A stretch of DNA of 64,000 nt from Mesorhizobium sp. ZC-5 (GTDB lineage: Bacteria; Pseudomonadota; Alphaproteobacteria; Rhizobiales; Rhizobiaceae): the NCBI RefSeq assembly GCF_025753855.1, contig NZ_JAOWPT010000002.1, positions 868,001-932,000 of the forward strand. The letters run 5' to 3'. The position numbers were made by a program, and so were the translations under genes. The notes beneath the pieces are model-generated. The model saw nothing but the letters and a program-made list of their open reading frames with translations. It did not search any database and was not told the origin of the DNA. Below are positions 1 through 64,000 of this stretch, one piece after another (the first letter of the stretch is position 1; every line of letters starts with the position of its first letter).

Positions 1-465
1 CTGGCGGCATGCCGCCGGCGACCGTTTCAGCGTCTCCGCGATCTCCTCGAAAGGCACGTCGTAGAGGTCGTGCAGGAACAGCGCCGCGCGCTCCAGCGGC
101 GACAGCAGTTCCAGCGCCCGCATGATGCCGAACGAGATGTCCAGAGCGGCGTCGCCGGCTTCCGGATCGGTGGTGCCGGCCTGCGCTACGATCGGTTCCG
201 GCAGCCATGGCCCGACATAGGTCTCGCGCCGCCGCGAGGCCGATTTCAGCCGGTCGAGGCAGAGATTGGTGACGATGCGCGACAGGTAGCGGCCGGCATC
301 GTCCGGTGCCTCCGCATCAGCAAAGCGCAGCCAGGCGTCCTGCACGGCGTCTTCCGCTTCACTCACCGAACCGAGATAGCGATAGGCGAGCCGGACCAGC
401 CGCTTGCGTTCGCCGAGATAGGCGGCGAGCCGCTGCTCTTTCATTTGGTCGGTAGCTTCAGGCAT
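1..465 (-). CDS. ECF sigma factor, ECF41/SigJ-like (C-terminus off the window)
   Basis: Translating the minus strand from the ATG at 465 gives an open frame to the window edge. It shows sigma-70 region 2 (AYRYLGSVSEAEDAVQDAWLR, residues ~29-48, and the YLSRIVTNLCLDRLKS stretch) and then region 4 (LSPLERAALFLHDLYDVPFEEIAETL). A WLPEPI motif lies between them; this linker is typical of the ECF41 (SigJ-like) group, which normally carries a C-terminal SnoaL-like domain that here would lie outside the window. A GAGAAAG stretch about 12 bases upstream may be the ribosome site. ECF41 factors usually direct RNA polymerase to an adjacent oxidoreductase or carboxymuconolactone-decarboxylase-like gene, which cannot be seen here. 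The family call is firm; the subgroup rests on the one motif. Confidence 0.85.
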   Translation of the reverse strand, partial: MPEATDQMKEQRLAAYLGERKRLVRLAYRYLGSVSEAEDAVQDAWLRFADAEAPDDAGRYLSRIVTNLCLDRLKSASRRRETYVGPWLPEPIVAQAGTTDPEAGDAALDISFGIMRALELLSPLERAALFLHDLYDVPFEEIAETLKRSPAACRQ

Positions 466-599
466 GTTTCACAACACTTTCTCGATCGCCGCGCGTCCAT
501 GCCACAGGGCGTGGTCGCATGAGATCACCTCTTTGCCTCTCGACGAGATGGCAGGTGGAAGTGTGACATCGGCTTGCGCTCTTTCCGTGGCAAGCGGTT

Positions 600-2315
600 T
601 CAGTGTTCCCGTTTGCCGAGTTGCGCCAGCGCGTCCTTGACGGAGGATGCATAGGTGACCAGCGGCCGTTTCACCCCGTGGTTGATGAGCGTGCGCCTGA
701 CCTGCGGCGAGGCGCCGGTGATGATGAAGCGCACCCCGCTGCGCTGCGCCTTGCGCGCCGCTCCCTCCAGCACGTTCGCCGCCGTCGAATCGAGGAAGGG
801 CACCGCGGAGCAGTCGAGGATGAAGTTCCTGCGCTGGTCGGCGATGCGGTCGAGCACGGTGCCGACCGTCGAGGCGGCGCCGAAGAAGAAGGCGCCGGAG
901 ATGCGGTAGACCACGGTCTCGGCGTTGCCGGCCTGGTCCGGATCGTAGGCTGTGCGTCCGCCGTTTTCCGTATCCGCGACGTCTTCCCCGACCAGCGGCA
1001 CGTCGGTCTCCACTGCGATCGATTTTGCCATGCGGTCGATGAACAGCACCGAACCGAGTGCGAAGCCGACGACGATGCCTTCGGTCAGGTCGCGGAAGAC
1101 CACCAGCCCGAAGGTGACGAGCAGCACCACCGCGTCGCCGCGCGACGATCTGAGCAGCGACGCGAAGGCGTTCTTCTCCACCATGTTCCACGCCACGACG
1201 GCCAGCACGCCGGCCAGTGCCGCCAGCGGGATGTAGCTCGCCAGCGGCGCAGCTATCAGCATGAACAGAAGCAGGAACAGCGCGTGCAGCATGCCTGATA
1301 CTGGCCCGTGCGCGCCCGCCCGCACATTGGTCGCGGTGCGCGCTATGGTGCCCGTGACGCAGATGCCGCCGAACACCGCCGAGCCGATATTGGCGAAGCC
1401 TTGCGCGACCAGCTCGCAATTGGAGCGGTGGCGGCGCCCGGTCATGCCGTCGGCGACCACCGCCGAGAGCAGCGATTCGATTGCACCGAGCAGCGCGAAC
1501 GCGATGGCGTCGGGCAGCACCGCCTCGGCCATCTCCAGGCTGAAAGCGGGCAGCGCAGGGGCCGGCAGGATGCGCGGAATGCCGCCGTAGCGCGTGCCGA
1601 TCGTCTCGACCGGCAAGGTCAGCAGCGCCGTGGCCAGCGCAGCCGCCCCGACCGCGATCAGCATACCCGGCCAGCTCGGCCTGATGTGCTTCAGCCCGAT
1701 GATGATGCCTATCGTCAGCGCTGCGACCAGGACTGCCGATGGATTGACGCTGCCTGCCGCACTCGCCAGCGCGTCGAGCTTGGGCAGCAGTTCGCCGGGC
1801 TCTTTGCCGGTCAGGGTCAGACCGAACAGCTCCTTGATCTGGCTGGCGAAGATGATGACGGCGATGCCGGCGGTGAAGCCGACGGTCACCGGATAGGGGA
1901 TGAATTTGATGTAGGTGCCGACCCTCAGATACCCGATAGCGACCAGGAATATGCCGGCCATCATCGTGGCGAGAAGCAGCCCGTCGATGCCGTGACGTTC
2001 CGCCGTGGCGGCGACCAGCACGATGAAGGCCCCGGCCGGCCCGCCGATCTGGAAGCGGCTGCCACCGAGCGCCGAAACCAGGAAGCCGCCGATGACCGCC
2101 GTGAAGAGGCCGCGGTCGGGCGAAACCCCGGACGAGATGGCGACCGCCATCGACAAGGGCAGGGCGACGATCGCCACCGTCAGTCCGGCGATCAGGTCTG
2201 CCTGGAACTGCGGCAGGCGATAGCCCTCGCGCAGCACGGTGACGAGTTTCGGTGTGAACAGTTCGGCGAATGTCGGTTTGGAATGCCCGCGGACCGGGTT
2301 CCTGCTGGATTTCAT
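600..2315 (-). CDS. SulP family anion transporter with STAS domain
   Basis: Inner-membrane SulP (SLC26-like) permease of about 571 aa, the usual family length. The first ~420 residues are hydrophobic segments with the SulP N-terminal signature (PQFQADLIAGLTVAIVALPL). A C-terminal STAS domain (~residues 463-560) contains FLDSTAAN with the conserved serine region. Substrate cannot be read from sequence: sulfate, bicarbonate and dicarboxylates are all transported by family members. The ATG at 2315 is chosen over two upstream in-frame ATGs because the family N-terminus begins just after it and a GGGGCGGAAG stretch precedes it. The XRE regulator gene lies 170 bp upstream on the same strand and may control it. 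Confidence 0.93.
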   Translation of the reverse strand: MKSSRNPVRGHSKPTFAELFTPKLVTVLREGYRLPQFQADLIAGLTVAIVALPLSMAVAISSGVSPDRGLFTAVIGGFLVSALGGSRFQIGGPAGAFIVLVAATAERHGIDGLLLATMMAGIFLVAIGYLRVGTYIKFIPYPVTVGFTAGIAVIIFASQIKELFGLTLTGKEPGELLPKLDALASAAGSVNPSAVLVAALTIGIIIGLKHIRPSWPGMLIAVGAAALATALLTLPVETIGTRYGGIPRILPAPALPAFSLEMAEAVLPDAIAFALLGAIESLLSAVVADGMTGRRHRSNCELVAQGFANIGSAVFGGICVTGTIARTATNVRAGAHGPVSGMLHALFLLLFMLIAAPLASYIPLAALAGVLAVVAWNMVEKNAFASLLRSSRGDAVVLLVTFGLVVFRDLTEGIVVGFALGSVLFIDRMAKSIAVETDVPLVGEDVADTENGGRTAYDPDQAGNAETVVYRISGAFFFGAASTVGTVLDRIADQRRNFILDCSAVPFLDSTAANVLEGAARKAQRSGVRFIITGASPQVRRTLINHGVKRPLVTYASSVKDALAQLGKREH

Positions 2316-2485
2316 GCTCGCACTTCCGCCCCGCTGCGGCATCGGCTTTTCGCAAAGCACGATGCCTGGACCTCAGGTCATGGAGCATCCTTGTGCGCGT
2401 CGGGCACGCACGGCGCTCCAATGCGGCGGGATCGTCGGCAGAATTGTCGGCGGTCGCCGTCGCGACTCGGTGCAGATTGTGGCGT

Positions 2486-2728
2486 TCAGCCGCCCTGTGC
2501 GGTCAGCTTGAGGCGTACGCCCCTGCCACCGCGCTCGCTTGCCTGGTTGTCCGCGATCAGTTCAACACCACACTCGTCGAGCGCCTGGATGACCTTCATC
2601 AGCGTGTCGACCACGCCTCGGACCACGCCCTCGCTGGCCTCCATGCGCTGGATCGTCGGCACCGAGACGCCGGCGCGTTCGGCCAGCGTCTTCTGGTCGA
2701 TGCCTGCGAGTGCCCTGGCGGCGCGCAT
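2486..2728 (-). CDS. small XRE-family HTH transcriptional regulator
   Basis: 80-aa protein that is essentially one helix-turn-helix domain: QKTLAERAGVSVPTIQRMEA (~residues 12-31) is a typical Cro/CI recognition region. The C-terminal half (VDTLMKVIQALDECGVEL) matches the short rhizobial DNA-binding proteins of this type. The frame stays open ten codons upstream of the ATG with no alternative ATG/GTG/TTG, so 2728 is the start. A 10-bp perfect palindrome lies 43-69 bp upstream and is a good autoregulatory operator candidate. Its position just upstream of the SulP gene on the same strand suggests that it regulates that transporter; this is inference. Confidence 0.85.
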   Translation of the reverse strand: MRAARALAGIDQKTLAERAGVSVPTIQRMEASEGVVRGVVDTLMKVIQALDECGVELIADNQASERGGRGVRLKLTAQGG

Positions 2729-2770
2729 TTGTGCGGCTGTGATAATCGGAATAACCCCGTCTCAGTCTGC

Positions 2771-2797
2771 AATATGAATGTATCATTCATTCATATT
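2771..2797. promoter_or_regulatory. 10-bp inverted repeat upstream of XRE gene (putative operator)
   Basis: AATATGAATG (2771-2780) and CATTCATATT (2788-2797) are perfect reverse complements separated by 7 bases. Another ATGAATG copy follows at about 2810. An AT-rich palindrome in otherwise GC-rich DNA, 43-69 bp before the XRE start codon and between divergent-facing neighbours, fits a dimer-binding operator. Confidence 0.5.
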
Positions 2798-2831
2798 GAT
2801 GTTTCAAGCATGAATGTTTGGGCCAGATCGC

Positions 2832-3545
2832 TTAGCCGTTCGCCTCGTCCGTTTGCGCCCGCGGCAGCACTCGGCGCGAGACCAGCCAGCACAGCATCGC
2901 CCAGGCCGATCCGGCGCACCAGCCGGCGAGCACGTCCGACGGCCAGTGCACGCCGAGATAGACCCGGCTGATGCCGACCAGCAGCGTGGCGATGACCGCC
3001 ACCGCCAGCACGTAACTCTTGAGCAGCCGTCCGGGCAGCACCCGCGCCAGCAGCGAGCCGAGCGTCAGATAGGTCACCGCCGAAAGCATGGCGTGGCCGC
3101 TCGGGAAGCTCAGCGTATAGACTTCTGCCAGATGCGAGACGAGATCGGGGCGCGGCCGGTCGACGCCGAGCTTCAGGAGACTAGAGAGCAACTGCCCGCC
3201 TGTGATCGAAACGAAGATGAACAGCGCTGTCTTGGCCTTGCCGGCGAGCAGCAGGTAAACGATCACCGACAGGACGATCAACACCAGCACGCTGGTCGAG
3301 CCAAGCGCAGTCAGGTCGCGCATCGCTTCCTCGACCCACAGCGGCCCGATCGGGTCGTTGGGATTGCCCGCCACGCGGAAGGCAAGCAGGATATCCGTAT
3401 CGAAGCTGTGCGGTGTCGTCGCCCGCGCCACTTCCAGGAGTTCGACGAAGCCCCACAGGCCGCCGGCAATCACCAGCCCGGCCAGAAGCACGTTGAATTC
3501 GATGCGGCGCCAGATCGGCCGGTCGTTCGAAGCAGGGTCGGTCAT
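2832..3545 (-). CDS. PAP2-superfamily membrane phosphatase
   Basis: 237-aa integral membrane phosphatase with about five to six hydrophobic segments. The three PAP2 active-site motifs are all present: K125 with RPRP (130-133), PSGH (148-151) and SRVYLGVHWPSDV (193-205). Family members remove phosphate from lipids such as phosphatidic acid, phosphatidylglycerol phosphate or undecaprenyl diphosphate on the periplasmic side; the exact substrate is not readable. Its ATG overlaps the stop of the upstream small transporter gene by 4 bases (ATGA), so the two are translationally coupled. Confidence 0.9.
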   Translation of the reverse strand: MTDPASNDRPIWRRIEFNVLLAGLVIAGGLWGFVELLEVARATTPHSFDTDILLAFRVAGNPNDPIGPLWVEEAMRDLTALGSTSVLVLIVLSVIVYLLLAGKAKTALFIFVSITGGQLLSSLLKLGVDRPRPDLVSHLAEVYTLSFPSGHAMLSAVTYLTLGSLLARVLPGRLLKSYVLAVAVIATLLVGISRVYLGVHWPSDVLAGWCAGSAWAMLCWLVSRRVLPRAQTDEANG

Positions 3546-3865
3546 CGCGCCGTGAAATAGGGCCCGATGGTGATCAGCGCAACAGCGAGCACGGCCAGCG
3601 TCAGTCCGGCGCCTTGCACTGCCGTCACTTTTTCGCCGAACACCGAAAACGCGATCAGGTTCACCGCCAGCAATTGGATGACGCCGGAGAGGCTGAGCGC
3701 CACGCCCATGCCGAACTCGCGGATTAGCCGCAGCATGATCAAATTGCCGAGCGAATAGAGCGCCAGCACCAGCGCCAGCCGCCAGAAATTCGGCGCCAGC
3801 GTCCAGGCCTTTGCCGCGCTGGCCGCGGCCAGGAAGACCACGGTCGAAATGCCGAGTTGCATCAT
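3542..3865 (-). CDS. small 4-TM EamA/SMR-like transporter
   Basis: 107-aa, almost wholly hydrophobic protein with four predicted membrane segments. It ends in an EamA/SMR-like half (FGEKVTAVQGAGLTLAVLAVALI). The frame is open further upstream but that part is antisense-like and basic, so the ATG pair at 3865/3862 is taken as the start. The size matches small multidrug resistance proteins, but the characteristic Glu of TM1 is not evident, so 'EamA-like half transporter' is safer. It is coupled by a 4-base overlap to the PAP2 gene; a role in moving the lipid or phosphate product is a guess. Confidence 0.75.
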   Translation of the reverse strand: MMQLGISTVVFLAAASAAKAWTLAPNFWRLALVLALYSLGNLIMLRLIREFGMGVALSLSGVIQLLAVNLIAFSVFGEKVTAVQGAGLTLAVLAVALITIGPYFTAR

Positions 3866-3992
3866 GCCTGATGTGTTCACGTTCGCAGCCCCCGCGCCCG
3901 CCGAAATGGCGAGCCGCCTTCCGCGAGTTCTCGGAGAAAGCCGCGCGGGCGTCAAGGTGTTGTCGCTGGGCCAGTCTGCATCTGTCGTGGCT

Positions 3993-4676
3993 TCAGCCAG
4001 CCACAGGCTTTGCGTCCGGCGAAAACAGCAGTCGGCTCGCCGCCAGGCCGGCCAGTGCGCCCAGCAATTGCGCGGCGATGAATGCCGGCGCATCGATGGG
4101 GCGGATGCCCGCGAACGTATCCGAAAGCATTCGCGCAACGGTTACCGCCGGGTTGGCGAACGATGTCGACGCGGTGAACCAGTAGGCGGCGGCGATGTAG
4201 AGACCGACGAGGAACGGCACCGCATCGGGCCGCCGCGCCGAGGCTCCAAGAATGGTCAGCACCAGGCCGAAGGTCGCCACCGCTTCGGCGATCCATTGCC
4301 CGCTGCCGGTGCGCGCCGTCACCGACAGTTGCAGCACCGGCAATTCGAACATCAGGTGCGCGATCCACGCGCCTGCTATCGCCCCCGCTATCTGCACGGC
4401 GGTGTAGGGAATGAGCAGGCGCCACGGAAAATCGCCGCGCAACGCCAGGCACAGGCTGACCGCCGGGTTGAAGTGCGCGCCCGAAACCGGTGCGAAGATC
4501 AGGATCAGCACCGCGAGCATGGCGCCCGTCGGCAGCGTGTTGCCGAGCAGCGCGAGGGCATCGTTTCCGCCCGCAAGCCGTTCCGCCATGATGCCGGAGC
4601 CGACGATCGCCGCCAGCAGCAACATCGTGCCCAGCCCCTCGCCGCAAAGGCGTCGCGCCAATCCCCCTTGTACCAA
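3993..4676 (-). CDS. aqpS: aquaglyceroporin AqpS-like (arsenite channel)
   Basis: MIP-family channel of ~227 aa with both signature loops: HFNPAVS (NPA at ~70-72) and FANPAVTVAR (NPA ~175-177, Arg ~182). No ATG lies near the N-terminus. The chosen start is TTG at 4676, with AGGGG 8 bases upstream; TTG at 4685, overlapping the arsC stop, is the alternative. It is the last gene of arsR-arsC-aqpS. In Sinorhizobium meliloti, AqpS replaces the ArsB/Acr3 pump and lets arsenite made by ArsC flow out down its gradient; the same operon logic applies here. No arsB, acr3 or arsH is visible next to it. Confidence 0.88.
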   Translation of the reverse strand: MVQGGLARRLCGEGLGTMLLLAAIVGSGIMAERLAGGNDALALLGNTLPTGAMLAVLILIFAPVSGAHFNPAVSLCLALRGDFPWRLLIPYTAVQIAGAIAGAWIAHLMFELPVLQLSVTARTGSGQWIAEAVATFGLVLTILGASARRPDAVPFLVGLYIAAAYWFTASTSFANPAVTVARMLSDTFAGIRPIDAPAFIAAQLLGALAGLAASRLLFSPDAKPVAG

Positions 4677-4681
4677 TGCCG

Positions 4682-5203
4682 TCAACCCCTGGCGTGCGGC
4701 GAGGCGCCTTCCTGCTTGCCGATCTCGGAAAGATGGTGCGTCATCGCCATGCGGTCGATGCTGTCGAGCGGCAACGCCATGAAGGCCGAAATCCGGTTCT
4801 TCAGGAAGCGGAACGCCTCGACGAATGCGGTTTCCTTCTCGATCTCGGTGCCTTCCACCGCTTTGGGATCCTCTATTCCCCAATGCGCCGTCGCCGGATG
4901 CCCGGGCCATACCGGGCAGGCCTCGCCGGCAGCGGTGTCGCAGACGGTGAAGATGAAATCCATCTGCGGCGCCCCGGGCTTGGCGAATTCATCCCAGTTT
5001 TTCGAGCGGAACCCGTCCGCCGCGTAGCCGTAGCTTTCGAGCACCTTCAGCGCGATCGGGCTGATCTCGCCGCTGGCCTGGCTGCCTGCCGAAAAGGCGT
5101 TGAACCGTCCGGCGCCGTCCTGCTTCAGGATGCCCTCCGCCATGATCGAACGTGCGGAATTGCCGGTGCATAGAAACAGCACGTTGAAGACAGGGGCGCT
5201 CAT
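4682..5203 (-). CDS. arsC: arsenate reductase ArsC (low-MW PTPase type)
   Basis: 173-aa arsenate reductase of the low-molecular-weight phosphotyrosine-phosphatase fold. The P-loop C-X5-R is CTGNSAR, with nucleophile Cys12 and Arg18. Further family motifs are SAGS, FIFTVCD and the acidic DPKAVEG. It reduces arsenate to arsenite. The start at 5203 lies inside ATGA, overlapping the arsR stop, and CAGGAG precedes it. A longer open frame runs upstream inside arsR but lacks homologous sequence. The product arsenite would be the substrate of the downstream aquaglyceroporin. Confidence 0.95.
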   Translation of the reverse strand: MSAPVFNVLFLCTGNSARSIMAEGILKQDGAGRFNAFSAGSQASGEISPIALKVLESYGYAADGFRSKNWDEFAKPGAPQMDFIFTVCDTAAGEACPVWPGHPATAHWGIEDPKAVEGTEIEKETAFVEAFRFLKNRISAFMALPLDSIDRMAMTHHLSEIGKQEGASPHARG

Positions 5204-5556
5204 GACGGAATCTCCTGGAGGGGTTTGCAGCACGGTGAAAGTTCGGCGATCAGCGGCGCGCAGATTTCCGGCCTGCCGTTGCAGCAATTCTTGAGCAGGA
5301 ACAGCATCAGCCGCTGCAGTCCCGCGAAATCGGCTTTGTAGGCAATCGACCGGCCGTCACGCTCGCCCTCGATCAGCCCCGCCCGCGTCAGCACGGCGAG
5401 GTGGGCAGACATCGTGTTCTGCGGCACGCCGATCAGTCGCGCCAGTTCACCCGCCGCGACGCCTTCGGGCTGCTCGCCCACCAGAAGCTTGAATGTCTCG
5501 AGCCGCGTCGGCTGGGCGAGCGCGGAAAATGCGGCTATCGCGTCGTTGGTATCCAT
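5200..5556 (-). CDS. arsR: ArsR-family metalloregulator
   Basis: 118-aa winged-helix repressor. The recognition helix region is GVPQNTMSAHLAVLTRAGLI (~43-62). Candidate As(III)-binding cysteines sit at the C-terminal end: C91, C92, C99, C109 and C110. This C-terminal placement differs from the ELCVCDL motif of classic E. coli ArsR and resembles the type with a NCC...C site. It is first gene of arsR-arsC-aqpS, overlapping arsC by 4 bases. A 16-bp imperfect palindrome ends 3 bases before the ATG and there is no clear Shine-Dalgarno, so the transcript may have a very short leader. Confidence 0.93.
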   Translation of the reverse strand: MDTNDAIAAFSALAQPTRLETFKLLVGEQPEGVAAGELARLIGVPQNTMSAHLAVLTRAGLIEGERDGRSIAYKADFAGLQRLMLFLLKNCCNGRPEICAPLIAELSPCCKPLQEIPS

Positions 5557-5558
5557 AA

Positions 5559-5574
5559 ATCCAGACTAATGGAT
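5559..5574. promoter_or_regulatory. putative ArsR operator
   Basis: ATCCA-GACTAA-TGGAT palindrome, 3 bases upstream of the arsR start codon and followed by the AT-rich ATATAT, as expected for an autoregulated ars promoter. The assignment rests on position and symmetry only. Confidence 0.5.
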
Positions 5575-5654
5575 ATATATGACAGCCAAATGACACGCAT
5601 GGATGCGAGACCGCCGGATATTCGGGGCGGCCTCGCGTTATTTTCACGAGCGGC

Positions 5655-6608
5655 TCAGGCGAGCGGCTTCAGGCCGGCCTCGATCTGCGCCCGCCTCGGC
5701 TCGAGGAACGGCGGCAGCGCCAGCCTTTCGCCGAGGCTTTCCAGCGGCTCGTCGGCGGTGAAGCCGGGACCGTCGGTGGCGATCTCGAACAGGATGCCGT
5801 TCGGCTCGCGGAAATAGAGCGAGCGGAAATAATAGCGCTCCACCTCGCCGCTCGACGGCACCCGCAGTTTTGTCAGCCGCTCGGTCCATTCGTGCATCTG
5901 TTCCAGGTCGGGGGTGCGGAACGCCACATGGTGCACCGCGCCGGCGCCCTGCCGTGCCGGCGGCAGCCCGGGCTGGACCGTGACATGCAGTTCGGCCGCC
6001 GGGCCGCCGTCGCCCATCTCGAACACATGCACATGGCCGTTGCCGTCCGGCGAGGCGTGGTCGCGCGCCTTGCGCATGTTCATCACCTGCGTCAGCACGC
6101 TCTCGGTGGGCGCGAGGTCCGGCACGCTCAGCGTGATCGGCCCGAGGCCGCGGATCTGGTGTTCGGCCGGCACCGGGCTTTTCGCCCATGGGTGCGAAGC
6201 GCCGCTGCCGCCGTCGTCGATCAGCCGGAAGCGCTGGCCCTCGGCGTCCTCGAAGTCGAGCGAGCGGTAGCCGGCGATGTCGGCGATCTCGCCGGTGGTC
6301 ACCTTGGCCGCCTTCAGATGGTCCTGCCACCAGCCGAGCGTTTTCTCGCCCGAAACCCTGAGGCCGGTGCGGGCGATGCTGTGCGTGCCCCGGTTCTCGC
6401 GCGCTGTGGGCCAGTCGAAGAAGGTCAGGTCGCTGCCCGGCGTTGCTTCGCCGTCGGCGTAGAACAGGTGGTAGGCGCTGGTGTCGTCCTGGTTGACGGT
6501 CTTCTTGACCAGCCGCAGCCCCAGCGTCTTCGTGTAGAACGCCACATTGGCCGGTGCTTCGGCGGTGATCGCGGTCAGATGGTGAATGCCGGTAAGCTGC
6601 AAGGTCAT
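5655..6608 (-). CDS. VOC-family ring-cleaving dioxygenase (MhqO/MhqA-like)
   Basis: 317-aa protein with two vicinal-oxygen-chelate (glyoxalase/bleomycin-resistance) units, ~residues 6-130 and 155-290. Candidate metal ligands are His9 (GIHHLTAI), His226/227 ([10 protein letters not shown]) and Glu275 ([10 protein letters not shown]), matching the His-His-Glu site of extradiol dioxygenases. Close family members (MhqO, MhqE, LinE-like) cleave hydroquinones or catechols. Start 6608 is chosen for CAGGAG 8 bases upstream and the family N-terminus; a further 16 codons are open upstream. It stands alone between the ars operon and divergent cioAB. Confidence 0.9.
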
Positions 6609-6823
6609 GGTCGGCTCCTGTCCGTATGGGATGTTGCGCCACATATCGGTATGCACCGGCGGCCGGCGAAGGCCTCAAACGGCGACTGTATGTTCACCGA
6701 AACAGGGTTGCGACGCAAATTCCGGCTGGCCTGCGACACTGCGCCCCGCGCGGCGCTGCGCCGCTTTGACCAGCCCGCCCTTGCGGCCTATCTTGCCAAT
6801 CAGAGAAGCCGGAGCAGCCGACC

Positions 6824-8182
6824 ATGGATCCGCTTATCCTGTCACGCATTCAGTTTGCAGCGAACATTTCGTTCCACATCCTGTTTCCGTCGATCACCAT
6901 TGCGCTCGGCTGGGTGCTGCTCTTCTTCAAATGGCGCTACAACCGCACCGGCGACACCGCGTGGATGCGCGCCTATTTCACCTGGGTGAAGATTTTCGCG
7001 CTGTCGTTTGCCATGGGTGTCGTCTCCGGCATCACCATGAGCTTCCAGTTCGGCACCAACTGGCCGGGCTACATGGAAACCGTCGGCAACATCGCCGGCC
7101 CGCTGCTCGCCTATGAGGTGCTGACCGCGTTCTTCCTCGAGGCGGTGTTCCTCGGCATCATGCTGTTCGGCTTCAGCCGGGTCTCCAACGGCGTGCACAC
7201 GCTGGCCACCTTCCTCGTCGCCTTCGGCACCACGCTTTCGGCCTTCTGGATCCTGGCGCTCAATTCCTGGATGCAGACGCCGACCGGCTTCGAGATGCGC
7301 GACGGCGTCGCCCATGCCGTCGACTGGTGGGCGATCGTCTTCAACCCGTCCTTCCCGTACCGCCTCATCCACATGCTGCTGGCATCCGGGCTTACGGTCT
7401 CGTTCCTCATCGCCGGGTTTTCGGCGCTGCGCTTCCTGGCCGGCGACCGTTCCGATTCCATGTGGCGGGCGTTGCGCACCGGCGTCTTCGCCGGCGCCAT
7501 CCTCATCCCGGTGCAGATCTTCGTCGGCGACCAGCATGGCCTGAACACGCTCGAGCACCAGCCGCAGAAGGTAGCGGCGATGGAAGCCAACTGGGAGACG
7601 CGCGCCAACGTGCCATTGGTGCTGTTTGCCATCCCGGACGAGAAGGCCCGCGAGAACCGGTTCGAACTCGCCATCCCCAACGGCGCCAGCCTCATCCTGC
7701 GCCACAGCACCGACGGCATCGTGCCCGGCCTCAACGACTATCCGGGCAACCACCCGCCGGTGTTCCCGGTCTTCTGGGGCTTCCGCATCATGGTCGGCGT
7801 CGGGGTGATGATGCTTGTCGTGTCGTGGACTGCCGGCTTCTTCCTGTGGCGGCGGCAGACGCTGCCGAAACCGCTTGCCTTGCTCATGGTGCCGATGGCG
7901 CTGTCGGGCTGGGTCGCCGTGCTTGCCGGCTGGTACACCACCGAGATCGGCCGCCAGCCCTGGCTTGTCACCGGCGTCCTCAAGACCGCCGATGCCGTCG
8001 GCCCGGTCGCCGGCGGTCAGGTGGCCTTCACCCTTGCCGTTTACCTGGTGCTCTATGCGGTGTTGCTCCTGGCCTATCTCAGCGTGCTCTACTATCTCGC
8101 GATGAAGGCGGCCAAGGATGGCGACACCTCGCCGCTGCCGGCCGTGCTCGACACGCCGCTGTCACAGCCGGCGCAGAACTGA
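6824..8182 (+). CDS. cioA: cytochrome bd-type quinol oxidase subunit I (cyanide-insensitive, CioA)
   Basis: 452-aa integral membrane subunit I. Haem-ligand candidates His18 and His183 are present, as are the paired TM glutamates E98/E106 (AYEVLTAFFLEAV) and the GRQPW motif near residue 380. The quinol-binding Q-loop is short, which marks the CioA (cyanide-insensitive) branch rather than long-Q-loop CydA. It oxidises ubiquinol and reduces oxygen at high affinity without proton pumping. ATG at 6824 has GGAG 9 bases upstream. Subunit II follows after 259 bp; the gap holds a large inverted repeat. No cydX/ybgT-like small gene was found after cioB. Confidence 0.95.
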   Translation: MDPLILSRIQFAANISFHILFPSITIALGWVLLFFKWRYNRTGDTAWMRAYFTWVKIFALSFAMGVVSGITMSFQFGTNWPGYMETVGNIAGPLLAYEVLTAFFLEAVFLGIMLFGFSRVSNGVHTLATFLVAFGTTLSAFWILALNSWMQTPTGFEMRDGVAHAVDWWAIVFNPSFPYRLIHMLLASGLTVSFLIAGFSALRFLAGDRSDSMWRALRTGVFAGAILIPVQIFVGDQHGLNTLEHQPQKVAAMEANWETRANVPLVLFAIPDEKARENRFELAIPNGASLILRHSTDGIVPGLNDYPGNHPPVFPVFWGFRIMVGVGVMMLVVSWTAGFFLWRRQTLPKPLALLMVPMALSGWVAVLAGWYTTEIGRQPWLVTGVLKTADAVGPVAGGQVAFTLAVYLVLYAVLLLAYLSVLYYLAMKAAKDGDTSPLPAVLDTPLSQPAQN

Positions 8183-8239
8183 GGAGTGAGGTGATGCTGG
8201 CGGTAGGTGTCTTGATTAAAAGTGCTGGCGTTCCTTCGC

Positions 8240-8398
8240 GCCCCCCTCTGTCCTGCCGGACATCTCCCCCACAAGGGGGGAGATCAGGCTTGCCGCTTTC
8301 GCGGCGCTTCATTTTGCAACGTTTGCGATCAGCGAAAGCCGAGATGATAGCCAATCTCCCCCCTTGTGGGGGAGATGTCCGGCAGGACAGAGGGGGGC
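8240..8398. repeat. RIME-like palindromic repeat, family A copy 1 (between cioA and cioB)
   Basis: A perfect 45-bp inverted repeat (8240-8284 against 8354-8398) encloses a 69-bp centre. Each arm contains its own smaller hairpin (CTCCCCC-ACAA-GGGGGGAG). Two further copies occur at 16118-16274 and 25556-25730. Size, two big palindromes and intergenic position resemble rhizobial RIME elements. Transcribed, the element would form a very stable hairpin inside the cioAB message. Confidence 0.9.
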
Positions 8399-8441
8399 AA
8401 CATAGAGCACGAGCCTTCCCGACTATTGCGGGGAGAAAAAC

Positions 8442-9446
8442 ATGACCCTCGACTGGCCGACACTCCTTCCGTTGATCTTCGCCGGCCTGATGGGCATCGC
8501 CATCCTGGTCTATGTGGTGCTCGATGGTTTCGATCTCGGCATCGGCATCCTGTTCGCCGCCGCCGGCGATCACGAGAAGGACACTATGATCGCCGCGATC
8601 GGTCCGTTCTGGGACGCCAACGAGACCTGGCTGGTGCTGGCTGTCGGCCTGCTGCTGGTCGCCTTCCCGATGGCGCATGGCGTCATTCTCACCGCGCTCT
8701 ACATTCCGGTGTTCCTGCTGCTGGTCGGCCTCATCCTGCGCGGCGTCGCCTTCGATTTCCGCGCCAAGGTGCCGACGCACCGCAAGGCGCGCTGGGATTT
8801 TGCCTTCCTCGCCGGCTCGCTGCTCGCGGCATTGGCGCAGGGCTACATGCTCGGCGTCTATGTGCTCGGCCTGCAGACCGGCCTTGCGGCATTTGCCTTC
8901 GGCCTTTTGGTGGCGGTATGTCTCGCCGCCGCCTATGCCGCGATGGGCGCCGCCTGGCTGATCTACAAGACCGAGGGCGAGTTGCAGCAAAAAGCCATCC
9001 TGTGGCTGCGCTCGGCGCTGGTGTTCACCGTGCTCGGCATGGGCGCCGTCTCGCTTGCCACGCCGCTCGCCTCGCCGCGCATCTTCGCCCGCTGGTTCGT
9101 GTTTCCGGAGATGCTTTACCTGGCGCCGCTACCGATACTCTCGGCGCTGCTGTTCCTGTGGCTGTGGCGGCTCACCTTCCGCCTCGCGGAAACCGGCGAC
9201 ACCCACAGCCTGAAGCCGTTCCTGGCGCTCGCCGCCATCTTCACGCTGGGCTTTCTAGGCCTCGCCTGGTCGTTCTATCCGTTCGTGGTGCCGGAAAGGC
9301 TGACCATCTGGCAGGCGGCGTCGGCCACCGGCAGCCTCGGCCTCATCCTTGTCGGCACCGCCTTCGTGCTGCCGGTGATGATCGGCGCCACCATCTACGT
9401 CTACCGCGTCTTCGGCGGCAAGGCGGCGGACCTGCGCTACGATTAA
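8442..9446 (+). CDS. cioB: cytochrome bd-type quinol oxidase subunit II (CioB)
   Basis: 334-aa multi-TM subunit II. It has the family N-terminus (VVLDGFDLGIGILF, residues ~25-38), GPFWDANETWLV (~52-63) and the terminal TM run. It pairs with CioA to form the oxidase. The ATG has GGGGAG 6-12 bases upstream. The separation from cioA is unusually long for this operon because a repeat element has inserted. A GC-rich hairpin follows the stop. Confidence 0.95.
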   Translation: MTLDWPTLLPLIFAGLMGIAILVYVVLDGFDLGIGILFAAAGDHEKDTMIAAIGPFWDANETWLVLAVGLLLVAFPMAHGVILTALYIPVFLLLVGLILRGVAFDFRAKVPTHRKARWDFAFLAGSLLAALAQGYMLGVYVLGLQTGLAAFAFGLLVAVCLAAAYAAMGAAWLIYKTEGELQQKAILWLRSALVFTVLGMGAVSLATPLASPRIFARWFVFPEMLYLAPLPILSALLFLWLWRLTFRLAETGDTHSLKPFLALAAIFTLGFLGLAWSFYPFVVPERLTIWQAASATGSLGLILVGTAFVLPVMIGATIYVYRVFGGKAADLRYD

Positions 9447-9463
9447 CGCCCGCTAAAAGACGA

Positions 9464-9493
9464 TCGGGCGGGAGGCCGAGGCCGCCCGCCCGA
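9464..9493. terminator. GC-rich hairpin between convergent cioB and Cys-rich peptide gene
   Basis: TCGGGCGG (9464-9471) pairs with CCGCCCGA (9486-9493), with an additional inner GGCC/GGCC pairing. No good T-run follows on either strand, so it may be a rho-aided or bidirectional terminator. Confidence 0.4.
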
Positions 9494-9500
9494 GTCCAGC

Positions 9501-9704
9501 TCAGCAGGCGAGTTGATCGCAGGCGATGTGGCACGCCTGCTTGCCGACCGGATCGCCGATTGCCTCGCAGGCAAGATGGCAAAGGGAGCATTCGAGGCCG
9601 CCCGAAGCGGTTACCCTGTTGCTGCCCGACGAATGCGAGCTTGCTCGGCTCACAGGTCCCAGGTTCCGTGTGCTGTTGGTTCTGACAGTCGGTAGAAGTG
9701 ACAT
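9501..9704 (-). CDS. 67-aa cysteine-rich peptide, possible RiPP/bacteriocin-like precursor
   Basis: No family is recognised. The start is well supported: ATG at 9704 has AAAAGGAG 6 bases upstream. Residues 1-38 are polar, rich in Ser, Thr, Asn and Arg, with no Cys and no signal peptide. Residues 39-67 hold six cysteines in the spacing C-x2-C-x3-C-x11-C-x3-C-x4-C and end at Cys. A leader-like half followed by a Cys-rich core is the layout of ribosomally made, modified peptides, and some small metal-binding proteins look alike. It lies 77 bp downstream of a PatG-type maturation protease on the same strand, which strengthens the precursor idea. No cyclodehydratase or radical SAM gene is nearby. 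Confidence 0.7.
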   Translation of the reverse strand: MSLLPTVRTNSTRNLGPVSRASSHSSGSNRVTASGGLECSLCHLACEAIGDPVGKQACHIACDQLAC

Positions 9705-9781
9705 GTTTTCTCCTTTTCCTGTTGCGAGAGCCCCGATCTCTCCACAGAACGCTCTCGCCGACGTTCTGGGTTTGCTGGATG

Positions 9782-10339
9782 TCAGGTCGGACGCTCGTTC
9801 CAGGCGGAAACCTCGCCGATGTTGACCGGTATCGTGTCGCTCACATCGACGGTGAACTGCAGGATCCGCAGTGCGGCATTGATGCCGGAGGCGATGAACA
9901 GCCGGAGACGCACGTCGTAGCATTCCGAGCCGGACCGGCATGCCGCGCTCCTCGTGATTTCGATGTCGTCGAGAAGGAAGTGGGTCAGCGCGATGTGGTT
10001 GAGCGCCTCGAACACGCGGAAGGTCGAGGTGGTGGCGTAGTTGAGCGCCCGGTCGCGCCCGGTGATGCCGAGGTTCCGGTATTTGCGCGTCGCCAGGTTC
10101 CGGAAATCCTCCAGGAAGTCACGCAGCCGTTTTTCGTCGTTCAGGATATCTGTCAGGCGCGCTCTGATTGCCTCGTCGCCTTCAGCGCGTTTCTTGGCCT
10201 CGATGAAGAAATCGTCGATCGCCTTTTTGATGTTCCAAGGCATGATGCCGCGCGCAACCGGAACCAGGATCGGAACGGTCTCTCCCGAGATCAGCTGGAC
10301 ACTCCCGGCGATGTAGCCCGGCACCGCGGTGAGCAGCAC
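9782..10339 (-). CDS. PatG-like protease, C-terminal part (separated by -1 frameshift)
   Basis: This 185-aa frame is the natural continuation of the subtilisin gene upstream. It holds the conserved end of PatG-type proteins: RALNYATTSTFRVFE, then a Cys-containing SAACRSGSECYDV segment, then FTVDVSDTIPVNIGEV near the C-terminus. The GTG at 10339 has no convincing ribosome site, and the same frame continues upstream in homologous Lys-rich sequence to the A-run at 10368-10375. It is therefore read as the second half of a single ~678-aa protein made by -1 frameshifting or slippage, or as the remnant of a broken gene. The GTG-started product would lack the protease. Confidence 0.75.
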   Translation of the reverse strand: MLLTAVPGYIAGSVQLISGETVPILVPVARGIMPWNIKKAIDDFFIEAKKRAEGDEAIRARLTDILNDEKRLRDFLEDFRNLATRKYRNLGITGRDRALNYATTSTFRVFEALNHIALTHFLLDDIEITRSAACRSGSECYDVRLRLFIASGINAALRILQFTVDVSDTIPVNIGEVSAWNERPT

Positions 10340-11817
10340 CCTTTCGGTCTTTTTCTTCTTCCCATCCTTTTTTTTGGTGTCGGCTCTTCAACCGGCTCGA
10401 TGCCGATTTGTCCCGCAAACGCGTTGAGGATGCGCGTGTAGACGTGAGGAGCAAACGCGCCAACCGGCTTCAGCGCGTAGATCGGCGTGCCGTCCAGCTT
10501 CAACACCCAGATGAGCCGCTCGACATCTTCTGCGCCCTCGTTCCGCAGATATTCGATCAGCGCTTCGTCGGTTTCCGGCCAGACCCCTTGGTTGAACTGG
10601 GCGATCGAATCGCGTCGGGTAACCGAGCCGAAATCGTAGCCGATCTGCCCCAGCGCGTAGACCAGTTGAGGTGGACTTGCGGCCGCTTTTTTGGCGCCAC
10701 CGCATCCACAGCCACAGTCCTTCGGGGCTCCGCCGCATCCGCATTTCCCATCCGCGCAGGAAGCCGTTACGTCGCTTTCGGATGTGGACGGCAAGACTTC
10801 CGACAGCCCGATGGCGCGGCCTCGTTCGCCCTCGGGCGGCAATGGAACCCCCTGCGTATCGTCGATTGAAAAGCCTCCTGATGGATGTTCGTTGCCTGAC
10901 AAGGTCATGATTGCTCTCCCTCTATTGCCTGTCTGGTTGGGATAAATGGGTGGGCGCAACGCGACCGGTGCCCGGGGCTGTGCACCTCGCCGGTCACCCC
11001 CGATCACGGTCCCTGCAAGCTTGGCGCGTACGGTCAGCGGGTCGTTCGCCCCGCCATTGGTTCTGCTTGCCTCAAGCGTCCGCGCGGCCACGCCGCTGGT
11101 GATGGCCGTTGCGAAGCTGGTGCCTGTCCGCGCCGCAACCCCACCACCTGGTATGGCGCCAATGATCGCCTCGCCCGGCGCGATCACGCCGTGCATCGCG
11201 TAAGCGAGCCCCCAGTTGCCCGCCGCCAGAGGTTGTCCGTCAAGGCCGATGGCGCCGACAGCAAGTACTGTCGAGACACAGGCGGGCACATGATTGCAGT
11301 CGCAGCCATCATTGCCTGCAGCGGCGATGACGAGGACGCGCCGTTCCTCGCAGGCGGCAAGCGCCTTGGCGAGGTCGGCTTCGGCGGCGCATTCGGTGAC
11401 GAACTGTCCGCCGCTGATATTGATGACATCGGCGCCGTGATCGAGTGCTATCGAGATCGCCCGTGCCAGGTCGAGCTGCGAGCAGGCGAGGCCTTGGCCC
11501 GCGTCCGAGAATATAGGCACGATCAGCCCCCGGCAATTCGGCGCGATGCCGCGCACCGGCCCGCCGGGCTGGCCGAAGATGATGCTGGCGACATGCGTTC
11601 CGTGCGCCAGCGCGCGTCCTTCGCCGATGCTCTGCGCCGCCAGCGTCGGCAGCACGGTCAGGTCGGCGCCCGCGAAGCAGGGATGCGCCTGGTCGACCGG
11701 CCCGTCGAGCACTGCGATGCACACGCGTCGGTCGCCGCCGCCCGGCAGCGCCGTGTCCAAAGTGGCAAGCATTCGGGCCTGGTTCACGCAATCGCCTTCC
11801 AAGCTTGGACGCTGCAT
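10291..11817 (-). CDS. PatG-like S8 subtilisin protease (cyanobactin-maturation type), N-terminal part
   Basis: 508-aa frame with a complete subtilisin domain (~residues 30-265): Asp38 (AVLDGPVD), His72 (AHGTHVAS), oxyanion Asn169 (AAAGND) and Ser234 (GTSFATA). A linker at ~354-374 is packed with Cys and Gly. From ~385 the PatG C-terminal domain starts (LVYALGQIGYDFGS). The conserved part ends at residue 483, at the A8 run; the last 25 residues are out-of-frame basic sequence. There is no signal peptide, so it is cytoplasmic. PatA/PatG-family proteases cut and macrocyclise precursor peptides in cyanobacteria; outside them the role is mostly unknown. A TTGACA/CATTAT promoter lies just upstream, and the Cys-rich peptide gene lies downstream. 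Confidence 0.85.
   Translation of the reverse strand: MQRPSLEGDCVNQARMLATLDTALPGGGDRRVCIAVLDGPVDQAHPCFAGADLTVLPTLAAQSIGEGRALAHGTHVASIIFGQPGGPVRGIAPNCRGLIVPIFSDAGQGLACSQLDLARAISIALDHGADVINISGGQFVTECAAEADLAKALAACEERRVLVIAAAGNDGCDCNHVPACVSTVLAVGAIGLDGQPLAAGNWGLAYAMHGVIAPGEAIIGAIPGGGVAARTGTSFATAITSGVAARTLEASRTNGGANDPLTVRAKLAGTVIGGDRRGAQPRAPVALRPPIYPNQTGNRGRAIMTLSGNEHPSGGFSIDDTQGVPLPPEGERGRAIGLSEVLPSTSESDVTASCADGKCGCGGAPKDCGCGCGGAKKAAASPPQLVYALGQIGYDFGSVTRRDSIAQFNQGVWPETDEALIEYLRNEGAEDVERLIWVLKLDGTPIYALKPVGAFAPHVYTRILNAFAGQIGIEPVEEPTPKKRMGRRKRPKGCCSPRCRATSPGVSS
10368..10375 (-). other. A8 slippery run: -1 frameshift site in PatG-like gene
   Basis: On the coding (minus) strand eight A follow CC. 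In the protease frame the codons read CCA AAA AAA AGG; shifting back one base after the second AAA gives AAG GAT GGG and restores the conserved C-terminal domain. An extra A (nine in total) would do the same. The A AAA AAA heptamer is of the bacterial -1 slippery type. Confidence 0.65.
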
Positions 11818-11839
11818 CAGCGCATGAAGTGGAGCCGCG

Positions 11840-11869
11840 ATAATGTCCCCGAGTTGTATTTGTTGTCAA
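11840..11869 (-). promoter_or_regulatory. sigma-70-type promoter for PatG-like gene
   Basis: On the minus strand TTGACA (11869-11864) and CATTAT (11845-11840) are 18 bases apart. The predicted start would give a leader of about 16 bases before the ATG at 11817. Confidence 0.5.
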
Positions 11870-11903
11870 CTATAGATTGTGTAAAAATGAGCTGAATACA
11901 ACT
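11852..11903. repeat. 9-bp inverted repeat flanking the PatG-like promoter
   Basis: AGTTGTATT (11852-11860) and AATACAACT (11895-11903) are exact reverse complements 34 bases apart. They bracket the -35 hexamer, and a GTTG-x-CAAC palindrome sits at 11862-11870. This is a candidate regulator site. Confidence 0.4.
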
Positions 11904-12270
11904 TAGAGGAGAAACAATCGGTGTGGATGATCCATATCGTCCAGCAACTGCACTGCTTCAATCTTGCCGGAACTGCCCGTGCGCCCCTTATCGTGGCGCT
12001 GGCTGGTCGCATCGCCGGGGTCAGTGAAAATCCGTCGTGGGAAAATGAAAAACGGACGCCGCGTTCCGCCGCCGCCCGGTGTCGTGCATGCGTTTGGTGG
12101 GTTCCGCCCGGCTTCGGGAGGCTGTTCGTTCAATGCGGACAATGAAGGGGAAGGGGGGTAACCGCTCCCTCTCTGGTTATACATATGGCGCACAAGGGAC
12201 TTGCGGCAAGACCCTGCCGCTGCCGTAGAACCGCCGGCCTAAGCTCGAGGCACGGAAAGGAAATCACCAG
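11904..12270. other. intergenic region with no supported gene
   Basis: Divergent spacer between the PatG-like gene and the glycosyltransferase. Open frames of up to 96 codons exist on both strands, but they lack ribosome sites and family features. Only the glycosyltransferase ribosome site (AAAGGAA, ~12257) is recognised. Confidence 0.5.
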
Positions 12271-13509
12271 ATGCGCATAGTGTTGTCGACCTACGGATCC
12301 CGCGGAGACGTCGAGCCGATGGCTGGGCTCGCGGCGGCGTTGCAATCGCTCGGCGCCGAGGCGGTGGTAAGCGCGCCGGCGGATCAGGAATTCGTCGAGC
12401 TGCTGGAGCGCGCCGGCGCGGAACTGGCGCCTTCCTTCATGCCCATTCGCCAGTGGATAAGCGAGAAGGCGAAGCCGTCGGCACCGGCGGACTTTTCCAT
12501 GCTCACGGCCGAAATGATCGCCGCGCAATACGAAGCAATCGGCGCGGCCGCCGGGGGGTGCGATGCGATCGTAGGGACCGGCCTGATGCCGTCCGCCGCC
12601 GCCGCGCAGTGCGTGGCCGAGAAACTGGGCGTCCCCTATTCGCATGCAACCTTCTGTCCGCTGTTCCTGCCGTCGCATCATCACCGGCCGTACCCGTATC
12701 CCGGCCATCCGCTGCCGCCGGAGGTGACCGACCCCCGTGCTTTGTGGGATCTGAACGCCCAACACATGAACGCGCTGTTCGGTGGGGCAGTTAACGCCCA
12801 CCGCGCATCGATCGGATTGCCCGCCGTGGAGAATGTCCGCGACCATGTCTTCACCGATCGTCCCTTGCTGGCGTCGGACCCGGTCCTGTGGCCGTGGGAA
12901 AGGACGGAGCTTTGCGACGCCGTACAGACCGGCGCGTGGATCTTGCCTGACGAACGCCCGCTCCCCGCCGAACTCGAAGCGTTTCTCGAAGCCGGCGCCC
13001 CGCCGGTCTATGTCGGTTTCGGCAGCATCGCCTTGCAGAGCACGAAGGACGCCGCCCGGACGGCGATCGAGGCGATCCGGGCACGGGGGCGCCGCGTGGT
13101 TCTGGCTCGCGGCTGGGTCGACGCGTCCCCGATAGACGACCGGGACGACTGCCTGCTCGTCGGCGAGGTCAACCAGCAGGCGCTGTTTCGCCGGGTTGCC
13201 GCGGTCGTCCACCATGGCGGCGCGGGCACTACGACAACCGCCGCGCGGGCCGGCGCGCCGCAGGTGGTCGTGCCGCAGATCGTGGACCAGCCCTTCTGGG
13301 CGGCGCGCGTGGCCGGCCTCGGCATCGGCGTCGCCCACGACGGTCCGGCGCCGACCTTCGAGTCCCTGTCAGTCGCGTTGAATACGGCGCTGGCGCCCGA
13401 AACCCGCGCGCGGGCGGCCGGCGTGGCCGGCACGATGCGCGCCGACGGGGCAATGGTCGCCGCGAAGTTGCTGATTGATGCGGTCAGCCGGGAGAGGCGG
13501 CTGGGCTAG
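12271..13509 (+). CDS. UGT-like GT1 family glycosyltransferase
   Basis: 412-aa GT-B fold enzyme. The N-terminal acceptor half starts MRIVLSTYGSRGDVEPM. The C-terminal nucleotide-sugar half carries the family signature VHHGGAGTTTTAARAGAPQ (~residues 310-328) followed by DQPFWAARVAGLGIG. It matches the sterol/macrolide/rhamnosyl glycosyltransferase family that adds a sugar from an NDP donor to small hydrophobic acceptors; no acceptor can be named. ATG at 12271 has AAAGGAA about 9 bases upstream. It stands alone; the next gene converges on it. Confidence 0.88.
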   Translation: MRIVLSTYGSRGDVEPMAGLAAALQSLGAEAVVSAPADQEFVELLERAGAELAPSFMPIRQWISEKAKPSAPADFSMLTAEMIAAQYEAIGAAAGGCDAIVGTGLMPSAAAAQCVAEKLGVPYSHATFCPLFLPSHHHRPYPYPGHPLPPEVTDPRALWDLNAQHMNALFGGAVNAHRASIGLPAVENVRDHVFTDRPLLASDPVLWPWERTELCDAVQTGAWILPDERPLPAELEAFLEAGAPPVYVGFGSIALQSTKDAARTAIEAIRARGRRVVLARGWVDASPIDDRDDCLLVGEVNQQALFRRVAAVVHHGGAGTTTTAARAGAPQVVVPQIVDQPFWAARVAGLGIGVAHDGPAPTFESLSVALNTALAPETRARAAGVAGTMRADGAMVAAKLLIDAVSRERRLG

Positions 13510-13527
13510 GCCGGAAAGGCTCTGGCG

Positions 13528-13773
13528 TCAGGCGCTGACGGCCTTGGCTGCCGCGCGCTTCTTCTTGACGGGAGCCGGCTTCGCCGCCTCGGCGGCGCGG
13601 TCGGCTTCGTCCCTGGCGAGCCGCAGCTCGCGCAGTTTTGCGGTCTTCTGCGCCCGCAGCTTCGCTTGGGTCTGGTATTCGGTCATGGCCCGCGCCTTGT
13701 CGGCGTTCTTCTTCTGCGTCTCCAGGAAGCGCGTCTCGGCCTTGTCGATGATGTTCTGTCTGTCGTCAGCCAA
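13528..13773 (-). CDS. small basic coiled-coil protein, conserved in rhizobia
   Basis: 81-aa hydrophilic protein with a TTG start at 13773, chosen because AAGGA lies 10 bases upstream. A much longer upstream frame is antisense to lepA and is ignored. It is a long charged helix (residues ~10-65 rich in K, R, E, A and Q) followed by an Ala/Lys-rich tail (PVKKKRAAAKA) like histone-H1-type tails. Similar short proteins in Mesorhizobium are labelled 'transcriptional regulator', but no HTH is visible. Nucleic-acid binding is plausible, nothing more. Confidence 0.6.
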   Translation of the reverse strand: MADDRQNIIDKAETRFLETQKKNADKARAMTEYQTQAKLRAQKTAKLRELRLARDEADRAAEAAKPAPVKKKRAAAKAVSA

Positions 13774-13959
13774 TTGATCTATTCCTTGTGTTTCAAACGA
13801 AGAATGAAAATGCCATTCCTCTTTAGATAGGCATTTTCGGCCCGAAAGCCAGTTTTGCCCTGTTCGGACCGGCATTCGCCGTCCTCCGTCGGCGTGCGGC
13901 ACCGCAGCCCCGCGCCAAGCCTTGCCGCCGCACGGCCGCCCTGCTAAAGGCCGCGCACC

Positions 13960-15768
13960 ATGACAACGCCGCTTTCCCACATCCGCAATTTCTCCATCGT
14001 CGCCCATATCGACCATGGCAAATCGACGCTCGCCGACCGCCTCATCCAGATGACCGGCGGGCTGGCCGAGCGCGACATGAAGGAGCAGGTTCTGGACTCG
14101 ATGGACATCGAGCGCGAGCGCGGCATCACCATCAAGGCGCAGACCGTGCGCCTCAACTACCGCGCCAACAACGGCGAGGACTACGTCCTCAACCTCATCG
14201 ACACGCCAGGCCATGTCGACTTCGCCTACGAGGTGTCGCGCTCGCTCCGCGCCTGCGAGGGCTCGCTGCTGGTCGTCGACGCCTCGCAGGGCGTCGAGGC
14301 GCAGACGCTGGCCAACGTCTACCAGGCCATCGACGCCAACCACGAGATCGTCGTGGTGCTCAACAAGATCGACCTGCCCGCCGCCGAGCCCGAGCGCATC
14401 AAGGAGCAGATCGAGGAGGTCATCGGGCTGGACGCCAGCCAGGCCGTCCACATCTCCGCCAAGACCGGCCTCGGTATTCCCGACGTGCTGGAGGCGATCG
14501 TCAACCAGCTGCCGCCGCCGCGCCAGGGCGACATCGACGCGCCGCTGAAGGCGATGCTGGTCGACAGCTGGTACGACGCCTATCTCGGCGTCATCGTGCT
14601 GGTGCGCGTCATCGACGGCCGCCTCAGGAAGGGCCAGACCATCCGCATGATGGGCACCGGCGCCCGCTATTCGGTCGAGCGCACGGGCGTCTTCACCCCC
14701 AACAAGCTCGCCGTCGACGAGCTCGGCCCGGGCGAGCTCGGCTTCTTCACCGGCTCGATCAAGGAAGTGGCCGACACCCGCGTCGGCGACACCATCACCG
14801 AGGACCGCCGCCCGACCGCCGCAGCACTCCCCGGCTTCAAGCCGGCGCAGCCGGTAGTGTTCTGCGGCCTGTTCCCGGTCGACGCCGCCGAGTTCGAGGA
14901 ACTGCGCGCCGCCATGGGCAAGCTGCGCCTCAACGACGCCTCCTTCTCCTTCGAGATGGAAACCAGTGCTGCCTTGGGTTTCGGCTTCCGCTGCGGCTTC
15001 CTCGGCCTCTTGCACCTCGAAATCATCCAGGAGCGGCTGGAGCGCGAGTTCAACCTCGACCTCATCGCCACCGCGCCCTCCGTCGTCTACCGGCTCAACC
15101 TCTCCGACGGCACCAGCAAGGAGCTGCATAACCCGGCCGACATGCCCGACGTGATGAAGATCGCCTCGATCGAGGAGCCGTGGATCCGCGCCACCATCCT
15201 GACGCCCGACGATTATCTCGGCTCGATCCTGAAGCTCTGCCAGGACCGCCGCGGCATCCAGGCCGACCTCTCCTATGTGGGAAAACGCGCCATGCTGGTC
15301 TACGACCTGCCGCTCAACGAGGTCGTATTCGATTTCTACGACCGGCTGAAGTCGATCTCCAAGGGCTACGCCTCCTTCGACTACGCGCTCACCGACTACC
15401 GCGAGGGCGATCTGGTCAAGATGTCGATCCTGGTCAACGAGGAGCCGGTCGACGCGCTCTCCATGCTCGTCCACCGCACGGCCGCCGAAAAGCGCGGTCG
15501 CGTCATGTGCGAGAAGCTCAAGGAGCTGATCCCGCACCATCTGTTCAAGATCCCGATCCAGGCGGCGATCGGCGGCAAGGTCATCGCCCGCGAGACCATC
15601 TCGGCGCTCCGCAAGGACGTCACCGCCAAGTGCTACGGCGGCGACGTCACCCGCAAGCGCAAGCTCTTGGACAAGCAGAAAGAGGGCAAAAAGCGCATGC
15701 GCCAGTTCGGCAAGGTCGACATCCCCCAGGAAGCCTTCATCCAGGCGCTGAAGATGGGGGATAACTGA
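13960..15768 (+). CDS. lepA: elongation factor 4 (LepA)
   Basis: 602-aa translational GTPase of standard length. G1 is AHIDHGKST (~15-23), G3 is DTPGHVDF and G4 is NKIDLP. The LepA-specific C-terminal domain ([26 protein letters not shown]) ends the protein. EF4 acts on the ribosome, affecting back-translocation and ribosome biogenesis, and matters under ionic or pH stress. AAAGG lies 9 bases before the ATG. It is a single-gene unit: repeats follow immediately downstream. Confidence 0.98.
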
Positions 15769-15775
15769 GCCGCTG

Positions 15776-15932
15776 TTCCTCGCCCCGCAAAGCGGGGGGA
15801 GGTGTCACGCGAAGCGTGACGGAGAGGGGGCCACCAATACCCCGCCCTGTCCGCATTCCTCCACCAACACCCTCTCCGTCGCGGCCCTCCGGGCCCCGCC
15901 ACCTCTCCCCCATTTCATGGGGGCGAGGAACC
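15776..15932. repeat. palindromic repeat, family B inverted pair
   Basis: Two related units in opposite orientation (15776-15828 and ~15868-15932) share TTCCTCGCCCC ends and GGAGAGGG borders, with different inner stems (GTCACGC/GCGTGAC in the left unit, GGCCC/GGGCC in the right). A single unit of the same family recurs at 17110-17164. It starts 8 bases after the lepA stop and may act as its terminator. Confidence 0.8.
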
Positions 15933-15957
15933 CAGGCTGGAAAAGCGCAGCGCCTCT

Positions 15958-16060
15958 ATCTCCCCCCTTGTGGGGGAGAAAGGATTTTCACGATCTTGGC
16001 GGCGTTCAGCCGAAGGCTGATCTTTACGCCGCCCAAGTCGTAGAAAATCCAAGAGAGGGG
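15958..16060. repeat. palindromic repeat, family C copy 1
   Basis: It starts with a small CTCCCCC/GGGGGAG hairpin. It then has GGATTTTCACGATCTTGGCGGCGT near the left and ACGCCGCCCAAGTCG...AAAATCC near the right, which are nearly reverse complements and would form a cruciform. A second, longer copy lies at 17263-17392. Confidence 0.8.
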
Positions 16061-16117
16061 CTCTGCAGCGCTCGAAACTGCCTCTCACTTGGCATTGCCC
16101 CGTCCGTATTCCTTCGC

Positions 16118-16274
16118 GCCCCCCTCTGGCCTGCCGGCTATCTCCCCCACAGGTGGGGAGATTGGCTGTCACTAAGGGCGGCGCGCCTTCTGCAAGGTTG
16201 GCGATCGAGCGAAGCCGGCGAAGCGACTGATCTCCCCACCCGTGGGGGAGATGGCCGGCAGGCCAGAGGGGGGC
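16118..16274. repeat. RIME-like palindromic repeat, family A copy 2
   Basis: 45-bp arms 16118-16162 and 16230-16274 are reverse complements with two mismatches, around a 67-bp centre. The arms match the copy between cioA and cioB with a few substitutions (CTGGCCTG instead of CTGTCCTG). Together with families B and C it fills the 610-bp gap after lepA. Confidence 0.9.
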
Positions 16275-16379
16275 GCTGTCCCGCCTCCATCTCCCAATTG
16301 GCCGCCGCTCCCCCTCAAAATCCCCACCTTGCACTCCGCCCCGTCCCCGCTATCCTGCCGCCGGGCACCGGGGGGTCTC

Positions 16380-17084
16380 ATGCGCAAATCTGTTCTGCCG
16401 CTTCTTTCGCTCTATCTCGATTTCATCTGGATCAACGCGCTGGTCGGCCTTGCCGACCATGTGCTGCCGTGGCTGTCGCAGGCGCTGTTTGGGCAGCCTT
16501 TGCCGTGGGCAGCCTCGATCGCCGTTTCGCTGCTGCTGCTCGGCCTCGGCCGCCTGCTCGGCGTGTCGGTCGGCGGCTGGCTCCTGTCCTGGGCGGCCGA
16601 CGAGCGCGAGGCCGGCGTCACGCTGCGCCAGTGGCCCAACCTCGTGCTCGGCACGCTCGCCTTCCTGTCGGGCCTCAAGGAGATGGTGCGCTGGGTCGAG
16701 CCCGGCAACGGCCTGCCGTTCCTGCTGATGGTCGAGGAAACGCCGCTCAAGATCGCGGCGCTCATGCTCTTCGGCGCGGCCGTCGCGCTGGCCGGCATCA
16801 TGCTCCTGCTGTTCATGCGCGGGGCAAAACTCTTCAACGCAGCTCTGCTCGTCTTCGCCATGGCCGCCTTCGCGGTCAACATGCTGTTCAGCCGCGAAGC
16901 CATGGTGACTGCCGCGATGACGCGCCGCGTCAACCAGGGCCTGCCGGCGACGCTGGAACAGGCCGAAGGCGTGGTCTCCTTCACGCTTTACGCCGCGATC
17001 GTCCTGATCGCCGCCTGTTGCATGCTGCTGTTCTTCTGCCGCGAACGGGAGCAGCCCGGCGAACGCCGGTTCGCCGCGCGGTGA
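16380..17084 (+). CDS. uncharacterised multi-pass membrane protein
   Basis: 234-aa protein with roughly six hydrophobic segments (start ~8-30, ~45-70, ~90-105, ~125-150, ~155-175, ~200-220). No family is recognised. ATG at 16380 is chosen since the frame upstream runs through a repeat and is Pro-rich. A charged loop (WAADEREAGVTLRQWPN) and a KEMVRWVEPGNG loop are the most distinctive parts. It is isolated between repeat clusters and has no operon partner. Confidence 0.75.
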   Translation: MRKSVLPLLSLYLDFIWINALVGLADHVLPWLSQALFGQPLPWAASIAVSLLLLGLGRLLGVSVGGWLLSWAADEREAGVTLRQWPNLVLGTLAFLSGLKEMVRWVEPGNGLPFLLMVEETPLKIAALMLFGAAVALAGIMLLLFMRGAKLFNAALLVFAMAAFAVNMLFSREAMVTAAMTRRVNQGLPATLEQAEGVVSFTLYAAIVLIAACCMLLFFCREREQPGERRFAAR

Positions 17085-17109
17085 TCGCGGTGCAAGGCTG
17101 AACGCGGAT

Positions 17110-17164
17110 TTCCTCGCCCCCGCAAAGCGGGGGAGAGGTGTCACGCGAAGCGTGACGGAGAGGG
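17110..17164. repeat. palindromic repeat, family B single unit
   Basis: Nearly the same as 15776-15828: CCTCGCCCCCGCAAAGCGGG stem, then GTCACGC-GAA-GCGTGAC, then GGAGAGGG. A third GC-rich stem (CCCCCTCGAGGGGG, ~17193-17206) follows. Confidence 0.8.
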
Positions 17165-17262
17165 GGTTCTTCGAGCCAGCGCGCGACGTCCCGCTCCCCC
17201 TCGAGGGGGAGGGTGGCGGGCGAAGCCGGCCGGGTGGGGTCGTCTCGGCAGCGCACCACCCC

Positions 17263-17392
17263 CATCTCCCCCTTTGTGGGGGAGAAAGGATTTTCACGAT
17301 CTTGGCGGCGTTCAGTCCTGAGTCGTGAGCTTGTCGAACGGTCGAAGGGCTGATCTTCAAGCCGCTTAAGTCGTAGAAAATCCAAGAGAGGG
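17263..17392. repeat. palindromic repeat, family C copy 2 (border of AT-rich island)
   Basis: Shares with 15958-16060 both ends (CTCCCCCTTTGTGGGGGAG, ATTTTCACGATCTTGGCGGC on the left, AAGTCGTAGAAAATCCAAGA on the right), but has about 27 extra bases in the middle. The AT-rich KTSC/OLD island starts within a few bases of its right end. The rest of the spacer up to 17582 shows no gene. Confidence 0.8.
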
Positions 17393-17582
17393 CGCCGAGT
17401 CACACTCGAGTAGCGGGAGAACCTTTACGAAGGCACGCATTGCCATTCGGCGAGGTCGATATTTTTTGAGTCGCCTTCATCGAAACGCCGAATGTAGAGG
17501 ATAGGCGAATTCGAGGTGATGATTCAATAAGCGATGCTGTATTCAGAGCGAATTTTTTTTATATTAAAGTGTTATTTCTGGC

Positions 17583-17588
17583 TATAAT
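17583..17588 (+). promoter_or_regulatory. TATAAT -10 element immediately before KTSC gene
   Basis: A consensus TATAAT ends 7 bases before the ATG at 17596. Transcription would begin at or next to that ATG, giving a leaderless mRNA. The -35 region is AT-rich without a clear TTGACA. Confidence 0.4.
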
Positions 17589-17595
17589 ATTCACC

Positions 17596-17793
17596 ATGCC
17601 GCCGATTCGATCCTCAGCCATTTCATTCGTCGAATATCATGATATTTCACGAACGATGGAAATTACATTTAAGTCCGGCCGTATTTATAATTACTACGAC
17701 GTTCCGAGAGAGGTTTATGAGGATTTTCTTGCTTCATCATCGAAAGGCGGTTTTTTTAACGATCATATCAAAGATAATTATTCGGAACGATAA
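17596..17793 (+). CDS. KTSC-domain protein
   Basis: 65-aa protein matching the KTSC domain in full: SSAISFVEYHDISRTMEITF, YNYYDVPREVYEDFL and a C-terminal SSSKGGFFNDHIKDNY. The domain is named for a Lys-Thr-Ser-Cys motif, here in the variant SSSKGG form, and its biochemical role is unknown; RNA binding has been suggested. ATG 17596 is preferred to a GTG nine codons earlier because the domain begins there and a -10 element overlaps the extra codons. Its stop TAA overlaps the ATG of the OLD nuclease gene (TAATG), so the two are co-translated. Base composition is far more AT-rich than the genome around it. Confidence 0.88.
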   Translation: MPPIRSSAISFVEYHDISRTMEITFKSGRIYNYYDVPREVYEDFLASSSKGGFFNDHIKDNYSER

Positions 17794-19667
17794 TGCGCCT
17801 TGATAAGGTTGAGTTCACAAATTTTCGGTGTTTTCGGTCTGAAGTCCTTGAATTTGGGCGCTATACCTCTCTTGTAGGTCCCAATAATTGCGGAAAATCT
17901 ACAGCTCTCAGGGCGCTCAGCATATTCTTCGGTGGGAGCGCAAAATCAAACACAATTTCCTCTGCCGATTTCTACATTGGAACGGAAGAAGAAGAAGAGC
18001 TTTCTCTGAAATTTCAATTCTCGGGCGTTGAAGGGGAAGCCGCGAACGAACTTGGTCACTATGTGCGTAATGGTCGCGTCACGTTTGAACTGAAAGCACA
18101 GAGGAATAGCGGAATCATTTCCGTGCAGTGCAAAGGAATTCGACATGGCATCCCTGCGTTAGCCCAATTTTTCGCAGCGACTAGAGCGGGTGATCGAAGG
18201 CCGATTTACGATCAGCTCCGTGCGGAAAACGGCGATGAGTTGCCTGTTTGGCGAAACATGGCAGATGCCGAGGCCGCAGTTCGCGCCTTTGAAGCGGCTC
18301 GACCTGATCAACATATTGAAATTCCTAGTGAGGAAAACGCCTATGGCGCAACGGGACCCGTTCCAATTCTTCGTAAGTATATTGATTGGATTTATGTCCC
18401 AGCGGTAAAAGATGCGTCTACCGAAGCGTCTGAGCAGCGTGAGTCGGCATTCTCGAAGCTTATACTTTTTGCGGTTCGCAATCGGTGCAATTTCGCTGAA
18501 CAATTGAACGAAATAAGAGATCACGCGTCAGTTGCATTGCAAAAGGTCCTGGCAGGCTCCCGTGAAATTATGACTGAAGTGGGAGGTGAAATAGATCGCG
18601 AGTTCAAGAACCTTACTACAACGCCCATTGATGTCGCTATCGAATGGGGCCCAATTGAGGGAATTTCTGTACGAGAGCCAGTAATCAATTCCGTCTTCAA
18701 AGACGGGAGGGTTTTCGGCCCACCTGAAGTGTTTGGGCATGGGCTTCAGCGAACGTACCTTATGGCACTTTTAAGTCTGGCCTCACGAGTCCAAAAGGCT
18801 GATGTCAACTTTCAGCTTTTATTAGGGATAGAAGAGCCCGAGCTTTACCAACATCCTCCTCAAGGGAAGTTCCTATCCAGTGCGCTAGCTGATCTGTCGG
18901 CAGGTAACTGCCAGGTGATAGTCACCACTCATAGTCCGCACTTTGTAAGTGGTCGCACCTTTGAAAGTATCCGATCATTGAGAAAAAGGGAAAATATCAC
19001 CCAAGTTAGTTGTTGGACTATCGATCAACAGCGCGACTATTGTGCGCAACGAAAAGGAGTTGCGCCGATTGGTGCGGGAGCCGCTCTTTCGGGTATGGAC
19101 CGGTCTTTGCAAGGATCTGTGGCAGAGTTATTTTTTGCTGGAAAAGTAGTATTAGTCGAAGGCGTCGAAGATACGGCAATAATAGAGTCTTACCTTGCAA
19201 AACGAGGGATGCTTTCGGCGTTTTACAGATCTGGATGCCACTTTGTAGCTGCCGGCGGAAAGACGAAGATGCCTATGCTTATCGCCCTATGTCGAGGGTT
19301 CTCAATAGAGATATTCTCGTTATTCGATTTGGACATGGATAAGCCGGCTGAGAACCAGGCTAACGACGAGATGCGGACTTACGCAGCGGATGTTGGAGAT
19401 GAGATACCTAATATTATTGACGCAGAATTTCATGGAAATCTGTTTTTTGGTTGGTATGGCAACATCCAATCAACGCTTGCCTCTGAAATAGATAACTGGG
19501 ATGCCATAAAGCAGCAAATTGCTCAACAGTGGGGATGGCAACTGGTGCGTATGGATAAGGATCCGATGTTGCTCTCAGAAACCGTAGGGCGAGTATACGA
19601 TGCGAGGGGAGATTTGCTTCCATTGCGTCGAGTAGTCGAACGTTTGGAGGTATTCTGGAGTCAATAG
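17793..19667 (+). CDS. OLD-family ATPase/TOPRIM nuclease
   Basis: 624-aa overcoming-lysogenisation-defect type nuclease. The ABC-type ATPase has Walker A GPNNCGKST (29-37), a GHGLQRTYLMALL signature (~316-328), Walker B LLLGIEEPE (~342-350) and the H-loop TTHSPH (~378-383). The TOPRIM domain has Glu456 (LVEGVED) and an FDLDMDK acidic motif (~511-517). Length and order match class 1 OLD proteins, which cut DNA and often act in phage defence (P2 Old, GajA). No UvrD-like GajB helicase or reverse transcriptase is adjacent; the only partner is the coupled upstream KTSC gene. AT-rich composition marks it as horizontally acquired. Confidence 0.93.
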   Translation: MRLDKVEFTNFRCFRSEVLEFGRYTSLVGPNNCGKSTALRALSIFFGGSAKSNTISSADFYIGTEEEEELSLKFQFSGVEGEAANELGHYVRNGRVTFELKAQRNSGIISVQCKGIRHGIPALAQFFAATRAGDRRPIYDQLRAENGDELPVWRNMADAEAAVRAFEAARPDQHIEIPSEENAYGATGPVPILRKYIDWIYVPAVKDASTEASEQRESAFSKLILFAVRNRCNFAEQLNEIRDHASVALQKVLAGSREIMTEVGGEIDREFKNLTTTPIDVAIEWGPIEGISVREPVINSVFKDGRVFGPPEVFGHGLQRTYLMALLSLASRVQKADVNFQLLLGIEEPELYQHPPQGKFLSSALADLSAGNCQVIVTTHSPHFVSGRTFESIRSLRKRENITQVSCWTIDQQRDYCAQRKGVAPIGAGAALSGMDRSLQGSVAELFFAGKVVLVEGVEDTAIIESYLAKRGMLSAFYRSGCHFVAAGGKTKMPMLIALCRGFSIEIFSLFDLDMDKPAENQANDEMRTYAADVGDEIPNIIDAEFHGNLFFGWYGNIQSTLASEIDNWDAIKQQIAQQWGWQLVRMDKDPMLLSETVGRVYDARGDLLPLRRVVERLEVFWSQ

Positions 19668-19763
19668 AAATTGGCGAAGTCGCCCAGTCATCCTAGAATA
19701 AGATTTAGAAAGTGGAGAAAAACAAGGAATACGTCGAGAGACTACTCTGCTATCCTTACCAAA

Positions 19764-19934
19764 TTAGTCAATTCGGCTATCTCGGCTCAAGAATCTAACC
19801 GCCCCGACCACGCCTACCAGCAGCATCGCCAGCCCTACAAACGCCGGCCGCAGCGAGTGGCCTGCCGACCTGCCGGTGCGTTTGGACAGCCGTTCGGCAT
19901 GGTCCTTGTTGTGCCAGGCGAGCCAGTAATGCAC
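19764..19934 (-). CDS. possible 56-aa single-TM peptide (weak)
   Basis: Open frame from GTG 19934 with a basic N-terminal half (HYWLAWHNKDHAERLSKRTG) and a plausible membrane helix (AFVGLAMLLVGVVGAV) near the end. There is no well-placed ribosome site: a GGAGG lies ~30 bases upstream without a start. It occupies the otherwise empty 19668-20048 spacer between the AT-rich island and the next gene. Confidence 0.3.
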   Translation of the reverse strand: MHYWLAWHNKDHAERLSKRTGRSAGHSLRPAFVGLAMLLVGVVGAVRFLSRDSRID

Positions 19935-20048
19935 CGCCCGCTTCAGGCCGCCGAGCCCGAGCCGACGCCACCTCCCCCCGCAAAAAATTCCATCCACCTC
20001 CCTCTCAGCCCGCGCGATAATCTCCCGGTTAACCCCGAGGAGGCGGGA

Positions 20049-20834
20049 ATGGACTGGAATTTCGCGATCGAGAAACACCGTGAGGCGCTGAAAAGCGTGC
20101 TTGCCATGCTCGTCGCCATGGCCGGCGGCGGAACCGCCTTCACCTCCCCCGCCACCCTTCCGCGCCATCTCCACCGCGCGGTGCTCCGCCTGCTGCGGCC
20201 GGCCGAGTCAGCTGTGCGGCGGTTGGTCATCGTGGCCGCGCGCTCTCTGGTGGTCGAGCTTTCCGCGCCGCGCCGGCGGCGGCCCGGCAAGCGCAAGCCC
20301 ACTTCCGCCTTCCTCAGAAAACCCGGCGGCACCGGCATCCTGTTGCCGCGCGGCATGCGGCTGCCGGCCGCGCGCCCGGCGCCCCGCGCGCTTGCCCTGC
20401 CGCTGTTCGACCGGCTGCCGCGCTGGAATATTCGTCCACGGCCGCCGGCCGCCAACAGCGTGCCGCGCATCCTGGCGCCCGGCATCAGTGTGCCTTTTCC
20501 CGTGGCGGCGCGGCGTCCGCTGTCGCCCGGCGACCCGCTCGACGCCGGCCGCCTTCACCGCCGGCTCGCGGCACTGGCCGCCGCACTCGATGATTTGCCG
20601 CGCGCCGCCCGCCGCTTCGCGCGCTGGCGGGCCTGTCGCGACGCAGCATCGGTCCAGGATCCCGGCGCCGGCGTGCAAGGCAGAAAGCTCCACCGCCTGT
20701 GGCCCATGCGTCCCGGCCGTCCGCCGGGCTGGCGCGCACCGGGCTCCCGGCATGCCAGCGCGGTACACGAGACCCTGAACGACCTGCACGGCCTGGCCTT
20801 CTGGGCGCTGGAGTTGCGAAACGACACGTCCTGA
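20049..20834 (+). CDS. hypothetical Pro/Arg-rich protein
   Basis: 261 aa, no recognised family. ATG 20049 has a strong AGGAGGCGGGA just upstream, so the gene is likely real even though the frame is open further 5'. Residues 13-30 (LKSVLAMLVAMAGGGTAF) are hydrophobic. The middle is Arg/Pro-rich with low complexity. A helical stretch (LHRRLAALAAALDDLPRAARRFARW) precedes a C-terminal segment (VHETLNDLHGLAFWALEL). Strong GC3 codon use matches neighbours. Conservation was not testable here. Confidence 0.65.
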   Translation: MDWNFAIEKHREALKSVLAMLVAMAGGGTAFTSPATLPRHLHRAVLRLLRPAESAVRRLVIVAARSLVVELSAPRRRRPGKRKPTSAFLRKPGGTGILLPRGMRLPAARPAPRALALPLFDRLPRWNIRPRPPAANSVPRILAPGISVPFPVAARRPLSPGDPLDAGRLHRRLAALAAALDDLPRAARRFARWRACRDAASVQDPGAGVQGRKLHRLWPMRPGRPPGWRAPGSRHASAVHETLNDLHGLAFWALELRNDTS

Positions 20835-20953
20835 CGGCGCGCCCGTCACCAGGAAAAAGCTAGCCGGGTCGCGCTCCGTTTCGCGCCGTTTGCCGGGGAT
20901 GGCGGAAAACCGCCTTTCTCCCGCCCAAATCCGTGCGCTATTGCTGCCGCGCC

Positions 20954-21109
20954 ATGCTCCGCCGTTCCGCCCTGATTCTGCTTCTCCTGCTCGCCGCCTG
21001 CGCCACCGCGCCGCGGCCGTTGCCGCAGGGCGACGTGGGCGCCGAGGCCGAACCGCTCGACCCCTCAATAAAACCGCTGGTCCAGGAGCAGGAAGAGCAG
21101 GCGGGCTAG
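20954..21109 (+). CDS. 51-aa small lipoprotein
   Basis: Short gene with a clear lipoprotein signal: MLRRS, a run of leucines, then the lipobox LAAC with Cys16 as the lipidation site. The mature part is Pro/Glu/Gln-rich (PLPQGDVGAEAEPLDPSIKP, then acidic Gln/Glu tail). There is no +2 Asp, so outer-membrane sorting would be expected. It sits 66 bp before the hydantoinase gene on the same strand. Function is unknown; similar tiny lipoproteins are common in Rhizobiales. Confidence 0.65.
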   Translation: MLRRSALILLLLLAACATAPRPLPQGDVGAEAEPLDPSIKPLVQEQEEQAG

Positions 21110-21175
21110 GCGCTCGGCGCTTCCCCCTCGCGCCGCGATGCTCTATGGGGCGGGGTCGAAGCAACGAAGCCCCGC

Positions 21176-23200
21176 ATGACAAACTCCCCCGGACAGAAAA
21201 AACCCGCCCCGCTCTTCCTCGGCATCGACACCGGCGGCACCTACACCGACGCCGTGCTGTGGTCGGAGGCGGGCGGTGTCGCGGCCAAGGCCAAGGCGCT
21301 GACCACCCGCCACGATCTGGCGGTCGGCATCGCCGGCGCCGTCGACGCGGTGCTGGACAAGGCCGGCGTCGACCCGGCGGCGATCAAGCTCGCCTCGATG
21401 TCGACGACGCTCGCCACCAACGCGCTGGTCGAGGGGCAGGGCGGCCGCGTCGCGCTGGTGATGATCGGCTTCTCCGAGGCCGACCTTTCCCGCGACGGCC
21501 TGCGCGCCGCGCTCGGCACCGACCCGGTCATTTTTCTTCCCGGCGGCCACGACGTCCACGGCAACGCCCACCCGCTTATACTGGACGGGTTGGAAGCGGC
21601 GCTGCCCGAGCTGGAGAAGTCCGTTTCCGGCTTCGCCGTCTGCGCCTATTTCGCCGTCCGCAATCCGGCGCACGAGATCGCCGCCCGCGACTTGATCCGC
21701 GAGCGGACCGGCCTGCCGGTCACCGCCAGCCACGAGCTGTCGGCAAAACTCGGCGGCCCGCGCCGTGCACTCACCACGCTGCTCAACGCCCGCCTCATCT
21801 CGATGATAGACCGCCTCGTCGCCGCCACCGAAGGTTTCCTGGAGAAGCGAAAGATCGCAGCGCCCCTGATGGTGGTGCGCGGCGACGGCGCGCTGGTCTC
21901 CGCCGCCTTCGCCCGCGCGCGGCCGATCGAGACGATCCTCTCCGGCCCCGCCGCCAGCCTCGTCGGCGCCCGCCACATGACCGGCCTCGACAATGCCGTC
22001 GTCTCCGACATCGGTGGCACCACCACCGACGTCGCCGTGCTCGACAACGGCCGCCCGCGCCTCGACCCCGAAGGCGCCACCGTCGGTGGTTATCGCACCA
22101 TGGTCGAGGCGGTCGCCATGCGCACCTTCGGCCTCGGCGGCGACTCCGAGGTCGCCCTGCAGGACGGCGGCCTCAATCCGCGCCTCGTGCTCGGCCCGCG
22201 CCGGCTGGTGCCGCTGGCGCTTGCCGGCGTCGCCCACCGCGACGCGGTCGTCGAGCAGTTGGAGCGCCAGCTCCGCGCGCCCAACACCGGCCGCATGGAC
22301 GGCCGCTTCGCCTTGCGCACCGGCGTGCCGGAACGCCTTGCCGCCGGCCTCACCGGCCCCGAGGCAAAGCTCTACGATCTCATCGGCCCGGTGCCGTTGC
22401 CGCTCGACGCGCTGCTTTCCTCCACCGCGCAGAACGCCACGCTCAACCGGCTGGTCTCGCGCGGGCTGGTTCATATCGCCGGCTTCACGCCCTCCGACGC
22501 CGCCCATGCGCTCGGCAGGCAGGCGAACTGGAACACCGAGACCGCCCGCCTCGGCGCCGAGCTGTTCGCCCGCAAGCGCGACGGCCGCGGCCAGCCAATC
22601 GCGGCGAACCCGGAGGCGTTCTCGGAGCGCGTGCTTGCGGCACTCACCCGCTGGTCGGCGGAAGTCATCCTCGAGACCGCCTTTGCCGAGGACGGCCTCG
22701 ACGGCGCCGCCACCGTCGCCCATGCGCTGGTGCAGCGCGCTGTCGACGCCCACGCCGGCATCGCCCGCCTGTCGGTGGCGCTCGACCGTCCGGTGATCGG
22801 CCTCGGCGCCTCGGCGCCGCTGCATTATGCCGGCCTGCCGCCGCTGGTCGGCAATCGCTGCGTCGTCCCGGACGACACCGATGTGGCCAACGCGCTGGGT
22901 GCGGTCGTCGGCCAGGTGCGGGTGACCGCCGAGGCGCAGGTCGCCCAGCCCAAGCAGGGGCTGTTCCGGGTGTCGGTCGGCGAGACCGTGCGCGATTTCC
23001 TCGACGAGGACGAGGCGCTTGCCTACGCGGAGAAGGATGTCCGCGCGATCGCCTCCGGCCGGGCGCTTGCCGCCGGCACCGATGCGGCCGAGATCGAGGT
23101 GACGCGCGACCTGCGCACCGCCACCGTCGAGGGCCAGCGCACCTTCGTCGAGGCGCATGTGGTTGCCGTTGCATCGGGGCGGCCACGCATCGCCGTGTAA
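21176..23200 (+). CDS. hydantoinase/oxoprolinase A-type ATPase (HyuA-like)
   Basis: 674-aa member of the hydantoinase A/oxoprolinase family. The N-terminal HydantA_N domain carries the phosphate motif GIDTGGTYTDA (~16-26), and the second ATP-binding motif SDIGGTTTDVAVL opens the catalytic domain (~residues 280-292). Such proteins phosphorylate or hydrolyse cyclic amides (hydantoins, 5-oxoproline, caprolactam) or carboxylate acetone, normally with a HyuB partner. No HyuB gene follows: malate synthase G comes next in the same direction. It may be a stand-alone form of unknown substrate. Confidence 0.88.
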   Translation: MTNSPGQKKPAPLFLGIDTGGTYTDAVLWSEAGGVAAKAKALTTRHDLAVGIAGAVDAVLDKAGVDPAAIKLASMSTTLATNALVEGQGGRVALVMIGFSEADLSRDGLRAALGTDPVIFLPGGHDVHGNAHPLILDGLEAALPELEKSVSGFAVCAYFAVRNPAHEIAARDLIRERTGLPVTASHELSAKLGGPRRALTTLLNARLISMIDRLVAATEGFLEKRKIAAPLMVVRGDGALVSAAFARARPIETILSGPAASLVGARHMTGLDNAVVSDIGGTTTDVAVLDNGRPRLDPEGATVGGYRTMVEAVAMRTFGLGGDSEVALQDGGLNPRLVLGPRRLVPLALAGVAHRDAVVEQLERQLRAPNTGRMDGRFALRTGVPERLAAGLTGPEAKLYDLIGPVPLPLDALLSSTAQNATLNRLVSRGLVHIAGFTPSDAAHALGRQANWNTETARLGAELFARKRDGRGQPIAANPEAFSERVLAALTRWSAEVILETAFAEDGLDGAATVAHALVQRAVDAHAGIARLSVALDRPVIGLGASAPLHYAGLPPLVGNRCVVPDDTDVANALGAVVGQVRVTAEAQVAQPKQGLFRVSVGETVRDFLDEDEALAYAEKDVRAIASGRALAAGTDAAEIEVTRDLRTATVEGQRTFVEAHVVAVASGRPRIAV

Positions 23201-23353
23201 ATTCGGGCAATCCATCCACGTCGCCTTCCGTGGGCCTATATTGAGGGGATGGAACGATCTTCTGAAACTTCCGATGAATTGACCCTTGCGGCGCGACATG
23301 CCAAACGCCCGGGGAAACTAGGTCCTTTGGCTGGATTTCTTGGAGACGAACGG

Positions 23354-25522
23354 ATGACGGATCGCATTGACCGGGCTGGTTTGCAGGTGGCAAGGCAGCT
23401 CGCCGACTTCGTGTCGAAGGAAGCGCTTCCCGGCACTGGAGTCGACGAAACCGCCTTCTGGCAAGGCTTTTCGGCGATAGTCCACGATCTGTCTCCCAAA
23501 AATCGCGCATTGCTGGCCAAACGCGATGAACTGCAGGAAAAAATCGACGCCTGGCACCGCGCCAACGGCGCACCCTCCGACATGGCGGCCTACAAGGCGT
23601 TCCTGAAGAAGATCGGCTATCTGCTCGAAGAAGGTCCCGCCTTCACCGTCACCACGGAGAATGTCGATCCCGAGATCGCCACCATCGCCGGCCCGCAACT
23701 CGTCGTGCCGGTCATGAATGCGCGTTATGCGCTGAACGCCGCCAATGCGCGCTGGGGTTCGCTTTATGATGCGCTCTACGGCACCGACGCCATTCCCGAG
23801 ACCGGCGGCGCGGAAAAGGGCAAGAGCTACAACCCGAAGCGCGGCGCCAAGGTCATTGCCTGGGCGAAGGACTTCCTTGACGAAGCCGCACCGCTCGACG
23901 GTGCGAAATGGCAGGACGCCAGAGGTTTTTCGATAAAGGATGGCGCGCTTGCCGTCACCCTTGATGGCGGACGCGCAACCGGCCTGAAACGTCCCGCGCA
24001 GTTCGCAGGCTACCTGGAAGATGCGGCATCGCCGACCCAGTTCCTGCTTGAGAACAACGGTTTGCACATCGAAATCCTCATCGATCCCGACTCCACGATC
24101 GGTAAGGACGACCCCGCCCACATCTCGGATGTCTGGCTGGAAGCGGCGCTGACCACCATCCAGGATTGCGAGGACTCCGTCGCCGCTGTCGACGCGGAAG
24201 ACAAGGTCGCCGTCTACCGCAACTGGCTCGGCCTGATGAAGGGCGATCTCGAGGAAGAGGTTAGCAAGGGCGGCAAGACCTTTACCCGCAAGCTCAATCC
24301 GGACCTCGACTACAACGCCCCCGACGGCTCCACCTTCGTTGCGAAATGCCGCTCCCTGATGCTGGTGCGCAACGTCGGCCACCTGATGACCAACCCGGCG
24401 ATCCTCGACCGTGACGGCAACGAGGTGCCGGAAGGCATCATGGACGCCATGCTGACCAGCCTGATCGCGCTGCATGATGTCGGGCCGAACGGTCGCCGCG
24501 CCAATTCGCGGGCGGGCTCGGTCTATATCGTCAAGCCGAAGATGCATGGGCCGGAGGAGGTGGCTTTCGCCGTCGAACTCTTCGGCCGTGTCGAACAGGC
24601 ACTGGGCATGCAGCCGAACACCCTGAAAATGGGCATCATGGACGAGGAGCGCCGCACCACGGTCAACCTTAAGGAATGTATCCGCGCCGCCAGGGAGCGC
24701 GTCGTCTTCATCAACACCGGCTTCCTCGATCGCACCGGCGACGAGATCCACACCTCGATGGAAGCCGGCCCGATGATCCGCAAGGGCGACATGAAGCAGG
24801 CGGCATGGATTTCCGCCTACGAGGCCTGGAATGTCGACACCGGCCTGGAATGCGGGCTTGCCGGTCATGCCCAGATCGGCAAGGGCATGTGGGCGATGCC
24901 CGACCTGATGGCGGCGATGCTGGTTGAGAAGATCGCCCATCCGAAAGCCGGCGCCAACACGGCCTGGGTGCCGTCGCCGACCGCAGCTACGCTGCACGCT
25001 ACGCACTACCACAAGGTCGATGTGCACGCCGTGCAGGAAGGTTTCAAGAACCGCCCGAAGGCGAAACTCGATGACATCCTGTCCGTTCCGGTCGCGGTGC
25101 GCCCCAACTGGACGCCGGAAGAGATCCAGAAGGAACTCGACAACAACGCCCAGGGCATTCTGGGCTATGTCGTGCGCTGGATCGACCAGGGCGTCGGCTG
25201 CTCGAAAGTGCCCGACATCAACGATGTAGGCCTGATGGAAGACCGCGCCACGCTGCGCATCTCCTCGCAGCACATCGCCAACTGGCTGCATCACGGCGTC
25301 TGTTCGCGCGACCAGGTGATGGAGACGATGAAGCGCATGGCGGCGGTCGTCGACCGGCAGAACGAGGGCGATCCGCTCTACCGGCCGATGGCGCCGGATT
25401 TCGACAATTCGATCGCCTTCCAAGCCGCCTGCGACCTTGTGCTCCAGGGCCGCGCCCAGCCGAACGGCTACACCGAGCCGGTGTTGCATAAACGGCGGCT
25501 GGAGCTGAAGGCGGCGGGATAG
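23354..25522 (+). CDS. glcB: malate synthase G
   Basis: 722 aa, the normal length of the monomeric G isoform. It condenses glyoxylate with acetyl-CoA to malate in the glyoxylate bypass and glycolate utilisation. Family landmarks are [28 protein letters not shown], the glyoxylate-binding Arg region ([18 protein letters not shown]), [20 protein letters not shown] and the C-terminal [23 protein letters not shown] block. ATG 23354 is preceded by GGAG 9 bases upstream; the longer upstream frame is not family-like. No glcD/E/F or aceA lies nearby. Confidence 0.97.
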
Positions 25523-25555
25523 GGTCGCGCAGGAACCCGGATGCGATAGATGGCA

Positions 25556-25730
25556 CCCTACGTTGCCCCCCTCTGTCCTGCCGGACGTCTCCCCCGCAAG
25601 GGGGGAGATTGGCCTTCATTCTCGAATTCAACAATCTCGAACGTTGCAAAGAAAAATGCGACCAAGCGGACGGCTGATCTCCCCCCTTGCGGGGGAGATG
25701 TCCGGCAGGACAGAGGGGGGCAACGTAGGG
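25556..25730. repeat. RIME-like palindromic repeat, family A copy 3
   Basis: 54-bp arms 25556-25609 and 25677-25730 are reverse complements with one mismatch, around a 67-bp centre. It fills almost the whole 245-bp gap between glcB and tsaB and may end glcB transcription. Confidence 0.9.
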
Positions 25731-25767
25731 CGCTTGCCTTCCGCGCTGCCCTCGAGCGCGCCCTCCC

Positions 25768-26451
25768 ATGAACCTCATTGCCATCGACACATCAGCTAAT
25801 CTCTGCGCTGCCTGCGTCCTCGACATTGACACCGGCCGCGAACGCGGCCGGGTCGTGCGCGATATCGGCAAGGGCCACGCCGAATTGCTGATGGGCGTGA
25901 TCGAGGAAACTTTGAAGGCGGCCGATGTCGGTTACCCCTCTCTCGGCCGCATCGCGGTCTCCACCGGTCCGGGCTCGTTCACCGGCGTCCGCGTCGGTGT
26001 CGCGACCGCGCGGGGCCTCGCACTTGCGCTCAGGATACCGGCAACCGGGATCACCACCCTTGAAGCCATAGCCGCGGAAACGCGCCGGCAATTTCCCGCA
26101 CGGCCCGTCATGGTCGCCATCGATGCCCGGCGCGAGGAACTCTATGCGGCAATTTACGATGAATTCGGGAACATCCTGTACGCTCCGGCGGTGATCAACT
26201 TGCAGGATGCGGCCTTGCTGGCCAGGGAATATCGCCCCGTGCTTGCCGGGTCCGCCGCTGCCATGGCCGCCGAAGCCGCCGCATCCGATATCTTCGATGT
26301 CGGGTCGCTCGCCGCGACTGCCGATATCGGCGTCTACGCGAGCCTGGCCGCAGCAAGAGACCCAGACGCCGAAAAGCCGAAGCCGGTCTATTTGCGCGAG
26401 CCGGATGCGAAACCTCAAGCTGGCCTCATCCTGCCGAGGAGCGCTGGATAA
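25768..26451 (+). CDS. tsaB: tRNA threonylcarbamoyladenosine biosynthesis protein TsaB
   Basis: 227-aa TsaB of the ASKHA fold. N-terminal IAIDTSANLCAACVLD and the STGPGSFTGVRVGVATARGLA motif (~64-84) are diagnostic. It works with TsaD and TsaE to make t6A37 in ANN-reading tRNAs. The TAA stop overlaps the ATG of rimI (TAATG), so the two are coupled, as in many alphaproteobacteria. Confidence 0.96.
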   Translation: MNLIAIDTSANLCAACVLDIDTGRERGRVVRDIGKGHAELLMGVIEETLKAADVGYPSLGRIAVSTGPGSFTGVRVGVATARGLALALRIPATGITTLEAIAAETRRQFPARPVMVAIDARREELYAAIYDEFGNILYAPAVINLQDAALLAREYRPVLAGSAAAMAAEAAASDIFDVGSLAATADIGVYASLAAARDPDAEKPKPVYLREPDAKPQAGLILPRSAG

Positions 26452-26945
26452 TGCGGCTGCCTTTCATCCAGCCACGGATGCGCGACTATTCGATCCTGCC
26501 ACTGGCGCGCAGCCACAGCGCGGCGCTTTCGGTGCTGCATCGCGAGGATTTCGCAAGGCCGTGGACGGGAAACGAGTTTTCAGACCTGCTCGCCCAGAAC
26601 ACCGTCTTCGGCTTCGCCGCCTTTGAGACCGGCAAGGGCAGGGCGGGACCGGTGGGGTTCGTTCTGGCGCGGTTGGCTGTCGGCGAAGCGGAAATCCTGA
26701 CGGTCGCAGTGTCGCGCGCGCATCGCCGGCAGGGCCTTGGCCGGCAATTGATGGATGCCGTGCTGCGCCGGCTGCATGCACAGCGCGCCGAGGCGCTGTT
26801 CCTCGAAGTCGACGAGACCAACGCGCCGGCGATCGCGCTCTACCGCCGCCTGGGTTTTCGCGAGGTCGGCAAGCGCCCGGCCTATTATCAGGGTGAGGAC
26901 AACCGGAAGTCCAATGCGCTTGTCATGCGGCGTGATCTTCGTTAG
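26451..26945 (+). CDS. rimI: ribosomal-protein-alanine N-acetyltransferase (RimI)
   Basis: 164-aa GNAT enzyme. The acetyl-CoA loop is VSRAHRRQGLGRQLMDA (~84-100), followed by the RimI-like FLEVDETNAPAIALYRRLGF. It acetylates the N-terminal Ala of ribosomal protein S18 in E. coli; linkage to tsaB supports RimI over a generic GNAT. The start is fixed by the 1-base overlap with the tsaB stop. Confidence 0.9.
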   Translation: MRLPFIQPRMRDYSILPLARSHSAALSVLHREDFARPWTGNEFSDLLAQNTVFGFAAFETGKGRAGPVGFVLARLAVGEAEILTVAVSRAHRRQGLGRQLMDAVLRRLHAQRAEALFLEVDETNAPAIALYRRLGFREVGKRPAYYQGEDNRKSNALVMRRDLR

Positions 26946-26979
26946 CGGAATCCCCGGGGAGACGGAGCGTGGCGGCGGG

Positions 26980-27780
26980 ATGATCGGTTCGATCCGGATT
27001 GGGCTCGCCCTGCTTTTGATCTGCATCGCCACGCTGGTCATGGCGCCCTTGCAGATGCTGGTGTTGAAAACCGGGCTTTTCAACCCGGGGACGGTCCCCC
27101 GGTTCTGGCACCGAATAGTCCTCAAGGCCTTGGGTCTGCGCGTTCACGTTCGGGGGACGATCGCCCCGCAGCGCCCCTTGCTCATCGCCTCGAACCACAT
27201 TTCCTGGACCGACATCATGGTCATCGGCTCGCTGGCCGACGTCGCGTTCATCGCCAAGTCGGACGTCGCCGGCTGGCCGGTGTTCGGCTCGCTGGCCCGC
27301 TTGCAGCGCACGGTGTTCGTCGAGCGTGAGCGCAAGGGCAGATCAGGCGACCAGGCCGGCGAGATCGCCGGCCGTCTGGCCGGCAACGACGCGGTCGTGC
27401 TGTTTGCCGAGGGCAGCACCGGCGACGGTAATCATCTGCTGCCGTTCAAGAGCACGCTGTTCGGCGCCGCACGCCTGGCGCTGGGCAACAGCAATGCGGA
27501 AACGGTCTACATACAGCCGGTGGCGATCGCCTATACGAAACTGCAGGGCATGCCGATGGGTCGCCAGCACCGGGTCGCGGCGTCGTGGATCGGCGATGCC
27601 GATCTCGTGCCGCACCTGCTGGACGTGTTGCGCGAGCGCGCCATGGATGTCGAGGTGCAGTTCGGCGAGCCGCTGGAGTTCAAGGCAGGCAGCGATCGCA
27701 AACAGGTCACCCGGCGCGTCGAAGGCGAGGTGCGTACCATGATGCTCGAGGCGCTGCGGACGCGGCAGCGGGCACGATGA
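26980..27780 (+). CDS. plsC: 1-acyl-sn-glycerol-3-phosphate acyltransferase (PlsC-like)
   Basis: 266 aa with an N-terminal membrane anchor (~5-30) and the acyltransferase motifs NHISWTD (H-x4-D, ~67-73) and FAEGSTGDG (~137-145). It transfers an acyl group to lysophosphatidic acid (or to an ornithine-lipid precursor in OlsA-like members) at the inner membrane. The start at ATG 26980 is taken because the membrane anchor begins there; an earlier in-frame ATG overlaps rimI. Confidence 0.9.
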
Positions 27781-27838
27781 TGCGCGAGGCGGCAGAATCG
27801 TCTGTTTTTTGTCATCGGGAAGCGTTAAAAGCCGCCGC

Positions 27839-29248
27839 ATGGATTTGAACGAAATCACCGAAGAGATGGCGCCGGCCGTGCCGGTTGCCCATTTGGAAAA
27901 GCCCGTGGCGCCGAAGAAGGTCTTCCTCAAGACCTATGGCTGCCAGATGAATGTCTACGACTCGCAGCGCATGAGCGATGCGTTGTCGGCCGACGGCTAT
28001 GTGGCAACCGAAACGGTCGAGGATGCCGATCTGGTCTTGATCAACACCTGCCATATCCGGGAGAAGGCTGCGGAAAAGGTCTATTCGCAACTCGGACGGC
28101 TGCGCAAGATCAAGGCCGAGCGCGCCGAACACGGCCGCGAGATGATGATCGGCGTCGCCGGTTGCGTGGCGCAGGCAGAAGGCCGGGAAATCCTCAGGCG
28201 CGCACCAGTGGTCGATCTTGTCATCGGCCCGCAGACCTATCACCGGCTGCCTGACGCTTTGAGAAAAGTGCGCGGCGGTGAAAAGGTCGTCGAGACGGAA
28301 TACGCGATCGAGGACAAGTTCGAGCACCTGCCCCAGCCCAGGCGCAACGAGATCATCGGCCGCGGCGTGACTGCGTTTCTCACCGTACAGGAAGGCTGTG
28401 ACAAGTTCTGCACCTTCTGCGTGGTGCCTTATACGCGCGGTTCCGAGGTCTCCCGCCCGGTGGCGCAGATTGTTGCCGAGGCGGAAAAGCTTGCCGAAGC
28501 CGGCGTGCGCGAACTGACCCTGCTCGGCCAGAACGTCAATGCCTGGCATGGTGAGGGGCCTGACGGCAGCGAATGGGGTCTCGGCCGCCTGCTGTTCCGC
28601 CTCGCCGAAATCCCCGGCCTTGCCCGGTTGCGCTACACCACCAGCCACCCGCGCGACATGGACGACGAACTGATCGCGGCGCATCGCGACCTTTCCGCCG
28701 TCATGCCCTACCTGCATCTGCCGGTTCAGTCCGGCTCCGATCGCATCCTGAAGGCGATGAACCGCCGGCACACCGGCGCCGATTATCTCCGGCTGATCAA
28801 TCGTATCCGGACAGTGCGGCCGGACATCGCCATGTCGGGTGATTTTATCGTCGGCTTCCCCGGCGAGACGGAGCAGGATTTCGAAGCGACGCTGGCCCTG
28901 GTGCGGCAGGTTCGTTACGCGCAGGCCTTCTCGTTCAAATATTCGCCGCGTCCCGGTACGCCGGGCGCCGACATGGCGGATCATGTGCCCGAGGATGTGA
29001 AGGACGAGCGGCTGCAGCGTCTGCAGGCGCTGCTCGCGGAACAACTGCGCGATTTCACCGTTGGATCGGTCGGCAAGACGATGGATTTGCTGATCGAAAA
29101 GCCGGGCCGTCAGGCAGGCCAGCGGGTCGGGCGGTCGCCTTGGCTGCAGCCGGTGATTGTTGATGAAAAGGCCGGTGAAATCGGTGACATTATCCAGGTG
29201 CGAATCACCAAGGCAGGTCCCGCCAGCCTGTTCGCCGAGCCGGTGTGA
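27839..29248 (+). CDS. miaB: tRNA-2-methylthio-N6-dimethylallyladenosine synthase (MiaB)
   Basis: 469-aa methylthiotransferase. The auxiliary cluster Cys are C35 (TYGCQMN), C71 ([10 protein letters not shown]) and C109 (GVAGCVAQ). The radical SAM triad is C187-x3-C191-x2-C194, and a C-terminal TRAM domain follows (~400-465). It adds a methylthio group to i6A37 of tRNA. ATG 27839 is the family start; ten further codons from a TTG are open upstream. Confidence 0.97.
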
Positions 29249-29271
29249 TGCCGGCCAATGAGGAGAGACGG

Positions 29272-30303
29272 TTGAGCGCCACCACGGAATTGAAGAACGT
29301 GCCCTCCGGGGCATCTGACATGGCGCACATCGTTCTGACCTTCGACAACAACAAGCTTGCAAGTTCGCTCTACGGTCAGTTCGACGAAAACCTGGCCCGG
29401 CTGGAACAGAAGCTCGGCGTGGACATCCGTTCGCGCGGCAACCAGCTGACCATAAAGGGAAACGCCGCCGCCGCCGAACAGGCCCGCCGGGCGCTCGACC
29501 ATCTCTACAGCATCCTGCAGAAGGGCGCCGAGATCGCCCAGTCCGACGTCGACGGGGCGGTGCGCATGGCGATCGCTGCCGACGACCAGCTGACTCTGCC
29601 GACGCTGGAGCGCAAGGGCAAGATGGCGGCGGCGCAGATCGCCACCCGCAAGCGCACCATCTATGCCCGCTCGCTCAACCAGGACGCCTATATGCGGGCG
29701 CTCGAACGGTCGGAAATGGTATTTGGCGTCGGCCCTGCCGGCACCGGCAAGACCTATCTCGCGGTTGCCTATGCGGCGATGCTGCTCGAGCGCGGGCTGG
29801 TCGAGCGCATTGTGCTGTCGCGACCGGCGGTAGAGGCCGGCGAGCGGCTGGGTTTCCTGCCGGGAGACATGAAGGAAAAGGTCGATCCTTATCTCCGCCC
29901 ACTCTACGACGCGCTCTACGACATGATGCCGGCCGACAAGGTCGAGCGGGCGATCGCCGCCGAGGTCATCGAGATCGCGCCGCTGGCCTTCATGCGTGGC
30001 CGCACGCTGGCGCATGCTGCCGTCATCCTCGACGAGGCGCAGAACACCACGCCGATGCAGATGAAGATGTTCCTGACTCGCCTCGGCGAGAATGCCCGCA
30101 TGATCGTCACCGGCGACCCGTCGCAGATCGACCTGCCGCCCAACACGAAGTCCGGGCTCGTCGAGGCGCTGCGCATCCTCGAAGGTGTGCCGGGCATCGT
30201 CACCGTGCGCTTCAACGAGACCGACGTGGTCCGTCATCCGCTCGTCGCCGAAATCGTGCAGGCTTACGATCGTGATGGTAAAAAGGCACGCGGAGCAGGA
30301 TGA
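29272..30303 (+). CDS. PhoH family ATPase (YbeZ-type)
   Basis: ~343-aa cytosolic P-loop protein. N-terminal KH-like part, then Walker A GPAGTGKTYLA (~155-165), SRPAVEAGERLGFLPG, Walker B VILDEAQNTT and sensor TGDPSQIDLP. TTG 29272 is chosen because AGGAG lies 6 bases upstream; ATG 29248, overlapping the miaB stop, is the alternative. The order miaB-phoH-ybeY-corC-lnt is conserved in many proteobacteria. YbeZ interacts with the endoribonuclease YbeY and is thought to help 16S rRNA maturation. Confidence 0.93.
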   Translation: MSATTELKNVPSGASDMAHIVLTFDNNKLASSLYGQFDENLARLEQKLGVDIRSRGNQLTIKGNAAAAEQARRALDHLYSILQKGAEIAQSDVDGAVRMAIAADDQLTLPTLERKGKMAAAQIATRKRTIYARSLNQDAYMRALERSEMVFGVGPAGTGKTYLAVAYAAMLLERGLVERIVLSRPAVEAGERLGFLPGDMKEKVDPYLRPLYDALYDMMPADKVERAIAAEVIEIAPLAFMRGRTLAHAAVILDEAQNTTPMQMKMFLTRLGENARMIVTGDPSQIDLPPNTKSGLVEALRILEGVPGIVTVRFNETDVVRHPLVAEIVQAYDRDGKKARGAG

Positions 30304-30327
30304 GCAAGGGCTGACCGGCGGAATGCC

Positions 30328-30852
30328 ATGAAGAATACCCTTGGCCGACCGCTGGCGCCGGAAATCGACCTGTCACTCATCGCGGCCGTCGAGATCGATA
30401 TCCTGATCGAGGCGGGCGACTGGCCCGTCGAAGCCAATCTCCTCGGATTGGCGCGGCGCGCGATCGCAGCCGTCTTTGCCGAAGCCGGGATCGAGGCTCC
30501 GGCTACCGAACTGAGCCTCGTCTTCACCGACGACGCCAGCATCCGCGCGCTCAATGCCGGCTGGCGGGAGAAGGACAAGCCGACCAACGTGCTGTCCTTT
30601 CCGGCATTCCCGCCGAAGCTTGGGGGCGCATTGCCGCCGATGCTGGGCGACATCGTCCTGGCATCGGAGACCATTTCACGGGAGGCGGCTCTGGAAGAGA
30701 AGCCGTTCGAGCACCATCTGACACATCTTATTACGCATGGCCTTCTGCATCTTCTCGGGTACGATCATGAGGTCGAGGTGGACGCGGAGGCGATGGAATT
30801 GGTCGAGAGGCGGGCGCTTGCGCGGCTTGCCATTCCCGATCCCTACGCGTAA
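30328..30852 (+). CDS. ybeY: endoribonuclease YbeY
   Basis: 174-aa zinc metalloprotein. The active-site [11 protein letters not shown] motif (H-x3-H-x5-H, ~136-146) follows THLI, and [10 protein letters not shown] (~82-91) is typical. It processes the 3' end of 16S rRNA and takes part in ribosome quality control and sRNA regulation (studied in S. meliloti as SMc01113). It sits between phoH and the CorC-like gene in the conserved order. The N-terminal ~20 residues are less conserved; the ribosome site is weak. Confidence 0.95.
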
Positions 30853-30878
30853 CAGGAAATGGTAATTCACGGACGAAG

Positions 30879-31931
30879 ATGAACGACATCATCAAATCTG
30901 CCCCCGAATCCGAGAAGGGCGAGGAATCCCGGGCCTCCGGCCAGTCTGACGACGGTCCGAGTCCGGCCGACCAGCCTTCCCCCGAGCGTCCTTCCTTATT
31001 CGAGCGGCTAGCCGGCCTTTTCAAGCCGCGCAACGGCTCCAACCTGCGTGAGGATCTGGCTGATGCCCTGGCCGAGAGTGCGGCGGACGAAGCTGCGTTC
31101 TCGCCCGGCGAACGGGCCATGCTCAACAACATCCTGCGGCTGCGCGAGGTCCGGGTCGAGGACGTGATGGTGCCGCGCGCCGATGTCGAGGCGGTGGAGA
31201 TATCGACAACGCTTGGCGCGCTGTTGAACGTTTTCGAGCAATCGGGACATTCGCGCATGCCGGTTTACGCCGAAACGCTCGATGATCCGCGCGGCATGAT
31301 CCATATTCGCGATATCATGGGCCATATCACCCGGCTTGCACGGGTGAAGAAGGGACGTGCGACCAAGGCGGCCGCGGCGCGGCCCGCGGCGCTCGACCTT
31401 GCCAATGTCGATCTCACCAAATCGATCGGCGAGTTGAACCTGATCCGCAGCGTGCTGTTCGTGCCGCCGTCGATGCTGGCCTCCGACCTGATGGCGCGCA
31501 TGCAGGCGGCGCGAACTCAGATGGCGCTTGTGATCGATGAATATGGCGGCACCGACGGCCTCGTCTCGCTTGAAGACATCGTCGAAATGGTGGTTGGCGA
31601 CATCGAAGACGAGCACGATGACGACGAGCCGCTGATCACCCAGACCGGCGATGGCGTGTTCATCGTCGACGCCAAGGCCGAGATCGACGATGTCGCCGCC
31701 AAGATCGGCGAGGACTTCAAGCCCGGCGAGCATGGCGAGTATGTCGACACGATCGGCGGCATGATCTTCAACACGCTGGGCCGTGTCCCGGCACGGGGTG
31801 AAGTTGTTCAGGCCATTCCGGGTTTCGAGTTCCATGTCCTCGACGCCGATCCGCGACGGGTCAAACGTGTGCGTATCGTCCATGATCCCAAGGGCGAGCG
31901 CCGCCGCCGGGTTCGCGAACAGCAAGCCTGA
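30879..31931 (+). CDS. CBS-domain hemolysin/CorC-like protein (TlyC)
   Basis: 350 aa without the membrane DUF21 domain, so the soluble CorC/TlyC form. A disordered acidic N-terminus (1-40) is followed by two CBS motifs (VEDVMVPRADVEAVE ~90-104; LASDLMARMQAARTQMALVIDEYGGTDG ~204-231) and a CorC_HlyC transporter-associated domain (~255-335). The family is tied to Mg/Co efflux or membrane lipid integrity. Its place between ybeY and lnt is the standard proteobacterial order. Confidence 0.92.
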   Translation: MNDIIKSAPESEKGEESRASGQSDDGPSPADQPSPERPSLFERLAGLFKPRNGSNLREDLADALAESAADEAAFSPGERAMLNNILRLREVRVEDVMVPRADVEAVEISTTLGALLNVFEQSGHSRMPVYAETLDDPRGMIHIRDIMGHITRLARVKKGRATKAAAARPAALDLANVDLTKSIGELNLIRSVLFVPPSMLASDLMARMQAARTQMALVIDEYGGTDGLVSLEDIVEMVVGDIEDEHDDDEPLITQTGDGVFIVDAKAEIDDVAAKIGEDFKPGEHGEYVDTIGGMIFNTLGRVPARGEVVQAIPGFEFHVLDADPRRVKRVRIVHDPKGERRRRVREQQA

Positions 31932-32014
31932 ACCGCAAAACAAATCACCACGAGTTTGGAACCTTGGCCCCCGCCTGATACATCTCTCGGGGGTTGATTC
32001 TACGGGATATGGGC

Positions 32015-33607
32015 ATGGACCGGCTTGCCGGCAGGATAATATTGCTGTGGGGCTGGCGCCGGGCGCTTGTCGCATTCGCCGCTGGCGCGCTGGCAGTCCT
32101 CGCCCAGGCACCCTATGATTTTTTTGCCGTCTGCTTCGTCTCCTTTCCGGTGCTCGTCTGGCTGCTGGACGGGGCCACCGCCGAACCGCCCGCCCGCTTC
32201 CTGAAGCGGCTCGTCCCGGCCTTCGCGGTCGGCTGGTGGTTCGGCTTTGGTTATTTCGTCACCGGATTGTGGTGGGTCGGCGGCGCGCTGCTGGTCGAGG
32301 CGGACGATTTTGCCTGGGCACTGCCGCTCGCAGTCCTTGCTTTGCCGGCGCTGCTGGCTGTTTTTTACGGCCTGGCGGCTGTTCTGGCACGACTGTTCTG
32401 GACTGGCGATATTGGCCGGATCGCATCGCTCGCGGTCGGGTTCGGGGTGGCGGAATGGCTGCGCTCCGTTGTTTTTACCGGCTTTCCGTGGAACCCGATT
32501 GGCTATGCGGCCATGCCGATCCCGCTACTGATGCAATCGGTTTCCGTGGTCGGCGTCATCGGCATGAACGCACTCGCCGTTTTCGTTTTTTCGATGCCGG
32601 CGCTGCTCGCATCGAACAGGCATCTTCGAACCGGCCTCGTTCTGGCGGCGGCGTTGGCCATCGCTCACGTCGGATTCGGTTATTGGCGCCTTTCCGGACC
32701 GGAGGGTGCGTCGGCACGTTCGCTGGCGGTGAGAATTGTCCAGCCCTCGATCCTGCAGACCGAGAAATGGGATGGCGAGGTCCGCGACCGCATCTTCAGG
32801 ACGATGCTCGACCTGTCGGCACAGCCAGCGCTCGCAGATGGCAAGAAGCCGCAATTGATCCTTTGGCCGGAAACGTCGGTACCTTTTCTCTTCACCGAAC
32901 GCCCGGACGCACTGGTGGCGATCGGGGAACTGCTCGGGGACGGTCAGATATTAATGGCAGGCGCCGTGCGGGCGGAGGGAAGTTCTGGTTCCAACGCGAA
33001 TGCGCGCTACTACAACTCCGTCGTCGCTATCAACGATGCCGGCGAGATCGTCGATGCGGTCGACAAGGTGCATCTTGTTCCGTTCGGCGAATATCTGCCG
33101 TTCGAAGATATGCTTGCGAGCATCGGCATCGAGAAGATCGTACAATTCCCGATGACCTTTTCGGCTGGCAACCAGCGCCATGCCGTAACGCTTGCCGGCG
33201 CCATTCGCGCGGTGCCCTTCATCTGCTACGAGATCATTTTTCCCGACATGGTGAAACACGATACCGCGATGTCGGACCTCATCGTGAACGTCACCAACGA
33301 CGCCTGGTTCGGGGATACGCCAGGACCCTACCAGCATTTCCGGCAGGCTCAGATCAGGGCGGTCGAAACCAGCCAGCCATTGGTCCGCGCCGCCAATACC
33401 GGCATCTCGGGGTTCATCGACGATCGAGGGCGCGTCGTTGACGCTTTGGCGATCAACACCGCGGGCGTGCTGGATGTGACGGTGTCGTTTCCCAACCAGT
33501 CCAGCATGAGTTTCGCGGATCAGCGATTCGTTGGCCCGCTCGTTTTGCTCGTCCTGTTCGGTTTTGCCTGTGGAATGCGCTTGCGGCAGCGCCTACGACC
33601 GAATTGA
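32015..33607 (+). CDS. lnt: apolipoprotein N-acyltransferase
   Basis: 530-aa inner-membrane enzyme that adds the third acyl chain to lipoproteins. The N-terminal half is multi-TM and the nitrilase-like periplasmic domain (~235-490) carries the triad Glu286 ([11 protein letters not shown]), Lys351 ([11 protein letters not shown]) and Cys404 ([10 protein letters not shown]). Three starts are possible (TTG 31994, ATG 32009, ATG 32015); 32015 is picked for a GGGA 8 bases before it. A final TM helix anchors the C-terminus. Confidence 0.96.
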
Positions 33608-33750
33608 CAGGATGTATATTAGAAACTCATATTGTATTGTTCTGGGAACTTTCGGTTTGGTATCCATCTAATAACCAGGGGCTTTTGGATCGACCAGCCC
33701 GGAAGCCGGGAATAAGCAAATAAAAAAGCCGTCCGAACGGCGAGGAAAAA

Positions 33751-34167
33751 ATGGCAGAAAACAAGAAGAAACCGAATCCGATTGATATTCACGTGGGCAG
33801 CCGTATACGGCTTCGTCGAAACATGCTGGGGATGAGCCAGGAAAAACTTGGCGAAAGCCTCGGCATAACATTCCAGCAGATCCAGAAATACGAAAAAGGG
33901 ACCAACCGGGTCGGGGCGAGCCGGTTGCAAGCGATCGCTTCGATACTCAACGTGCCGGTAGCCTTCTTTTTCGAAGATGCGCCCGGGCACGAAGCGGGTC
34001 CTGCTGGAGGTTTGGCCGAAGACAGTTCGACAACATATGTCGTTGATTTCCTCAACAGCCCGGAGGGCCTCCAGCTCAACCGGGCTTTTGTACGGATCAA
34101 CGATGCCAAGGTTCGGCGAAAGGTCGTTGATCTGGTAAAGGCGTTGGCTGCCGACGACGAAGAGTGA
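33751..34167 (+). CDS. XRE-family HTH regulator upstream of metK
   Basis: 138-aa regulator with an N-terminal Cro/CI domain (GSRIRLRRNMLGMSQEKLGESLGITFQQIQKYEKG, ~16-50). A C-terminal tail (LNRAFVRINDAKVRRKVVDLVKALAAD) is shared by rhizobial PhrR/SinR-like proteins. GAGG lies 6-9 bases before the ATG, and two small hairpins (CCCGG-AAG-CCGGG ~33698-33710; GCCGT-CCGA-ACGGC 33728-33741) abut that ribosome site, which could gate translation. It lies directly before metK in the same direction, as in other Rhizobiales. A role in stress or methionine control is inferred from context only. Confidence 0.88.
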   Translation: MAENKKKPNPIDIHVGSRIRLRRNMLGMSQEKLGESLGITFQQIQKYEKGTNRVGASRLQAIASILNVPVAFFFEDAPGHEAGPAGGLAEDSSTTYVVDFLNSPEGLQLNRAFVRINDAKVRRKVVDLVKALAADDEE

Positions 34168-34212
34168 ATCAGGATTCGTCGAGGGCCGGAGGCGCTCGAT
34201 GTTGACGCGGTT

Positions 34213-34236
34213 TACCGCCGGTTGGTGCCGGCGGTA
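34213..34236 (+). promoter_or_regulatory. perfect hairpin in metK leader
   Basis: TACCGCCGG (34213-34221), loop TTGGTG, CCGGCGGTA (34228-34236): nine perfect pairs, 107 bases before the metK GTG. No T-run follows, so it is not a simple terminator. It does not match the SAM-II or SAM/SAH riboswitch cores I know. Confidence 0.4.
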
Positions 34237-34342
34237 TGATGCATGTTCCCCAAAGATGGCTTGACGAGTTCGATCCGCGTTCGCTACACGGTCTCCGCCT
34301 GATCCGGCGCTGCTGCCGGCATTTTTTCAAGAGGGGACACCC

Positions 34343-35626
34343 GTGGCGCGCCAGAATTACCTTTTCACCAGTGAATCCGTTTCCGAAGGCCATCCCGACA
34401 AGGTTTGCGATCGCATCTCCGACGAGATCGTCGATCTGGTCTACCGTGAGGCCAAGAAGTCAGGCATGGACGCCTGGGACGTCCGCGTCGCCTGCGAGAC
34501 GCTGGCCACCACCAACCGCGTGGTGATCGCCGGCGAGGTTCGCGTCCCGAAGTCTCTGCTCAAGCAGGACAAGAACGGCAACATCCTCGAGGATGCCAAG
34601 GAATTTCCGATCATCAACCCGTCGAAGTTCAAGTCGGTCGCCCGCAAAGCGATCCGCGCCATCGGCTACGAGCAGAGCGGTTTCCACTGGAAGACCGCTA
34701 AGATCGACGTGCTGCTGCACGGCCAGTCCGCCGATATCGCCCAGGGCGTCGACAACGCCGCCGACAAGCAGGGCGAGGAGGGCGCGGGTGACCAGGGCAT
34801 CATGTTCGGCTATGCTTGCCGCGAGACGCCTGACCTGATGCCGGCGCCGATCTACTACGCCCACAAGATCCTCGAATTGCTCGCCGCCGCCCGCCACGAA
34901 GGCAAGGGCGAAGCCGGCAAGCTCGGTCCCGACGCCAAGAGCCAGGTGACCGTCCGTTATGTCGACGGCAAGGCCAAGGAAGTTACCCAAATCGTGCTCT
35001 CGACCCAGCACCTCGATGGAAGCTGGGATTCGAAGAAGGTGCGCAAGGTCGTCGAGCCTTACATTCTCGAAGCGCTTGGAGACCTCGAGATCGCCAAGGA
35101 TTGCAACTGGTTCATCAACCCGACCGGCAAGTTTGTCATCGGCGGCCCCGACGGCGATGCGGGCCTCACGGGCCGCAAGATCATCGTCGATACCTACGGT
35201 GGCGCGGCGCCCCATGGCGGCGGCGCGTTTTCCGGCAAGGACACGACCAAGGTCGACCGGTCGGCGGCCTATGCCGCGCGCTACCTTGCCAAGAACGTCG
35301 TGGCGGCCGGCCTCGCCGACCGCTGCACCATCCAGCTCTCCTACGCCATCGGCGTCGCCCAGCCCCTGTCGGTCTATGTCGACCTTCACGGCACCGGCAA
35401 GGTCGACGAGGGCAAGCTGGAAGACGCTCTGCGGACGGTCATGGACCTTTCGCCGTCCGGCATCCGCAAGCATCTCGATCTCAACAAGCCGATTTATGCC
35501 AAGACATCGTCTTACGGCCATTTCGGCCGCAAGGCTGGCCGCGATGGTTCCTTCTCCTGGGAAAAGACCGATCTCGCAAAAGCCCTCAAGGATGCGGTGA
35601 ACGGCAAGGAACGCGCAGCGGCCTGA
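34343..35626 (+). CDS. metK: S-adenosylmethionine synthetase
   Basis: 427 aa (alphaproteobacterial length, longer than the ~384 aa of E. coli). GHPDK (16-20), [12 protein letters not shown] and the P-loop-like GGGAFSGKD signature are present. It makes SAM from ATP and methionine. The start is GTG 34343 with GAGGGG 8-13 bases before it. The gene has a structured 175-base leader after the XRE regulator. trmB, a SAM user, follows 5 bases after the stop. Confidence 0.98.
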
Positions 35627-35631
35627 ACTTG

Positions 35632-36333
35632 ATGACGACCGGCGAGCGGCGCAGCCGATCCACGGAAGCGTTTTACGGTCGCCGGCACGGCAAGACGCTT
35701 CGGCCAATGCAGGCCGAAGCGCTCGAAACAATTCTACCGCGATATCGGATAGATCTGTCTGTTCCCGCGCCGGGAAACCTCAGTGCGCTTTTCCAGGCTG
35801 ATGTATCCGAAGTACGCCTCGAAATCGGCTTTGGTGGTGGCGAACACCTCCTGCACGACGCCGAGACCAATCCGCGGACGGGGCTGATCGGCGTCGAGCC
35901 CTTCGTCAACGGCATGGCGAAGCTGATGATGGCTCTCGCGGGTCACCCACGCGGAAATGTCAGGATTTTTGACGACGACGCGACCCGCCTGCTCGATTGG
36001 CTGCCGGATGCTTCGCTCGACGGCCTGGCGCTGCTTTATCCCGACCCCTGGCCGAAGAAAAAGCACTGGAAGCGCCGATTCGTCAGTTCGACCAATCTCG
36101 ACCGTTTCGCGCGCGCGTTGAAGCCCGGCGGCGTTTTCCGCTTTGCCTCGGACATCGATACCTATGTGAACTGGACGTTGCTTCATTGCCGCGCCCATCG
36201 GGCATTCGAATGGCAGGCGGTGGAAGCGAACAACTGGCACCAGCCTTATACCGGCTGGCCGGGGACCCGCTATGAAGCGAAGGCCCTGCGTGAAGGGCGT
36301 ACGCCGGCATACCTCACATTCGTGAGGAAATAG
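35632..36333 (+). CDS. trmB: tRNA (guanine-N7-)-methyltransferase
   Basis: 233-aa class I methyltransferase making m7G46 in tRNA. The SAM-binding motif is [12 protein letters not shown] (~62-73). The TrmB signature is [16 protein letters not shown] (~137-152), with a C-terminal [13 protein letters not shown] motif. The ATG lies 5 bases after the metK stop, so it is in the same transcript and probably translationally coupled, since no strong ribosome site is seen. Confidence 0.96.
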
Positions 36334-36377
36334 CGCGCCCTTCCTTCGGCCGCGGAAATTCCTGCGGCGTGGCCGAC

Positions 36378-36542
36378 TTAGAATCGACGAATCGTATCGA
36401 ACTGGGCCGGGTCGATGCCAAGAATGCGCAGGTCGCGGCTATGCGGCTTGCGACCGGCATTCACAGCCCTCGATACCGCTACGGCGCTGCCGAACGTGCT
36501 GAAAAAGCCGCCGATCGCCGAAAAAGTTTTGCGAGTGGTCAT
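36378..36542 (-). CDS. 54-aa DUF1127-like small protein
   Basis: Short gene with an excellent ribosome site (AAAGGAG 6 bases before ATG 36542). The N-terminal half (FSAIGGFFSTFGSAVAVSRAV) is hydrophobic and amphipathic. The C-terminal part (RDLRILGIDPAQFDTIRRF) matches the short YjiS/DUF1127-type motif found in many small alphaproteobacterial proteins linked to RNA turnover and phosphate metabolism. It is transcribed against trmB and rimP. The link to DUF1127 is by motif only. Confidence 0.7.
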   Translation of the reverse strand: MTTRKTFSAIGGFFSTFGSAVAVSRAVNAGRKPHSRDLRILGIDPAQFDTIRRF

Positions 36543-36707
36543 GGAATTCTCCTTTGCGCATTGTGCGGCGCACTAGTCGCCTGCTGCATTGCAGCAAAGA
36601 TAGTAAGTTCGTGGGGTTACAAACAGTGGGGTTGTTGCATCGGTGCCATGCGCTATACGCATCAGTCACGATACTAACCGCGCCGGCAGGCCGGCTGCGC
36701 CAAGGGC

Positions 36708-36736
36708 TTGAAAGAAACCATGGCTTCGTCTATATC
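36708..36736 (+). promoter_or_regulatory. promoter of the rimP-nusA-infB operon
   Basis: TTGAAA (36708-36713), 17-base spacer, TATATC (36731-36736). Predicted start about 36743, giving an ~80-base leader that contains the terminator-like hairpin. Confidence 0.55.
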
Positions 36737-36764
36737 TGGCTCAAATTCTTGGTCGGTATGACGA

Positions 36765-36795
36765 AGAGTGGGTCCACCCGGTCCCGCTCTTTTTT
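36765..36795 (+). terminator. intrinsic terminator/attenuator in rimP leader
   Basis: AGAGTGGG (36765-36772) pairs with CCCGCTCT (36783-36790) over a 10-base loop, with one G-U pair, and six T follow (36790-36795). It lies between the predicted promoter and rimP, so it would act as an attenuator for an operon that encodes NusA itself. It could instead end upstream transcription from trmB. Confidence 0.65.
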
Positions 36796-36822
36796 GTTAC
36801 CTGCCGCAGGTTTGGAGACGGA

Positions 36823-37458
36823 ATGACCTCAATGGCGCCAGCAGGCGAAATCGGCGACGACCGCATCATCCGCGAGAGCGGTGTCGATGCGCGTGTCGCC
36901 ATGATCGTCGAACCTGTGCTTCGCGCCATCGATTTCAGGCTGGTTCGGGTCAGGCTCTCCGGACAGAATGGACTGACCCTTCAGATCATGACTGAGCGTG
37001 AAGACGGCACCATGACTGTCGAGGATTGCGAGACGGTGAGCCGCGCCCTTTCGCCAGTTCTCGACGTCGAGGATCCGATCGAAAAGGCGTACCACCTGGA
37101 GGTGTCCTCGCCGGGGATCGACCGCCCGCTGGTCCGCAAATCGGATTTCGTGACGTGGACCGGTCACCTGGTGAAGATGGAAACCTCTATCCTCGTCGCG
37201 GAGCGCAAGCGCTTTCGCGGCAAGATTGCCGAGGCTGGCACCGACGATGTTCTGATCGAACGGGACCAGCCCGCCTATGGCGACGAACCGACAGTGCGCG
37301 TGCCTTATGAGGCGATCGCCGAAGCCCGGCTGATCCTGACGGACGACCTCGTTCGCGAGGCGCTGACGAAGGACAAGAAGGCACGTCAGGAAGCGCGCAA
37401 GCGCCGCGGCGAGCCGGATACGATCGAAGAAGACGAACCGAAACCGAAATTTGAATAG
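36823..37458 (+). CDS. rimP: ribosome maturation factor RimP
   Basis: 211-aa RimP with the usual N-terminal alpha/beta domain ([18 protein letters not shown]...LQIMTE) and [13 protein letters not shown] (~88-100) preceding the SH3-like C-terminal domain. The tail (~175-211) is charged and rhizobia-specific. It is needed for 30S assembly. It is first gene of rimP-nusA-ylxR-infB-rbfA-truB. Confidence 0.96.
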
Positions 37459-37503
37459 ATGCCGCGGCCGCATGATGGCCATCCGAGCATCAGGGAGACG
37501 ACA

Positions 37504-39102
37504 ATGGCAGTCAGTGCAAACAGACTGGAACTCTTGCAGATCGCCGACGCGGTGGCTCGCGAGAAGGCTATCGACAAGTCGATCGTGATCGCGGCGATGG
37601 CCGATGCGATCCAGAAGGCCGCGCGGTCGCGCTACGGTCAGGAGACCAACATCCGTGCCGACATCAATCCGAACACCGGCGAGATGAAGCTCCAGCGGCT
37701 GATGGAAGTGGTCGACGATGTCGAGGATTACGCGCGCCAGATCGCGCTGACTTCGGCGCGTGAACGCAATCCGGATGCGCAGCTTGGCGACTTCATCGCC
37801 GAGCAGCTGCCGCCGATGGATTTTGGCCGCATCGCCGCGCAATCCGCCAAGCAGGTGATCGTGCAGAAGGTGCGCGAGGCTGAACGCGACCGGCAGTACG
37901 ACGAGTACAAGGACCGCATCGGCGAGATCGTCAACGGCACCGTCAAGCGTGTCGAATACGGCAACGTCATCGTCGATCTCGGCCGCGGCGAAGCGATCAT
38001 CCGTCGCGACGAACTGATCCCGCGTGAAAACTACAAATACGGCGATCGCGTCCGCGCCTATGTCTACGACGTGCGGCGCGAACAGCGTGGCCCGCAGATT
38101 TTCCTGTCGCGCACGCATCCGCAGTTCATGGCGAAACTGTTCACCATGGAAGTGCCGGAAATCTACGACGGCATCATCGAGATCAAGTCGGTCGCCCGCG
38201 ACCCGGGCTCGCGCGCCAAGATCGCCGTGATTTCCCGCGATTCCTCGATCGACCCCGTCGGCGCCTGCGTCGGCATGCGCGGCAGCCGCGTTCAGGCCGT
38301 TGTCGGCGAGTTGCAGGGTGAAAAGATCGATATCATCCCCTGGTCGCAGGATGCTGCATCTTTCATCGTCAATGCTTTGCAGCCGGCGGAAGTCGCCAAG
38401 GTCGTGCTCGACGAGGATGCCGAGCGGATCGAGGTCGTGGTTCCCGACGACCAGCTTTCGCTGGCCATCGGTCGCCGCGGCCAGAATGTCCGCCTCGCCT
38501 CGCAGCTGACCGGTTGGGACATCGACATTCTGACCGAGCAGGAAGAATCCGAGCGCCGCCAGAAGGAATTTGTCGAGCGTTCGACGCTGTTCATGGAGGC
38601 GCTGAACGTCGACGAGATGGTCGGCCAGGTGCTGGCTTCCGAAGGATTCACCAGCGTTGAGGAAGTGGCCTACGTCGACGCCGAAGAGATCGCCTCGATC
38701 GATGGCTTCGATGAGGACACGGCAAGCGAAATTCAGCAGCGCGCCCGCGAATATCTGGAGAAGATCGAGGCGGAGCAGGATGCCAAGCGCAACGAACTCG
38801 GTGTCGCCGACGAATTGCGTGAACTCCCCGGCATCACCACCGCGATGCTGGTTACGCTCGGCGAAGACGGCGTGAAGACGATCGAGGATTTTGCCGGCTA
38901 CGCCGTCGACGACCTCACCGGCTGGAAAGAACGCAAGGACGGCGAGACCAAGGTATTTCCGGGCGTTTTCGCAGCGCATTCCGTGTCGCGCGCCGACGCC
39001 GAGCAGATGGTCATGACGGCGCGGCTGAAGGCCGGCTGGATCACCGAGGAAGATCTTGCAGCCGAGGAAGAGGCTGCCGCCGAAGAGGTTGTCGGTGCGT
39101 GA
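37504..39102 (+). CDS. nusA: transcription termination/antitermination protein NusA
   Basis: 532 aa: N-terminal polymerase-binding domain (1-125), S1 domain (~132-200, [25 protein letters not shown]), two KH domains (~230-345, with [17 protein letters not shown] and [13 protein letters not shown]) and two acidic helix-hairpin-helix repeats. It tunes pausing and termination. ATG 37504 has GGGAG 8 bases upstream; the frame extends 15 codons further without support. A hairpin attenuator in the operon leader makes autogenous control possible. Confidence 0.97.
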
Positions 39103-39131
39103 CGTGAGCGCGCATCGAACCGGAGACGCTC

Positions 39132-39776
39132 TTGAAAGACATGAACGAGCGCACATGTATTGTAACGCGCAAGGCGGCTTCGCCGGATGAACTGATCCGG
39201 TTCGTTGTCGGGCCGGATTCGGCCATCGTTCCTGACTTGAAGAGAAATCTTCCCGGCCGCGGCTGCTGGGTGCTGGCGGATCGGGCGCATGTCGATCGGG
39301 CCGCCTCGAAGAACCATTTCGAACGCGCGCTGAAGACGAAAGTCAGCGTTCCTCCGGAACTTGGCGCGATGGTCGACGCGCTTCTCGCCAGATCGGCGCT
39401 TGGAGCGCTGGGGCTTGCACGAAAGGGCGGTGCCATCGCCCTGGGTGCCGCCAAGGTCGAGAGCACGGTGCGCAGCGGCAAGGCTGCGGCAGTGCTTCAC
39501 GCCGACGAGGCATCCGAAGACGGCGTTCGCAAGATCGCACAGGCGCGTCGGGCCGTACTGCATGCGGAAGGCCCGGAAATACCCGCCTACAAACTTTTTT
39601 CGGAGGCCGAATTGGGTTTGGCATTGGGCGGTACAAATGTGATACATGCTGCCGTTCTCGCGGGAGACGCGGGAAAGGCGGCGCTGAAGCGCATGGTTGC
39701 GCTTGACCGATACCGGGGCGGCACCCCGGAGAACCGGTTGACGGTTGCGGCGACCGCCGCAGAGGATACGGAATGA
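39132..39776 (+). CDS. YlxR/L7Ae two-domain RNA-binding protein
   Basis: 214 aa: an N-terminal YlxR domain ([19 protein letters not shown]...PGRGCWV, ~7-80) joined to an L7Ae-like fold (~85-195, [19 protein letters not shown]), the long form typical of alphaproteobacteria. Start TTG 39132 has GGAG 8 bases upstream; ATG three codons later is possible. It overlaps infB by 4 bases. A translation- or RNA-linked role is expected from its operon. Confidence 0.92.
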
Positions 39777-42331
39777 GCGATACGAAATCCGACGACGACA
39801 AGACGCTGAGCGTCAACGTGAAGAAGACCTTGAGCCTGAAGCCGGCCGGCGTGACGCAGGGTACGGTACGTCAGAACTTCTCGCACGGGCGCACCAAGCA
39901 GGTCGTCGTCGAAACCAAGAAGCGCAAGTTTTCCATACCTGGCGAGAAGCCTGAGGCAGCCCCTGCTGTAACCGTCTTCAAGCCGAAGCCACCGGTTGCG
40001 CCAGCAGTTGTGGAAGCACCCAAGCCTCCGGTCCCGGAAGTGGCCAAGGGCCCTGTTGTCGTGCTGAATGAACTCTCGACGGGAGAGATGGAAGCTCGGC
40101 GCCGCGCGCTCGAGGGATCGAAGATACGCGAGGTCGAAGAGCGCAAGCGGGCAGCCGAAGACGCCAAGCGCCGGGCCGAGGAAGACGAACGCCGCCGTCG
40201 CGAACGCGACGACTCCGCACGTCGCCAGGCCGAGGAAGAAGCGCGCCTGCAGACCGAGGCCGAAGCCCGCCGCCGGGCCGAGGAAGAAGCGCGCCGCCGC
40301 GCACCGTTGGCCGCCGACCTGGCGGTTGCCGATGAAGACGACGCCAAGCCAAAACGGAGCGGTGCCGGGGCGCCTGTGCGCCGCATCGTCACTCCGGAGG
40401 TGACGCGTCCGACGAAGACCAAGGGCGAGGAAGACCGTCGCCGCGGCAAGCTGACGCTCAACAGCGCGCTGTCTTCGGAAGACGGCGACGCGCGTGCTCG
40501 TTCGCTCTCGGCGATGCGCCGCCGCCAAGAGAAATTCAAGCGCGCGATGCATAATGAGCCGCGTGAAAAGGTGATGCGCGAAGTGATCCTGCCCGAAACG
40601 ATCACCATCCAGGAACTCGCACAGCGCATGTCTGAGCGTGCTGTGGATGTCGTCAAATACTTCATGAAGCAGGGACAGATCATGAAGCCCGGCGACGTGA
40701 TCGATGCCGACACCGCTGAGTTGGTGGCGTCCGAATTCGGCCATACGGTTCGCCGCGTCGCCGAGTCCGACATCGAGGAAGGCCTGTTCAACATCGCCGA
40801 CCGGCCGGAAGATCTTGTCGCGCGGCCGCCGGTGGTCACCATCATGGGCCACGTCGACCACGGCAAGACCTCGCTGCTCGACGCTATCCGCAACGCCAAT
40901 GTGGTGTCGGGCGAAGCCGGTGGCATCACCCAGCATATCGGCGCCTATCAGGTCGAGAAGAACGGCCAGAAGATCACCTTCATCGACACGCCCGGCCACG
41001 CCGCATTCACCGCAATGCGAGCCCGCGGCGCGCAGGCCACCGATATCGCAATCCTGGTGGTGGCGGCTGACGACAGCGTGATGCCGCAGACGATCGAATC
41101 GATCAGCCATGCCAAGGCTGCTAGTGTTCCGATCATCGTGGCCATCAACAAGATCGACAAGCCGTCGGCGGATGCGCAGAAGGTGCGCACCCAGCTCCTC
41201 CAGCATGAGGTGTTCGTCGAATCGATGGGCGGCGAAGTGCTGGACGTCGAGGTTTCGGCGACCAAGGGCACCAACCTGGACAAGCTTCTCGAAGCGATCC
41301 TGCTGCAGGCCGAACTGCTCGACCTCAAGGCCAATCCGGATCGTACCGCGGAAGGCGTCGTGATCGAAGCCAAGCTGGACAAAGGCCGCGGCCCGGTCGC
41401 AACGGTGCTGGTGCAGACTGGCACGCTGATGCCCGGCGACATTCTTGTCGCCGGCAACGAGTGGGGCCGTGTCCGCGCCCTGATCACCGACCGGGGCGCG
41501 CAGATCAAGGAGGCGCCTCCGGCCATGCCGATCGAGGTTCTGGGTCTGCAGGGAACGCCGCAGGCGGGTGACCGGTTCGCCGTTGTCAACAACGAGGCTC
41601 GGGCCCGCGAAATCACCGAGTATCGTCAGCGCCTGTCCCACGACAAGGCGGTGGCGAAGCATGCCGGGCAGCGCGGTTCGCTCGAACAGATGATGTCGCA
41701 GTTGCAGGCCAGCGGGCTGAAAGAGTTCCCATTGCTCATCAAGGGCGATGTCCAGGGCTCGGTCGAAGCCATTATCTCGGCGCTCGACAAGCTCGGCACC
41801 GACGAGGTACGGGCGCGGATCGTCCATTCTGGCGCCGGCGGCATCACCGAAAGCGATGTTTCGCTCGCCGAGACGTCCGGCGCCGCCATGATCGGCTTCA
41901 ATGTGCGCGCCAATCCGCAGGCACGCGCCGCGGCGGAAGCCGCAGGCATCGATATCCGCTACTACAACATCATCTACAACCTTGTGGATGACGTGAAGGC
42001 AGCGATGTCGGGTCTGCTTTCGCCGGAACGTCGCGAGACCTTCATCGGCAATGCCGAGATTCTCGAAGTGTTTAACATCACCAAGACCGGCAAGGTCGCG
42101 GGTTGCCGCGTTACCGAGGGCAAGGTCGAACGTGGTGCCGGCGTTCGCCTGATCCGCGACAACGTGGTCATCCACGAAGGTACCTTGAAGACGCTGAAGC
42201 GGTTCAAGGACGAAGTTGCGGAGGTGCCGGGCGGCCAGGAATGCGGCATGGCCTTCCAGAACTACGAAGACATGCGGGTCGGCGACATCATCGAATGTTT
42301 CCGCGTCGAGATGGTGACGCGTACGCTCTAG
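39773..42331 (+). CDS. infB: translation initiation factor IF-2
   Basis: 852 aa. A long N-terminal region includes an IF2_assoc segment and a highly charged coiled coil of Arg/Glu/Ala (~125-180). Then come IF2_N ([26 protein letters not shown]), the G domain (G1 GHVDHGKT, G3 DTPGHAAF, G4 NKID) and domains II-IV. It delivers fMet-tRNA to the 30S subunit. Start overlaps ylxR (ATGA). Confidence 0.98.
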
Positions 42332-42436
42332 TCGGCCTTTTCGCACGATCATGGACGGCGGCTCCTGTCGCCGTCCGCAACCACGAGACGTGGGCGCGGT
42401 CCTATCCCTCGCTCCACGATTTCAGGATTTCCAACC

Positions 42437-42847
42437 ATGCCTCGAACATCATCTTCCGGTCCATCCCAGCGCCAGTTGCGCGTCGGGGAGCAGGTGCGCC
42501 ATGCACTGTCCGACGTGCTTGCGCGCGGCGAGGTGCGTGACGATGTGATCGAGGCGGCGGTGATTTCAGTCTCCGAAGTGCGCATGTCGCCGGATCTCAA
42601 GATCGCCACGGCCTACGTCTCGCCGCTCGGCGCCAAAGACAATGATGCCGTCATCAAGGCCTTGGCGAACAACGCCAAATTCATTCGCGGCCGGGTTTCG
42701 GGTGCTCTGCGACAGATGAAATACATGCCCGACTTCAGGTTCAGGCTGGATACCAGCTACGACAACATGGCCAGGATCGACGAATTGCTGCGCTCGCCCG
42801 AAGTGGCGCGTGATCTGGATGCCGATGACGACAAGGATGCCGGATAA
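42437..42847 (+). CDS. rbfA: 30S ribosome-binding factor RbfA
   Basis: 136-aa KH-fold protein. [23 protein letters not shown] and [18 protein letters not shown] are characteristic. It helps mature the 16S rRNA 5' end and matters in the cold. It is coupled to truB by a TAATG overlap. The 105-base gap after infB shows no start signal of its own. Confidence 0.96.
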
Positions 42848-43827
42848 TGGCGCGCCGCGGCAAGAAGAGGGGCCGGCCGGTTTCCGGTTGGCTGGTGTTC
42901 GACAAGCCCGTCGGCATGGGGTCGACCGAGGCTGTCTCCAAGATCAAATGGCTGTTCAATGCCGAGAAGGCCGGCCATGCCGGAACGCTCGATCCGCTGG
43001 CATCGGGAATGCTGCCGATCGCGCTTGGCGAAGCGACCAAGACCGTGCCTTACGTGATGGACGGCGCCAAGGTCTATCGCTTCACCGTCGCGTGGGGCGA
43101 GGAGCGCTCGACCGACGACCTCGAAGGGCCGGTGACCAGGAGTTCGGACCGGCGGCCGGCCGAAGTGGAGATTCGCGCCCTGATGCCGAAATATACCGGT
43201 GTCATCATGCAGACGCCGCCGCAGTTCTCGGCGATCAAGATCGGCGGCGAGCGCGCCTATGACCTGGCCCGCGAGGGCGAGACGGTCGACATTCCTGCGC
43301 GTGAGGTCGAAATCGGCCGGCTCGACCTCGTCGGAACGACCGTCGAAGGCCATGCGATCTTCGAGGTGGAGTGCGGCAAGGGGACTTACGTCCGTTCGCT
43401 GGCGCGTGATATGGGCCGTGATCTCGGCTGCTTCGGCCATATCGCCGAATTGCGCCGTACCGAGGTCGAACCTTTTACCGCTGAGGACTTCGTGACGCTC
43501 GATGAGTTGGAAGCGGCCGCGCCGGCTCCGATCGTCAGTGCCGGAGAAGGTGAGGCCGAAGCTCCTCCCGTTCAGGATTTCAGAACCCGTTATGCGGATC
43601 TGGATGCCCTGCTGATCGATACGGGCGCGGCACTGGAATGTTTGCCGCAAGTGGCGCTCACCGACGATGCGGCTGCGAAGATCAGGCTCGGCAATCCGGT
43701 GATCATTCGCGGCCGCGATGCACCGGTGGAAGCCGATGAAGCTTGCGCCACCGCACGTGGCAAGCTGGTGGCGATCGGCGCGATCGAGGCCGGCATGTTT
43801 AAACCGAAACGTGTGTTTGCCGCTTGA
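42847..43827 (+). CDS. truB: tRNA pseudouridine-55 synthase
   Basis: 326 aa. The catalytic Asp49 is in [15 protein letters not shown], and [13 protein letters not shown]-type and C-terminal PUA-like segments are present (here [19 protein letters not shown], ~179-197). It makes Psi55 in tRNA. It is last gene of the rimP-to-truB operon. Confidence 0.96.
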
Positions 43828-43889
43828 GACTTGCCGGCGCGCGACGTTTCCGATTGGATCGACGCCGATGATCCAACTGGCGAAAAGCG

Positions 43890-44984
43890 ATGGCAGAGGC
43901 TGAAACCAAGGGCAACCGGGCCAGGCCGCACCGCAAGCGCTCGCCGGTGGGCTCATCGCCCGGCACCCTGATCGCTGACCCTTCGGCCCGCCAGTCCGCG
44001 CTCAACCTCACCCTGATTTCGCCCGACGAGTGCAAGTTTGTCGACAATGCCAGCCTCGACGATGTGTCAGCTGCCTGCAAGAAATGGCCGCTGATCTGGC
44101 TCGACTGTGTCGGTCTCGCCAATATCGGCCTGATCGAAGAGATTGGAAAGATCTTCGGCCTGCACCCACTGGCGCTCGAGGATGCCGTCAACACGGGCCA
44201 GCGCTCCAAGGCTGATTTCTTCGACGATCATGCCTTCTTCGTGCTCAGCATGATCGATGACGCAAAAAGCGCTCGTTACGAACAGATATCCTTTTTCTTT
44301 GGCGAGAACTTCGTCGTCACGTTCCAGGAGCGCGAGGGTGATCCCTTCGAGCCGGTGCGGCGGCGTATTCGCGAATCCAATCCAAGCCGTCTGCGCCATC
44401 GCAAGGCCGACTATCTCGCTTACGCGCTGATCGACGCGGTGGTGGATAGCTATTTCCCCATCGTCGATGCGACCGGCGATACGGTCGACCGCATCGAAGA
44501 CGAATTGCTCGCTTCGCCGCGGAAGCACCAGATCGGGCAGCTTCATGGCCTGAGGCGGGCTACCAATCTGCTCAAACGCACTCTATGGCCGCTGCGCGAT
44601 GCGCTGACCACGCTGGTCCGCTCCGATGCGTCGTTCATCTCGGCGGAAACCAAGGTCTATTTCAACGATACCCTCGATCACTCGATCCGATTGACCGAGA
44701 CTGTGGAGTCGCAGCGGGAAATGATGATCGGCCTGATCGAGATGCACCTGTCGCTGTCGCAGTCGCGCACCAACGAGATCATCGGGGTGCTGACGATCGT
44801 CTCGGCGATCTTCATTCCGCTGACCTTCCTGGCCGGCATCTGGGGCATGAATTTCGATCCGGGCGCCTCACCGTGGAACATGCCGGAACTGCTCTCTTAT
44901 TACGGCTATCCTGTCGCACTCGGCTTCATGGCGGTGGTCGCGCTTGCCATGGTGATGTTTTTCCGCTGGAAGAAATGGCTGTAG
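43890..44984 (+). CDS. corA: CorA-type divalent cation transporter
   Basis: 364 aa: a large cytoplasmic N-terminal domain, a long stalk helix and two C-terminal TM segments with the GMN selectivity motif (IWGMNFDPG) between them. It moves Mg2+ (or Co2+/Ni2+; some relatives export Zn2+). A basic ~35-residue N-terminal extension is unusual. Ribosome site weak (GGCGAAAAGCG). Monocistronic between truB and rpsO. Confidence 0.93.
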   Translation: MAEAETKGNRARPHRKRSPVGSSPGTLIADPSARQSALNLTLISPDECKFVDNASLDDVSAACKKWPLIWLDCVGLANIGLIEEIGKIFGLHPLALEDAVNTGQRSKADFFDDHAFFVLSMIDDAKSARYEQISFFFGENFVVTFQEREGDPFEPVRRRIRESNPSRLRHRKADYLAYALIDAVVDSYFPIVDATGDTVDRIEDELLASPRKHQIGQLHGLRRATNLLKRTLWPLRDALTTLVRSDASFISAETKVYFNDTLDHSIRLTETVESQREMMIGLIEMHLSLSQSRTNEIIGVLTIVSAIFIPLTFLAGIWGMNFDPGASPWNMPELLSYYGYPVALGFMAVVALAMVMFFRWKKWL

Positions 44985-45207
44985 AATGACCGGTATTCGA
45001 AATGTCGCGAGAAGCTTCCGAACCGCCTATGCTGTGGGCTGAAGCCGGATAAATTCCTGTTGTGAATTGCAGCTGGCTTTTTCCTCTGAATTCCACTATA
45101 TGCGCCGCAGCATCGCGCAAAGCTGCGCCATGTACACCGGCCCCCGCTGGACGACATCCCGGCCGTGGGCGTCCCGTTTCCTAGAAAAAGCAGAAAGGAA
45201 AAGCACG

Positions 45208-45477
45208 ATGTCGATTACTGCAGAGCGTAAACAGGCGCTGATGACCGAATTTGCAACCGCCAAGGGTGATACCGGATCTCCGGAAGTCCAGGTGGCTATT
45301 CTTTCCGAACGCATCAAGAACCTGACCGAGCACTTCAAGGACCACAAGAAGGACAACCATTCCCGTCGTGGTCTTCTGGCACTCGTTTCGCAGCGCCGCC
45401 GTCTCCTTGACTACCTCAAGGGCAAAGACGAAGGCCGCTACTCGACGCTGATCGAAAAGCTCGGCCTGCGCCGCTAA
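45208..45477 (+). CDS. rpsO: 30S ribosomal protein S15
   Basis: 89-aa S15 with the family core [25 protein letters not shown] and [19 protein letters not shown]. It binds the 16S central domain. ATG 45208 has AAAGGAA about 9 bases upstream; the upstream open frame is not family-like. A strong hairpin starts 7 bases after the stop. In E. coli the rpsO-pnp order is the same and S15 represses its own translation. Confidence 0.98.
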
Positions 45478-45483
45478 GACTTG

Positions 45484-45515
45484 ATCGGTGGGTCTCTTTC
45501 GGGAGGCCCGCCGAT
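45484..45515 (+). terminator. hairpin after rpsO (terminator or RNA-processing site)
   Basis: About 14 pairs including a few G-U pairs (ATCGGTGGGTCTC against GGGAGGCCCGCCGAT) close a small loop. No U-run follows, so a processing or stability hairpin between rpsO and pnp is as likely as a terminator. Confidence 0.5.
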
Positions 45516-45796
45516 TGTACTTCCGGACAGGCTCGTTCGAGCGGTCCACACGGCATCGCCCCGAACAAATTCCGAAGGGGTCGTGCCAGACGAGGTTCCG
45601 TCCTGTCCATGATGGCAGCCGGAGCCGCCCATGGGCAGGTCATGGGGCAGGATTGCAGGACACTTGGGGCCGAACCGCGCCGTGCCAGTCAAGTTTCCCG
45701 CTGTCTTGCCCGTGGCTCGTCCGACAACGAAGCTGAGGGAAGGGGTATCCGCGCGGTGGAATACGGCGCGGCCTTCCCGCATATGAAGGACAAGAC
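45516..45796 (+). other. rpsO-pnp intergenic leader
   Basis: No gene is supported. The stretch holds further GC-rich self-complementary segments (CATGGGCAGG/CCTGTCCATG near 45602-45656), compatible with the structured pnp leader that is cut by RNase III and PNPase in enteric bacteria. Whether that control exists here is unknown. Confidence 0.4.
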
Positions 45797-47944
<2,148 letters not shown>

Positions 47945-47965
47945 TCCGGACTGCATGAGATCGAC

Positions 47966-47995
47966 GGGCGCTGCCGCGAGGCGGCGCCCGTTTTC
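47966..47995 (+). terminator. rho-independent terminator of pnp
   Basis: GGGCGCTGCC (47966-47975), loop GCGA, GGCGGCGCCC (47980-47989), then GTTTTC. One G-U pair in a ten-pair stem. Confidence 0.8.
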
Positions 47996-48040
47996 TTTGC
48001 GGCGTTCACTTCGAATTCCTGACCGGGTACGGTTTCCGCG

Positions 48041-49063
48041 ATGACGCACGAAGCACTCAAGACACTGTTTCATCCGCTCGAGACGGGTGAGATCGCCTTG
48101 CCGAATCCCGGTGACCGGGTGCTTTTCCTGGGGACCGAACCTGGATTTCGGCTGACTACCGGCTTCCAAGCCGATCTGGCGCTTGTCCAGGGTTTTCGGC
48201 CCGATTACCGCTCGCTTCTGGCCTCCGGCTTCCGTGTCACACCGACGCCCGAAGGGGATGGGTTCGACGCTGCCCTGGTTCTCGTCGGCAGGCATCGCGG
48301 GCAAAATGAAAACCGCATCGCGGATGCAATCGAGCGGGTGAACTCAGATGGCCTGATCGTCGTCGCCGGAAGCAAGGAGGATGGCATCGCCTCCTTGCGC
48401 AAACGCGTTGCGGGTCTGATGGAACTCGAAGGCCAGATGCCAAAATATCATGGCATCGCATTCTGGCTCCGCCGTCCGGAGGATGCTGCCCAAATCCTGG
48501 CTGCGCTTCGCGAGGGCAATGGCGAGACGCTTGTCGAGGGCCGCTTCCGCACCATGCCCGGGATGTTCTCGCATGACCGTATCGACACCGGATCGGAGTT
48601 GCTTGCGGAAAACCTGCCTGCCGACCTTTCCGGCAAAGTCGCGGATTTCTGCGCGGGCTGGGGATATCTGGCCGCCGAAGTGCTGCGGCGGGCGCCTGGC
48701 GTGAAGCAGATCGATCTTTACGAGGCGGATTTCGCCTCGCTGGAGGCCGCGAAGCTCAACCTCGCCGAAGCGGGTCATTCGGCTGCAAGAAACTTCTTCT
48801 GGCACGACCTTCTCGGCGAGAAGGTCGCCGAACACTACGACGCCATCGTCATGAACCCGCCCTTCCACAAGGCTCGTGCGGCCGATCCGCTAATCGGGCA
48901 AGGCATGATCAAGGCCGCGGCAGCCGCGCTGCGGCGTGGCGGGAGGCTGCTGATGGTGGCAAACACTGCGCTGCCCTACGAGGCGGTGCTCAATGGGCAG
49001 TTCGGTGGCCACAAGGAAATTGCCCGCGACGGCGGCTTCAAGGTGTTGTCGGCAACGCGTTAA
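48041..49063 (+). CDS. RsmC-like class I methyltransferase
   Basis: 340 aa with the RsmC/RlmG two-domain plan: an inactive N-terminal methyltransferase-like half and a C-terminal catalytic half with the SAM loop VADFCAGWGYLAAEVL (~198-213) and the base-flipping motif MNPPFH (~268-273). RsmC methylates G1207 of 16S rRNA at N2. The target is inferred from family likeness. It is convergent with fabI. Confidence 0.88.
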   Translation: MTHEALKTLFHPLETGEIALPNPGDRVLFLGTEPGFRLTTGFQADLALVQGFRPDYRSLLASGFRVTPTPEGDGFDAALVLVGRHRGQNENRIADAIERVNSDGLIVVAGSKEDGIASLRKRVAGLMELEGQMPKYHGIAFWLRRPEDAAQILAALREGNGETLVEGRFRTMPGMFSHDRIDTGSELLAENLPADLSGKVADFCAGWGYLAAEVLRRAPGVKQIDLYEADFASLEAAKLNLAEAGHSAARNFFWHDLLGEKVAEHYDAIVMNPPFHKARAADPLIGQGMIKAAAAALRRGGRLLMVANTALPYEAVLNGQFGGHKEIARDGGFKVLSATR

Positions 49064-49085
49064 AGCGCTTGCGACGCGACGCGTG

Positions 49086-49898
49086 CTATTCCTTGCCGTC
49101 GTCGGTACGCTTCAGCTCTTCCAGGGTCGGCATCGACACGATGTGATAGCCCGAATCCACATAGTGGATTTCGCCGGTGACGCCGCCCGAAAGTTCCGAC
49201 AAAAGATAAAGCGCCGACCCGCCGACGTCGTCGAGCGAGACGGTTTTCCTGAGCGGTGCGTTGCGCTGCTGATAGGAGAACATGTAGCGCGCATCGGAAA
49301 TGCCGGCGCCGGCCAATGTTCTCACCGGACCCGCTGAAATACCGTTCACACGGATGCCGCGCGGACCATAATCGTTGGCAAGATAGCGCACGCTTGCTTC
49401 CAGCCCTGCCTTGGCAACGCCCATGACATTATAGTTAGGCATCACCCGCACCGAGCCGGCATAGGTGAGCGTAACCATGGACCCGCCATCATTCATCATC
49501 GCTGCCGCCTTGCGGGCGATTTCGGTGAACGAATAGCAGGAGATCACCATCGTGCGGATGAAGTTTTCGCGGGTGGTGTCGGCGTAAAGCCCCTTCAACT
49601 CGTTCTTGTCCGAAAAGCCGATAGCGTGAACGATGAAATCGAGCTTGCCCCATTCGCCGGCGAGTGTATCGAAAACCGAGTTGATCGATGCGCTGTCTTC
49701 CACGTCGCAGGGCAACACCAGCGATGCGCCGACCTTCTCGGCCAGTGGTTTCACACGCCGCCCGAATGCGTCGCCCTGATAGGTGAAAGCCATTTCAGCG
49801 CCATGCTCGGCAAGCTTGCGTGCGATGCCCCAGGCAATCGAATGATCGTTGGCGACTCCCATGATCAGGCCGCGCTTGCCTTTCATCAATCCGTCCAT
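49086..49898 (-). CDS. fabI: enoyl-ACP reductase (FabI)
   Basis: 270-aa SDR-fold enzyme that reduces trans-2-enoyl-ACP with NADH. The N-terminal glycine pattern is GVANDHSIAWGIA. The catalytic Tyr-x6-Lys is YNVMGVAK. Start ATG 49898 (MDGLMKGKRG) lies 10 bases after the fabB stop with AAGG upstream; the frame inside fabB is not family-like. It is last gene of fabA-fabB-fabI, so unsaturated and saturated chain elongation are made together. Confidence 0.96.
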   Translation of the reverse strand: MDGLMKGKRGLIMGVANDHSIAWGIARKLAEHGAEMAFTYQGDAFGRRVKPLAEKVGASLVLPCDVEDSASINSVFDTLAGEWGKLDFIVHAIGFSDKNELKGLYADTTRENFIRTMVISCYSFTEIARKAAAMMNDGGSMVTLTYAGSVRVMPNYNVMGVAKAGLEASVRYLANDYGPRGIRVNGISAGPVRTLAGAGISDARYMFSYQQRNAPLRKTVSLDDVGGSALYLLSELSGGVTGEIHYVDSGYHIVSMPTLEELKRTDDGKE

Positions 49899-49908
49899 GA
49901 AGAAAGCC

Positions 49909-51132
49909 TTAGCCGTTGTATCGCTGGAAGACGAGCGTGGCGTTGGTGCCGCCAAAGCCGAAGGAGTTCGACAGGGCCGTATCGATCTTGGCGTTGTCGA
50001 TGCGCTTACGCACGATCGGCATGCCTTCGAATTCGGGGTCGAGTTCGGTGATGTGGGCGCTCTCGCCGATGAAGCCCGCCTGCATCATAAGGATAGAATA
50101 GATCGATTCCTGCACGCCAGCACCGCCGAGCGAGTGGCCGGTCAAGGATTTGGTGGATTGGATGTGCGGTATCTTGTTGCCAAAGACTTCACTGATGGCG
50201 GCGATTTCTTTTGAATCGCCAACCGGCGTCGAGGTGCCGTGCGTGTTGATATAGTCGACATCGTCCTTCACCGTCGCCAGCGCCTGGCGCATGCAGCGCA
50301 CCGCACCTTCGCCTGATGGCGCTACCATGTCGTAACCGTCCGACGTGGCGCCGTATCCGACGATTTCTGCATAGATCTTAGCGCCGCGTGCCTTTGCGTG
50401 CTCGAGTTCTTCGAGAACCAGCACGCCAGCGCCGCCGGCAATGACAAAACCGTCCCGCGTCGCATCATAGGCGCGCGAAGCGGTCGCGGGTGTGTCGTTG
50501 TATTTCGATGACATGGCGCCCATGGCGTCGAACAGGTTGGACATCGTCCAGTCAAGATCCTCGTGACCGCCGGCGAACATCACGTCCTGCTTGCCCCACT
50601 GGATCATCTCGGCGGCGTTGCCGATGCAGTGCGCCGATGTCGAGCAAGCCGACGAGATGGAATAGTTGACGCCGTGGATCTTGAACCAGGTGGCGAGCGT
50701 TGCCGAGGCTGTGGAAGACATCGCCTTAGGCACCGCGAAAGGCCCGATGCGCTTGGGGCTGTTGTTTTTCAGCGTGATTTCGGAGGCTTCCACGATGGTG
50801 CGCGTGGAAGGGCCACCCGAACCCATGATGATGCCGGTGCGCGGGTTGCCGGAAATATCGCTCTCTTCCAGTCCGCTGTCGGCGATGGCCTGCTTCATCG
50901 CGACATGGTTCCACATGCCGCCCTGTGACAGGAAGCGGGCTGCCCGGCGGTCAACGAGTTCGGTCATGTCGAGGTTTGGCGCGCCCCACACCTGGCACCT
51001 GAAGCCGTGCTCCGCGAAATCGCTGGAGAAGCTGATGCCCGACTTGGCATCATGCAGCGAAGCGGTGACGTCGGCCGCGCTATTCCCAATGGATGATACA
51101 ATACCCAGGCCCGTGACAACGACGCGTCTCAT
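49909..51132 (-). CDS. fabB: 3-oxoacyl-ACP synthase I (FabB)
   Basis: 407-aa condensing enzyme. The Cys-His-His triad sits at C163 (SSACSTSAH), H298 ([11 protein letters not shown]) and H333 ([10 protein letters not shown]), the same numbering as E. coli FabB. It elongates cis-3-decenoyl-ACP made by FabA. AAGGAG is 5 bases before the ATG. It lies 32 bases after fabA. Confidence 0.97.
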
Positions 51133-51164
51133 AAGTGCTCCTTCGTGGCTACACGTGCCTGCGG

Positions 51165-51680
51165 TCAGGCTGCTTCCTGCTTGGCGAGGCCGACCCGGAG
51201 GTCCGTGGCTCTGTATATGGTCTCGCCATCGGCCTTAAGCCAGCCGTCCGCGATGCCCAGCACCAGCCTGCCGCGCATCACGCGTTTGAAATCGACGCCG
51301 TACTCCACCTTTTTGGTATTCGGCGTCACCATGCCCTTGAATTTGACTTCGCCGGTCGACAGCGCCATGCCCTTGCCTGGCTCGCCGAGCCAGCCGAGGA
51401 AGAAGCCGGTCATCTGCCAGAGGGCGTCAAGGCCGAGGCAGCCAGGCATAACCGGATTGCCGATGAAATGGCACGGGAAGAACCAAAGATCCGGCTTGAT
51501 ATCCAACTCGGCGCGAATGAAGCCCTTGTCGAATTCGCCCCCGGTCTCCGAAATTTCGGTGATACGGTCGAACATCAGCATCGGCGGGGCGGGCAACTGC
51601 GCGTTGCCGGGGCCGAAAAGTTCACCACGGCCGCACGCGAGCAGATCCTCATAGCCGTAGCTGGACTTCTGTTCCGCCAT
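51165..51680 (-). CDS. fabA: 3-hydroxydecanoyl-ACP dehydratase/isomerase (FabA)
   Basis: 171-aa hot-dog fold enzyme with the catalytic His71 ([14 protein letters not shown]) and Asp85 ([10 protein letters not shown]). It dehydrates and isomerises the C10 intermediate, starting anaerobic unsaturated fatty acid synthesis. It is first gene of fabA-fabB-fabI and diverges from irr over 226 bp. Confidence 0.97.
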
Positions 51681-51906
51681 CAGAATTTTCCCATCCCGTC
51701 GGTGCTCGGAAACCGCACCCTGTTATCGTTTCGGTAATTCACTACCACAGTCCGTTTCCCGCCGGAAACCGCCGTCTGCGCTTAACGTGCCCGCCTGCTG
51801 GGGTCAATGTGCCGCTATTGATCGCTGGACGGCGACCGAATATATGTCAGGATGAAAATATATGCTTTGCGTATTTTTATGAGGCAGCGGGAAACAGTTC
51901 GGCTTG

Positions 51907-52332
51907 ATGGTATCGGTCAATCCAAAAGACAGAATTGCCGTAGACAGGCGGGTGCGCGACGCGGGTTTGCGTCCGACGCGCCAGCGCGTCGCCCTGGCCG
52001 ATCTGCTGTTCGCCAAGGGTGACCGACATCTGTCGGCCGAGGAATTGCATGAGGAGGCGCTAGCCGCCGGCGTTCCCGTTTCGCTAGCAACTGTCTACAA
52101 CGCGCTTCACCAGTTCACGGACGCTGGTTTGCTGCGCATTCTGGCTGTCGAGGGGTCAAAGACCTATTTCGACACCAATACCAGCGACCATCATCACTTC
52201 TTCGTCGAAGGCGAGAACAAGGTATTCGACATCGCCAGCGGGCCGGTGAAGGTGATCAACCTCCCCGAGCCGCCGGAAGGGATGGAGATTGCCAATGTGG
52301 ATATCATCGTGCGGCTGCGGCCGAAGCGGTAG
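51907..52332 (+). CDS. irr: iron response regulator Irr (Fur family)
   Basis: 141-aa Fur-fold regulator. The DNA-binding half (RDAGLRPTRQRVALADLLF...VSLATVYNALHQFTDAGLLRI) is followed by DHHHFF, the histidine-rich haem/metal site of rhizobial Irr. Irr acts under low iron and is destabilised or inactivated by haem; it controls haem synthesis and iron storage genes. ATG 51907 follows an adjacent in-frame TTG. The divergent irr/fabA layout is standard in Rhizobiales. No clear ICE box is seen upstream. Confidence 0.93.
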   Translation: MVSVNPKDRIAVDRRVRDAGLRPTRQRVALADLLFAKGDRHLSAEELHEEALAAGVPVSLATVYNALHQFTDAGLLRILAVEGSKTYFDTNTSDHHHFFVEGENKVFDIASGPVKVINLPEPPEGMEIANVDIIVRLRPKR

Positions 52333-52355
52333 CGCTTCTTTTCGGTATCCGCCTG

Positions 52356-52712
52356 ATGCCGATAATCCTGCTTAGAATTGAGGGTGCCGCGCTTCTTGCA
52401 GCCGCGATCGTGGCTTATGCAATGAGCGGACAAAGCTGGCTGCTGTTCGCCGCTCTTGTTCTCGTGCCGGATATTTCGATGCTGGGTTATCTCGCAGGGC
52501 CGCGAATCGGCGCACATTGCTACAACGCTGCCCACATTACGGTCTGGCCGCTTGCCATTGTCGTGGCGGGTTATTTTTCAGCGGCGCCGACCTTGATCGG
52601 CATCGGGTTGATCTGGCTCGCGCATATCGGCATCGATCGCGCGATGGGTTACGGCTTGAAGCATTTATCGGATTTTCGCGACACACATCTCGGCCGGATC
52701 GGACGAGGCTGA
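52356..52712 (+). CDS. DUF4260 membrane protein
   Basis: 118-aa, four hydrophobic segments. LRIEGAALLAAAIVAY, VPDISMLGYLAGPRIGAHCYNAAHI and IDRAMGYGLKH are the conserved parts of DUF4260. Function is unknown. It starts 23 bases after irr on the same strand, so it may be read from the irr transcript. It is convergent with the SH3 protein. Confidence 0.88.
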   Translation: MPIILLRIEGAALLAAAIVAYAMSGQSWLLFAALVLVPDISMLGYLAGPRIGAHCYNAAHITVWPLAIVVAGYFSAAPTLIGIGLIWLAHIGIDRAMGYGLKHLSDFRDTHLGRIGRG

Positions 52713-52725
52713 TTGACGGCCCGCG

Positions 52726-53295
52726 TCAGTCCTTGACGGTTTCGCCCGGGTAAGCACCCCAGACCAGCGACTGGCTGACCCAACCCGTATGGCCGTCGAA
52801 GGTCATTTCGCACCATTCGCCGTTGCAGGTTTTGATCGTGCCGATAACGCCCGGTTCGAGGATGGCCGCGACGCCCGCGCCGCTGCCAGGTTCTGCCATC
52901 AGCGAAATCTGGGTCTGCTTGCCTTTTTGCCATGGCGCAACAATGCCTGTCCTGCGGCCAGACAGCAGCGACTGGTTTATCCAGCCCTCCACGCCGTCCG
53001 AATCGCGGACGCGGCGCCAGTTGTCGTATTCCTGGATTATCTCCATCGGCAGGCCGGACTTCATGTACATCCAGCCGACCGCATAATTTACGCCCGGTCC
53101 GATACGCGAGTTCACGCGCCCGGATTTCAGGCTGACGAAACGTGGCAGTTGCAGCCCGCTTGGCCCGCGGGTGACCTCCGGCGCGGCGGGTGCCGCCGCG
53201 ATTGCACTTGTGAGCGTGCCCGTAGAAATGACGACAAGACCGAACATGGCCGCGCTGACGACCCGGCAAAGCGACGCGAAACCAGACACCTTCAT
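52726..53295 (-). CDS. secreted SH3-domain protein
   Basis: ~189 aa with a Sec signal peptide (hydrophobic VVSAAMFGLVVISTGTL, cleavage near AIAAAPA). Two bacterial SH3 (YgiM/SH3_4-like) units follow: ~50-115 (VNSRIGPGVNYAVGWMYMKSG, DSDGVEGWINQSLL) and ~118-180 (LMAEPGSGAGVAAILEPG, FDGHTGWVSQSLVWG). Such domains bind peptidoglycan or periplasmic partners. ATG 53295 is used; GTG four codons upstream is possible. Confidence 0.87.
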   Translation of the reverse strand: MKVSGFASLCRVVSAAMFGLVVISTGTLTSAIAAAPAAPEVTRGPSGLQLPRFVSLKSGRVNSRIGPGVNYAVGWMYMKSGLPMEIIQEYDNWRRVRDSDGVEGWINQSLLSGRRTGIVAPWQKGKQTQISLMAEPGSGAGVAAILEPGVIGTIKTCNGEWCEMTFDGHTGWVSQSLVWGAYPGETVKD

Positions 53296-53460
53296 TCCTC
53301 TACTCACGCCTGACCGGGTTCTGCCGGTCCGGCTCGGAAGCCTTTTTCTTTGTCTTCGGCCGCACCGCTTGTTACATGAGAAAGGGAAGCCGGAGATGGT
53401 TTCAAGTTTCGCCTGTCTTGGTTAAAGAGGTCTCAACAAGACCCGGATTTCGAGGAAACA

Positions 53461-54462
53461 ATGGCCGGCAGGAAAAAGCCCCTCGTCGTCATCACGCGCA
53501 AGCTGCCGGATCAGGTGGAAACGCGGATGCGCGAGCTTTTCGATGCCCGGCTGGTCGTTGAAGATCGTCCGATGAGCCAGCCCGAGTTGGTCGCGGCGGT
53601 CAAAGAGGCCGATGTTCTCGTGCCGACGATCACCGACCGCATCGATGCCGCATTGATCGCCCAGGCCGGGCCGAATCTGAAGCTGATCGCCAATTTCGGT
53701 AACGGTGTCGACCACATCGATGTCGGGGCGGCCGCCAAGAAAGGCATGACCGTCACCAACACGCCGAACGTGTTGACCGAGGACACCGCCGACATGACGA
53801 TGGGGTTGCTGCTGACGGTGCCACGCCGGCTCACCGAAGGCGCCAATATCCTCAAATCGGATGGCAAATGGGTAGGCTGGTCGCCGACCTGGATGCTTGG
53901 GCGCCGCATCTGGGGCAAACGCCTGGGCATCGTCGGCATGGGACGCATAGGCACAGCGGTGGCACGACGGGCAAAAGCCTTCGGCTTGTCGATCCACTAC
54001 CACAACCGCAACCGCGTGGCGCCGGTCATCGAAGATGAATTGGAGGCAACCTATTGGGAGAGCCTTGACCAGATGCTGGCCCGCATGGACATCATCTCGG
54101 TCAACTGCCCGTCCACCCCCGCCACATTCCATCTTCTGTCAGCGCGACGGCTGGCGCTGATGCAGCCTTCCGCATACATCGTCAACACTGCCCGTGGCGA
54201 TATCATCGACGAGGATGCGCTGATCCAGATGCTGCAGGACGGCAAGCTCGCCGGCGCCGGCCTTGACGTCTTCGAACACGAACCGGCGGTCAATCCGAAG
54301 CTTGTCAAGCTGGTCGACAAAGGCAAGGTCGTGCTCCTGCCTCACATGGGTTCGGCGACCATCGAGGGCCGTATCGACATGGGCGAGAAGGTCATCATCA
54401 ACATCCGCACATTTTTCGATGGCCACCGGCCGCCAGACCGGGTTTTGCCGAATCGGGTTTGA
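53461..54462 (+). CDS. D-2-hydroxyacid dehydrogenase (glyoxylate reductase/D-glycerate type)
   Basis: 333 aa. The NAD(P) loop GIVGMGRIGTAVARRAKAFG (~157-176) and the catalytic Arg (NTARGDIID), Glu (EHEP) and His (LPHMGSAT) are all present. Closest by feel to GyaR/GhrB-like enzymes that reduce glyoxylate or hydroxypyruvate. The family is broad, so substrate is tentative. GAGGAAACA lies before ATG 53461. It is single, convergent with the aconitase X genes. Confidence 0.92.
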   Translation: MAGRKKPLVVITRKLPDQVETRMRELFDARLVVEDRPMSQPELVAAVKEADVLVPTITDRIDAALIAQAGPNLKLIANFGNGVDHIDVGAAAKKGMTVTNTPNVLTEDTADMTMGLLLTVPRRLTEGANILKSDGKWVGWSPTWMLGRRIWGKRLGIVGMGRIGTAVARRAKAFGLSIHYHNRNRVAPVIEDELEATYWESLDQMLARMDIISVNCPSTPATFHLLSARRLALMQPSAYIVNTARGDIIDEDALIQMLQDGKLAGAGLDVFEHEPAVNPKLVKLVDKGKVVLLPHMGSATIEGRIDMGEKVIINIRTFFDGHRPPDRVLPNRV

Positions 54463-54473
54463 GGCAGATACGC

Positions 54474-54890
54474 CTACCGGCGTACTGAAACGCCCCCTTC
54501 GTCGGAAACCACGACCTCAAATCCGGAAAATTCGGCATGCCGCATGCGATCCAGTTGCAGGGCGGGGGGTGTCGGCCACCCCATTTCGCGCGCGACGATA
54601 AGGCCCAGCAGCAGGATCGCATCAGGCTCATGCAGGATGATCGCCGCCGGGGCGTTGCCATTGTGCACGAGTTCCATGAGCACGGCGGACGCCGACGACG
54701 AACCGATCGTACCCGGCAGGAACAGCACCTGGTTGCCGATGGCTACACCATGCTGCGGATGGCGGACATCGGCGATGCTCCCGGACCGAGGGTCGACACC
54801 GCCCCAGAAGCTGATTGGCGCGTCGAGCACCAGGGCTCTCCCGCTTGCGGGGCCGCCTGGGATCAGCACTTTGGCCTGCAGCGCGGTCAT
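54474..54890 (-). CDS. aconitase X small (swivel) subunit, DUF126
   Basis: 138 aa matching the AcnX swivel domain: LDAPISFWGGVDPRSG, IGNQVLFLPGTIGSSSASAVLMELVHNGNAPAAIIL and a C-terminal REMGWPTPPA. The start overlaps the large-subunit stop by 4 bases (ATGA), so the two are made together. It forms one enzyme with the next gene upstream. Bacterial AcnX is a cis-3-hydroxy-L-proline dehydratase; archaeal forms act on phosphomevalonate. Confidence 0.9.
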   Translation of the reverse strand: MTALQAKVLIPGGPASGRALVLDAPISFWGGVDPRSGSIADVRHPQHGVAIGNQVLFLPGTIGSSSASAVLMELVHNGNAPAAIILHEPDAILLLGLIVAREMGWPTPPALQLDRMRHAEFSGFEVVVSDEGGVSVRR

Positions 54891-56146
54891 ATGGCCATGC
54901 CCGTAACTGTCGGCTTGCCGGACACGGCGCTCTCCACACAATCGGCCAGCGAACCGTAGAGGACGCCGTAGCCTGTGTTGCCCGGCGCATATTGCGCAAA
55001 CTTGCCGGAGTTGGTCATCAGCACGCCCTCAGCCCTGTTGGGCAGGATCGGGGTGACGACCACGCAGGTATCCGCGACGATGACGACGCCGCATTCCTCC
55101 AACCGTTTGCGTGCGCCGCTCTCCTGCAACCCGGTGATGGTGTGGCGCCCGGTGCAGGCATGAATGGGGACGCGCAATTTGCGTCCGGCGATCAAGTGTT
55201 CGAGCTGCTTGAATTCCTCGGCCGATAAATGTGGACTGCCTATGGCAACTGCGTCGACCTCGTCGGGTTTGGTGGCAGTCGACAAATGCGCCCTGGCGTC
55301 TCTGACCATGTCGGGTGTTACGTGGATGGTCGTTTCGGGAGGCTGGCCGCCCAGCGCGGCGTCGAGATCCGGCGCCTCCGGAGTGACGCCCGCAATATGG
55401 AACAGGCCAACCGCTCCGGATGAGGCGGCTGCCGCTCCGAAAGCTTTCAACCGGTCCTCACCCGGGTGTTGGGGTATTCCTAGGACTACGCCGACCGTGC
55501 TGCCCGTTTCGCGCCCGTAGAGCGTCCCCAGGATCGGCCAGGCGATCTCGGATTGGAGAAATGCCCTTGAAAGTCCACTGACGTCGAAGACCAGCTTTGC
55601 ATGGCGGTTCTCCGATCGATGCAATCCGACGTCAGGAGCCAGCCCGCTGATTGCGCAGGCAATGTCGAGGAAATCGCCGTAACGGTTGGTGCGGGCGCCA
55701 AGCACCGAGTTGCAGAAGACGACTGCGTTGGATTCGCCCCATGCGACATCGGTGCCTTTTTGAGGGCGATGCCCGGCCTGATAGGGCGCGCAGGTCCATG
55801 TCGGCTCGCAGCCGAGCTTGCGATAGGCATCCATCATGCGCCGCGCCATCGTTCGCTGTGGTTCTTCAAGAAGAACGCGCGAACAGCCCGTCAAATCGAG
55901 GGCGCCGACGTTCAGGGTGGAACGAATGGAAACCCTGGCACCCCCGGCGACCAGCTTTTCGGCGAAAAGCGTGCCTGAATCGCCGTGATAGAGCGCTCCA
56001 TCGATATGCGCTGACTGGATCGGTATGAGGTACCGCGCTGCCAGCAGCCGACCCGCTTCGGCAACAATGCGCATTGCCATCGCTGCGCCATCGCCGTCAC
56101 GTCCGGCGGCGACGCTACGCTGGTTCGGTGACAGCTCCAGGCTCAA
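54887..56146 (-). CDS. aconitase X catalytic subunit, DUF521
   Basis: 419 aa. Candidate metal/cluster cysteines are in TCAPYQ, FCNSVLGART, ACTGRH and ADTCVVVTPILP. GALYHGDSGTLFAEKL near the N-terminus is characteristic. A cis-3-hydroxyproline dehydratase role is inferred; no proline racemase or other hydroxyproline genes are adjacent, so a different hydroxyacid substrate is possible. The start overlaps the GNAT stop by 4 bases. Confidence 0.88.
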   Translation of the reverse strand: MSLELSPNQRSVAAGRDGDGAAMAMRIVAEAGRLLAARYLIPIQSAHIDGALYHGDSGTLFAEKLVAGGARVSIRSTLNVGALDLTGCSRVLLEEPQRTMARRMMDAYRKLGCEPTWTCAPYQAGHRPQKGTDVAWGESNAVVFCNSVLGARTNRYGDFLDIACAISGLAPDVGLHRSENRHAKLVFDVSGLSRAFLQSEIAWPILGTLYGRETGSTVGVVLGIPQHPGEDRLKAFGAAAASSGAVGLFHIAGVTPEAPDLDAALGGQPPETTIHVTPDMVRDARAHLSTATKPDEVDAVAIGSPHLSAEEFKQLEHLIAGRKLRVPIHACTGRHTITGLQESGARKRLEECGVVIVADTCVVVTPILPNRAEGVLMTNSGKFAQYAPGNTGYGVLYGSLADCVESAVSGKPTVTGMAI

Positions 56147-56637
56147 GAAAGGGCCTTCCGCATGGTTACCGAAGTTGGACGGTCGTATCCCTGATGGGCT
56201 GTACGGGCGACCTCCGTGAAGCCAAAATGCCGAAACGTGTCCTGGTTCGCCGAAAGCTCGACCCTTGTTTGCAATTCTATGGCCGGTTTTCCGGATTTTC
56301 TTGCTTGAAATTCAGCGATCTCCAGAAGTTTTCGGCCAATTCCCGAACCCTGCGCTTGTGGCTCGACCGCCAGCTTGCCGAGGTAGAAGTCGTCAACGCG
56401 CTCGTTGACGAAAACGCAGCCGAGCAGGCGGTCTTCCTCAACGGCGACGAAGCCGATTTCTCGCAACGCCTTTTCTTTCAGCGCAGGTACCGTGAGACGG
56501 CGTGCCGAGGAGGGTGGGTCGATCACACCATCCATGTAGGCGAACGAGCGCAGGATGAGATCGAGCAACTCCTCCCAACGTTCGAACCGCTGGTCGATCC
56601 GTTCGGTACGGATATTTTCGCGCGCAGCGGCACTCAT
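56143..56637 (-). CDS. GNAT family N-acetyltransferase
   Basis: 164 aa with the acetyl-CoA loop LAVEPQAQGSGIGRKLLEIAE (~88-108) and a C-terminal FRHFGFTEV motif. The target is unknown. It overlaps the MoeB-like gene upstream and the aconitase X gene downstream by 4 bases each, so it is part of a tightly packed operon. Confidence 0.85.
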   Translation of the reverse strand: MSAAARENIRTERIDQRFERWEELLDLILRSFAYMDGVIDPPSSARRLTVPALKEKALREIGFVAVEEDRLLGCVFVNERVDDFYLGKLAVEPQAQGSGIGRKLLEIAEFQARKSGKPAIELQTRVELSANQDTFRHFGFTEVARTAHQGYDRPTSVTMRKALS

Positions 56638-57401
56638 TTGAGTTTCTTGTAGCGAACGGTGTCGAACCGCGCGGCCAGCCCGTCATAGAGCAGCAGGCGG
56701 CCAACCAGAGGTTCGCCGATACCGGTGATCAGCTTGATCACTTCCATAGCTTGCAAGGTTCCCAGGACGCCGGTCAAGGCGCCGACAATCCCAGCCTCGG
56801 CGCACGAAGGAACCAATCCCTCGGGCGGGGCTTCGGGAAAGAGATCGCGATACGATGGGTTGGGTTCTCCGGTCGGGCCGCGTTCGAAAGGTTTCAGAAC
56901 TGTAAGCGAGCCGTCGAACCGCCCTACCGCCGCGTGCACCAGAGGCCGCCCCTCGGCTTCACACGCATCCGCAACGGCATAGCGGGTATCGAAATTGTCC
57001 GAACCGTCGACGACGATGTCGAACTCCGCAACCAGTTTGCGCGCATTCGTGGCGTCGAGCCTGGTCTTGTGGGTTTCGACATGCACATTTGGGTTCAGCT
57101 GTTTGATGGTCTGGGCAGCGCTATCCGTCTTGGCGGTACCGATGGAAGGCGTTGCATGAACAATCTGCCGCTGCAGGTTGGACAGCGAAACAGCGTCGTC
57201 GTCGACTATTCCGAGGGTGCCGACACCGGCGGCGGCCAGATATTGCAGCACGGGCGCGCCGAGACCACCCGCTCCGATCACCAGCACGCGGGCACGCTTG
57301 AGCTTCTGCTGGCCGCTCCCGCCGATCTCCGGCAGGATGATGTGCCTTGCGTATCGCTCCAGTTCTTCGCTCGAAAGGGCGGTGGCCTCGTGTCGGTTCA
57401 T
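56634..57401 (-). CDS. MoeB/ThiF-type E1 adenylyltransferase
   Basis: ~255 aa. The ATP-binding GAGGLGAPVLQYLAAAGVG (~43-61), DSDNFDTR-like GSDNFDTRYAVAD and the region PSYRDLFPE are E1 features. The paired Cys-x2-Cys zinc motifs of MoeB are not obvious; a single Cys lies in VPSCAEAGIVGALTG, the typical active-site context. It adenylates a ubiquitin-like sulfur carrier (MoaD or ThiS); no carrier gene is near. ATG 57401 is used; ATGs at 57443 and 57476 are possible. It follows recF. Confidence 0.9.
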   Translation of the reverse strand: MNRHEATALSSEELERYARHIILPEIGGSGQQKLKRARVLVIGAGGLGAPVLQYLAAAGVGTLGIVDDDAVSLSNLQRQIVHATPSIGTAKTDSAAQTIKQLNPNVHVETHKTRLDATNARKLVAEFDIVVDGSDNFDTRYAVADACEAEGRPLVHAAVGRFDGSLTVLKPFERGPTGEPNPSYRDLFPEAPPEGLVPSCAEAGIVGALTGVLGTLQAMEVIKLITGIGEPLVGRLLLYDGLAARFDTVRYKKLK

Positions 57402-57432
57402 TACCGGAACATAGTGACCCTGGCCGCCCTTG

Positions 57433-58611
57433 TCAGGCGTCATCGGCGGCAAAAACCCGCCCGTGGTCGACAGCAAGGAATTGTGCCCGCCCCTGTAGCG
57501 CCGTGAACAATGCCGCTTCAGTCCCCGTCATGAAGACCTGGCAGCCGAGTTCGTCCAGGATGGAAAACAATGCAGCTCGCCGGCCTGCATCCAGATGAGC
57601 GGCGATTTCGTCGAGCAGGAGGATCGGAACCAGCCCGGAAATCTCGCCGCAAAGCCGCGCATGCGAGAGGATGAGGCCGACAAGCAGCGCCTTCTGCTCA
57701 CCGGTCGAGCATTGTTCGGCCGGCATGTCCTTGGGCAGGTGGCGGATCAGCAGATCGGACCGGTGCGGGCCATCGAGCGTGCGACCGGCGGCGCGGTCGC
57801 GGTCGCGCCCGTCGGCCAGGCGATTGCGGAAGCCTTCCTCGATATCGACTGCGGCTCGATGGCCGACCGCCTCCTCAAGCGAGCCCGCCAACGCGACTAC
57901 GGCCTTGGGAAACGGGCTGCCCTCCGGCAAACGCGCGATCATGGATGTCAGCAAGCCGACAAGTTCCGCGCGCGCGGCAGCGATCGCGGTTCCGGTTTCG
58001 GCCATTTGCGTTTCGATAGCATCGAACCACGCGCTGTCGCGGGAATTTTCGGCGAGCAGCCGGTTCCTGCCGCGCATCGCCTTTTCATAATCGAGCGCCC
58101 GCTGGCCGTGGCTTGGATCGATGGCGAGCACGAGGCGGTCCAAGAAACGCCTGCGATCCCCGGCAGGTCCGGTGAAAAGCCCATCCATTGATGGTGTGAT
58201 CCAGGTGACGCGCAGCCACTCCAGCAAGGCTTCGGCCGATCTGGCAGGCGCTCCGTTGATGCGAATTCGGCGCCCTGCTTCACCATCGACGGCGGTGCCG
58301 GCTGTGCCGGTGCCGATGGTGCAGTCGCCCATTGGGCCGGTAACCTCGGCATGGACTGCAAAACCGCCATCACTGCCCTCGCGCGCCACTTCGCCGTAGT
58401 TTGCGCGACGCAGCCCGCGCCCTGGCGTCAGGAAGGAGAGGGCTTCCAGCAGGTTGGTTTTTCCGGCGCCGTTTTCTCCGGTAAAAACAACCGCGCCGGG
58501 CTCCAGGTCGAGCGAAAGGCTCGAATAGTTGCGGAACTCCGTGAGCACAAGCCTGCTCACATGGGGCGGTGGCCCGCCGCCTTGACGGTCCGCCAGCGCT
58601 GAATCCGGCAT
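57433..58611 (-). CDS. recF: DNA replication and repair protein RecF
   Basis: 392 aa SMC-like ATPase. Walker A is TGENGAGKTNLLEALSF (~44-60), the signature STGEQKALLVGLILSHA and Walker B ILLLDEIAAHLD follow. It loads RecA at gapped DNA. It lies 14 bases after dnaN on the same strand. Confidence 0.97.
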   Translation of the reverse strand: MPDSALADRQGGGPPPHVSRLVLTEFRNYSSLSLDLEPGAVVFTGENGAGKTNLLEALSFLTPGRGLRRANYGEVAREGSDGGFAVHAEVTGPMGDCTIGTGTAGTAVDGEAGRRIRINGAPARSAEALLEWLRVTWITPSMDGLFTGPAGDRRRFLDRLVLAIDPSHGQRALDYEKAMRGRNRLLAENSRDSAWFDAIETQMAETGTAIAAARAELVGLLTSMIARLPEGSPFPKAVVALAGSLEEAVGHRAAVDIEEGFRNRLADGRDRDRAAGRTLDGPHRSDLLIRHLPKDMPAEQCSTGEQKALLVGLILSHARLCGEISGLVPILLLDEIAAHLDAGRRAALFSILDELGCQVFMTGTEAALFTALQGRAQFLAVDHGRVFAADDA

Positions 58612-58625
58612 TGCCGTTCTATCTT

Positions 58626-59744
58626 CTAGACACGCATCGGCATGAGCACATAAAGCGCGTGTTCGTCGGCAGTGTCATGGATCAGGGTCGGTGATCCGGC
58701 ATCCGCCAGCATGAATTCGGCCTCGCTGCCGGAGAGTTGAGCGGCGACGTCCAGCAGGTACTTGGCGTTGAAGCCGATTTCGATCGGATCGGAGGAATAG
58801 GCGGCCGCGAGTTCCTCGGTTGCACTGCCGGAATCCGGATTGTTGACAGCAAGCGTCACCTGGCCTTCGGCAATCGACAGTTTCACGGCGCGTCCGCGCT
58901 CTGAAGAGATCGTGGAAACGCGGTCGACCGCGGCGGCGAAACTCTGCCTGTCGATGACGAGCTTCTTGTCGTTGCCGGTAGGAATGACCCGCTGATAGTC
59001 CGGAAACGTGCCGTCGATCAGCTTCGAGGTCAGGACAACGCTGCCGATGGTGAAACGGATCTTGGTGTCCGATAATTCGATGGTCACGGCGACATCCGGA
59101 TCGTCGACAAGCTTCTGCAATTCGCTGACCGTCTTGCGCGGGATGATGATGCCGGGCATTCCTTCAGAACCGGCAGGCGCATCGACTTCGGCGCGCGCCA
59201 ATCTGTGGCCATCGGTCGCCACCGAACGCAGCTTCAGCTTTCCGTTCGTTTCATGTGCGTGCAGGTAGATGCCGTTCAGATAGTAGCGGGTCTCTTCCGT
59301 CGAGATGGCGAATTGGGTCTTTTCGATCAGGCCCTTTATCGCCGCCGATTCCACGCGGAAAATATGCGAGAACGATCCTGCCGTCAGTTCCGGGAAGTCC
59401 GACTGCGGCAGGCATTGCAGGCGGAAGCTCGACCGGCCGGAAATCACCGACATGGCATGGCCTTCCTCGTCCATCTTCAGCATGACTTCGGCGCCATCCG
59501 GCAACTTGCGGACGATGTCATAGAGAAGGTGCGCCGGAACGGTGGTGGCACCGGCCTGTTCGACCTTTGCAGCGGTTGCTTCCGTAACTTCCAGGTCCAG
59601 ATCGGTGGCCTTCATCTCGAGGCTCGCGCCCGTAGCCGACAGCAGCACGTTGGACAGAATGGGAATGGTATTCCGGCGCTCGACAACACGATGCACATGG
59701 TTCAGCGACTTCAGAAGATTGGAGCGTTCGATGACTACACGCAT
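58626..59744 (-). CDS. dnaN: DNA polymerase III beta sliding clamp
   Basis: 372 aa, standard length, three clamp domains. N-terminal MRVVIERSNLLKSLNHVHRVVERRNTIPILSNVL and C-terminal YVLMPMRV are typical. ATG 59744 is preferred to an ATG seven codons upstream. It follows dnaA after 213 bp and precedes recF. Confidence 0.98.
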   Translation of the reverse strand: MRVVIERSNLLKSLNHVHRVVERRNTIPILSNVLLSATGASLEMKATDLDLEVTEATAAKVEQAGATTVPAHLLYDIVRKLPDGAEVMLKMDEEGHAMSVISGRSSFRLQCLPQSDFPELTAGSFSHIFRVESAAIKGLIEKTQFAISTEETRYYLNGIYLHAHETNGKLKLRSVATDGHRLARAEVDAPAGSEGMPGIIIPRKTVSELQKLVDDPDVAVTIELSDTKIRFTIGSVVLTSKLIDGTFPDYQRVIPTGNDKKLVIDRQSFAAAVDRVSTISSERGRAVKLSIAEGQVTLAVNNPDSGSATEELAAAYSSDPIEIGFNAKYLLDVAAQLSGSEAEFMLADAGSPTLIHDTADEHALYVLMPMRV

Positions 59745-59857
59745 GTCGAGTTTATCTCGCTTCAATGAAGGAGCGGCAATCCGCGAGCTGCTGTGTCGCG
59801 AAGGACCGCAAAAGGGTCAGAATCGAAGCAAACTGACAGGAAAACGCCTGCAAAGGC

Positions 59858-59895
59858 AAGCCCGCGGAAGGCTTCATAGGCGCTTCCGCGGGCTT
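59858..59895 (-). terminator. 13-bp perfect hairpin between dnaA and dnaN
   Basis: AAGCCCGCGGAAG (59858-59870) and CTTCCGCGGGCTT (59883-59895) around a 12-base loop. There is only a short T-run on either side, so it may be a partial terminator that separates dnaA from dnaN-recF. Confidence 0.5.
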
Positions 59896-59957
59896 TCTGG
59901 GGATAATGCCTGCATTGCAGGCGGGAGGTTCGCCGCATCCCCGTTTAGAAGCAGTTT

Positions 59958-61505
59958 TCAGGCCTGATCGGAGATCAGTCTTCTGAGCAGTTCGAGTTCT
60001 TGCGCAAGTGTGTTGTCCGATCCCGAAAGGTCCTCGATCTTGCGTACCGCGTGCAGCACCGTCGTGTGGTCGCGACCGCCGAAACGACGTCCAATCTCCG
60101 GAAGCGATCGCGGCGTCATCACCTTCGAAAGATACATTGCGACCTGTCTCGGCTTGACGATCGTTCGGGTCCTCCGGTTGGACAGGAGTTCGGTCTTCGA
60201 GACATTGTAGTGCCGGGCGACAATGCGCTGGATGTCCTCGATGCGCACGCGCTTCGGCTCGCCCGAGCGATAGATGTGCCCCAAGATCTCGTCGATGCGG
60301 TCGATGGTGATTTGCGGCTCGAAGGAGTGCCTGAACAGCAACTGGTTGAACGCCCCTTCGAGTTCGCGGCCGCTGCCGGTAACAGTCTTCGCCACATGAT
60401 TGAGAATTTCGTCGGGGATGTTGAGCGACTGATCTTCGGTCTTGGCACTCGCCAGCCGAAGCTTCAGCATGCCCAGGCGCATGCCGAAATCAGGCGCCGA
60501 CATTTCCAGTGCCACGCCGCCATTCAGCCGCGAGCGCACGCGCGGTTCCAGCGATTCCAGTTCCGCAGGCGGCCTGTCGGCGGCAACCACGACCTGCTTT
60601 GCACTGTCCAGCAGCATGTTGATCAGATGGCAGAACTCGTGCTGGATCGACTTGCCCTGCAGGAACTGCATATCGTCGATGATCAGCAGATCGATGTCGC
60701 GCAACTGCTCCTTGAGGGTCAATGCGTTGTTGTCGCGTATGGCGGTGGCGAAGCGCCACATGAAATACTCGGCAGTGAGGTAGACCACCCGCGACTGCGG
60801 ATTCTGCTTGAGCGATTCAGCGGCGATGGCCTGCAGGAGATGGGTCTTGCCGAGCCCGACCGTGGCATGCAGGAAAAGCGGATTGAAACGAACGGCATTC
60901 GACTGGGATTCGGCAACCGCCTTGGCCGCCGCGAACGCCACCCGGTTCGAGGGTCCATCAATGAAGGACTGGAATGTATAGCGTGCGTCCAAAGGCGAAC
61001 CGAGCACCGGCTGACGGGAATCGGTCTCCAGCACCGCGCTGTTTCGTTGGACGTTGGCCCGATCAGGACGTTGGGCGGTGAGTGTCCCAGACCCGAGAGC
61101 AGTCTGCACAGGTCGTGGTGCCTTGCGCACGAGCGGCTGCTCCAACTCCGGAACGGCGCGCCCGTGCCGGGTCGCGCTGCGGACGATGATCTCTATCTTC
61201 AGGATGTCCGGTTCTTCCTGTCTCCAGAGCTCATTGATCAGATCCAGATAGTGACCATTGATCCACGACCGCAGGAATGCGGTCGGAACGGAGATGCGCG
61301 CTACCCCTTTAGACGCCTCCGTCAATTTCATCCGGCCAAACCAGCTGGAATAGACATCGCTGCCCAGCCGTGCCTTCAATTGTGCCTTTACGCGTTCAAA
61401 AGTCTTGTCTTCGCCCCCCGAGATGGTAGCCGCCATGCCCTGTCCCTCGACAATGTTGTGAAAAGGAAAGTTGACCCCCGCTTCCCTTTCGATTGCACTC
61501 TGCAT
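59958..61505 (-). CDS. dnaA: chromosomal replication initiator DnaA
   Basis: 515 aa: N-terminal DnaB-binding domain I, a variable linker, the AAA+ domain (Walker [17 protein letters not shown], Walker [14 protein letters not shown]) and the C-terminal DNA-binding signature [18 protein letters not shown] 61505 has AGGGACG about 8 bases upstream; 30 more codons are open without family likeness. It starts the dnaA-dnaN-recF run. The 760-base region upstream is AT-rich with DnaA-box and GANTC elements, so control by DnaA and by CcrM methylation is plausible. Confidence 0.98.
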
Positions 61506-62265
61506 GATTTCGTCCCTGTCCTTTGTTTTAAGCCGCCGCTTCTGCCCTCCGCCAGGCAGCCGATCGGCAACATTTCCTTGCCGCCGGAAAGACACTTGCC
61601 GGCAGCTGTTAGCCTCTCATTCCCGAACGCCATATTTGGCTTGAGCCGGGAACTCCCCTCTCGCAATGGGTGTCTCAGGACAAAGATTTACCCACGCTCC
61701 GGCGAGAACGCCGGAGCGATGTGTCGAACTCCGATCCAGATAACCGCATCACTCAGTCGCATCGAAAGAGCAAAACATAGCCACCCGCGGAATTGATCCG
61801 CGCTGCAAATTCAGCCATTTTTAGCTAGGTCTTCAGGCCGTCGGCCCGTCCCTCTCGATGCTTGAACACTACAAAAAACGTTGTGGAAAGGGCAAGGCCA
61901 CGGCTAACGGATTTTTAACGAATCTGCTTAGGCCTAGACGGATCGATCTTGGGTAGAAATCCAATAAACCGTTTTGATTCAAAACCTTTTCGCGGTGCAA
62001 TTTTTCAGGCCGCTGGCGGCGAAATAAATTTAAAAAAAGTGCTTGACACATCCGCACTCTACACGGCCGGTGGATGACATGAACAACATGTGGATAACCA
62101 CGTGTAAGCGCCTGAAGATATTGAATAAATAGTGCCAAGCGTCATTTGGACGACGATCCTGTGTGACGGCCTCAAATATCAGAAATCGCGCATGTGCCGG
62201 CAAAGGATTTTTCCGCCCGGACCGGCTGCCGTTGGGTCAGTTTTGTAAGTGTTGTCCGGCAAACG
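61506..62265. promoter_or_regulatory. dnaA upstream region with DnaA boxes and GANTC palindrome
   Basis: No gene is supported in this stretch. It contains a perfect DnaA box (62089-62097, minus-strand TTATCCACA), weaker two-mismatch boxes near 61688, 61882 and 62069, and a 15-bp palindrome GTTTTGATTCAAAAC at 61971-61985 centred on the CcrM site GATTC. AT-rich tracts occur around 61860-62130. Such elements fit dnaA autoregulation. In Rhizobiales the chromosomal origin is usually near hemE, so an origin here is not claimed. Confidence 0.5.
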
Positions 62266-62292
62266 AAAAAACCCGGCGGGTTAGGCCGGGTT
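62266..62292 (-). terminator. rho-independent terminator of rpsT
   Basis: On the minus strand AACCCGGC and GCCGGGTT form eight perfect pairs around a 7-base loop, followed by TTTT. It lies 28 bases after the rpsT stop. Confidence 0.85.
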
Positions 62293-62320
62293 CCTGAAAT
62301 GGAAAATGCAAAAAGGACGT

Positions 62321-62587
62321 TTAGACGCTCAGCGTCTTCAGCCGTTGCGCGAGGCGAGAAACCTTGCGCGAGGCTGTGTTCTTGTGGATGACGCCCTTGG
62401 TGGCCGCGCGCATCAATTCAGGCTGAGCGGCCAGGAAGGCAGCCTCGGCTGCAGACTTGTCACCGGCTGCAAGAGCCTCCTCGACTTTGCGGACATAGGT
62501 GCGCACGCGCGAGCGGCGGGTCTTGTTAGTCGCCGCACGGCGGGCGATCTTGCGCGTTGCCTTTTTGGCCGAAGAGGTGTTGGCCAT
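62321..62587 (-). CDS. rpsT: 30S ribosomal protein S20
   Basis: 88-aa strongly basic S20. It starts [17 protein letters not shown] and has [20 protein letters not shown] at the C-terminus. It binds 16S rRNA at the 5' domain. GAGAGG lies 4-9 bases before ATG 62587. It has a clear terminator of its own. Confidence 0.98.
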
Positions 62588-62748
62588 GGTGCCTCTCTAT
62601 CTGTCTATATTAGAACTGTGCTGCGATTAGCCGCAAAGCACAAAAAAACAAATGGGCAGCCGGAGGGCCACCTCAGTTGAGGCGGCTTATAGTGTAGCTT
62701 TTGCGGGGCGTCAACGCCGCCTCATCTTCTTTTTCGGCCTGCCACGGA

Positions 62749-63522
62749 TCATCGGTTCTCGAATTTCGCTGCGCGTTTTTCGGTGAATGCCGTCATGCCT
62801 TCTTTCTGGTCTTCCAGCGCGAACATCGAGTGGAAGACGCGGCGTTCGAAGCGCAGGCCTTCCGCCAGCGTCGTCTCGTAGGAGCGGTTGACGGCTTCCT
62901 TCGTCATCATGACGGACGGTAGCGAGAAGTCCGCGATCTTGGATGCCGCCTTGAGCGCCTCGTCGACGATATCGGCCGTCGGAACCACCCGGGAGACGAG
63001 GCCAGAACGTTCGGCTTCCGCCGCATCCATCATGCGTCCGGTCAGACACATGTCCATCGCCTTCGACTTGCCGACAAAGCGCGTCAACCGCTGCGAGCCA
63101 CCCATGCCCGGCATGACGCCCAGCGTGATCTCGGGTTGACCGAATTTCGCGTTTTCGCCTGCAATGATGAAATCGCACATCATCGCCAGTTCGCAACCGC
63201 CGCCGAGCGCATAGCCTGCAACTGCAGCGATGATTGGTTTGCGGGTCCGGGTGAGACCTTCCCAGCCCGCGAAAAAATCCTCCAGATAGGCTTCGATATA
63301 GCTCTTGGCTTGCATCTCTCTAATGTCGGCGCCTGCTGCAAACGCCTTCTCAGAGCCGGTTATGACGATTGCGCCGACTTCCGTGTTGGCGTCGAACGCC
63401 TGCAGCGCGCCGACAACTTCTCCAAGCACCTGTGAATTGAGGGCGTTGAGTGCTTTGGGCCTGTTCAATGTAATCAGGCCGACCTTACCGCGCGTTTCAA
63501 CGATGATCGTTTCATAAGTCAT
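62749..63522 (-). CDS. enoyl-CoA hydratase
   Basis: 257-aa crotonase-fold protein. Oxyanion-hole and catalytic positions Glu111 ([11 protein letters not shown]) and Glu131 ([20 protein letters not shown]) are both present, so it should hydrate enoyl-CoA in fatty acid beta-oxidation. It is directly downstream of mutM (38-bp gap) and upstream of rpsT, a conserved neighbourhood in Rhizobiales. Confidence 0.95.
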
Positions 63523-63560
63523 GGCAAATCTCCGGGCAAACTGGATGCCAGTCGCTTAGC

Positions 63561-64000
63561 CTAGTGCTGGCAGGTCGGGCAATGAAAAGTGGAACGGCCG
63601 CTTTGCACGAAGCGGTGGATCGTCCCACCGCAGCCCGGCTTGAGGCAAGGTTGGCCTTCGCGGTCGTAGACGGAGAAGGAATGCTGGAAATAGCCAAGCG
63701 ACCCGTCCGTCCTGATGTGATCCCTGAGTGACGAGCCGCCCGCGTCGATCGCATCCGCGATCACATTGCGGATTGCCTCGGCAAGCCTGTTGCTGCGTTC
63801 CGACATCTTGCCAGGCGTAGCGGCGATCGTTCCGGCTATGCGGCGCGGCGACAGGCCGGCGCGCCATAGAGCTTCGGCGACGTAGATGTTGCCGAGCCCG
63901 GCGATAATGGTCTGGTCCAGGAGCGCGGCCTTCAGCGGCGCTTTCCTGCCGCGCATCAAATCGGCCAGCAGTGCGCCATCGAGCGTGTTTCCCGTTGGTT
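63561..64000 (-). CDS. mutM: formamidopyrimidine-DNA glycosylase, C-terminal part (N-terminus off the window)
   Basis: The last 145 or so residues are visible. They hold the helix-two-turn-helix ([44 protein letters not shown]) and the C-terminal zinc finger ([13 protein letters not shown]...FHCPTCQH) whose Arg contacts damaged DNA. The catalytic N-terminal Pro-Glu is outside. MutM removes 8-oxoguanine. The frame is open to the window edge. Confidence 0.96.

Follow-up and report, generated by a model that had tools for sequence, protein, structure and literature searches.

The closest described systems are the cyanobactin pathways, typified by patellamide biosynthesis with its proteases PatA and PatG and its precursor PatE. 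According to excerpts of the literature, active cyanobactin clusters always encode both A and G proteases and had, until then, been identified only in cyanobacteria (PMC4663559); PatA cuts at the site G(L/V)E(A/P)S (PMC10885120); and binding of the PatA/PatG DUF to linear substrates was not detected (PMC4259220). A further excerpt refers to a gene for a cyanobactin peptidase in Roseomonas oryzae and to a peptide that is probably cyanobactin-like (PMC8776678). Among the titles and abstract openings covered by a literature search, which excluded most subscription papers and bioRxiv, none concerned Cys-rich substrates of lone PatA proteases.

A PatA/PatG-family locus of Mesorhizobium sp. ZC-5 (the ZC-5 locus) lies in a window of 64,000 nt, the whole stretch of DNA that was analyzed; loci compared with it are numbered with L and genomes with G. 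It is likely to represent a branch of the cyanobactin superfamily that has neither YcaO nor PatG, and whose PatA-like peptidase would free peptides rich in disulfides, with the ZC-5 copy itself probably disabled. The protease and peptide genes are both on the minus strand of the window, within an island (Table 1) that is precisely missing from the same-genus genome G451: window positions 9454 and 13921 correspond to adjacent bases of L168. The single sigma-70-like match at 11869–11840 compares with 0.5 expected in shuffles. Scans of the window for tRNAs and Rfam families found nothing.

Table 1. Features of the ZC-5 locus (window coordinates).
Feature	Position	Strand	Remarks
Island with protease and peptide genes	9455..13920	.	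between cydB and lepA
Precursor-like peptide, 67 aa (P0001)	9501..9704	-	homologues in L137, L139, L142, L055, L064
Predicted core, 33 residues	9504..9602	-	C-x2-C-x3-C-x11-C-x3-C-x4-C
Predicted leader, residues 1-34	9603..9704	-	PVxR at residues 17-20 kept; ends VTAS
Remainder of protease gene, other frame	9782..10387	-	contains PatG_C (PF18065), ~9800-10129
First ORF of protease gene, 508 aa (P0002)	10291..11817	-	TIGR03895 3.9e-95, yet below its cut-off
8-A run, reading frame changes	10368..10375	-	
PatG_D domain (PF18047)	10411..10662	-	same 508-aa ORF as S8
Cys/Gly-rich linker, CGCGG-type	10692..10759	-	also in the alignment of relatives
Subtilisin (S8) domain, PatA-type	11017..11730	-	triad D38/H72/S234
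Promoter-like match, weak	11840..11869	-	sigma-70-like TTGACA-18-CATTAT

What kind of protease is encoded here? The first-pass annotation had described an intact subtilisin triad and a Cys/Gly-rich linker, both of which are present, and had called the enzyme PatG-type, which is imprecise. The S8 domain scores 260–264 bits against PatA structures vs 112–115 against PatG (264 vs 115 at best), and the family profile gives 381 for PatA vs 216 for PatG; the C-terminal DUF scores 265 to 4uvq. On these scores, the ZC-5 protease domain is PatA-type, the type that removes leaders, and not PatG-type, the macrocyclase. TIGR03895 has four matches in the ZC-5 genome, and the three listed all fall within this protease gene. 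The genome has a single PatG_C match and, by these matches, no gene for a PatG-type macrocyclase.

The protease had also been read as one gene with an S8 domain and a PatG-type C-terminal domain. S8 and PatG_D do share an ORF, but PatG_C (E 2.6e-22) lies past the 8-A run in another frame. The coding frame truly switches in this assembly, since, past the run, the new frame has a GC3 of 0.82 and the old one of 0.56. The new frame has no stops and shares 55% identity with L064 across 189 aa. A programmed frameshift is not claimed: the run might serve as a −1 slip site, yet the fold 3′ of it is ordinary (z 0.28), and relatives aligned across the region keep an open frame. The ZC-5 protease copy is probably disabled; the alternatives are an assembly error at the run or rescue by slippage. 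It is almost an even question whether the ZC-5 locus has become a functionless, decaying pseudogene, which would be compatible with the preferred reading for its relatives. The frame change fits such decay, as do the long ZC-5 branch (1.25), the degenerate leader, and the failure to find the system in either of the two further genomes of its genus. Against it, the downstream frame keeps its coding character and the peptide keeps all six Cys. Moreover, the sister locus L064, with which the tree groups ZC-5 (99/99) inside the Cys-rich group, is unbroken despite a similarly long branch (1.19) and a degenerate leader.

The annotation of the peptide gene held up. The 67-aa peptide starts 77 bp (9705–9781) past the end of the protease region, on the same strand, and its first half has no Cys; all six lie within the last 29 residues. 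These six Cys are invariant across the aligned homologues, as are P17 and R20 of the leader. The leader lacks LPxQ and has a leader-matrix score of −8.7; it is predicted to end in RVTAS, a possible PatA-like site, and the PatA consensus (PMC10885120) would place cleavage after Ser34. Searches with the peptide gave no Pfam or NCBIfam match at E ≤ 1, no match to TIGR03678, TIGR04446, NF042906, DUF5837, or DUF5840, and, with its type in the PDB, one sequence match at E 1.9. That a short ORF without family matches is a chance ORF is hardly conceivable: homologues with invariant Cys adjoin homologous proteases, and Cys codons show no nonsynonymous change in correctly paired close orthologues. A chance ORF is rejected by this conservation.

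The pairing of protease and Cys-rich peptide recurs, as the first-pass annotation had expected it would if the two were linked. Leader-bearing Cys-rich ORFs lie downstream on the same strand in 28 of 45 PatA/PatG-family loci, to which the degenerate-leader cases of ZC-5, L064, and L036 can be added. The leader is found only on non-Cys-rich ORFs in 7 of the 45. The remaining 10 have neither within 5 kb downstream; they include the three degenerate-leader loci, whose Cys-rich ORFs were spotted by eye, and L065 and L076, which have precursors upstream. Within the 5 kb downstream of the proteases, 205 kb of strand in total, 68 ORFs from 34 of the 45 loci reach a leader score of at least 17, vs two in the other 1.31 Mb; L065 and L076 supply these two, both cassette-type precursors. 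The comparison is partly circular, since the seeds of the matrix came from the loci that it scored. In a held-out check, the leader was present in four of five further loci; Cys-rich ORFs carry it in two of them, hydrophobic cores in the third, and only the gene annotated PatB in the fourth. Across 395 genomes of the family, a profile of the peptide type matched only its five source genomes at E < 1e-20, all among the 14 with PatG_C; only the lack of strong matches elsewhere is informative, since the loci that the profile found are those used to build it, and the Fisher value of 2.6e-8 is set aside for that reason. Most relatives have the leader motif LPxQxxPVxR, of which ZC-5 keeps PVxR. In relatives, one to four Cys-rich precursors accompany a single protease, and their Cys frameworks vary widely, which fits a maturation enzyme that tolerates diverse substrates. 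Among the compared loci, neither a transporter nor a further gene family of biosynthetic appearance recurs beside the protease. The coupling of protease and peptide is well supported, and the proposal that the peptide is the substrate or product partner of the protease is partly supported, in that the pairing goes beyond chance. By sequence, the layout is that of a candidate RiPP, in which a leader-bearing precursor adjoins its dedicated maturation enzyme. Placing the system in a rhizobium, as the annotation had done, is too narrow, since cyanobacteria and planctomycetes share the layout, as do a Thiotrichaceae MAG and a clostridial MAG. Cyanobactin-type maturation would accordingly extend to a minimal layout of protease plus precursor in rhizobia and several other phyla.

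Where would the leader be removed? The strict site G[VIL]x[PAQ]S, which is similar to that reported for PatA, occurs in 23 of 76 peptides vs 1.0 in shuffles, and a looser site in 51, leaving 25 with neither. The length of the leader up to the site is typically 26–27 residues, vs 34 in the ZC-5 peptide. In the first 45 residues past the leader motif of Cys-rich peptides with a site, 8 Cys precede the site and 249 follow it. The Cys are also under selection, as the annotation had proposed to check. In six close groups, Cys codons have a pN of 0.007 vs a pS of 0.56, and both pooled nonsynonymous changes come from one mispaired set of paralogues, L134/L135; one L143/L144 pair likewise joins different sub-types. 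Cys differences number 0 of 80 in core type B, compared over the five of its 11 members that have the same length, and 0 of 288 in type C. The ungapped count for type D (differences at 120 of 276 Cys positions) is a register artefact of a group that mixes two spacings; its valid alignment is the homologue alignment with the invariant Cys.

Cores carry 4–12 Cys, and the number is even in 24 of 25 core types. Clusters that hold a peptide with at least five Cys are even in 18 of 19 cases vs 42 of 80 control ORFs. Parity over all counts is less telling (156 even and 38 odd controls), because ORFs with exactly four Cys dominate the control. The even numbers suggest that the cores form disulfides. 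In the proposed mechanism, the small gene would yield a precursor whose leader, with the family N-terminal motif and a PatA-like end, is recognized by the PatA-type S8 protease and its C-terminal DUF. Cleavage after the Ser of VTAS would release a core of ~33 residues, which might then form three disulfides and perhaps fold as a helical hairpin, with no part played by a ring-forming enzyme. One tolerant enzyme might in this way mature a set of bioactive, possibly antagonistic, and perhaps exported peptides. These systems point to a set of uncharacterized, probably disulfide-rich, peptides.

Disulfides would require an oxidizing compartment, which counts against the preferred reading. The cytoplasm is reducing, and the peptides might instead be cytoplasmic metal binders with the CxxCH and CHxxC motifs of the ZC-5 core (CSLCHLAC...CHIAC) as ligands, next to genes for cytochrome bd. 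This is unlikely, since the His are not conserved (L142 has CRIGC and CLLAC), the core types are very diverse, and a shared insertion site accounts for the cyd neighborhood. Heme attachment through CxxCH is rejected on the same loss of His in L142. The CxxxC ... CxxxC spacing of the ZC-5 core type is also that of alpha-hairpinin-like Cys frameworks, in which nested disulfides hold a helical hairpin; the likeness is one of spacing alone, and the ZC-5 type has an extra outer Cys pair.

The disulfide reading also has to be weighed against a full cyanobactin pathway in which a heterocyclase and a macrocyclase act in trans and turn Cys into thiazolines. The cyanobactin superfamily makes azoles from Cys, and the ZC-5 genome has one YcaO, a 427-aa frame on contig C10. 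Among the 20 system-bearing genomes of the order, 10 have a YcaO on another contig. It is on the protease contig in none of the 20, some of these contigs being short, which bears out the reduced, YcaO-free layout that had been noted. In the other 10 genomes, which are drafts (one 89% complete, the rest 96–100%), YcaO gives no match at E ≤ 0.001, and azole chemistry in trans is therefore disfavored. The lone PatG_C match and the lack of an AYDG-type tail after the Cys of the ZC-5 peptide argue the same way, and azoles give no expectation of even Cys numbers. Taken together, a pathway in trans is very unlikely. Some cyanobactin pathways have no YcaO heterocyclase.

The ZC-5 system and its relatives have several features in common with cyanobactin pathways. 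First, both have a PatA-type S8 domain with PatG_D/PatG_C. Second, some relatives have an N-terminal leader motif weakly similar to TIGR03678/TIGR04446; among the members scanned, Cys-rich relatives match cyanobactin precursor models with a best E of 0.04, below the cut-off, and only a canonical-looking ORF of L062 passes a Pfam cut-off (DUF5837, 9.9e-11). Third, many relatives have a G(V/L/I)xxS-like site, and loci have several precursors. In contrast, ZC-5 has no second PatG_C gene, no YcaO beside the gene, and no C-terminal recognition tail, and the cores of lone systems are Cys-rich. A PatD-like query (the YcaO of L062) matches only L062 and L070 of the 45 loci, and PatB/PatC are annotated in the canonical locus L165.

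Lone PatA/PatG-family proteases are also found on plasmids of Gloeocapsa PCC 7428 and Nostoc cf. commune. Each is followed by a leader-bearing Cys-rich peptide, with no second protease within the stretch read; their cores differ from the ZC-5 core, and, set against the profile of the ZC-5 protease family, the S8 domain of the Nostoc protease is missing its middle part. The annotation lists the Nostoc peptide as a hypothetical protein, and the Gloeocapsa peptide has no listed gene in the PLSDB table, which is incomplete.

In lone systems, only protease, DUF, and leader are left to consider, such that the role of the conserved PatA/PatG DUF becomes testable. A broader proposal, which is tentative and somewhat doubtful, is that two-gene systems of a lone PatA protease and Cys-rich precursors form a class that is widespread and so far undescribed, and that the DUF reads LPxQxxPVxR, so that it, and not a heterocyclase, would define the substrates of the superfamily, including PatB. 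Computed over related loci, the leader score correlates with DUF divergence (Spearman 0.67, n 38; 0.43 as a partial correlation on S8) and with S8 divergence (0.64; partial 0.34). PatB carries the same kind of leader.

The window does contain a protease gene of the PatA/PatG family together with a gene for a small Cys-rich peptide, as the first-pass annotation had proposed. Both lie on the minus strand, with 77 bp between the peptide gene and the end of the protease region, and the predicted triad of Asp38, His72 and Ser234 is found in the subtilisin (S8) domain of the first protease ORF. In this assembly, however, the protease gene is not a single open frame running from the protease domain to a PatG-type C-terminal domain, as had been described, because PatG_C (PF18065) is out of frame. 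Past the run of eight A residues where the frame switches, the new frame has a GC3 of 0.82 (versus 0.56 for the old) and continues for 189 aa without stops at 55% identity to the protease of a related locus, L064. These features leave three alternatives: the gene was recently broken, the assembly is wrong at the 8-A run, or the frame is rescued by slippage.

Features of the Mesorhizobium sp. ZC-5 locus (window positions)
Feature	Position	Strand	Remarks
Peptide, 67 aa	9501-9704	-	six Cys, all within final 29 residues
PatG_C part of protease gene	9782-10387	-	frame differs from 508-aa ORF
First protease ORF, 508 aa	10291-11817	-	S8 domain and most of PatG_D (PF18047)
8-A run	10368-10375	-	point of frame switch
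Glycosyltransferase	12271-13509	+	EryCIII-like_C, UDPGT; divergent from protease

What type of protease is this? The earlier label "PatG-type" does not fit the S8 domain, which matches PatA structures (4h6w, 4h6v, 3zxx, 3zxy) at 260-264 bits versus 112-115 bits for PatG macrocyclase structures (4h6x, 4aks, 4akt). A profile from six family members gives 381 versus 216 bits, and also matches 4uvq, the structure of the PatG DUF, at 265 bits. Because these scores favor PatA over PatG, the protease is, as judged from sequence, a PatA-type leader peptidase carrying the DUF common to PatA and PatG. Against NCBIfam model TIGR03895, the first ORF reaches 3.9e-95, which is below the model's cut-off. At three other loci (L086, L092, L077), S8 and DUF parts occupy separate or frame-split adjacent ORFs, and an internal deletion in L037 joins the S8 part to the end of PatG_C, with two Cys-rich ORFs, one lacking a leader, still downstream.

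TIGR03895 matches 231 of 397 genomes of the order at E<=0.001, mostly other subtilisins; seven pass the family cut-off, and among those that do not, ZC-5 scores far higher than the remainder. PF18065 is present in 14/395 genomes of the family, 2/385 of the class sample and 2/359 of the phylum sample, ZC-5 included in each of these overlapping samples. From the best 80 of at least 422 relatives in a genome-contig scan, 28 loci (L054-L078, L081, L086, L092) were taken on, from cyanobacteria, planctomycetes, actinomycetes, alphaproteobacteria, a Thiotrichaceae MAG, a clostridial MAG and others; similarity in the other 52 is chiefly over the protease domain. Adding eight loci from the order and 12 from the family, less three duplicates, gave 45.

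Precursor-like ORFs are conserved beside the protease. An ORF combining an N-terminal leader motif (score >=9) with four or more Cys beyond it lies within 5 kb downstream on the same strand at 28 of the 45 loci (27 at score >=17), and seven have the leader (>=15) on non-Cys-rich ORFs only. Ten have neither type in that interval; among these, the window's locus, L064 and L036 have Cys-rich ORFs with degenerate leaders recognized by eye, and L065 and L076 have cassette-type precursors upstream. Leader scores >=17 occur on 68 ORFs near the protease (205 kb of strand) versus two elsewhere (1.31 Mb), the latter being the L065 and L076 precursors. Because the matrix was seeded from the loci it scored, it was checked on five held-out loci added later. 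The leader is present with Cys-rich cores in L163 (Gloeocapsa) and L166 (Nostoc; the middle of the S8 profile is missing from its protease), with hydrophobic cores in L162, and on a PatB-annotated gene only in L165 (Gloeothece); none was found in L164 (Acaryochloris).

The leader is also seen in other settings. At eight loci (L057, L058, L071, L073-L075, L077, L162), it precedes cores that have few Cys or none and look hydrophobic or amphipathic; these may be membrane-active. The PatB/AcyB/McaB-annotated gene in a canonical cyanobactin cluster (L165:10523-10738) starts with a precursor-like LPxxxPPVxR leader, and so do similar ORFs that directly follow PatA in L070 and L076; PatB itself may be a substrate. 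In two cyanobacterial plasmids (L163:5296-5886, L166:5255-5500), the PatA-like gene has a gene for a CAP-domain protein just upstream.

The Cys residues are under selection. Aligned with the L137, L139, L055, L064 and L142 peptides, the ZC-5 peptide shares all six Cys, Pro17 and Arg20 invariantly. The six-peptide profile reaches E<1e-20 in 5/395 family genomes, namely the five used to build it, all among the 14 with PatG_C; since it was built from these loci, the informative part is that none of the 381 genomes without PatG_C matches strongly. At E<=0.01 it matches 16 genomes, nine with PatG_C and seven, all weak (E 1e-4 to 0.009), without. Across six close pairs, proteases have dN 0.018-0.131 versus dS 0.13-0.63. 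In the peptides, pN versus pS is 0.007 versus 0.56 for Cys codons (the sole two changes stem from mispaired paralogues), 0.110 versus 0.332 for other core codons, and 0.155 versus 0.401 for leaders. Pairwise comparisons show Cys differences in 0/80 for core type B (five equal-length members; other positions 116/360) and 0/288 for type C (nine members; 114/792).

A putative cleavage site separates leader from core. Of 76 peptides, 23 contain G[VIL]x[PAQ]S (1.0 in shuffled sequences) and 51 contain the more permissive [VIL]x[PAQS]S (13.8 in shuffled sequences); the PatA consensus has been published as G(L/V)E(A/P)S (PMC10885120). In Cys-rich peptides that have a site, of the Cys counted over the 45 residues following the leader motif, eight precede the site and 249 come after it. 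Cys number is even in all but one of 72 Cys-rich peptides, nine of them added by hand, and in 24/25 sequence-distinct core clusters, a parity that suggests disulfides; in the odd cluster, one Cys precedes a likely site. Because the control (156 even, 38 odd) consists largely of ORFs with exactly four Cys, the fairer comparison is of clusters holding a peptide with at least five Cys: 18/19 are even (hand count) versus 42/80 control ORFs (p 0.0005). Curated cyanobactin precursor models do not match the ZC-5 peptide or most Cys-rich members. TIGR03678 or TIGR04446 matches three Cys-rich members weakly (E 0.04-0.11), cassette-type and hydrophobic-core members at 0.0007-0.04, and an L062 ORF at 2e-6; this ORF also clears the cut-off of Pfam DUF5837 (9.9e-11). 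Thus, it is chiefly the protease, together with the leader and site pattern they have in common, that links the system to cyanobactins.

The absence of a YcaO partner beside the protease, noted at first pass, is borne out: in the 20 order genomes with the system, YcaO (PF02624) is on another contig in ten and unmatched in ten. Among the loci examined, the L062 YcaO matches only in L062 and L070, each of which has a second protease of the family. When all ORFs of at least 100 aa around the loci were compared with one another, no family other than the protease was widely shared; in rhizobial loci, lepA and cydB recur on the flanks.

Coupling of protease and peptide is supported by the homologous loci, by the leader and site analyses and by the codon comparison. 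The protease would recognize the leader and cut the ZC-5 precursor after VTAS, disulfides would then form in the core, and the peptide may be antagonistic or serve in signalling. Of the possible extensions, the most attractive has the DUF as the part that would read the leader. Leader scores track DUF scores (correlation 0.67) and also S8 scores (0.64), and so do not single out the DUF.

In the tree, ZC-5 groups with L064 (99/99) inside the Cys-rich group, and with a midpoint root canonical-looking loci fall outside that group at 91/95, under the strict mark. Both ZC-5 and L064 sit on long branches and have degenerate leaders, and in the family survey their PatG_C scores are the lowest (80.6 and 82.2 bits versus 129.6-151.1). 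The genes lie on an island between cydB and lepA. In one genome of the same genus (G451), window positions 9454 and 13921 correspond to neighboring bases, a precise empty site; in another (G534), the island is absent and other DNA occupies the site. lepA lies upstream and divergent in nine other loci examined and cydB downstream in five, so the insertion site, as read from these flanks, is old and shared. The island's glycosyltransferase was not found in the other loci examined (tblastn E<=1e-40). Short repeats at ~8242-8396 (between cydA and cydB) and 16220-16288 are present in G534 too.
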